Shown: piece after piece, positions 1 through 33,807 of the stretch
How the letters are laid out: every line of letters begins with the position of its first letter
Position numbering within the stretch: the first letter of the stretch is position 1
Origin: Lewinellaceae bacterium
GTDB lineage: Bacteria; Bacteroidota; Bacteroidia; Chitinophagales; Saprospiraceae
Direction of reading: 5' to 3'
Assembly (NCBI GenBank): GCA_947476195.1
Contig: CANJPT010000046.1
Coordinates: 1 to 33,807, forward strand
DNA: 33,807 nucleotides
Notes under the pieces: generated by a model
Told to the model about the DNA's origin: nothing
The model's input: the letters and a program-made list of their open reading frames with translations, nothing else
The model's database searches: none
Translations under genes and position numbers: made by a program

Positions 1-297
1 GTGTCATAAGTTGAAAGTTTTGGTGAAAAAATCACCAAAATTCCAACTAAACCATTGACCGTCAAAATATTGGAAGAAGAATTATGCGCCCTGGGAGTTG
101 TGATTCCAGGAGCGGAGACGGGGGCTACCGCGTAGCGGTTTTGTTCAACTAAGGTTTCACGCAACTCCCCCATTTATAGCAGCCATTGCGTGAAAACCCG
201 CTTTGTCACTTCCTAACTTGAAAATTCCAGTTGCGTAAATCCAGGCCCAGCGCCAGACTTTACGCATATACGGTTCTCTACGCGATTGTCTCACTGC
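1..297. other. Gene-free, hairpin-rich intergenic region
   Basis: I find no convincing coding region here. Several inverted repeats lie in a row. A perfect 9-bp hairpin with a 5-nt A loop runs from 18 to 40 (arms TTTTGGTGA/TCACCAAAA). A 5-bp hairpin around a GTA loop is at 126-138 (ACCGC-GTA-GCGGT). A 12-bp stem with one bulge runs from 153 to 198 (GGTTTCACGCAA against TTGCGTGAAAACC). A perfect 8-bp stem pairs 232-239 with 259-266 (TGCGTAAA/TTTACGCA). The first hairpin could be a terminator of a gene beyond the left edge. The others lie downstream of the macroglobulin gene on the minus strand and lack the T tract of an intrinsic terminator. Confidence 0.5.
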
Positions 298-346
298 CCA
301 CGTGAGGTGACAACTCCTGGTTCACCGAAGATGTCACCTCAAGTGG
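298..346. repeat. Inverted repeat downstream of the macroglobulin gene
   Basis: The arms TGAGGTGACA (303-312) and TGTCACCTCA (332-341) are perfect reverse complements around a 19-nt centre. After one mismatch the stem extends four more pairs on each side (298-301 with 343-346). No T run follows on either strand, so it is not a classical intrinsic terminator. The same arm sequence (TGAGGTG/CACCTCA) recurs as a tight palindrome inside waaA at 17348-17374, which suggests a dispersed repeat rather than a gene-specific signal. Confidence 0.6.
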
Positions 347-351
347 TTGCT

Positions 352-3300
352 TTATTCCACCCTCACCCGAACTCCCTTAGAATGACTCGTAAACTCTGGC
401 GCATACATGCACTGCATCGTCGTGATCCCGTTGCTCATATCTCCGCGCAGAGACACGACCAACGGATATTCAAACACAAAGGTGCCGCGTGGCAGGTAAT
501 CAATGAAAAAGTGAGTAGCCAGGTCCTTGGTGCTTTCATAGTAGCCAAGGCCGCCTTGATAGCGGTAACCACTGAGTACATTGACGGGCTCGAGGCCGGA
601 GGCACGCATGTCTTTCAGGTGTACGAACTCCATGGCGCGGTCTACCCTTATCTCTATGCGGACTTTGATCTTGTCGCCGCGTTTTAAGATTTGTCCATCG
701 GCGATCAATTTCAAAACCGGTCCGGTGGGCGAGTTTTCTTCCAGATACAATTGCTTCACGATGGTGAGCGGTGTTTTTTGGAAATCCTTAATCTTATCAA
801 GGTCCTCAAAATACTGCCAGTAGGCAGCGCCCCACACGATGTTGCTGTTCGGGTTTTCGACCTTGATCTCGGCCCAGGATTTTTTAACCTCCGCACCGCT
901 CCAGCTTTGTTTGAAGTATCCGGTTCCGGCTTCGTACTCGTTCACATTCAAAAGAGTGCCGCCCATGGAGACTTTTACCGGTTGAGTATTATTTAGCCAA
1001 TTGGCTGGCGCGGGGTTGAGCCCCGTGTTAAGTAAAAGCGCATACACGGCCTCAGCAGTCGCTTTGGTGCTTTCCCAGCGGTTGGTCTGTTTGTTTTTCA
1101 GCAACCAGATGCGCAGTTCTTCCACCGCTTTGGCATCGTTGGCCACTTCGCTGAATACTTCCACCATGAGGGCCTGGGTCTCTACCGGCAACTGATACCA
1201 GTAATAACCCCAGTCCACCGGCCAGAACATGCCCAACTCTTCTTTCTGGGTGGCGCGTTCCCGCAGACTGGCCAAGATCTTCGCAGCAGCATCTTTGCGG
1301 CCGTACCGATTCAGGGCCAGGGCCAGCATGCCTTCCTGGTACAGGCCTTTGCCAAGCCAGTATTTATCTGCTTGTCCGAGATAGTAACCGATTTCTTTGC
1401 TCGGGCGATCTACCGGACGGAAAGACCTGGCATAGAGGAATTGAATAGCCATGCCGTCGAGGTGATCGTCCTCCATTTTGGTTTTACCGGCTTTGGCAAG
1501 ACGCTCGAGTTCGGCGTATTGTTCGTTGAGTTTGCGGTCGCAATAGCCCAGGGCCTTGTCCAGCATTTGTGCCGACTTCTGGTCTTTCATCGGATCAAAG
1601 GCGCCGAGTTTTTGCAGGTGCATGAATCCACTCACGATGTGCTGGGTCATGTACCAGCTGTCTTGTCCGCCTGTGAACCAGGGCCAGCCACCGCTGACCA
1701 ATTGACGTTCAGCCAGGGTGTTCAGGGCGCGTTCGCGTTCGTCGGCCATTTTATTGAGGTCGAACAAGAGGGCGATGTTCTGTTTTTGCTGTTCCTCGCT
1801 TTGCGCGTCCAGTACCCAGGGGGTTTCTTCCAGGAGGGCGTATTTGAGTTCCTGGTTTTTGCTCAGGTTGGACTTCAGTGCTTCGCTGCCCTGCGCCTTC
1901 CAGCGGTCAAATACCCGCTTGATCTGCGGCATCTTTTCCACGACATTCGCGGCCAGGGTATTGGCATACAATCGACTGAAAACCTGTTCGGAACATTCGT
2001 GTGGGAACTCCATCAGGTAGGGTAGGGACTGCACCGCGTACCAGACCGGATTGGATGTAAACTCCAGGGTTAAGTTTTTAGTGGTCAGTGTTCCGCCAGT
2101 TGGCGCATTCTTCAGATTTTCAAACGTGAATGTTTTAGTCTGATTGCCACGCAAGGAAATAGGCATTGTCTCAGTCACGAGCATTCGGTTGCTAACCACG
2201 GGAATGGTACTTTCTTCCCCATCCCGGAATCCGTTTCCATCGGCAAAGATCTGCCAGGTAAGGGCGCCAGAATAGTCTTCAGGTACTTTAATGCGCCATG
2301 CTACTGCAGCTGACTGACCAGGCAATACAGAGAACCGGGCAATACGGTTGTTTTTCGCCAATCCAAAGGATTGTTCTACCACAGCCAGCGTGGCCGCATC
2401 CAGGAGTGCCAGGGTAGCGGTGCCTTCGATCTTTTCCTTTGAAAGGTTACTTACTTTGGCAGAAAACTCGATCTCATCATCCTGACGTAGGAAGCGGGGT
2501 GGGTTGGCAATCACCATGAGTTCTTTTTGTGTCACTACTTCTTTCACGGACAGCACCTGTTGCAGCTCCTTCGTGTGGGTATACGTGAGCAGCTTCCATC
2601 GGGTGAGCGCCTCATTCATCGTGAATTTAAGTATGACATTGCCCTCCGCGTCGGTTCGCAGTTCGGGGAAGAAAAAGACCGTCTCATTCAGGTTGCGTCG
2701 AATGGCTGCTGTTGGAGCCGGAGGGGCTGGTTGAGCAGGCTTGGTTGCGGTGGTATCTTCTTCTTTGTCATAGCGAGCCTCTGAATTGAGGTCATGTGAA
2801 AAGGTCTCATTTTTTCTTCCTGCCTTTTGTCTGGGCGCGCCTACTCCGAGCATGGCCGGGGGTTCCTGCAACGTCATATAATCGACCATAACAGCGCGCT
2901 CCATGGGATAACGTCCTCCGCCCCACATCGGGAAGCCGAACCAATTGAGTTCCCGAAAAGTCCGGCTGGGTACAAATTCCTGCTCCGTGCTTTCATATCG
3001 GATCTGCCCGCCATTGATCCCGAAATTTACGTTGGTGTTTAAATTCACCTGGGCATAGTTGCCAGGGAAGGGAATACCGGACCAGTCGTGTGGCATGAAT
3101 TGGTCCAGGGAAGCATCGTACATCGCAGCCACCATTTCTGCTGCTACCTTGTCTTTATTGGGTCCGCTGATCTTGATGCGCCATTCTTCTTTTTGTCCGG
3201 GGGCAAGTTTGTCCCGGAAGGTTTCGTAGCTGATCTTTAGCTCCTTGTTGCTCCAGGGCACATTGAGGTAGATCTGCTCATTGCCATAGACCCGGTTGTT

Positions 3301-6300
3301 CAGGATACAAAACCAATGGGTGCTGATCCCGCCCCGGTCGCTTTCCTGAATCGGAATTTCAGCAATAGAGAGGTTTTTGATCCGGGCGCTGACCCATTCC
3401 GGTTTTTGTAGTATGCCGGATTCTTCCGGGGCAAAGAAAAAATGCAAGCCGTCTGTTTTGCCCCCAAAGGAGATCTGTGCCGTTTCACCGGGCTCCAGGG
3501 TGGTCTTTTTGGCTGCGGCGCCGGGTTTCTCAAAGCGGGTATCAGCCGTCCAGACCCGCACATATTTTTCGATCTCGATCTTTTCGCCAAAGGCATCTTT
3601 GGTGCTCAGTTTTGCCAGATACCAACCGGCCATCGTGCGATCCTGGTGCAGGTCGAGGGTTTTGTCTGTGGCTGTATTGAAAGGGATGCTGCGGATAAAA
3701 TCTTCCCGTCCCCATTTAGCCGGGTCGTCTTCGTCTTTCCAGGCCATGCCCGGGAACATTTTTTCAAAATCACTTTTGGAAATGGTATTGATGTCCGGAC
3801 GTTCCCACAAACGATCTTTGAAAAACAGCGCCGGGGCAACCAGTTGTTGCAGGGTGATCTGGCCTTCGGCAGCCTGCGCTTGCCCCGCCATGTTGGTCGT
3901 GCTCAGCCCGATGTGTCGCAAACTATCCAGCTGAATTTCGGCGGGCAGGTCCCATTGAACCTGCAAGGCAATATAGCCGGCGCTTACACTGGCGGTCGTG
4001 CTATGGGTTTCGCCGGTGATGTCGGTAACGTCCACTAAAACCTCGAAATCAAAGATAGGCTGGTCTTTTTTAGGAATGCTCCCGTCCGGAATCGCCGTGA
4101 ACTCCACGGCAAAACTACCATCAGCCCCACTGGTCGTGGTGCCATTGGTGATCTCCATTTCTGGGGCATTGAAGTACCAGGGGCGTTTCCAGGAGCGGTA
4201 ATAATCCCAGAACGGGAATCGGGCCCGTCGCACAACGCGGTATTTAACTTCCGCTCCGTCCACTACATTGCCAGCGTAGTTTTTGGCTTCTCCGCGCACA
4301 GTGATCTTTTCATTGACCCGGAACGCGCCTTCCACCGGTTTCATGGTCACCTCAAAACGGGGGCGTTTGTATTCTTCCACACTGATATACGCGGTGCCGT
4401 CGGCGCCATTGGAGGCGCCGATACTCATTTGCCCCATCAGTCCGGTGGAAGGAGCGGTAAAGCTGCCGTTGAAACTTCCGAATTCATTGCTTTTTAGCTT
4501 TAACTCGGTCTTTACCTGATGGTTTGCATCGTAGAACGTGACCGTCACCGACTGGTTTGGGACGATCTGCGGTGGCAGACTTTTTCTGGTTTCATCGGTC
4601 GTTTGCTGGTACAGGATTCCTTTGAAATAGACGGTCTGTCCGGGGCGGTATATACTGCGGTCGGTGAAAAACTGAACGAGATCTGTTCGTTCGGCCCGGT
4701 CGCGGTATTTTTGATTGATGGCATCACCGATCCAAAGGGTGTCTTTGTCCAGGGAGGCACGCGCCATCGCATATTTGCGCTCCGGGATCCCGGATTTGGC
4801 CAGGCCTTCCCGATCGCTGCTGGTGGTGCCGATCATTCTGAGCTGCTGTTTGCCTGAATTGTAGTCGCGCTCAAAAAAGTCGAGTTTAACGCCCACCAGC
4901 GGGGTGCCTAAATTTCGGTGCGCCAGCACAAAACGGGTTTGGCCCAATTCGTTATAGCTGACTGAAGCAAGGTTAGAAATAGAGAAATTGGCATAGACAA
5001 CCCGACCTTTTTCGTGTTTGAAATCGGCATTTTCAGACACAAAGACCCAGTAATTGCCGAAAGGCAGTCCGTCCAGCGCGATCTCTGTCTGATGCTGCTG
5101 GTAGTCGCCCGGATTTTGAATGTCCCAAGCGCGACTTTGGACCGGGCGGAGTCCATTCAGGTAGGTGAATTGTTGATCCCAGGGAATACCAGCCCATTTG
5201 TCCTGATCAAAGTCGGATTTGACCACCTTCACCCATACTTTTTTCAGGTTGCGGTAGCCTACCTGAACGAGGATGTTCTGGTTTGGTAAATTGACCTCTT
5301 CCACATTGGTCGTGAGCATGGTAGCCTGAATCTCCCGGAGCAATTGTTTGCAAAGGGCTGCTCCATAGGTGTCAGGGTGTCGGCTGATCGCTGCTTCCAG
5401 TTCAGCCACGGCTGTTTTGGCATTGGCGCCTTTATCACCCGTTTCCAGGTAATAAATATAAGAAGCCAGCGCCCGAACTACTTCGCCATCAAAAGGATGG
5501 TTTTCTGCCTCTTTTTTGAGTTTTTCTAAGGCTTTGCGGTAAAGCTCATTTTTATTTTCCAGGGTAGAATTGTTTAAAACGAACTGCAGGCGTCTCAGTT
5601 CTACCTCAAAAAGAGCGGCTTTCGCTGCGGTTTGATTGCCGGCAGACCTGGGGTCATGCGCCCGGATCAGTTTTTGAAACAGCTGTATGGCCATCCATTT
5701 ACCCGAGGTGATATCCTGGGTTTCATATTTTCTGTCCTGAAAAACGCTCCAGTCTGCAAAATCCTCCGGGCTGTTCAGTTGGAACGCATAGGCAGGTTCG
5801 GTGAGGTAACTGCGTTCATTGCTGAAATGCTCCAGCGCGCGTTGTGCGAGCAGATCGAAGAGGGTAGGGCGGAGGAGGGTTTTTCCAACGGAATCGTTTT
5901 GACTCTCGGTCGTTATGTCGCGAAATTGTTCGACCGGAACCATTTTGAGCAGCTCCTCCTGCGCAACAGAGGCCGTATTGAGTTCAAGGGTATGTTTTTC
6001 AATTTGGGCGGCACTCCAGGTCAGGATATCGCCGCCTTCTCCATCGGGGATAGGGGTACGGTCGCCGAGGTTCCAGCCCTGGTTTTGAAGGTAAACGGAG
6101 TAAAGTTGTCCGAGGATGCTTTGCAGCACCGATTTTTCGGGTTGACTGGCGGCCAGGCTTTCTTTTTCAATGGTCAGGATCGCTTTGGTAAGTCCGTCCT
6201 CTTCGAGCATGGTCATAAATTTGCCCCGGAAGAGGATGGCTTTTACGATCTGCGGGGCGTTTTTGTCGCGTTTGGCGCGGGCCTGAATGGCCTCTGTTTT

Positions 6301-6528
6301 TTCCATCGCGCTTTTAAAGAGTCCCTGCTTCTGTAGGCTATCTACGATCTTCCAGTCATCCGCGTAATCATCATACATAGTGATCAAAGGTGGAATAGGC
6401 ATTTCGGTACTTGGTTTAGTTTTGATACTTGTGGTGTTTGGTTGCGCTTTATTTTCCAACCATTTGCAGGCTAAAAAAGCAAATGGCAAAATACAAATGG
6501 CAAGAGACAGTTTTTTGTGAAAAGGCAT
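352..6528 (-). CDS. Alpha-2-macroglobulin family lipoprotein
   Basis: This is a very large (2058 aa) bacterial alpha-2-macroglobulin, an envelope protein thought to trap proteases through an internal thioester. The open frame reaches a TTG at 6534, but the ATG at 6528 is the better start and leads directly into KK, a hydrophobic stretch and FLAC, a lipobox with Cys21. Residues about 30-430 are mainly helical and TPR-like. An MG2-type domain (DRSIYRPGQTVYFKG) begins near residue 616, the A2M domain (NETVFFFPELRTD) near 1275, and the thioester motif C-S-E-Q is at 1512-1515 (codons 1984-1995), followed by an alpha-toroid thioester domain. The C-terminal receptor-binding-like domain ends HSKGVRVRVE. 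The residues after the lipid Cys (KWLENK) do not match the known Bacteroidota surface-export signal, so the side of the outer membrane cannot be told. It stands alone, without the penicillin-binding protein 1C gene that often accompanies this family. Confidence 0.93.
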   Translation of the reverse strand: MPFHKKLSLAICILPFAFLACKWLENKAQPNTTSIKTKPSTEMPIPPLITMYDDYADDWKIVDSLQKQGLFKSAMEKTEAIQARAKRDKNAPQIVKAILFRGKFMTMLEEDGLTKAILTIEKESLAASQPEKSVLQSILGQLYSVYLQNQGWNLGDRTPIPDGEGGDILTWSAAQIEKHTLELNTASVAQEELLKMVPVEQFRDITTESQNDSVGKTLLRPTLFDLLAQRALEHFSNERSYLTEPAYAFQLNSPEDFADWSVFQDRKYETQDITSGKWMAIQLFQKLIRAHDPRSAGNQTAAKAALFEVELRRLQFVLNNSTLENKNELYRKALEKLKKEAENHPFDGEVVRALASYIYYLETGDKGANAKTAVAELEAAISRHPDTYGAALCKQLLREIQATMLTTNVEEVNLPNQNILVQVGYRNLKKVWVKVVKSDFDQDKWAGIPWDQQFTYLNGLRPVQSRAWDIQNPGDYQQHQTEIALDGLPFGNYWVFVSENADFKHEKGRVVYANFSISNLASVSYNELGQTRFVLAHRNLGTPLVGVKLDFFERDYNSGKQQLRMIGTTSSDREGLAKSGIPERKYAMARASLDKDTLWIGDAINQKYRDRAERTDLVQFFTDRSIYRPGQTVYFKGILYQQTTDETRKSLPPQIVPNQSVTVTFYDANHQVKTELKLKSNEFGSFNGSFTAPSTGLMGQMSIGASNGADGTAYISVEEYKRPRFEVTMKPVEGAFRVNEKITVRGEAKNYAGNVVDGAEVKYRVVRRARFPFWDYYRSWKRPWYFNAPEMEITNGTTTSGADGSFAVEFTAIPDGSIPKKDQPIFDFEVLVDVTDITGETHSTTASVSAGYIALQVQWDLPAEIQLDSLRHIGLSTTNMAGQAQAAEGQITLQQLVAPALFFKDRLWERPDINTISKSDFEKMFPGMAWKDEDDPAKWGREDFIRSIPFNTATDKTLDLHQDRTMAGWYLAKLSTKDAFGEKIEIEKYVRVWTADTRFEKPGAAAKKTTLEPGETAQISFGGKTDGLHFFFAPEESGILQKPEWVSARIKNLSIAEIPIQESDRGGISTHWFCILNNRVYGNEQIYLNVPWSNKELKISYETFRDKLAPGQKEEWRIKISGPNKDKVAAEMVAAMYDASLDQFMPHDWSGIPFPGNYAQVNLNTNVNFGINGGQIRYESTEQEFVPSRTFRELNWFGFPMWGGGRYPMERAVMVDYMTLQEPPAMLGVGAPRQKAGRKNETFSHDLNSEARYDKEEDTTATKPAQPAPPAPTAAIRRNLNETVFFFPELRTDAEGNVILKFTMNEALTRWKLLTYTHTKELQQVLSVKEVVTQKELMVIANPPRFLRQDDEIEFSAKVSNLSKEKIEGTATLALLDAATLAVVEQSFGLAKNNRIARFSVLPGQSAAVAWRIKVPEDYSGALTWQIFADGNGFRDGEESTIPVVSNRMLVTETMPISLRGNQTKTFTFENLKNAPTGGTLTTKNLTLEFTSNPVWYAVQSLPYLMEFPHECSEQVFSRLYANTLAANVVEKMPQIKRVFDRWKAQGSEALKSNLSKNQELKYALLEETPWVLDAQSEEQQKQNIALLFDLNKMADERERALNTLAERQLVSGGWPWFTGGQDSWYMTQHIVSGFMHLQKLGAFDPMKDQKSAQMLDKALGYCDRKLNEQYAELERLAKAGKTKMEDDHLDGMAIQFLYARSFRPVDRPSKEIGYYLGQADKYWLGKGLYQEGMLALALNRYGRKDAAAKILASLRERATQKEELGMFWPVDWGYYWYQLPVETQALMVEVFSEVANDAKAVEELRIWLLKNKQTNRWESTKATAEAVYALLLNTGLNPAPANWLNNTQPVKVSMGGTLLNVNEYEAGTGYFKQSWSGAEVKKSWAEIKVENPNSNIVWGAAYWQYFEDLDKIKDFQKTPLTIVKQLYLEENSPTGPVLKLIADGQILKRGDKIKVRIEIRVDRAMEFVHLKDMRASGLEPVNVLSGYRYQGGLGYYESTKDLATHFFIDYLPRGTFVFEYPLVVSLRGDMSNGITTMQCMYAPEFTSHSKGVRVRVE

Positions 6529-6555
6529 ATTCAAAAATGTTGGGTGATGGTATTA

Positions 6556-6570
6556 CGGAACGCTGTTCCG
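6556..6570. promoter_or_regulatory. 15-bp palindrome in the leader of the macroglobulin gene
   Basis: CGGAAC-GCT-GTTCCG is a perfect 6-bp inverted repeat with a 3-nt centre. It lies 27 bp upstream of the ATG at 6528 of the minus-strand macroglobulin gene. Its position suits an operator or a small leader hairpin. Its form (6-bp arms, 3-nt loop) also resembles the REP-like units nearby, so it may be only a repeat. Nothing in the sequence identifies a regulator. Confidence 0.3.
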
Positions 6571-6614
6571 GCAATGATTATGTACTATATTTCTTTCAAA
6601 AGATTGAATAGATA

Positions 6615-6638
6615 GCCTCGTAGCGGCTTAACATTGGT
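6615..6638 (+). repeat. REP-like repeat unit, degenerate
   Basis: GCCTCGTAGCGGC followed by TTAACATTGGT. It has the same GTA centre and the same AACATTGGT tail as the units at 12206-12375, but one stem pair is broken. It lies in the 335-bp gap between the macroglobulin gene and the small gene at 6864. The rest of that gap holds a 14-bp perfect palindrome (GAAAGGATCCTTTC, 6710-6723) and nothing else that I recognise. Confidence 0.55.
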
Positions 6639-6833
6639 AAAACCCTAAGGTAAAAACTCTACGATGCTATTCACCCATAAAATTACATGAATTTTCTTCG
6701 AATTTTCAGGAAAGGATCCTTTCGACGTAAGAGATGGTAATTAGCAACAAATCCATGTTTCTTCGAACAGGGAATACTTTTGAAAATAGGGCTGATATTT
6801 TTTCAAGGCCTTCAAAAAAATAGAATTTCAGCG

Positions 6834-6841
6834 TATATTTG
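6834..6841 (+). promoter_or_regulatory. Putative promoter -7 element, Bacteroidota type
   Basis: TATATTTG matches TAnnTTTG, the -7 element of Bacteroidota promoters. It lies 22 bp upstream of the ATG at 6864, which would leave a leader of about 15 nt. I do not see a clear TTTG at the -33 position; only T-rich sequence is there. Confidence 0.4.
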
Positions 6842-6863
6842 TCATGTTAAACAGAAACAAATT

Positions 6864-7109
6864 ATGACAGTATCATTGGATGTATATGAAGATCTTGCTG
6901 AAGTCATTGCAGAAATGGCTCCCCGGGAAGTGATTGCACTTAAAGCATCGCCCACCCGACAAGCAAGGTTAGAGTTTCTCCTTGACCAGAGCCGGGAAGC
7001 AGAACTTTCCGAATCTGAGAAAATTGAGCTCGAAAAAATAATGATGCTAAACCGTATCATTGCTTTAGCTAAAATTCGAGCGAAACGCTTTCTCTCTCAT
7101 GCCGCGTAA
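6864..7109 (+). CDS. Small helical protein preceding an HNH endonuclease
   Basis: This is an 81-aa protein I do not recognise as a named family. The frame is open from 6780, but the ATG at 6864 is preferred because a TAnnTTTG element lies just upstream and the residues before it look non-coding. The product is rich in charged residues and Leu/Ile and is probably all helix, with a basic C-terminus (AKIRAKRFLSHAA). It has no signal peptide or membrane segment. Its stop codon (7107-7109) lies inside the next reading frame, which starts at 7099, so the two overlap by 11 bp and were probably translationally coupled. That coupling suggests a partner or accessory of the HNH protein; the role itself is not known. 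Confidence 0.7.
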   Translation: MTVSLDVYEDLAEVIAEMAPREVIALKASPTRQARLEFLLDQSREAELSESEKIELEKIMMLNRIIALAKIRAKRFLSHAA

Positions 7110-7509
7110 AATTCCTGCGGTTATTCGGCGTCAGGTTGCATTGCGAGCCAAATATCGATGCGAATACTGCCTAATCTGGCAAGACGATTTTTACGATAAT
7201 TTCCAAATCGACCATATAAGAAGTGTCAAACACGGTGGTTTAACTGAGTAGGATAACCTTGCGTTATCATGCTCAGAGTGTAATTTTTATAAAGCCTCTG
7301 ATTTGGGCACATATCTTGGTACAATCACTAATTTTATACGATTTTTTAACCCACGCACAGATAGCTGGAGTCTATATTTTGACGCCTTCGAAGGGGCCAT
7401 TTATCCTAAGACTGCAATAGCTGAAGCGACCTTAAAAATCTTCCAGTTTAATAACCCCGACCGCATTATTATTCGCCCGGAATTGGCGATAGATGGGCGT
7501 TGGCCATAA
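7099..7509 (+). pseudogene. HNH endonuclease interrupted by an in-frame TAG
   Basis: Read through one stop codon, this frame gives a 136-residue HNH nuclease. It has the zinc pair CEYC (residues 21-24), the catalytic IDHI (37-40), HGG (45-47) and the second pair CSECN with Lys (58-65). Codon 51 is TAG (7249-7251) and sits between LTE and DNLALSC. HNH proteins commonly have a Leu near this point, as in ELDNLAL, so a single TTG-to-TAG change would explain it. Upstream and downstream parts are in the same frame with no other lesion, so the mutation is recent or the base is a sequencing error. As written, the product would be a 50-aa stub without the metal-binding Asn/Cys half. Confidence 0.8.
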
Positions 7510-7550
7510 TTGTTGCATTATAGCGACCGAGAATTCGTCATTTGCTCCGA

Positions 7551-7714
7551 CTAGTGCCGCGCCCGGCCATTAAGGTATGAATTGGGGAGGCAAACTTTTT
7601 CTTTATCAAGGCGTGAGAAGGGCGCAATGCGGGACATTTTAACCGACGAACAACGCAGAGAAAAGAAAAATTAGACCGCCATATTCACACCTTAATGGCC
7701 GGACGCGGCACTAG
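7551..7714. mobile_element. MITE-like palindromic element (164 bp)
   Basis: The ends are 26-bp inverted repeats, 7551-7576 and 7689-7714, matching at 25 of 26 positions. Each begins CTAGTGCCGCG and runs on to CCGGCCATTAAGGT. Similarity continues inwards for roughly 20 more bases at lower identity. There is no coding region inside. The palindromic CTAG at each outer end could be a 4-bp target duplication of the CTAG/YTAR type used by IS5-family transposases, or simply part of the repeat. It is probably a non-autonomous derivative of an insertion sequence; no parent transposase is present in the window. Confidence 0.7.
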
Positions 7715-7724
7715 GCTTAACATT

Positions 7725-7870
7725 ATGGAAGATCTAACAGAAATAGAAGTCCCCGGCCCCCCGCGCCCGCGCTAAAAAAATTGTGGTACAAAACTGTCGA
7801 AGCATGGTAAATTCTGTCCGGGCTGTTTACGCTCGTATTATTTGTAACATCCTATTGGTGGTTTTTATGA
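7725..7870 (+). pseudogene. Possible remnant of a small membrane protein
   Basis: An ATG at 7725 opens a short frame (MEDLTEIEVPG then Pro/Arg) that stops at 7773-7775, right at a run of seven A (7774-7780). In the -1 frame the sequence continues as KKLWYKTVEAW, a TAA at 7808-7810, and then the hydrophobic ILSGLFTLVLFV with TSYWWFL to a TGA at 7868. Joined, this would be a protein of about 47 residues with one membrane helix, damaged by one frameshift and one stop codon. The case rests only on the coherence of the pieces. The homopolymer means a sequencing error is also possible. Confidence 0.3.
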
Positions 7871-7892
7871 ACTTCTGAAAACGGTAAAACAT

Positions 7893-8648
7893 ATGAAATT
7901 GAAAAACGCTGAATTATACGCTTTTATTATGTTCTGTACGAGCTTTTTTTGCTCGGTTGAAGCATACGGGATCGGAATTTACCATCCCGGCGACACCTTG
8001 TATGTCTTGGCAAATAACGGATTGATCTTAAGGGCCAGTCCCGATCCCAAAGGCGCCAGGATCACGACGATCCCTTATGGCGAATCGGTCGTGGTGATCA
8101 GGAAGGATCCGAAACTTTCCCATTCGGTAAGGGAATATGGTGGATTCATCCTGTATGGACAATGGGCAGAGGTCCGGTATCAGGGCAAGTTGTCAGGGTA
8201 TGTCTTTGATGGTTACTTGTCCACCTATCCGGCCAGGACAAATCTGGACGATCGGGATGGATTTGAAGGTTTTCTTGCTTATTTTAAAACGGTGTTTGGA
8301 TCAGCCAAAAGGACAGGCCTTGGCTATCAACCCAATAGTAGTCAGTGTCTTTGGGAGCGGGAAATATACCAATACACAAATGGCAGCATTGCAGCCCAGG
8401 CTTGTGGGGAAGGTGGATATATCAACACCTATGAGCTTCCCAATTTCTCCTTTGAGGAAGCCTATTTGCTATTCTTTTTGCAACCCAGAGCTTATTGGTT
8501 GAAAAGATCAAGCAATGCTTTGCTGGACATTCCACTTTATGTCTGGGAACAAAACAGCAAAGCTATCAGAATGGAGTACGAGATGACAACGTTTGTCTTT
8601 GAAAAAAAGAATGGGAGCATTATGATGAAAATTTGGGCCAGTTGTTAA
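7893..8648 (+). CDS. Secreted SH3b-domain protein
   Basis: This is a 251-aa protein with a signal peptide (hydrophobic residues about 8-22, probable cleavage after VEA). A bacterial SH3 domain follows at residues about 33-110: DTLYVLANNGLILRASPDP, the typical start with a residue-rich RT-loop segment, then WAEVRYQGKLSGYVFDGYLS at its end. The C-terminal 140 residues match no family I know. SH3b domains bind cell-wall peptides or other envelope ligands, so a periplasmic or surface location is likely. The gene stands between degraded DNA and xylA and has no obvious operon partner. Confidence 0.75.
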   Translation: MKLKNAELYAFIMFCTSFFCSVEAYGIGIYHPGDTLYVLANNGLILRASPDPKGARITTIPYGESVVVIRKDPKLSHSVREYGGFILYGQWAEVRYQGKLSGYVFDGYLSTYPARTNLDDRDGFEGFLAYFKTVFGSAKRTGLGYQPNSSQCLWEREIYQYTNGSIAAQACGEGGYINTYELPNFSFEEAYLLFFLQPRAYWLKRSSNALLDIPLYVWEQNSKAIRMEYEMTTFVFEKKNGSIMMKIWASC

Positions 8649-8756
8649 GCACAGATGACGTGAGGTTGATATTTCATCAGTATTAAGCCCAAATTTAAAT
8701 ATCTATGCACTTCAATTTCAGTAACGATCAAATAATCTTTCGGAACAACTAACATC

Positions 8757-10085
8757 ATGAACATCTTGCTCGGCGACCGCGAATACTTCAAAGGAATCCC
8801 TCAGATCAAACACGAAGGGCCCAAAACAGACAATCCGCTGGCATTTCGCTGGTACAACCCGGATCAAAAGGTGGGTGGGAAAACCATGCGGGAGCACCTG
8901 AAATTCGCCGTGGCCTACTGGCATACTCTGGGTGGCACCGGAGGCGATCCCTTTGGCCCCGGCACGAAAGATTTTCGCTGGCTGGAGTCCAAAAAACCGC
9001 TCCAGCAAGCCAGGGACAAAATGGATGCAGCCTTTGAATTTGCCACCAAGATCGGCATTGGATACTATTGTTTCCATGATTTCGATCTGGTGCAGGAAGG
9101 CGACACCCTGCGGGAAAGTGAACGCCGGCTGGGAAAGATCACGGACTATGCCCTTGAAAAGCAAAAAGCTTCCGGACTGAAATTACTCTGGGGAACAGCC
9201 AATTTATTCAGTCACCCACGATATATGAATGGTGCGGCGACCAATCCGGATTTTCAGGTGGTAGCTTGGGCGGGTGCGCAGGTGAAAAACGCGCTGGATG
9301 CCACCATTAAACTGGGCGGTGAAAATTATGTGTTCTGGGGCGGCCGGGAAGGGTATATGAGCCTATTAAATACCGATGTAAAACGAGAGCTCGATCACCT
9401 TGCCCGCTTTCTTCACATGGCCAAAGACTATGCGCGCAAAGCAGGATTCAAAGGCACCTTTTTCATTGAGCCCAAGCCCATGGAGCCGATGAAACACCAG
9501 TATGATTTCGACTCGGCTACCTGCATTGGTTTTTTGCGGGAGTATGGACTGGAAAAGGATTTCAAATTAAATGTCGAGGTAAACCATGCCACGCTTGCGT
9601 TGCATACTTTCCAACATGAATTGCAGATAGCGGCCAATGCCGGGATGCTTGGTTCCATTGATGCCAACCGGGGCGACTACCAAAATGGCTGGGATACGGA
9701 TCAGTTCCCGGTCAATGTGTATGAACTCACAGAAGCGATGCTCGTGATCCTCCAGGCGGGCGGATTGGCAGGCGGCGGCATCAATTTCGATGCTAAGACC
9801 CGTCGGAATTCCACGGATCTGGCGGATATCTTCTATGCCCATATTGGCGGCATGGATGCTTTTGCCCGTGCACTTTTGGCTGCACAAGAAATCCTGGAAA
9901 ATTCGGAGTATCGCAAATTGTTGAGCGAGCGTTATGGTTCGTTTGATTCGGAGGAAGGGCAAGCTTTTGAATCCGGCAAGCTGAATATCAAAGATTTGCG
10001 GAGTATTGCGATGCGTGAGGGGGAGCCGAGGCAGCTGAGTGGACGACAGGAAATGTTTGAGAATTTGTTGAACAGGTATGTTTAA
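8757..10085 (+). CDS. xylA: Xylose isomerase (class II)
   Basis: This enzyme interconverts D-xylose and D-xylulose (and D-glucose/fructose) with two divalent metal ions, in the cytoplasm. The 442-aa length is that of the long class II enzymes, as in Bacteroides. The active-site His-Asp pair is in FHDFD (H107, D108, D110). Metal and substrate motifs follow in order: [26 protein letters not shown] (E238), [24 protein letters not shown] and [12 protein letters not shown]. The ATG at 8757 gives the family's usual N-terminus ([21 protein letters not shown]). No xylulokinase or xylose transporter is nearby, so the gene is probably transcribed alone, ending at the terminator at 10220. Confidence 0.97.
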
Positions 10086-10219
10086 GGGAGCTTAAGAGTG
10101 GTTAGCTGAATGCCCGGTCTTATCCCAATCAGGTGTATATGTGTGGCAGGTTAAAACAGGGAGTATGTCGAAAAGTGGAAGGCTGGTTCGGATATAAAAT
10201 TTATCTTTCAATGCTATTG

Positions 10220-10268
10220 CCGAGGCGCGGAGAAACAATCAGGATCTCCGCGCTTCGGTATTTTTATA
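10220..10268 (+). terminator. Intrinsic terminator downstream of xylA
   Basis: A 14-bp stem pairs 10220-10233 (CCGAGGCGCGGAGA) with 10245-10258 (TCTCCGCGCTTCGG), with one G-U pair and an 11-nt loop. The T-rich tail TATTTTTAT follows directly on the plus strand. It lies 134 bp after the xylA stop and ahead of the promoter-like element at 10334. It occupies part of the 316-bp gap 10086-10401, in which I see no gene. Confidence 0.75.
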
Positions 10269-10307
10269 GGTAAGATGTACAAAGCCGACATATTCCAGGG
10301 CAATTTG

Positions 10308-10341
10308 ATTGGTTTTTTCAGATAATTGGCCTATAACTTTG
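10308..10341 (+). promoter_or_regulatory. Putative promoter of the first T9SS protein gene
   Basis: TAACTTTG at 10334-10341 fits the Bacteroidota -7 element TAnnTTTG. ATTG at 10308-10311 is a possible -33 element, 22 bp upstream. The ATG of the next gene lies 61 bp downstream at 10402, so the leader would be about 50 nt. The preceding gene is closed off by the terminator at 10220-10268. Confidence 0.45.
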
Positions 10342-10401
10342 CAGCGCAATTAAAGTATTAAGAATCAACTTGCCCCTTTCAACTTGTAACTTAATAACAT
10401 C

Positions 10402-12165
10402 ATGTCCAAATTTTTACTCCTTCTCGTCGCCTTTGCTTCCTCTTTTTCCAGAATGGCTGCGCAATGTGAGCCGCAATTACTCAACTGCAACGCGACCATT
10501 CAGGCCTGCGATTTTTCACCCAATTCTCCTGAACTTTGGAATGAAACCTATTGGTGGGATAATGTTATCCAAAGACATGATCTGGCCGAAACGGAAACGG
10601 ATTTGATGCTGCTGGTACAAGATACCTGTCCGGGAGACAGTCTCTCGGTACGCTGCCTGTTGTTTCTTGACCTGGACTTCGATGGAATTCAGGAAACGGT
10701 GGTTGACAGCGACAACCCACCTGCAGCAGGGACGGTCAATTTTAATAACGCAGGCAATCCAAATTATGCTGGCGGAACACCTCGTGTATTTGACGAAAGA
10801 GCGGTGCCTGTCAGCCAAAAATGGCGCTTTGGGCTTAGACCATCGGTTGCTGGCGATATTTCCAGCTTCAGTCTCCAATGGGTAAACGAGACGGTACCTA
10901 CTGCTTTCAAACTACCTGAACTAGCCTATGGAAGCCATAAAGTGCGCTGGATTGTAAGCAATAAAACGGGCTTTACTAAAACCTGCGAAAAGTCGTTCGT
11001 GGTCAAAGATTGCAAGGCGCCCACCGTGGTTTGCCTCAATGGCTTGAGCGTGAACGTGATGCCGACTATGATGGTCCAACTCTGGTCTTCAGATTTTTTA
11101 CAATATGCGGAGGATAACGTGACGCAAACCGGGCAACTCAAATACGGGGTCCGAAAGTCTGGCACAGGCACCGGATTTCCGGTGGATGCCATTGGAAACC
11201 CGGTGAACAATGTAGTGTTTACCTGTGCCGAACTTGGTACGCAAAGTGTTCAAATCTGGGCCATTGATGTGGCCGGCAATGCAGATTACTGTGAGACATA
11301 TGTGATTGTGCAGGATAATAATGGAAATTGCAACAATACTCCAGGCCCCATCATGGCTTGTGCAAAGGGTGGTTGTGGAAATGATTTTTTAGATGAAACG
11401 GTCTTTGATTTTTCTGTGATTGATTCGTTCCTGCCCCCCCTTATTTTTTTTGATCTCGGAGCATGCGGATCTATTAATGAAATTTTGCCGCCCAATACCA
11501 ATGTGATCATTACACCCAGCCTGGATGACAACCCACTCAATGGCGTAAGCAGTTTTGATATTGTTAAACTGCAGCAATTCATTGATGGGGTCACGCCGTT
11601 CAGTTCGCCTTATCAATGGATCGCCGCCGATGCAAACCATGACAATCATGTGGATTCTTTGGATGTACTGGAGTGCAAAAAACTGATCCTGGGTATATAT
11701 ACGGAATTGCCCAACAATACCTCCTGGCGTTTTGTAGACAAGAGTTATGTGTTCCCTTCCCCCAATCCATTATCTGCACCTTTTCCGGAATCTATTACTT
11801 TGAATACCAGCAATTTACCTGCTGTAACTCCTGAATTTGTAGGGATTAAAATTTGTGATGTTACCTGTGCCGGACTTGTTGACTTCTACGACTTGGAGCC
11901 GGGTAACGAACACCTGATCGGCATTCCAATGCCCAATTCTACGCATGAAGGAGCCATGCTCCCGCTTCAATTGGTCCGTGCTGAAACCGTTATGATGGAA
12001 GTTTTGGATTTCTCCGGGCGATTGCTTTTCCACACCGAAACACGCTTGCCTGAAGGGCCTGCTTTGTTGGAAATTCCAGCTTCGGCTTTGCCTGAGGCGG
12101 GGGTGTATGTCTGGCGGGTTCGGGCCGGAGCGGTGGTGAAGGCGGGGAAGATCATTAGATATTAA
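10402..12165 (+). CDS. Secreted T9SS protein with Ig-like and EF-hand/dockerin-like regions
   Basis: The 587-aa product has a signal peptide (residues 1-21, ending MAAQ). Residues about 22-203 are a Cys-containing N-terminal region found only in this copy. Residues about 204-312 (CKAPTVVCLNGLSVN to VQDNNGNCN) form an Ig-like, HYR-type module. A single calcium-binding loop, DANHDNHVDSLD (410-421), has acceptor residues at positions 1, 3, 5, 9 and 12 and is followed by LECKKLILG, like half of a dockerin. The last 75 residues (ASALPEAGVYVWRVRAG...KIIRY) are a type A T9SS sorting domain, so the protein should be exported across the outer membrane and attached to the surface or released. The gene at 12481 is a paralogue lacking the N-terminal region. 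Function is unknown; adhesion or binding is a guess. Confidence 0.85.
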   Translation: MSKFLLLLVAFASSFSRMAAQCEPQLLNCNATIQACDFSPNSPELWNETYWWDNVIQRHDLAETETDLMLLVQDTCPGDSLSVRCLLFLDLDFDGIQETVVDSDNPPAAGTVNFNNAGNPNYAGGTPRVFDERAVPVSQKWRFGLRPSVAGDISSFSLQWVNETVPTAFKLPELAYGSHKVRWIVSNKTGFTKTCEKSFVVKDCKAPTVVCLNGLSVNVMPTMMVQLWSSDFLQYAEDNVTQTGQLKYGVRKSGTGTGFPVDAIGNPVNNVVFTCAELGTQSVQIWAIDVAGNADYCETYVIVQDNNGNCNNTPGPIMACAKGGCGNDFLDETVFDFSVIDSFLPPLIFFDLGACGSINEILPPNTNVIITPSLDDNPLNGVSSFDIVKLQQFIDGVTPFSSPYQWIAADANHDNHVDSLDVLECKKLILGIYTELPNNTSWRFVDKSYVFPSPNPLSAPFPESITLNTSNLPAVTPEFVGIKICDVTCAGLVDFYDLEPGNEHLIGIPMPNSTHEGAMLPLQLVRAETVMMEVLDFSGRLLFHTETRLPEGPALLEIPASALPEAGVYVWRVRAGAVVKAGKIIRY

Positions 12166-12205
12166 TTAGCATGAAGAGACCCGAGTCTTGGCATATTTCG
12201 AATCT

Positions 12206-12375
12206 GACCTCGTAGAGGTCTAACATTGGTAGATGGTATATTACGAACGAGCACGAGGACCTCGGAGAGGTCCAACATAAATATTTTTGTGGATTCGGTT
12301 TACCAATGTTAGACCTCTACGAGGTCCACCAAAAACCCAATGACAATTGCTACCAATGTTAAGCCTCTCCGAGGC
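12206..12375. repeat. Array of four REP-like palindromic units
   Basis: The unit is a hairpin, GACCTC-GTA-GAGGTC, followed by TAACATTGGT. Unit 1 (12206-12230) and unit 3 (12302-12326, opposite strand) are exact 25-bp reverse complements. Unit 2 (12258-12278) has a GGA loop and a shortened tail. Unit 4 (12352-12375, opposite strand) has arms GCCTC/GAGGC around TCC. Orientation is two forward, then two reverse. A degenerate copy lies at 6615-6638. The array fills most of the 315-bp gap between the two paralogous secreted-protein genes. The inverted pair 1/3 could also fold as one large stem. Confidence 0.75.
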
Positions 12376-12480
12376 TGGGATCACGCGGTATTCGAATAAC
12401 TCAGGTTTCCATGGCCGTTACCAACTTGCCACTTTAACACTTGCCAACTTTTAACTTGCCAATTTGAAACTTTACGTCTA

Positions 12481-13797
12481 ATGAAAAGATCTATACTACT
12501 CCCATTGTTGCTGCTTGCTTCCGGAATTTTTGCGCAGAAAAAGCTTCCAGCCACTTCTGAAAAGTCGTTACCGCCAATTGACCCCACAAAAATAGTCCAA
12601 AGCTTATCCGGAGACACCGAGGCGCCGGTTGTTAACTGCCTCAATGGCCTGAGTGTCAATATCATGCCAACCGGAATGATCCAACTTTGGGCTTCTGATT
12701 TCTTGCTTTCTGTGTCGGATAATATGACGAATGTTGGTCAGATCAAACTTGGGATTCGCAAAGCGGGCACTGGTTTTGGATTTCCTGTGGACTCCCTGGG
12801 GAACCCGATCCAAAGTGTGCAATTTGATTGTGATGAATTGGGCGTAAAAGCCGTTGAGCTTTGGGCGGTAGACGAGTCCTGGAACGCAGCTTCTTGCAAT
12901 ACCTTTATTTTTGTCCAGGACAATAATGTTAATTGCTCTAACAACATTGATTTGAATCTATGTACCCGTGTATTATGCAGTGGAGCGGCGATTGAGAAGC
13001 TGGTATTCGAAGTGCACGGTACTTCAACTTTTACGCCTCCATATTCCTATTTCGTTTCTACGGATACAGGTGGCTGTTTGGATATGCCTAACAATATTCC
13101 TATTGCCAGCACTTTCACCGTTACCCCTTCAAAAGACGACAATCCATTAAATGGACTGGATGAGCAAGATATGATCTTGCTTTCCAAACACATCCATGGA
13201 ACACAGCCCTTCACCGAACCCTGGCAATGGGTCGCCGCCGATGCGAATCGCGATGGACAGATCACCATAGCGGACAGCCTTGAATTCAGAAATCTTCTCC
13301 TTGGGATCTATGCAGAACTCCCCAATAACAGCTCCTGGCGCTTCGTACCGGAAGGATATCAATTCCCTTTGCCGGATCCGCTTTCTCAGCCATTGCCGGA
13401 ATCTGTTACCATTGCAAGTGTTTTGGCCAATATGGATACCATTTTCATGGGCATCAAGATCGGTGACCTGGACTGTTCTGCGCTTCCTGGGTTTACGGAC
13501 CATGTTAATGGCGACCGCAATAAGGTATTAGCATCGGAGCATGCAGAGATTAGCCAACCGCGTCCGAATCCAACCACCAGTTGGGCTATTTTGCCCATTT
13601 ATCTCCCATTTTCGGAGCAAATCCATCTTGAAATCAGTGATATAGGAGGGAAAATATGCTGGTTCAATGATTTACAACTGGAAAAAGGCAATCACAATTT
13701 GGAGATCCCGGCCTCGGCAATGCCTGGTGCTGGGGTGTATTTGTGGCGGGTGAGTGCGGGTAAATTGGTGAAGGCTGGGAAGTTGGTGCGGTTTTAA
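12481..13797 (+). CDS. Secreted T9SS protein, paralogue of the upstream gene
   Basis: This 438-aa protein has a signal peptide (residues 1-19, ending GIFAQ). An Ig-like module at about 45-155 (APVVNCLNGLSVNIMPTGM to FVQDNNVNC) is closely similar to residues 204-312 of the 10402 gene product. A calcium-type loop DANRDGQITIAD spans residues 254-265, and a segment LPNNSSWRFVPEGYQFP matches the paralogue almost word for word. The C-terminal T9SS sorting domain ends AGKLVRF. Compared with its neighbour it lacks the 180-residue N-terminal extension and has a different segment between the Ig-like module and the EF-hand. The pair arose by tandem duplication. Both should be surface or secreted proteins; the ligand is unknown. 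Confidence 0.85.
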   Translation: MKRSILLPLLLLASGIFAQKKLPATSEKSLPPIDPTKIVQSLSGDTEAPVVNCLNGLSVNIMPTGMIQLWASDFLLSVSDNMTNVGQIKLGIRKAGTGFGFPVDSLGNPIQSVQFDCDELGVKAVELWAVDESWNAASCNTFIFVQDNNVNCSNNIDLNLCTRVLCSGAAIEKLVFEVHGTSTFTPPYSYFVSTDTGGCLDMPNNIPIASTFTVTPSKDDNPLNGLDEQDMILLSKHIHGTQPFTEPWQWVAADANRDGQITIADSLEFRNLLLGIYAELPNNSSWRFVPEGYQFPLPDPLSQPLPESVTIASVLANMDTIFMGIKIGDLDCSALPGFTDHVNGDRNKVLASEHAEISQPRPNPTTSWAILPIYLPFSEQIHLEISDIGGKICWFNDLQLEKGNHNLEIPASAMPGAGVYLWRVSAGKLVKAGKLVRF

Positions 13798-13813
13798 AGA
13801 ACGAGCAGCAGGT

Positions 13814-14053
13814 TCATTCCATATAGTCTTTAAAAATTTCAAGCGGTGCATCGAAATCTGTTGACATCTTGTACTTTCCCTTAGCGCTTCCAAATTTGGG
13901 TTTGTTTTTGTGTGCGGGCTTCAGGTTGTGTTTGGAAAAAAGCATTCCAATGAAATCCAGCACCTCTTTTTTAAGTGAGTCTGGCAGTTGTTGTAATTGA
14001 AAGACAATAAGTTGGTCAGAAGTAAAATTGCTTACACTTTTAGAAGAAGCCAT
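13814..14053 (-). CDS. DUF2281-type protein, antitoxin-like
   Basis: A 79-aa protein with the DUF2281 pattern: a helical N-terminal half (QLQQLPDSLKKEVLDFIGMLFSK), a basic hinge and the C-terminal signature KPKFGSAKGKYKMSTDFDAPLEIFKDYM. Members of this family are usually VapB-like antitoxins encoded directly upstream of a PIN-domain ribonuclease. Here the next 16 bp run into the convergent T9SS gene, and no PIN gene is present on either side. It is therefore an orphan antitoxin or has another function. Confidence 0.8.
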   Translation of the reverse strand: MASSKSVSNFTSDQLIVFQLQQLPDSLKKEVLDFIGMLFSKHNLKPAHKNKPKFGSAKGKYKMSTDFDAPLEIFKDYME

Positions 14054-14070
14054 CTTGTAAATATTTTGGA

Positions 14071-14078
14071 CAAAAATA
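14071..14078 (-). promoter_or_regulatory. Putative -7 element for the DUF2281 gene
   Basis: On the minus strand TATTTTTG fits TAnnTTTG and lies 17 bp ahead of the ATG at 14053, giving a leader of about 10 nt. No clear -33 element is visible at the usual distance. Confidence 0.35.
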
Positions 14079-14171
14079 TAGGAATTTTGACAATATTGAT
14101 GCCAGGTCTGATCTCAATTATAAGGTTTTAGCATTTTACTATGAACTTTAAGTTTATCGCATGGCGCAAAA

Positions 14172-15611
14172 TTACCCCATTCCTTTCCCCGGATTCAGGA
14201 TCCCCTGTGGATCGAACACCCCTTTGATCTCCCGCATCAGCCGCAATTCAACCTCGGAAAACACAATATCCAGATAAGGCCGTTGCACCAGGCCAATACC
14301 ATGCTCTCCGGAAAGGGTGCCGCCTACACTTTTTACAAACTGGAAGATCTCCCGAATACCCTTGGGCACTTCTTCTAGCCAGGCAGTTTCCGAAAGCTCG
14401 CCGCGCAGGATGTTGACGTGCAGATTGCCGTCGCCTGCATGGCCGTAACAGACGGATTCAAAGCCATATCGGGCGCCTACATCCTTTACTTTTTTGAGCA
14501 AATGCGGCAGTTCTGCCCGAGGAACCACCGTGTCTTCTTCCTTGTAGATAGAAGTGCTTTTCACCGCATGCGCCACATTGCGGCGGAGTTTCCAGAGGGC
14601 TGTCTTGGTGATTTCGTCGTCGGCAAAAAAGATATCGCCGCAGTCATATCCTTCCAGCACCCGGGTGATCGTTTCGCAATCTGTAACCAGGCTGTCCATG
14701 TGAAAACCATCCACTTCAATGAGCAGGTGCGCCGCATCTTCCTCGCGGATGGGCACAGGCGTTTCGCCAACATAGCGCACAGCCCAGTCAATGGCGTTGC
14801 GTTCCATAAATTCCAGTCCGCTGGGCGTAACACCCGCCTGAAAAATAGCTGCCACCGCCGCACAGGCGCTTTCTGCCGAACGAAACGGCACCAGCATCAA
14901 AAGATTCTGGGTAGGGTAGGGCTGAAGTTTCAAGACAATTTTGGTCACAATGCCCAGGGTGCCCTCGCTGCCTACGATGAGTTGGGTAAGGTTATAGCCG
15001 GTAGAGTTTTTCAGGGTGTTTGCTCCCGTCCAGATGATCTCGCCATTGGGCAGCACCACTTCCAGATTAAGCACATGGTCTTTCACCACGCCATATTTCA
15101 CAGCCTTTGGACCGCCAGCGTTGGTACTCACATTCCCGCCGATAAAACTCCAGCCCCTGCTGGACGGATCGGGCGGGTAAAAGAGCCCTTTTTCCCGTAC
15201 CGTGTTTTGCAGGGTTTCGGTGATCACTCCTGGCTCCACGGTAACCTGGAAATTGCGTTCATCGATTTTCAGGATCTGATCAAAACGCCGCATGGAGATA
15301 ACCAGACCACCGTGGGTAGGCAAAGCTCCCCCCGCCAGTCCGGACCCGCCACCCCGTACGGTGACCGGGATACGCTCGCGCGAGCAAAGCTTCATGATCT
15401 GGCTGATCTGTTCTGTGTTAGCAGGTTCCAAAACCGCCTGCGGGACAAACATAAGGTCCTCCGTCTCGTCGTGTCCGTGGTCTCGACGGGCGGTTTCATC
15501 CGTTAGAAGATAGGCTTCATACACTATATCGCGTAATTCCTTGAATACAGCAGCGGAGATGGGTTGTATGGCGTTACTTTTGCTGTCGGTTGACTGTTGG
15601 CTGTTGACCAT
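14172..15611 (-). CDS. FAD-linked oxidase, GlcD / D-2-hydroxyacid dehydrogenase type
   Basis: A 479-aa flavoprotein of the GlcD/D-lactate dehydrogenase group, which oxidises 2-hydroxyacids to 2-oxoacids. The N-terminal FAD_binding_4 domain shows PVTVRGGGSGLAGGA, SFIGGNVSTNAGGPKAVKYG and NLTQLIVGSEGTLGIVT. The C-terminal FAD-oxidase domain shows CYGHAGDGNLHVN, with the metal-type His, and SGEHGIG near the end. The substrate (glycolate, D-lactate or D-2-hydroxyglutarate) cannot be decided. No glcE/glcF or Fe-S partner gene is adjacent. The only in-frame ATG start lies at 15611 in repetitive-looking sequence (TTGACTGTTGGCTGTTGACC), so the first 10-15 residues are doubtful. The gene is divergent from that at 15632, with about 20 bp between starts. 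Confidence 0.9.
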   Translation of the reverse strand: MVNSQQSTDSKSNAIQPISAAVFKELRDIVYEAYLLTDETARRDHGHDETEDLMFVPQAVLEPANTEQISQIMKLCSRERIPVTVRGGGSGLAGGALPTHGGLVISMRRFDQILKIDERNFQVTVEPGVITETLQNTVREKGLFYPPDPSSRGWSFIGGNVSTNAGGPKAVKYGVVKDHVLNLEVVLPNGEIIWTGANTLKNSTGYNLTQLIVGSEGTLGIVTKIVLKLQPYPTQNLLMLVPFRSAESACAAVAAIFQAGVTPSGLEFMERNAIDWAVRYVGETPVPIREEDAAHLLIEVDGFHMDSLVTDCETITRVLEGYDCGDIFFADDEITKTALWKLRRNVAHAVKSTSIYKEEDTVVPRAELPHLLKKVKDVGARYGFESVCYGHAGDGNLHVNILRGELSETAWLEEVPKGIREIFQFVKSVGGTLSGEHGIGLVQRPYLDIVFSEVELRLMREIKGVFDPQGILNPGKGMG

Positions 15612-15631
15612 TGACTTTTATATCGATTCAA

Positions 15632-16393
15632 ATGTTTCAAAAACTACTTGTCCTGATTTTCGCAGTATGCTGCGCATCCGCTCTTTTCTCCCAAACCCTT
15701 CCGGATACGAAAAAGCCGCAGAAAGACGGCAAAAGTACAGCGGTATTGGCACATTTCACGCTGGGTGGGCATTTGCCTGCTGGTGATCTGAGTGATCGCT
15801 TTGGTTTGAATGGATCATTAGGGGCAGGCACTGAATTTATTACGGCCCATAACTGGATTTACGGTCTCGAAGGGGCCTTTATTTTTGGCAGCAAGATCAA
15901 AGAAGACCCCTTGTCTATCCTTCGCACGCCTGAGGGTGATATTATTGGAAACGACCGGGCCATTGCTACCACAAGATACCAGGAAAGAGGGATGTACCTG
16001 GGCGCAGAAGTGGGTAAAATAATCACGTTTAGTGAAAAACGCGCCGGAATCCGGATAAGCCTGGGCGGTGGCTGGGCTCAACACCGCATTCAGATATTCG
16101 ACGATACCCGTACTGTCGTGCAAATCAAAGGCGATTATAAAAAGGGTTACGACCGATTATGCGGTGGGCCTGCGCTTCAACAATTCATTGGATGGCAACA
16201 CCTTGGATACGGACAGGATATGAGCTGGCTTTTTGGGGTTGAGTTCAACCAGGCTTTTACTCATACCCTCCGGGACTGGGATTTTACAGAAATGAGGAAA
16301 TTGGAAGGAAAGCGCCTGGATCTTCGTTTTGGCGTTCGACTGGCCTGGACGCTGCCGTTTTATACGGGGTATGCGGAGGATATTTATTATTAA
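15632..16393 (+). CDS. Putative outer-membrane beta-barrel protein
   Basis: A 253-aa protein. The frame is open from 15611, but the ATG at 15632 is chosen because it begins a standard signal peptide (MFQKLLVLIFAVCCASALFSQ). The mature part is rich in alternating hydrophobic and aromatic strands with Gly turns (GGHLPAGDLSDRFG, MYLGAEVGKI, GIRISLGGGW, LDLRFGVRLAWTLPFY) and ends in Tyr-Tyr, which fits an 8-12-strand outer-membrane barrel. I do not recognise a named family. It precedes waaA by 43 bp on the same strand, so the two may be co-transcribed, consistent with an envelope role. Confidence 0.7.
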   Translation: MFQKLLVLIFAVCCASALFSQTLPDTKKPQKDGKSTAVLAHFTLGGHLPAGDLSDRFGLNGSLGAGTEFITAHNWIYGLEGAFIFGSKIKEDPLSILRTPEGDIIGNDRAIATTRYQERGMYLGAEVGKIITFSEKRAGIRISLGGGWAQHRIQIFDDTRTVVQIKGDYKKGYDRLCGGPALQQFIGWQHLGYGQDMSWLFGVEFNQAFTHTLRDWDFTEMRKLEGKRLDLRFGVRLAWTLPFYTGYAEDIYY

Positions 16394-16439
16394 TGTGGTC
16401 AATGGGTTTAATGTGGTCAATGTGTAAATGTAGTCAATG
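16392..16439 (+). repeat. Short imperfect tandem repeat of AATGTGGTCAATG
   Basis: Three copies occur: 16392-16404 and 16410-16422 are identical, and 16427-16439 has one change (GTAGTC). The third copy contains the waaA start codon at 16437-16439. Similar copies (AATGTGGTCAAT, AATGTGGCCAATG) occur at the start of the flippase gene near 25124-25154. Confidence 0.6.
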
Positions 16440-17735
16440 GTTTTAATATACGATATACTCATAAGATTGTTTGTGCTGGGCATTCATATTGCCGCGCTGT
16501 TTAGCCCAAAAGCACGGCTTTGGGTGGAAGGGCGGCGTCATTGGCGAAAGCGTTTAAAGTCGGAGTTCAATTTTGAACATGGGCCCGATATTAGTCAACG
16601 CTCAAAAGTTCTATGGGTCCACGCCGCTTCGCTTGGAGAGTTTGAACAGGGGCGTCCGGTAATCGAAGCTTTCCGGGAGAAATATCCAGCCTGGAAGATC
16701 GTGCTGACTTTTTTTTCTCCTTCTGGTTATGTGCTCAGGAAAGATTATCCCCACGCGGATCTGGTCTGTTACCTACCGGCAGATACACGCACCAATGCGA
16801 TTGATTTCCTCGATCTGATCAAGCCAGATGTGGCCATTTTCATCAAATACGAGTTTTGGGCTAATTATCTGTTTGAACTTAAAAAACGAGGTACGACCAC
16901 ACTGTTAGTCTCTGCACTTTTCCGCCCTTCCCAGCCGTTTTTTAAATGGTATGGTGGTTTCTGGCGAAAGATGATGGCTTGTTTTACCCATATTTTTGTG
17001 CAAAATCCAATTTCCGCAACTTTGCTGGGAAAGATTGGGCTAGGTATGGATTCTGGTAAACTTACTGTTGCGGGTGATACACGGGTAGATCGGGTACTTA
17101 AAATTGCAGCAGCAGCTCAACCGAATCAAATTGTGCAGGCATTTGTGCAGGAAGATTCGAATACAGTGCTGGTAATCGGCAGTTCCTGGGAACATGATGA
17201 AGCGGTGATCTTTGATACGCTTAGTGCAGCAAATCATTCAAATCTCCTTCCAAACAGACCTACACTGATTATCGCTCCACACGAACCCTCTGAAGAGAAT
17301 GTGCTGCGCATTTGCAGGCAAGCGGGAAATGCCGTTCGGTATTCGCGTTTTTTTGAGGTGTCACCTCAAAAAAACACCAGCCTCGTTATCGATAATATCG
17401 GACTTCTGAACACGCTGTACCGCTATGGTACCATCGCATACATCGGTGGCGGCTTTGGTAAAAGCATCCATAATGCCCTGGAACCAGCAGCTTTTGGGCT
17501 TCCGGTTATTTTTGGGCCGAAATACGAGAAGTTTGAAGAAGCACGTCAGTTTGTGGCGCGAGGCGGCGCGTTTCCGGTGCGGAATGCGGAAGAATTGGCG
17601 GCAATTTTAGGGAAGCTACAAGATCCTGTTTTTTATAAAAAAGCCTCTGACGCGGTGCTGGGTTATTTGGAAGAAAGCCGTGGAGCTACAGAAAAAGTGA
17701 TGGCGTTTTTGGAGGATAAGTTTGGACAGTGTTGA
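16437..17735 (+). CDS. waaA: 3-deoxy-D-manno-octulosonic acid (Kdo) transferase
   Basis: WaaA transfers Kdo from CMP-Kdo to the lipid A precursor at the inner face of the cytoplasmic membrane. The 432-aa product has an N-terminal membrane anchor (residues 4-22), the basic segment RRHWRKRL, and the GT30 signature HAASLGEFEQGRP with the catalytic-base Glu at position 68. The CMP-Kdo-binding C-terminal half shows IIAPHEPSEENV, IDNIGLLNTLYRYGTIAYIGGGFGKSIHN and the Glu of LEPAAFGLPVIFGP. The start codon lies in a short tandem repeat. A perfect 27-bp palindrome (17348-17374) encodes FFEVSPQKN in the variable linker before IDNIG. Whether the enzyme adds one or two Kdo cannot be told from sequence. 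Confidence 0.96.
   Translation: MVLIYDILIRLFVLGIHIAALFSPKARLWVEGRRHWRKRLKSEFNFEHGPDISQRSKVLWVHAASLGEFEQGRPVIEAFREKYPAWKIVLTFFSPSGYVLRKDYPHADLVCYLPADTRTNAIDFLDLIKPDVAIFIKYEFWANYLFELKKRGTTTLLVSALFRPSQPFFKWYGGFWRKMMACFTHIFVQNPISATLLGKIGLGMDSGKLTVAGDTRVDRVLKIAAAAQPNQIVQAFVQEDSNTVLVIGSSWEHDEAVIFDTLSAANHSNLLPNRPTLIIAPHEPSEENVLRICRQAGNAVRYSRFFEVSPQKNTSLVIDNIGLLNTLYRYGTIAYIGGGFGKSIHNALEPAAFGLPVIFGPKYEKFEEARQFVARGGAFPVRNAEELAAILGKLQDPVFYKKASDAVLGYLEESRGATEKVMAFLEDKFGQC
17348..17374. repeat. Perfect 27-bp palindrome inside waaA
   Basis: Seven T, then GAGGTG, a single T, CACCTC, then seven A: 13-bp arms around one base. It codes for about nine residues (F-F-E-V-S-P-Q-K-N) in a linker of WaaA. The core TGAGGTG/TCACCTCA equals the arms of the inverted repeat at 303-341 with its central 24 nt removed. 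In RNA it would look like a short terminator hairpin with a run of A after it on this strand. Confidence 0.85.
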
Positions 17736-17859
17736 TATGGCCGTATTTTTTTACTTAATTTTGAAGACGTTTATCTAGGCATTGGTAGTGATTGAAAAAG
17801 ATTCAGTTAGAATTCGAATGTTTCCCATTTATCGTCTTTGATCCCCATTTTTCTGTATT

Positions 17860-17900
17860 AAAAAGCCCCCGGAAGTCTCTAAAACGTCCGGGGGCTTTTT
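17860..17900. terminator. Bidirectional intrinsic terminator
   Basis: The arms AAAAAGCCCCCGGA (17860-17873) and TCCGGGGGCTTTTT (17887-17900) are perfect 14-bp reverse complements around a 13-nt loop, GC-rich at the core and with T runs on both strands. It lies between convergent waaA (stop at 17735) and the second macroglobulin gene (stop at 17919) and can end transcription from both sides. Confidence 0.93.
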
Positions 17901-17918
17901 AAACTATCTATCCCCAAA

Positions 17919-20900
17919 TCAATTCACCACTTCCACCCATTTTCCGGGCGCTACCGCCCGGATCCGATTGTCATACATGGCTTCGCAAGCGACCGCAGGC
18001 ATGAAATACCGTCCGGCATAAGCAGCATTTAACTGGATATTATAGGTGCGTGATTGCTTCATGTTTTTGTTGTTGCTCCAGTTGAAGGGCAGGTCGAAAT
18101 ACGTAAAGACCCGATCGTCCCGCACATCCTGATAATCCATTGGGTCTGAAGTGGAGCCGCCCACGAGATTCATGCGGGTGTTCAGAATTTCCCAACCTGA
18201 AGGAAATATTTGTGAAAGAGCCAACTCATTGAAGTCAAAGCGCATGCTACCCGTGCGGGTCACCGTTACTTCAGCAAGAAAATCCGTGCCTTGTTTCAGT
18301 TTACCTGGCTCAATAGCTGAGCCCTTCAGATCGGTGTACCGCACGCCAAGGGTGATGTTACTGCTTTCAGCGGGAATGTCCGTGGATGTTGGGCGTCCAC
18401 GCATGACGATACGGCTGTAAAGTTTTTGCTTACTCAGATTTTTAACCGAGATGCCACTGGTGATCTCGTTGTTGTCCAGGCTATACAAGTAGTAGGCTGT
18501 GGTGCTGTTGACCGGAATGTCCCGACCGCCCGCTTTGATCACGAAATCGGATTTGTCACCCAAGGTTGCCTTTTTCGCATACTTAGCCAATGCACGAAGA
18601 CAAGTGCCAACCTCTTGAGTGGAATGCCAGCGGGCTGCGTCACCAATCTGCGTCGCAACTTGTAAAGCTACGTCCAGGCCGCGTTTGTTGTCGCCCATAG
18701 CCGTCAGGGTTTCCAGTTTCAGGGCCAGATCGCGTAAATCCGAGCCGTAGGTGTAGCCCCACCAGGTATAAGTGAATTTACTGTTATTCAGGTCGTTTAG
18801 CAGTTCCTTTGCAGCTTCATTTTTGCCGGATGTGGCAAATGCTGCCGCTAAAAGTGAAGAAGCGCTTTCAAATTTCTTCTTTTGTTCACGCATTCGGTTC
18901 ATCCCTGCGAGGTCCGGTCTCCCGGCCAGCGCAAGGGTATAAAGTCGGTAGGCCTGGGCCATTTCATTGCCGTGCCGGTTATAGCTATTTGGATCATTGT
19001 CCGCAACAGGTTCCCAGGTACGGGAGGTATTGGTTTGATAATCCACCCATTTGTCAAGTATTTGTTGCGGAACAGCGTAACCACGTGCTTTCGCTTCGAG
19101 TAGGAAGTGCCCCGCGTAAGTGCCAGCCCAATCAGCTACTTCGTTGGAGCCAGCCCAGTAGGAAAAGCCACCGGAAGCCATTTGGAAGTTTTGTAGTTTG
19201 GCTATCGCTGCTGTGACGTTTTTCTGAATGGCCAGCTGTTGAATGTCGTTTACCGGAGAGATGATATCCACATAAAGCTGAGGGAAAGCAGCTGAGGTCG
19301 TCTGCTCAATACAGCCATGGGGATATTTTATAAGGTATTCAAGCTGTTTAGACAGGTTGATCGCTGGGATACTACTCACCTCCAACACTGCTCGTTCGAG
19401 CTCGCCGAAATCAGTGGCCTTGGAGGCCTGCGTCCAGGTCTGTCCAGGTTCAATGCTGCCATCCAGAACCCGGGTAATGACCGGATTAGGGTTCCTGACT
19501 TCTATTTCTATGTCTGAAGAGGCCGTTTCACTGCCTCCAGTTGCGAGAATTTTAAACTTCGCAATCCCCGTTTTTTGACCTGCTTTTAATTCAAAATAGG
19601 TCAGTTTTTGACCAGGTTCAGAGAATGTAAGGTTGTTTATGCTGGCTCCACCAATGCTTACAAGGCCGCTGCTTTCCCGAACTGAAATATTAGCGCTGTT
19701 GACCGAATTATCCATAGCAAACACTTCCACGGGCAAACGAAGGGTCTCTCCCGGCCCAAGTACCCTAGGTAAAGTCGGCATAATCATGAGCGGTTTACGC
19801 ACAGGGCAGGTTTTTTCAGCATTGCCATAAGCACCCTCTCCTCCGGCTGCCGGAGCGGAAAGCACCGCCATCACGCGCACAGAGCCTACATAGTTATCAA
19901 TTTTCAAGCGGTGTTTGGCCACTTGCCCTTTTTCAAGCTTGAATGGTCCCAGGTGAATCACGCAGGGTTTAAAACGATTTACCTGTGTCGCGTTTTTTGC
20001 TTTCTGGTTGATCCCGTCACCCCCGATCGCGAGGATGCGTGAAAGTTCTGCGCCATAGGCTCCCAGTACATAATCGTAAATGTCCCAAGTTTTCACACCG
20101 TGAGCCTCGCGTGCATAGAACGCTTCCCAAGGATTGGGTGTTTTGAAACGGGTAAGGTCGAGCAGGCCTTCATCTACCACATCGAGGGTATACACGCAAG
20201 CTTTGCCGCCTTTTTCTTTCAGGGCGATGCTGAAGAACTCATCCGGTTTCAATTGATCCGGCATATCGATTTGCGCATCGAGTCGGGTAGTCGGACTTTC
20301 AATGTTCACCGGCGTGACCCCATACATTCGGATCGGGAGATCGTTTTTGGTCTGTGCATGCGGTTGAATGAGACTGACGTGAGCATACACCGTAGGCGCC
20401 ATGTCTTTTTCTGCTTTGAATTTCAAAAAGTTATCGCCAGCTACGGCATCGAACCACATGTGTTTTGCTACCCGGGTGCCAGTTTCAAGCGTTAAAAGGA
20501 TCCGCCCGTTTTTGCTGGCAGGAACTTTAAGTACTACTTCATCCCCAACCATGTATTTTTCCTTTTCAGCCGTGAAGGGCAACATTGCAGCTGCATTTCG
20601 GCTCTGGATATCATCCAGATGTTCTGGTTGTCCGGCCCAGAAAAAATCACCTGCTGTATGTCCATCTTCCGTATCGGCAATCCGCACGAGGTAACGTCCC
20701 CAGCCGCTGGGTTTTATGGTCCAGGTAGCTTGTCCGCGGGAATCGGTGACCAATTCGGCGTGATCTACCGCATTATTAAGTTCGCTGCTGTTGAATTGAC
20801 CGATGCCGGATTGAGCGTCATCATCCCACCACCAGCGCCAGTCTACGCGGTACAATGCGACTGTAACTTTGTGGTTGGCAACCGGTTTTCCCATGTTATT

Positions 20901-23576
20901 CAGCACTGCGAAATTGACTTTACTGCTGCCACTTTGATCCAGGGTTTTATTGCCCCATTTATCTGTGGGGATAAATACCCCTACAAAACGATCGTAAGGC
21001 AGTACGTCCAGGGCGAAATTGTCTGTACTAAAATCGCCACCGGCCTCGAAAGCGCGTACCTTAAAATTGGCGATGAGTTTGCCCGGCGCTGCGCTGACCT
21101 GACCGATTTTGAGCGGCACATTCGCTTGTCCGTTTTGGTCCAGATTCGCGTCGAACAGCATTTCAGGCTCTGAGTAAAAATACCGCGATGGATCATCAAA
21201 CGTGTAGCCTTTGTATCCGGTGAATTCAGTTTTAACAGCCCTTACCTGCATTTCTACTGTTGATTTCAGGTTTTGAGCCGTAGCACCGTGTAACCAATTT
21301 ACTTTCAAGGCTCCATTCAGGCCTTTGCCCTCTCCTCCAATGGCAAAATCTTTGGGGGTCAGGAAGGCACGTGGTCCAAAATTCAGATCCAGTTTTAAAC
21401 GGTTGGGTTTGACCGTTTCGATTTTTACGGTTCGGGTGAAGGTGGCGCCACCTGCCATGACTTTGGCCGTCCAGTTGCCAGTTTTAGCTTCGGCGCGGGT
21501 GCTGCAATAAAATGGGTAGACGCCATTTATCCCGGAGGTAGAAACCGTTCTGTACTGAAGCGAGCCACCAGGGTCTTTAAGTTCAAATATCACCGGGTGA
21601 CCTTGCGGGAGACGGCCTGTTTTGTCCTCTAACACGAAGTTTAAAAAGAGCGAGTCACCTGGCCTCCAAACACCGCGTTCCCCATATATATACCCTTTCA
21701 GGCCTTTCTGAGCTTCTACCCCAGCTACGTCGAAACGGCTGAGCGAGAGTGCATTACCATCCGCCATCCGAAGATAGCCGCGTCGACCCTGACCAGTTGC
21801 AACAGCTAAAAACGGTGTTTCACGCAATCCTTCCACCATCACGGTCCCATCTCCTTCTGTGCGGGTTTTTGCAATTGGTTGTAATTGGTAACTGAGTAAT
21901 TCGATGTCAATGCCGCTTACAGGCTGAGCTGTGTGCAGATCGGTTACAGCAAGAAAAAGTGAGCCATCGCGACCACGTTTGGCTGTCAGGCCGAGATCAC
22001 TGACGAATACATTTCGTTTGCTGAAGTGTTCGTTATTATAGTATTCTTTTGCGCAAGGGACTTCACGATTGTCCCAGGTAAAATCGTCTTGATCCCCCCA
22101 CCAGCCTTCGCTTTCGTCTTCATTCCAGTAAATACCACGATAGCCACCCATAATGCTTTGTACCATTCCAGCTTCAGGGCCGTTCCCGTCATTAGCGGCG
22201 ATTGAAGCTGTGGAGCAGGAAGTATAATCCATTTTGAATGCCAGGCGGACCTGATAGATCGCGCCAGGGTCTTTTTGGATCATGTCTTTCAGGTCTAAGG
22301 CATAGCGTTGCCACACTTTTGAAGAGGCTTCAGGATTGATCGCAGCGAGGTCAAATTTTTTCTGCAAAACAATTTTGCCAACCCGTTCCAACTCCTGTTC
22401 CTCTTCAAACTCGTTGACTTGCAGGAATTGTAAGATATTGGAATTGAATATTTTGAAGACTTCCACATCCACGGAGGTAAGGCCAACCGCTTCGAACGGA
22501 AAGATCACACCGCCGCCAGTTTGCTGTGGAATAATCGCTCCGCGGCCCACCAGTCGAACACCGGGTTTTAGATCTTCGAAGTTTAAATTCCACTCGCCGG
22601 AAGCATTTAACCCTTGTCCGGCGGCACTACGGATGCTGCCATCCACCAGGAGTTTTTTTACGCCTGTAATCCGCTCATCTGGATATACACGCACGAAATT
22701 CCCATCTGTAACGTAGCGCAATTTGCCATTGAAATTATCGATTCGTACCAGGCCAGATAAATCCTGTGCAGCAGAGAGCGGGTCAGAAAAATTCAGTAAA
22801 ATATATTGTTCTTCAACTTGCACTGCTTTGGCGGAAAGTATCAGGAATTCGCCAAATGGGGGTACGGACTGTTCTTCTGAAATACTTTTTTCTACCCCGA
22901 TCGGAGCGCCAGACCATGCAAGGTGTACACTGCTGGCAGCATTGGAGCGTTCCACGCCAGCTACGGTCCAGTCATGCGAAAGACCATCTGGGCCGTGTTT
23001 CCAACTAACCAGCAAGGCTTTATTACCTTGTTTGGCGTTGATCATCTGTTCAATCTTAGCAGCCTCGCAGGATTCGTTCACGTGAACCCGCCCGGTTACG
23101 CGTTGTTGACGTGGGTCGCTCGGGTCTGCAGAAAGTCCCTCGGTTACCACTTCATAGGCCAGTTCTCGGACATTGAAATCAAATTCAAAGGAGCCTGCAA
23201 GACTTGGAGCATCCGCATAAATGCGTTTAACTGAGACTTGCGCTGAATAGTGTTTGCCGGGCTTTAAAGCTTGAGCAGGCGTAAGTTTAATGGTGCGATC
23301 ATCTTCCCAGATTGCTTTGCCCTCGATTTTTGGATCAGTAGAAAATACATTGGCGGGTACGTCTTTACCGACCTGTTCCTGCGAGACCGCAGCATTCACA
23401 AATCGTACACGCACTACATCATCTCTACTGATAGAGCCGGATGTAAAGGCATATATATACCTGGAGACGGCCTCGTAGTAAGCCTCGTTTTTAACAACTT
23501 TCTGACTACGGAGGAGTAAAAAAAGGCCAGCAGCTGCAGCTGTGGCGAGCAGGGTGATAGCTATTTGCTTTCGCAT
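17919..23576 (-). CDS. Alpha-2-macroglobulin family protein, membrane-anchored
   Basis: An 1885-aa bacterial alpha-2-macroglobulin of the YfhM-like type, a periplasmic protease trap. Residues 5-22 form one hydrophobic segment without a lipobox Cys, so it is an uncleaved anchor or signal peptide. The MG1-type start (YAFTSGSISRDDVVRVRF) follows. An MG2-type segment (YIYGERGVWRPGDSLFLNF) is near residue 625, the A2M domain (KLEKGQVAKHRLKIDNYVGSVRVM) near 1200, and the thioester motif H-G-C-I-E-Q has Cys1422 and Gln1425. The helical thioester domain runs to about 1700 and the receptor-binding-like end follows. No penicillin-binding protein 1C gene, its usual neighbour, is present. It is only distantly related to the 352-6528 protein. 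A possible TAnnTTTG element (TACTTTTG, minus strand 23698-23705) would give a leader of about 115 nt. Confidence 0.93.
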   Translation of the reverse strand: MRKQIAITLLATAAAAGLFLLLRSQKVVKNEAYYEAVSRYIYAFTSGSISRDDVVRVRFVNAAVSQEQVGKDVPANVFSTDPKIEGKAIWEDDRTIKLTPAQALKPGKHYSAQVSVKRIYADAPSLAGSFEFDFNVRELAYEVVTEGLSADPSDPRQQRVTGRVHVNESCEAAKIEQMINAKQGNKALLVSWKHGPDGLSHDWTVAGVERSNAASSVHLAWSGAPIGVEKSISEEQSVPPFGEFLILSAKAVQVEEQYILLNFSDPLSAAQDLSGLVRIDNFNGKLRYVTDGNFVRVYPDERITGVKKLLVDGSIRSAAGQGLNASGEWNLNFEDLKPGVRLVGRGAIIPQQTGGGVIFPFEAVGLTSVDVEVFKIFNSNILQFLQVNEFEEEQELERVGKIVLQKKFDLAAINPEASSKVWQRYALDLKDMIQKDPGAIYQVRLAFKMDYTSCSTASIAANDGNGPEAGMVQSIMGGYRGIYWNEDESEGWWGDQDDFTWDNREVPCAKEYYNNEHFSKRNVFVSDLGLTAKRGRDGSLFLAVTDLHTAQPVSGIDIELLSYQLQPIAKTRTEGDGTVMVEGLRETPFLAVATGQGRRGYLRMADGNALSLSRFDVAGVEAQKGLKGYIYGERGVWRPGDSLFLNFVLEDKTGRLPQGHPVIFELKDPGGSLQYRTVSTSGINGVYPFYCSTRAEAKTGNWTAKVMAGGATFTRTVKIETVKPNRLKLDLNFGPRAFLTPKDFAIGGEGKGLNGALKVNWLHGATAQNLKSTVEMQVRAVKTEFTGYKGYTFDDPSRYFYSEPEMLFDANLDQNGQANVPLKIGQVSAAPGKLIANFKVRAFEAGGDFSTDNFALDVLPYDRFVGVFIPTDKWGNKTLDQSGSSKVNFAVLNNMGKPVANHKVTVALYRVDWRWWWDDDAQSGIGQFNSSELNNAVDHAELVTDSRGQATWTIKPSGWGRYLVRIADTEDGHTAGDFFWAGQPEHLDDIQSRNAAAMLPFTAEKEKYMVGDEVVLKVPASKNGRILLTLETGTRVAKHMWFDAVAGDNFLKFKAEKDMAPTVYAHVSLIQPHAQTKNDLPIRMYGVTPVNIESPTTRLDAQIDMPDQLKPDEFFSIALKEKGGKACVYTLDVVDEGLLDLTRFKTPNPWEAFYAREAHGVKTWDIYDYVLGAYGAELSRILAIGGDGINQKAKNATQVNRFKPCVIHLGPFKLEKGQVAKHRLKIDNYVGSVRVMAVLSAPAAGGEGAYGNAEKTCPVRKPLMIMPTLPRVLGPGETLRLPVEVFAMDNSVNSANISVRESSGLVSIGGASINNLTFSEPGQKLTYFELKAGQKTGIAKFKILATGGSETASSDIEIEVRNPNPVITRVLDGSIEPGQTWTQASKATDFGELERAVLEVSSIPAINLSKQLEYLIKYPHGCIEQTTSAAFPQLYVDIISPVNDIQQLAIQKNVTAAIAKLQNFQMASGGFSYWAGSNEVADWAGTYAGHFLLEAKARGYAVPQQILDKWVDYQTNTSRTWEPVADNDPNSYNRHGNEMAQAYRLYTLALAGRPDLAGMNRMREQKKKFESASSLLAAAFATSGKNEAAKELLNDLNNSKFTYTWWGYTYGSDLRDLALKLETLTAMGDNKRGLDVALQVATQIGDAARWHSTQEVGTCLRALAKYAKKATLGDKSDFVIKAGGRDIPVNSTTAYYLYSLDNNEITSGISVKNLSKQKLYSRIVMRGRPTSTDIPAESSNITLGVRYTDLKGSAIEPGKLKQGTDFLAEVTVTRTGSMRFDFNELALSQIFPSGWEILNTRMNLVGGSTSDPMDYQDVRDDRVFTYFDLPFNWSNNKNMKQSRTYNIQLNAAYAGRYFMPAVACEAMYDNRIRAVAPGKWVEVVN

Positions 23577-23829
23577 AGGTTGGATTTAGGTGAAGTATGT
23601 ATTATGACCATTGGAGTATAATCGATGAGTCAAGATGCTTTCTGCACAACCTGTTTATCGTTCATACCTCGTCTTTCAGCCTTAAAAATTTGGTGTTCAA
23701 AAGTAACATGATTTTTGCAATGAAGAACGCAAGACGGCAAAAAATATTTCGTGCTTGGGTTGGGAGAGAATCCGGGGAAAAGAATTGCCACGCATTAAAA
23801 AAGGGGCCACTTTTGACATCGCCATAAAT

Positions 23830-25152
23830 TTAAAGAAAGGTTGAAATCCAATAGGCCGCCCCCAACGCAAATACGTAACCTGAATACCATCCCCAATCCA
23901 CCCAATCCCTCGTTTGCACCCCATGTTTTTTCGCTAGGATCCAGATCAAACCAAGCTTTTCCACCCAATAAGACAGCACCACAGAGCATGCCAAGCCAGG
24001 CAAACCCCAGTATTGGATAAACACAAACCCCAGCGCAAACTTCACGCATAATTCTGCTACACTTACCCAAAAAATGCTGCGCGAATCTCCTTTTGCCAGC
24101 ATGATGGATGCAGGCAATAGCACCCGACTCGCCAGCGTCAGCAGGTAGATATTAAACAAACTGGCACTTGCCGCAAAATCAGGATTAAACACAATTGGGA
24201 AAAGCGGCTTACTGATGAATAGTAATAATATCGTCAGCGGGAATAGCCAATGCATAAGCCGCCTTGATTTGTGCTTTAATTCGGCCAAGCCGGTAGTTGC
24301 TGAAGTCGTCAAAAGTGGAATTATTGCGATGCCCAGCGCGCTCACCAATGCCGTGGCTAATGGGAACTCTCTTGCTCCGTAGCGGTATACGGCAAACACT
24401 GCCGGGTCGCCAAAATGCGAGCCAACCAGCCAGTTATCGAAAAGCAGCATCAGGTTGCTCACCACATTGCTTAGCATCAGCGGGGCGCAAAAAACAAGGT
24501 AGGAAACAAGCATCTTTTTATTAAAACTGAGTTTGCCCAGGCGCAAAGCCAGCCCTGCTGTCCATAAAAATTTCAAGCCGCTCAAGCATACGATTGCGTT
24601 TATACCTCCTTCCAGACCGTAGCCCAAGCTAACAGGAATGAACAGTGCGGCCACCTGAAGCCCGAAGCTGGCTATCCCCCAGATCACAATACTGCGCGGT
24701 CGTTCCTGCAACAGATAGAAATATTCTACCGGGAAAGTCGGCAGGTTGAGCAACAGATAGAGTGCAAAAAGCTTGAAATGGGGTACTTCTGCCAGGCCCG
24801 TCAGTGCGGGTGCAATCCATTGTTCCCCTAAAAAAAGCAGCAGGAATAATGCGGTTGCAATGCTACAAAATAGTAGAAAATGATTGAAAATGAAAATCTT
24901 ACGTTCCTCGTTGTCCAATTTAGCGTACATGGGTGCAATCCCTTGTAACAGCCCGTTGACCCAAAAAAAAGTAAGTGTAGTCCCTAAGTACAATAGCATT
25001 TCCCATGCCCCGATCTCTGCCGTAGGAAGGCCGCTTTTGGCGAGGAGTATACCTGTAAGCACGGCCGATCCCAGCCGCATGACCTGAAATAATTGTAATG
25101 CGAGGGTGGGAGATAATTTGGAAAATGTGGTCAATTTAGGAAATGTGGCCAA
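23830..25152 (-). CDS. Polysaccharide/oligosaccharide flippase (MOP superfamily)
   Basis: A 440-aa integral membrane protein with about 12-14 hydrophobic segments and the layout of Wzx-type flippases. These move lipid-linked sugars across the cytoplasmic membrane. Characteristic pieces are LAKSGLPTAEIGAWEMLLYLG near the start, FDNWLVGSHFGDPAVFAVYRYGAREFPLA in the middle and LLPASIMLAKGDSRSIFWVSVAEL in the later third. The start is uncertain. The frame opens with TTG at 25152 in repeat-derived sequence (MATFPKLTTFSK). The first ATG, at 25080, would cut into the first membrane helix (ALQLFQVMRLGS). It is the last gene of a probable operon with 25183-26175 (30 bp apart). The sugar substrate is unknown, and no glycosyltransferases are nearby. 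Confidence 0.85.
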   Translation of the reverse strand: MATFPKLTTFSKLSPTLALQLFQVMRLGSAVLTGILLAKSGLPTAEIGAWEMLLYLGTTLTFFWVNGLLQGIAPMYAKLDNEERKIFIFNHFLLFCSIATALFLLLFLGEQWIAPALTGLAEVPHFKLFALYLLLNLPTFPVEYFYLLQERPRSIVIWGIASFGLQVAALFIPVSLGYGLEGGINAIVCLSGLKFLWTAGLALRLGKLSFNKKMLVSYLVFCAPLMLSNVVSNLMLLFDNWLVGSHFGDPAVFAVYRYGAREFPLATALVSALGIAIIPLLTTSATTGLAELKHKSRRLMHWLFPLTILLLFISKPLFPIVFNPDFAASASLFNIYLLTLASRVLLPASIMLAKGDSRSIFWVSVAELCVKFALGFVFIQYWGLPGLACSVVLSYWVEKLGLIWILAKKHGVQTRDWVDWGWYSGYVFALGAAYWISTFL

Positions 25153-25154
25153 TG
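25124..25154 (+). repeat. AATGTGGTCAATG-type repeats at the flippase start
   Basis: AATGTGGTCAAT (25124-25135) and AATGTGGCCAATG (25142-25154) match the tandem repeat ahead of waaA (16392-16439). On the minus strand they supply the first codons of the flippase frame, which makes its annotated N-terminus doubtful. Confidence 0.5.
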
Positions 25155-25182
25155 TGTGGAGATCGGAATAGGGGTGATGAAC

Positions 25183-26175
25183 CTAAGCTTTACAAAGTTC
25201 TTTCGCCAGTTGCTTTGCAAAAAACGGCGCAAGTAAAGATCCTTTCGTTCCTAATCCATTGAAAATGAGTACGTTTGGATTTAAGGTGCTTGGCCCTACT
25301 ATGGGCCTTCGATCGATCATGGTGGGGCGAATACCAGATACATGCCTGACAATTTCGAAAGGCACCTCAAACATTTCCTTTAAATACCCCAGGATATAAT
25401 CGCGTCCTTCTTCACCCGGCAGAGTATCCTCAAAGTGCCATCGGTAAGTGCTGCCTACCCAAAAAGTACTATCGCCCATTGGGACGAGCAGCATGGTTTT
25501 TTTTAGCATGTCACTAGGGGGAGTTGCTGTAATCTGACCTGTAAATTTAATAATCAAAGCCTCTCCTTTAGAAACCCGAAACTGAGCTTCCGGGAAATAA
25601 GGGTTGGCCGTTGCACGCCATCCCTCACAAAATACGATCTGATCATAATCCTTCAGCAATGCTTCAGTCTCCTGATAATCAAAGTTTTTTTCAAAGAAGG
25701 ATCCTGTTTGACGGGCTACTTCCCGATAACTGGAAAGGAGCAATGGCAAATTGGCGCGGGCAGATTTTAGAATTACACCAAATCGAAAACCAGGCTTTAA
25801 ATATTGCCCCCATGCTCCAGGATCATCTGTTTCTCCCAAATGGTTGTTATATTCAGGCTGGGCACATCTGATGGACCAATCATTGGCTTCTTCGGGAGTG
25901 CCAAGTAAGCGAAGGGTAGGCCGTTCTTCCCAGATCTGGATGCCAAGTTCTTGTTCGAGTTGCTGGTAGGTTTCTTTTGCGACCGGGAAAAACTCGTCAA
26001 AACGCCAGGATTTGACAAATCGTTTGCCTGTAACAGGGTTGATAATTCCTGCGGCTGCAACAGAAGAGCTTCCAGTCAGGTTGCCGTCTGCAATATGTAC
26101 CTGCGCTCCTTGCTGTCGAAGTGCAGAAGCCAACAAGGTGCCTGCAATACCCTGGCCGATTATAAGTATGCTCAT
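25183..26175 (-). CDS. FAD-dependent oxidoreductase, DAO family
   Basis: A 330-aa flavoenzyme. The N-terminal dinucleotide motif is ILIIGQGIAGTLLASALRQQG, ending in an acidic residue (HIAD). A second FAD-contact region is SVAAAGIINPVTGKR, and the C-terminal FAD/substrate region is HVSGIRPTMIDRRPIVGPS with LNPNVLIFNGLGTKGSLLAP. This is the fold of D-amino-acid/glycine oxidases and of the FAD domain of MnmC. The substrate is not evident. Its start codon overlaps the stop of the upstream gene (ATGA, 26172-26175), so it is translationally coupled to the proline-linker protein; the flippase follows 30 bp downstream. Confidence 0.85.
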   Translation of the reverse strand: MSILIIGQGIAGTLLASALRQQGAQVHIADGNLTGSSSVAAAGIINPVTGKRFVKSWRFDEFFPVAKETYQQLEQELGIQIWEERPTLRLLGTPEEANDWSIRCAQPEYNNHLGETDDPGAWGQYLKPGFRFGVILKSARANLPLLLSSYREVARQTGSFFEKNFDYQETEALLKDYDQIVFCEGWRATANPYFPEAQFRVSKGEALIIKFTGQITATPPSDMLKKTMLLVPMGDSTFWVGSTYRWHFEDTLPGEEGRDYILGYLKEMFEVPFEIVRHVSGIRPTMIDRRPIVGPSTLNPNVLIFNGLGTKGSLLAPFFAKQLAKELCKA

Positions 26176-26870
26176 TTATATCTTCTCCGTACCAACTTGA
26201 CAAAGGCTTTGGCGCTTTCCAGTCTTTTTTTGTCGGTCCAGGCATAATGGACGGCACAGAATTGGACAAGATAATCTTTAGCTTCTTCAAATCGGGTAAA
26301 ACTATTGAGCGCCGAGAGTGCATTTTCAAATAATTTTCCGTCTCCTGCAAAAAGTTCGCTGGTATACATCAAGCGGTCGTTCAGTGCAATGGCTTTCTTA
26401 AGGTCAGCAATAGGAGCCTCCGCCAGCTTTTCAGAAAGTTCTTTGGCCAGTTTTTCTTCGAATAATACATCCAGGCCAATAGCACTGGTGGTAGTGGATG
26501 CAGGCACAGGCGCTGGTCGGGGCACCTCAACGGCTGCTGCTGGCACTGCTGCTGGTTGGGGCACTTCAACGGGTGCTGCTGGCGCTGGTGGTGGAATTTC
26601 TGCCTTCACAGGTGATGGCGGCGGTACCGGTGCGATTTCAACTGGTGGCACGGCAATCGGACTGCGATACTGAGGAGTATAAACTGGGACATACTCCTCC
26701 TTCGGTGCCACATAAGTATTTGATTCCGAAAGAATTGCATCGTATAATTCACGGATGTAGGAGGCCATGATGTCTACATCGATCCGGATCGTATTTTCCT
26801 GATCTTTGCTCATGCGGGTGAACTCACGATTGAGTTTGTCGAGATAAATTTTTGCCTTTTGAAAATCCAT
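26172..26870 (-). CDS. Conserved protein with proline-rich linker, function unknown
   Basis: The reading frame extends to 27002, but the ATG at 26870 is the likely start: the residues before it look non-coding, and MDFQKAKIYLDKLNREF begins a helical domain. The 232-aa product has three parts. Residues 1-48 are helical. Residues about 55-130 are a Pro/Ala/Val-rich linker with near-repeats of VEVPQPAAVPA/VEVPRPAPVPA. Residues about 134-232 are a helical domain with LNDRLMYTSELFAGDGKLFENALSALN. There is no signal peptide or membrane segment, so it is probably cytoplasmic. It is the first gene of the run that continues with the FAD oxidoreductase (4-bp overlap) and the flippase. I recognise the style as common in Bacteroidota but cannot name a function. 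Confidence 0.75.
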   Translation of the reverse strand: MDFQKAKIYLDKLNREFTRMSKDQENTIRIDVDIMASYIRELYDAILSESNTYVAPKEEYVPVYTPQYRSPIAVPPVEIAPVPPPSPVKAEIPPPAPAAPVEVPQPAAVPAAAVEVPRPAPVPASTTTSAIGLDVLFEEKLAKELSEKLAEAPIADLKKAIALNDRLMYTSELFAGDGKLFENALSALNSFTRFEEAKDYLVQFCAVHYAWTDKKRLESAKAFVKLVRRRYK

Positions 26871-27053
26871 TAGCGGGAGGGTTTGAGAAGAGTGCTTATT
26901 TTCACCGGCGAATTTCTGAAAGTTTTTGGATGTTGAGGCAATTGCTTTGCAAGTCAGGGCTAAATTACTCTCTGATTCCAATATTATTTGCGAACCTTCC
27001 AATCAATCGCTGATTTTCAATCACTAATTAACCAATCACCAATCCACTAACTC

Positions 27054-27638
27054 GTGTTTTTAGAACCACATTTCAAAGGACAGCGCCGGGGCTGGATCGA
27101 AGTTGTCTGCGGCTGTATGTTTTCTGGCAAAACGGAAGAGCTGATCCGGCGGCTTCGGCGCGCTAAAATAGCAGATATGAAGGTTGAGGTTTTTAAACCA
27201 AAGATCGATACCCGTTATGATGAGATCGCTATCGTTTCGCACGATACGACTTCGGTATTGGCGCAGCCCATAAGCCATTCCTCAAAACTGTTGGAGGTCA
27301 GCAATGATACCACCGTTGTAGGCGTAGACGAGGCGCAATTTTTTGATCTGGACCTGCCCGATGTTTGTCAGGAACTCGCTTTGCGTGGTATCCGGGTCAT
27401 TGTGGCAGGCCTGGATATGGATTATCGCGGTGTTCCGTTCGGCCCGATTCCGTCGCTTTTGGCGGTGGCCGAGTATGTCACCAAGGTCCACGCGATCTGT
27501 GTGCATTGTGGGAACCTTGCGACGCATTCCTACCGGTTGGCCGACGAGGACTCTGTTGTATTGTTAGGCGAAAAAGGCCAGTATGAGCCGAGATGTCGTT
27601 CTTGTTATCAAATGGGGAATATTTTGAGGCTAAAGTGA
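27054..27638 (+). CDS. tdk: Thymidine kinase
   Basis: Phosphorylates thymidine to dTMP with ATP in the salvage pathway. The 194-aa product is a type II (TK1-like) enzyme. The P-loop GCMFSGKT covers residues 20-27, VDEAQFF holds the catalytic Glu93, and the zinc site is formed by CVHC (149-152) and CRSC (181-184). The lasso-loop region lies between, with YRLADEDSV. The start is a GTG at 27054, supported by the family's usual N-terminus (MFLEP...GWIEVVCG); no ATG is near. The gene is divergent from the operon at 26870. lysA follows 26 bp downstream but appears to have its own promoter. Confidence 0.97.
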
Positions 27639-27652
27639 GCTTGAATACTTTT

Positions 27653-27660
27653 TACCTTTG
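27653..27660 (+). promoter_or_regulatory. Putative -7 element directly ahead of lysA
   Basis: TACCTTTG fits TAnnTTTG and ends only 4 nt before the lysA ATG (27665). If it is used, transcription would begin at or within a few bases of the start codon, giving a leaderless or near-leaderless mRNA. A TTTG at 27623-27626 is 26 bp upstream, somewhat far for a -33 element. Confidence 0.45.
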
Positions 27661-27664
27661 CCCC

Positions 27665-28897
27665 ATGCAACTCATCAACGATAAATACCAATTCACCGGT
27701 GGCATAGACCCGCTCCAACTCTGCAAACAATACGGCACTCCACTCTACGTCTATGACGCAGATATCATTGAACGCCAATATAAGCGCATCACGAAGGCCT
27801 ATACATACCCGAAATTTCGCGTCCACTATGCTTGCAAGGCCCTGAACAACCTGACCGTGCTGCGGCTGCTGCGCCAAATGGGTTCGGCTTTGGACTGTGT
27901 TTCAATCAATGAAGTCCGGCTTGGGCTTTTGGCTGGTTACCCGGCACAAGACATTCTTTTTACGCCCAATTTTGCAGGTGCAGACGAATACGAGGAAGCC
28001 GTCGGACTGGGGGTTAAAATCAATATTGATGCCATCCCGATGTTGGAAACCTGGGGACTTCATCATCCCGATGTTCCCTTTTGTATCCGAATCAACCCGC
28101 ACTTGATGGCCGGGGGGAATGATAAGATTAGTGTCGGGCACATAGATTCCAAGTTTGGAATCAGCATCCACCAATTGCCTCATGTGATGCGGATCGTTGA
28201 AAATCAAAAACTTAAGGTGGAAGGATTGCACATGCACACCGGATCGGATATCCTGGATGTGGATGTGTTTTTGCGTGGCGCAGAAATCCTGTTTGAAGCA
28301 GCACGAAAATTCCCTGATCTGAAATATATTGATCTGGGTAGTGGCTTTAAAGTGCCATACAAACCCGATGATATTGAAACGGATGTGGAGGAAGTAGGCG
28401 AAAAGCTCAGCCAGCGGTTTACTGAATTTTGCCAAGAATATGGCCGTGAACTGACCCTGATGATTGAGCCAGGCAAATTTCTGGTCAGTGAAGCGGGTCA
28501 CTTTTTTGCCAAATGTACCCTGGTGAAACAGACAACCTCAACGGCCTTTGTTGGCCTGGATACCGGGTTTAATCACCTTATCCGACCTATGTTTTATGGC
28601 GCTTTTCATAAAATTGTAAATGTGACTGAACCCACGTTCAAACCCAGGATCTATAATGTGGTGGGCAATATCTGCGAAACGGACACCTTCGCTGCCGACC
28701 GACGCATCGCTGAAGTGGTGGAAGGGGATATCCTATGTTTTTTCAATGCCGGGGCGTATGGTTATACAATGGCCTCCAATTTCAATTCGCGTCTTAGGCC
28801 TGCCGAGGTATTGATCTATAAAGGGGAAGCCCATCTTATTCGTGAACGGGATACGTTTGAGGATTTGGTGCGAGGGCAACTGGACGTGAAATTGTAA
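27665..28897 (+). CDS. lysA: Diaminopimelate decarboxylase
   Basis: Catalyses the last step of lysine synthesis, meso-diaminopimelate to L-lysine, with pyridoxal phosphate. The frame is open from 27593, but the ATG at 27665 gives a 410-aa protein starting with the usual MQLINDKYQF. Fold-type III barrel motifs in order: HYACKALNN with the PLP Lys58, ALDCVSINEVRLGL, HMHTGSDI, DLGSGFKVPY, MIEPGKFLV, and GNICETDTFA with the substrate-binding Cys337. FFNAGAYGYTMASNFNSR is near the end. It follows tdk on the same strand, but the two have no functional link. Confidence 0.95.
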   Translation: MQLINDKYQFTGGIDPLQLCKQYGTPLYVYDADIIERQYKRITKAYTYPKFRVHYACKALNNLTVLRLLRQMGSALDCVSINEVRLGLLAGYPAQDILFTPNFAGADEYEEAVGLGVKINIDAIPMLETWGLHHPDVPFCIRINPHLMAGGNDKISVGHIDSKFGISIHQLPHVMRIVENQKLKVEGLHMHTGSDILDVDVFLRGAEILFEAARKFPDLKYIDLGSGFKVPYKPDDIETDVEEVGEKLSQRFTEFCQEYGRELTLMIEPGKFLVSEAGHFFAKCTLVKQTTSTAFVGLDTGFNHLIRPMFYGAFHKIVNVTEPTFKPRIYNVVGNICETDTFAADRRIAEVVEGDILCFFNAGAYGYTMASNFNSRLRPAEVLIYKGEAHLIRERDTFEDLVRGQLDVKL

Positions 28898-29042
28898 GGG
28901 TTATGGACCGTACATCCCGCTAATGTTTGATTGAAACCAATCTGCTTGATTTTATCTCTGCTGGCGGGTTTCTTCTGGTGTAGCATCGATTCCTGCGAAC
29001 TTATTCGGGTAGCTTTAGATGTTCAATGTCCTATAATAGCCA
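28898..29042. other. Non-coding gap after lysA
   Basis: Together with the MITE that follows, this forms a 323-bp gene-free gap up to 29220. I see no gene in it. A weak CCCGC...GCGGG pairing (28916-28920 with 28974-28978) has a 53-nt loop and is not a convincing terminator. Confidence 0.4.
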
Positions 29043-29151
29043 CAAATAAAGCATACTACTGGACATTTTTGTTTTGCCCACAGACCTAAAAGGTTTCCAA
29101 AAATCTTATAGGTCTCGATTTTAGAAAATGTCCGGTAGTGTGCAAATAAAG
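29043..29151. mobile_element. MITE (91 bp) with 9-bp target duplication
   Basis: The direct repeats CAAATAAAG at 29043-29051 and 29143-29151 flank a 91-bp element (29052-29142). Its termini are 18-bp inverted repeats: CATACTACTGGACATTTT, and the reverse complement of the right end CACACTACCGGACATTTT, matching at 16 of 18 positions. Inside, a second hairpin pairs AGACCTAAAAGGTTT (29082-29096) with AAATCTTATAGGTCT (29101-29115) at 13 of 15 positions, so the whole element is nearly palindromic. It has no coding capacity. The 9-bp duplication shows transposition by an enzyme supplied in trans; the parent family is not identified. It lies just upstream of the 29221 gene. Confidence 0.75.
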
Positions 29152-29220
29152 ATACTATTCCATCAAGTAAACTTGCTTTTTACTGCACCTTTGCTCTTCC
29201 TTTTACATAAAGCTCCAAAC

Positions 29221-29751
29221 ATGGACTCACTCAACTACCTCAAAGCAGTAAAAAACGGAGAGCTACATTTTGCGGATGGTTCTATTCAGGATATTCCTCA
29301 TTGGAATTCTTTAAATGCGACCCATATTTTTTTTGTGCGTCATGCAGAAAAAGACAGGAATGAGCTTCACGATCCAGTCCTTTCCACGGAAGGAGAAGCC
29401 AGGGCTGAACGTCTGGGTCGCATCATGGCTGAAGCCGGCTTGGATAGCTTGTATGCTTCACCTGCCCGTCGGTCTCAATTGACCGCAGCGCCTGTGCAAA
29501 GGCGTGGAAATACACCGCCTATTGAAATCTATGACCCAGCTGATCTGGAAGATTGGATATTAGTACTGGCATGCGATAGCATAGGCAAAAAAATCATGAT
29601 CGTAGGGCATCAGGACTCTATACCGCAGATGCTCAACGGATTGGATGGCGGTTGCTCCGAATTTGACAATATATCCAACACTGATTTTGGAAAGTTTTAT
29701 GTAGTCGCAATTTCCGAAGTTGATATGGAAGTGAATGAATTTCGATATTGA
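29221..29751 (+). CDS. Histidine phosphatase superfamily protein
   Basis: A 176-aa protein of the phosphoglycerate mutase-like branch. The catalytic RHG-type motif appears as FVRHAEKD near residues 37-44, LSTEGEARAERLG is the usual next segment, LYASPARRSQLTAAP the third, and IMIVGHQDSIPQML holds the second catalytic His. This is the SixA/short phosphatase layout; the substrate is unknown. The frame opens at 29128 inside the MITE, but the ATG at 29221 is preferred because earlier codons are element-derived. A weak promoter-like CACCTTTG lies about 25 bp upstream. The kbl gene follows 54 bp downstream. Confidence 0.85.
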   Translation: MDSLNYLKAVKNGELHFADGSIQDIPHWNSLNATHIFFVRHAEKDRNELHDPVLSTEGEARAERLGRIMAEAGLDSLYASPARRSQLTAAPVQRRGNTPPIEIYDPADLEDWILVLACDSIGKKIMIVGHQDSIPQMLNGLDGGCSEFDNISNTDFGKFYVVAISEVDMEVNEFRY

Positions 29752-29805
29752 AAATTAGAACCTCCGATGTTTCCTATTAAAAACAAATCAACAAATCCAC
29801 CTACC

Positions 29806-30996
29806 ATGTTCAGCAATGTAAAAACAGCCCTCCAAACCGAAATACAGGGCATCCGCGACGCAGGTCTTTATAAACAGGAGCGCATCATAACCACCCCACA
29901 AGGTCCTGTTATTGACACGACCACACAGCGCGACCTGCTTAACTTTTGCGCAAACAACTACCTTGGACTCAGTAGCCATCCCGAAGTCATCGAAGCGGCC
30001 ATTGAGGCCATTCGAACCCATGGTTATGGGCTTTCAAGTGTGCGCTTCATTTGTGGCACCCAAGATATTCACAAGGAACTGGAGCGAAGTATTGCTACAT
30101 TTCTTGGGATGGAAGATACCATTTTATATGCTGCAGCTTTTGATGCCAATGGTGGATTATTCGAGGTGCTACTTGGCGAAGAAGATGCCATTATTAGTGA
30201 TGAATTGAACCACGCGAGTATCATTGACGGCATTCGTTTGTGCAAAGCCAAACGATTTCGCTATAAACACAATGATATGAATTCACTGGAGGAGTGCCTC
30301 AAAGAAGCCTCTGGTGCGCGCCGGAAGCTCATTTTTACCGACGGTGCGTTTTCAATGGATGGAACCATTGCCCAGTTGGATGAGATCTGTGATCTTGCCG
30401 ATAAGTATGATGCCATGGTCGGCATTGATGAGTGTCATGCCTCTGGATTCCTGGGCAAAACCGGGCGCGGCACCCATGAATATCGCGGTGTAATGGATCG
30501 CATCGACATCGTGACTGGTACCCTGGGTAAAGCGTTGGGCGGGGCGAGTGGTGGCTTTACTTCGGCTAAAAAAGAGATCGTGGAAATGCTTCGCCAACGG
30601 TCGAGGCCCTATTTGTTCTCCAATACGGTGGCTCCGAGTATCGTAGGTGCAAGTATAAAAGTCCTGGAATTACTTAGCGGCAGCACAACTTTGCGTGACA
30701 AACTTGAACGCAATACCAAATACTTCCGTTCAGCCATGACTGCGGCAGGCTTCGATATGATCCCGGGCGAACACCCCATAGTCCCGATCATGTTGTATGA
30801 CGCTCCTCTGGCACAAAAATTTGCCGCTCGCTTGTTGGATGAAGGAATATATGTGATTGGCTTCTTTTTCCCGGTGGTAGCCCAAGGCAAAGCCCGGATT
30901 CGGGTGCAACTTTCTGCTGCGCATGATCAAGCGCATTTGGAGCAGGCTGTGGCTGCATTTACAAAGGTAGGAAAGGAATTGGGGGTAATTAAATGA
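29806..30996 (+). CDS. kbl: Glycine C-acetyltransferase (2-amino-3-ketobutyrate CoA ligase)
   Basis: Cleaves 2-amino-3-ketobutyrate with CoA to glycine and acetyl-CoA in threonine breakdown, using PLP. The frame extends to 29767, but the ATG at 29806 gives 396 aa, close to the 398 of E. coli Kbl. Landmarks: [81 protein letters not shown], and [14 protein letters not shown] with the PLP Lys242. This pattern favours Kbl over the related 8-amino-7-oxononanoate synthase (BioF). The usual partner, threonine dehydrogenase (tdh), is not in the window. Confidence 0.95.
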
Positions 30997-31085
30997 GGAA
31001 TTGCACCACATGAATCAAGTAAGCTGCATGCTCAAGAGTTATGCCCATTTCAAAACCCATTCCACAAATTACACGGCCCACTGAA

Positions 31086-31820
31086 ATGCAGATAGTACCT
31101 CAATTACAACAGCCACTCAAGTGTATCATCGTTGAAGATGAGCCACTGGCTGCTGAGATATTAGCCGAATATGTGAATCAGACCCCGTTTCTGGAACTTA
31201 CCCATATCTGTTTCGATGCGATCAAAGCGCTGGATGTGGTGCGCCAAAATCCGGTAGATGTAATGTTTTTGGATATTAATCTGCCTAAACTGAATGGTTT
31301 GGAACTTTTGAAAACACTGTTACATCAACCTCGAGTCATCATCACCTCCGCCTACCACCAATACGCTGTGCAGGGTTTTGAATTGCAGGTGATCGATTAC
31401 CTGTTAAAGCCTATAGAATTAGCCCGGTATACAAAAGCCGTCAACAAGCTTTTGCAACCTCAGCGCAACCAGGATGTAATTACCCAAAAGCCTGCCGAAC
31501 ACCTTGTACGGCCCTATTACTTTTTCACGGTCAGTAAGCGTTCGGTCAAGATTTACCTCGATGAGATCCTATACGTTGAGAGCTTAAAAGATTCAGTGTC
31601 AATAGTTACTAGCACAAAAGCATACAATACCCATTATCAATTGGGCGAGTTGGAAGACCTGATGCGTTTGGATAATTTTTTGCGCATTCACCGTTCGTTC
31701 ATGGTGGCTATTGACAAAATTGAATCCTTTTCAGCGGTTGAAATTGAGATCGCCGGGCGCACTTTGCCCATTGGACGCAGCCATAAATTGTACGTCATGG
31801 AAAAATTAGGCAGGAAATAA
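31086..31820 (+). CDS. LytTR-family response regulator
   Basis: A 244-aa DNA-binding response regulator. The frame extends to 31041, but the ATG at 31086 is about 12 residues ahead of the receiver domain. The REC domain has the acidic pocket VEDE (16-19), the phospho-acceptor Asp63 in VMFLDINLPKLNG, the switch residues ITSAYHQYAV and the conserved Lys in YLLKPIE. The LytTR domain covers about residues 143-244 (FFTVSKRSVKIYLDEILYVE, LEDLMRLDNFLRIHRSFMVA). It is followed 55 bp downstream by the LytS-type kinase gene, its evident partner. The start may also be GTG/ATG variants upstream, but the extra residues look unconserved. Confidence 0.93.
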   Translation: MQIVPQLQQPLKCIIVEDEPLAAEILAEYVNQTPFLELTHICFDAIKALDVVRQNPVDVMFLDINLPKLNGLELLKTLLHQPRVIITSAYHQYAVQGFELQVIDYLLKPIELARYTKAVNKLLQPQRNQDVITQKPAEHLVRPYYFFTVSKRSVKIYLDEILYVESLKDSVSIVTSTKAYNTHYQLGELEDLMRLDNFLRIHRSFMVAIDKIESFSAVEIEIAGRTLPIGRSHKLYVMEKLGRK

Positions 31821-31875
31821 GGCTAACAAAGCTTCAAATTTATGGTTAAAATCAAATACATTCATCATTCCTTAA

Positions 31876-33786
31876 ATGCAAGGTCCATCCAATAAATCCA
31901 AATCTACTCTGGCAGACGATGGAACGCTTTTGCGCCGATTGAGCAACAACCTGTCGCGTTGGGCTTTTACGGATTTTGAGCAGGCTAATTTTGCGTTGAC
32001 AGAGTTGGGCCGTTTGATTAACCCACGAAGCCCTTTTGATATTCGCCTTTCGTATCACAGAAGCGCAGCTTTCTTAGAGAATCAATGGTTCCGACATGAA
32101 CAGGCTTTGATGCATGCAAGGCTAGCCGTGAGCATTCTGGAAAGCCTTGCAGATGGCTGGGGATTAGCCGAAACCTGGGCTGACATTGCGGCCACTAACC
32201 TCAATCAAAGGGACTGGACCGCTGCTGAAGATGCCCTCCAACGTGCCAAACGGCATCTGGGTGACCATGCCCCGCCCCGACTTCGGGCACATATCACCTG
32301 TCGGGAAGGGTTTTTCTATCTTCTGCTCGGAAATCCCCGTAAAGCACTTGACTGTCTGCTGGAGGCAGAAAAAGATTTCCTACAGTTAGAAAAGGAAACA
32401 GCTACCCTCAAGGACTGGTATATCAAAACCCTGATCCTCAGTGGACTGGGCCAACTTTACGAATACCTCGGTGAAGAAGATAAAAGTCAGGAAGCCTACC
32501 GCAGTGTATTGCCCATCGTGGAGAAATACCAACTCCGCCCGCGTTTGGCCTGGCACTATCTGAATGCAGGGCGGGCGCAGCTCGCCCTCAATAATACAGA
32601 GGTAGCACAGGGGCATTTTGAAAAAGTACTCATCGTAGCAGGTGCAGGCGATTCGGAGGCGAAAACACTGGCGCTTAGCAATTTGGGTATTATGGCAACA
32701 CTGGCAGGCAATGCTCCCAAAGCATTCAATATGTTTGGTCAAGCGGCAGCCGATTATAACCCACCGGCAAAACCTTCTGATTTTACCAATCTTTCAAAAA
32801 TAGAAAGCTGGAGCGCAGCGCTTTATTTAAAATTGGAAAATATCGAAGAAGCAGAACAACATTATCTCCTAGCCTGGAAAATAGGCCAACAAGGCAATGA
32901 TCTTTATCACCTGGCTCAAGTCAGCCAAGGGCTTTCTTCGCTTTATGAAAGTACGGGCAATTACGAACATGCCTTTGAATGGCAGCGTCAGGTAACGGAA
33001 CTCAACCAAACCCATTTTAGTAAACTTCGCGATAACGAACGGCAAGAGATAGAAATCCGTCATCAACTGGAGCGCAATAAGCAGGAGGCCCAGATGGCGC
33101 GACTCCGCATAGCCGGACTACAACTTCGTGCCTTACGGGCGCAAATGAACCCGCACTTCATGTTCAATTCAATGAATGCGATCCAGGGATTGGTTACGTC
33201 TGGGCGTAACACCGAAGCTGAATCCTATCTTGCCAAATTTGCTAAAATGATGCGCCATACCTTGGAGTATTCTGAACTCGAAGAGGTGTCGTTGGAGCAG
33301 GAGATAGAGTTCCTGGATCGTTATTTGGACATCAACAAGAAATTGCGCTTTAGGGATCGGCTTGATTTTCAAATCATTTTGCCCAAAAATGAGGAGCTTG
33401 ATGAGTTGTTTGTACCTACCATGATTGTGCAGCCATTTGTCGAAAACGCCATTGAACACGGTTTGCGCCCTCGGCAGGAAGGTCGGCTCACGATTCGTTT
33501 TGAAGTAATGCCAGAGGATGATTTATTGCTGAAATGCACGATTGAGGACGATGGCGTGGGCTACAACAAAGGCCAGGAGAAAGCTGCAGCTCAGGCTGGC
33601 GCAGGATTTCAAAAACACCGGTCAAGAGGCATGGAAATCACGCATGAACGCTTGCTTTTGCTACATCAAATCCAGAAGCGACCTGGGGATAAATTTATCC
33701 AGATTCAAGATTTGGCAGATATTACGAATGGGCAGCGCTCTGGTACCCGGGTGGAGGTTTTGCTCCCAATTATGAATGGAATATAA
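31876..33786 (+). CDS. Soluble TPR-LytS-type sensor histidine kinase
   Basis: A 636-aa kinase. Residues about 1-395 are tandem TPR-like helical repeats, for example the segment with GLGQLYEYLGEEDKSQEAYRSVL. A short coiled coil follows at about 385-425 (LRDNERQEIEIRHQLERNKQEAQ). The His_kinase domain has RAQMNPHFMFNSMNAIQGLV with phospho-acceptor His427. The ATPase domain has the N box IVQPFVENAIEHGL (Asn524) and the G1 box IEDDGVGY near 556-563. There is no signal peptide and no transmembrane helix, so the kinase should sense a cytoplasmic signal or protein partner through its TPRs. It is paired with the LytTR regulator just upstream. The gene is complete, with 21 nt remaining to the window edge. 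Confidence 0.93.
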   Translation: MQGPSNKSKSTLADDGTLLRRLSNNLSRWAFTDFEQANFALTELGRLINPRSPFDIRLSYHRSAAFLENQWFRHEQALMHARLAVSILESLADGWGLAETWADIAATNLNQRDWTAAEDALQRAKRHLGDHAPPRLRAHITCREGFFYLLLGNPRKALDCLLEAEKDFLQLEKETATLKDWYIKTLILSGLGQLYEYLGEEDKSQEAYRSVLPIVEKYQLRPRLAWHYLNAGRAQLALNNTEVAQGHFEKVLIVAGAGDSEAKTLALSNLGIMATLAGNAPKAFNMFGQAAADYNPPAKPSDFTNLSKIESWSAALYLKLENIEEAEQHYLLAWKIGQQGNDLYHLAQVSQGLSSLYESTGNYEHAFEWQRQVTELNQTHFSKLRDNERQEIEIRHQLERNKQEAQMARLRIAGLQLRALRAQMNPHFMFNSMNAIQGLVTSGRNTEAESYLAKFAKMMRHTLEYSELEEVSLEQEIEFLDRYLDINKKLRFRDRLDFQIILPKNEELDELFVPTMIVQPFVENAIEHGLRPRQEGRLTIRFEVMPEDDLLLKCTIEDDGVGYNKGQEKAAAQAGAGFQKHRSRGMEITHERLLLLHQIQKRPGDKFIQIQDLADITNGQRSGTRVEVLLPIMNGI

Positions 33787-33807
33787 GGTAATATAGCCAA
33801 ACTTAAC

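Follow-up and report, generated by a model that had tools for sequence, protein, structure and literature searches.

An in-frame palindrome in waaA of a Lewinellaceae bacterium and its relation to a dispersed family of palindromic repeats

How does a conserved enzyme gene come to hold a perfect palindrome within its reading frame, and is this palindrome related to an inverted repeat that lies between genes on the same contig? The question is raised by waaA, the Kdo transferase gene of a Lewinellaceae bacterium, in a stretch of 33,807 nt that was analysed as a whole and is here called the window. The genome under study (G000) comprises 4.76 Mb in 224 contigs. The features concerned are collected in Table 1.

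Table 1. Features of the window discussed in the text
Feature	Position	Strand	Details
waaA (Kdo transferase), host gene	16437..17735	+	PF04413; sequence matches to solved structures 2xci and 4bfc
Perfect palindrome, putative shortened element	17347..17375	+	14-bp arms, 1-nt centre; GTTTTTTTGAGGTG / T / CACCTCAAAAAAAC
Full-length intergenic copy	298..346		Core 304-340, 37 nt; arms 18 nt at 89%; R1 E 4.6e-10, itself an R1 training sequence
Bacterial alpha-2-macroglobulin-like gene	352..6534	-	3′ end 5 nt from the end of the intergenic copy

The palindrome in waaA and its intergenic counterpart

The original prediction gave the waaA palindrome arms of 13 bp around one base at 17348-17374; the sequence is as described, but the perfect arms extend to 14 bp (Table 1). 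The palindrome is made up of a 13-nt core, GAGGTGTCACCTC (17355-17367), and the outer arms GTTTTTTT/AAAAAAAC, and encodes FFEVSPQKN within the linker that separates RYS from LVIDNIG. When loops of 0-1 nt are considered, the runner-up among perfect arms in the window measures 7. First-order Markov simulation of the window (150 runs) gave arms of at most 12, and 2000 synonymous-codon randomisations of waaA gave arms of at most 10. These comparisons confirm that the palindrome is real and more than a product of chance.

Its correspondence with the intergenic repeat is exact. As predicted, the repeat at 303-341 minus its central 24 nt gives the waaA core, 15 bp at 17354-17368, and the phase is the same at both loci, GAG GTG ... 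TCA CCT reading E-V ... S-P in each. A search of the window for the core with up to three mismatches returned five matches (both strands of the same site being included for several), all at the waaA and intergenic sites, against 0.54 expected. The alpha-2-macroglobulin-like gene next to the intergenic copy is one of two large genes of this type in the window; the other lies at 17919-23576, also on the minus strand.

A family of palindromic repeats in the genus

Enrichment of the core in the genome had been proposed as a check. The exact 13-nt core is found at four sites in G000 and its reversed control at none, which agrees with the proposal in number; two of the sites, however, are the arms of a single copy in anmK, and one, in a Sortilin/BNR gene on contig C28, is probably native sequence, judged from its context, the fourth being waaA. 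A site with one mismatch on C5 was also judged native from context, and neither was retained as a family copy. Five full-length G000 copies, namely those in anmK, at window position 298 and on C56, C2 and C113, served to train a covariance model (R1). Applied to G000, it necessarily recovers its own training copies; beyond these it detects a sixth full-length copy, on C136 (E 0.002), and that in waaA (E 0.075; 24.4 bits), the latter being matched with its centre missing. The full-length copies of G000 accordingly number six, among them the intergenic copy at 298-346 and the in-frame one in anmK, and the waaA copy comes in addition.

R1 matches at E<=0.1 occur in 22 of 60 genomes, that is, in 21 of 37 of the same genus (G000 counted) and in one of 23 others, a few of them being weak. 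With a degenerate core pattern, 59 stretches were retrieved from named genomes, every one of which bears the title of a Saprospiraceae or Bacteroidota MAG. The exact short core is present in 12 of 41 genus genomes, absent from the other 29, and abundant solely in G008 (50 sites) and G024 (155 sites), partly as tandem arrays. The same figures were obtained for GAGGTGWCACCTC in these two genomes (50 and 155; L255, L257), the arrays often having a period of 27-28 nt where viewed. An Rfam search of four loci (18,714 bases) yielded no family at the gathering score and only miRNA models below it; among titles and abstract openings of the literature on palindromic repeats in Saprospiraceae, no description of a ~47-bp repeat family was found. 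The waaA and intergenic repeats are shown to belong to a family of dispersed ~47-bp palindromic repeats of the genus, and the earlier inference that the two loci share an origin is upheld by the six full-length copies in G000 and the further ones in the genus.

The full unit of about 47 bp consists of a 37-nt core, GAGGTGACA-N19-TGTCACCTC, and an outer arm of about 5 bp, which is specific to the copy and often complementary. In a set of 91 copies (85 among the R1 matches listed and the six of G000) the core measures 37 nt in 75. A crude ORF call places 68 of the 91 between genes, 16 across the end of an ORF and 7 within one; of these seven, the anmK copy and L163 were confirmed as internal to proteins with Pfam domains. 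L118 and L172 were rejected as coding copies upon inspection, the ORF calls over them being probably non-coding 5′ extensions, and L174 (called “partial”) and L331 (another repeat) were likewise set aside. Among 109 copies found with the inner-core pattern, 43 neighbouring pairs are less than 200 nt apart, and 38 of the 43 are in inverted (+-) order. In G006 a doublet adjoins waaA and provides its stop codon.

The outer arms were recounted. R1 spans exactly the outer five pairs, and the sharp arm end seen with it was therefore suspect; the recount used inner-core sets found without flank letters. R1 was the source of 80 loci of the 109-copy set used for flank tags, but of none in the 40- and 104-copy sets used for arm pairing. 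In the set of 40, flank positions 1-5 are complementary in 25, 26, 25, 29 and 21 copies and position 6 in 7; shuffles gave means of 10-14 and maxima of 18-22, position 5 being no higher than its shuffle maximum. In the 104 copies from named genomes the counts are 59, 59, 56, 80 and 70, each above every shuffle, and 17 at position 6. The two sets are not independent, since both include G030, G006, G014, G016 and G023, and copies within a genome are related. All five outer positions pair in 30 of the 104, with 16 different 5-mers, against 1.9 in shuffles (largest 6); the majority of copies do not pair at all five. The largest flank group among the 109 copies is that starting GTGAA.

The full-length copy in anmK (PF03702) of G000 has 20-bp arms and encodes FEVTPLEKEEVSPRK in frame. 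The linker in question is 16 aa long in G000 versus 11 in G010, the closest homologue by identity (83% over the part compared). Such a length is not unique because 4 of 29 homologues also have 16 residues, with no element seen; the other 25 have 10-12. In G010 (L205) and G022 (L182) the same anmK linker is built from short tandem repeats, and another linker of waaA in the related genome G064 (L323, near residue 55) contains an STVNSQQ repeat. In-frame uptake of repeated DNA may be a property of variable linkers.

The waaA linker in related genomes

The linker between S and LVIDN in G000 WaaA measures 12 aa. It is equally long in 22 of 34 aligned homologues, ten having 9-11 residues, one 15 and that of G064 17, the longest of all 35; judged by their linker residues, 33 of the 34 lack the element. 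The original prediction of an in-frame palindrome insertion is thereby divided: a shortened, in-frame copy is supported by the sequence comparison, whereas net lengthening of the protein is not. Homologues sharing both residues and length had been named as evidence to the contrary; none of the 22 of equal length shares the residues, and the comparison does not refute the prediction. As no residues were gained on balance in G000, the event would be a replacement of linker sequence and not a simple insertion.

The closest WaaA found, at 75% identity (42 genus genomes), is that of G064, the linker of which reads RWFKVIPSGSSEVSPSC. The underlying DNA appears to be a decayed long form with the 37-nt core and its centre; R1, of which it was no training sequence, scores it at 25.3 bits (E 2.3e-4 in 24.5 kb). 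The G000 and G064 linkers differ by 15 nt. When pairs of gaps were scanned, with 15 to 33 nt removed and the remainder restored, 24 nt out and 9 in came first with 40 of 57 identical bases, followed by 38 for the next pair; a single 15-nt gap gives 37. Over the first 30 linker bases a 24-nt cut results in 27 matches, versus 23 for no cut or for any other length up to 33. In the best alignment the G000 linker equals the G064 long form minus 24 nt (eight codons) plus 9 nt after the core, a parse that wins by just 2-3 bases and has ambiguous breakpoints. In a WaaA tree of 30 rows, G000 and G064 form a weakly supported pair (85/32), to which G010 stands closest (93/78). The G010 gene, at about 70% identity, is the closest without the element, and there is no clean empty site among the WaaA compared. 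On the aligned sequences, the orthologous waaA site is shown to hold what reads as the long form in one species and the short form in the other, both in frame.

Probable origin, alternatives and known repeat systems

With good confidence, we consider the waaA palindrome a probable shortened copy of a palindromic repeat that is non-autonomous and dispersed in the genus; the repeat is most likely tolerated selfish DNA. The history proposed here carries no assumed function for the repeat in waaA. A unit would have entered the variable linker in an ancestor shared by G000 and G064 and taken the place of some of its sequence, a supposition made because the length changes are small. The insert may have been tolerated because the core is an open frame on either strand (E-V-T-P...E-V-S-P) and the linker is presumably not critical. 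As each arm, GAGGTGACACCTC, is almost identical to its reverse complement, the unit is also a near-direct repeat with a spacing of 24 nt. Slippage between two GAGGTG repeats could then have deleted 24 nt in the G000 lineage and, this being eight codons, the reading frame would have been held. A plausible source of the perfect T7/A7 outer arms is arm-to-arm copying, which may have kept or made them; such template switching is described as making inverted-repeat arms alike in coding DNA and as able to create or keep hairpins (PMC8604942, PMC8794818). Long and short forms in orthologous waaA suggest how the repeat within an insert can serve to shorten it without loss of frame.

No transposase is linked to the repeat family. 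A possible though doubtful mode of spread is hairpin-primed copying, in which an inverted copy of about five host bases would be made and the target overwritten, not extended. If true, this would explain the copy-specific, often complementary 5-bp arms with their sharp end at position 6, as well as the coding copies that change protein length little. Outer arms that vary and yet are complementary make the mode of spread testable.

Mobilisation of the repeat as a REP/REPIN by a RAYT (Y1) transposase is unlikely. The copies do occur as inverted doublets, between genes and many near gene ends; Y1_Tnp genes are present in 47 of the 60 genomes, and a Bacteroidetes Y1 subclass is described as having atypical flanking structures copied elsewhere in the genome (PMC6006769). 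However, G035 has 50 R1 matches (both strands) and no Y1_Tnp, whereas G010, G012 and G020 have 6, 6 and 9 Y1_Tnp and no R1 matches, and in five draft genomes no contig is common to copies and Y1 genes among the matches listed. A copy and a Y1 gene share one contig of G037, about 2.4 kb apart, but another ORF separates them and no strong match flanks the Y1 gene. Nor is there a GTAG or CGTC tag: in the 14-nt flanks of the 109 copies, GTAG reaches at most 5 per position (right flank, offset 6) and CGTC at most 1, and their reverse complements at most 1 and 2, respectively.

Selective maintenance of the waaA hairpin, whether through its mRNA structure or as a DNA site tuning waaA, seems quite improbable to us. 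Perfect arms in a diverged lineage and a predicted RNA fold of -15.3 kcal/mol (z -5.0) would fit such a role, but the element is missing from all but one of the other homologues aligned, the G064 form is imperfect (predicted fold z -2.85) and the same repeat is located at many unrelated places. Still less to be expected is a local origin by template switching on native waaA sequence, with mere resemblance to the family. The arm-equalising and hairpin-creating activity cited above (PMC8604942, PMC8794818) would allow it, and the waaA site is the sole one to extend as a palindrome (8 bp) among 49 distinct exact core sites of the loci examined (0-2 bp in the other 48); against it, the 13-nt core of waaA is the family core and the 37-nt core of the G064 orthologue includes its centre. 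That two unrelated palindromes coincide by chance can practically be dismissed: the window contains just two copies, and a further exact core site elsewhere in the genome seems to be native, but the values observed exceed simulations and search controls, and the repeat family itself exists, including the G064 long form.

A shortened copy of a dispersed repeat, the reading preferred here, invites comparison with known systems. In-frame intragenic palindromic repeats are described for Rickettsia, Wolbachia and the GTAG/CGTC REPs of several species (PMC3733652, PMC2229807), from which they are best known; here the family is in Bacteroidota. Rickettsia palindromic elements (RPE) lie between genes and are also fused in frame in conserved protein genes, where they are apparently neutral or slightly harmful (PMC2229807, PMC3733652). 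The likeness to RPE suggested originally holds in this respect as a resemblance, the family being dispersed and located between genes as well as, in waaA and anmK, in frame within conserved genes. The RPE of PMC2229807 measure 105-146 bp versus about 47 bp for the Saprospiraceae/Bacteroidota repeat, which changes protein length little, and RPE-4 and RPE-6 are short CGTC REPs (PMC3733652), whereas the present repeat carries no CGTC tag. GTAG/CGTC REPs, BIMEs and REPINs are likewise described as short palindromes in inverted doublets near gene ends with occasional intragenic copies; they carry the tag, unlike this repeat, the copy number of which does not follow Y1 transposases. The repeat behaves like RPE and intragenic REPs, yet is filed as a member of neither named family because it has no GTAG/CGTC tag, does not track Y1 transposases in number and, on the four loci searched, matches no Rfam family at the gathering score.

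Two further systems share single properties with it. MITEs, too, are short inverted repeats that lack a transposase and in some cases have open frames fused to genes (PMC2229807), but they possess a constant terminal inverted repeat and a target duplication, whereas the outer arms here differ from copy to copy. The coding palindromes of Nematomorpha mitochondria are perfect inverted repeats inside functional protein genes (PMC6649704); in these, both arms encode conserved regions, and the abstract of that source mentions no dispersed repeat family.

Other coding palindromes were seen in these genomes. A general excess in G000 was considered and discarded: 53 palindromes (15 in ORFs) were counted in 434 kb, a non-random sample of which the window and the C2 and C8 copies formed part; the corresponding figures are 27 (6) for 184 kb of G064 and 56 (14) for 380 kb of G010. 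The G064 waaA gene has a second perfect coding palindrome (L323:1982-2018; 16-bp arms, 3-nt loop, TATTGAGGCGGTGACT...AGTCACCGCCTCAATA) in the linker before LIIAPHEP, and a similar hairpin with other outer arms and no long ORF over it is found in G010 (L356 near 14885). A palindrome of another kind, GTGATAG(T/C)CTCAC...GTGAGACTATCA, is present within the reading frames of a DAO-type oxidoreductase in G000 (L379 near 18133) and of a beta-helix/PA14 protein in G010 (L350 near 3958), and is perhaps another family with coding copies. In G064, perfect arms of 23 bp (CCCGGAACGCTGTTCCGGG type) are situated in frame in a melibiase-like protein (L340:3771-3823), and related repeats are located near the start of another ORF (L331 near 5351-5437).
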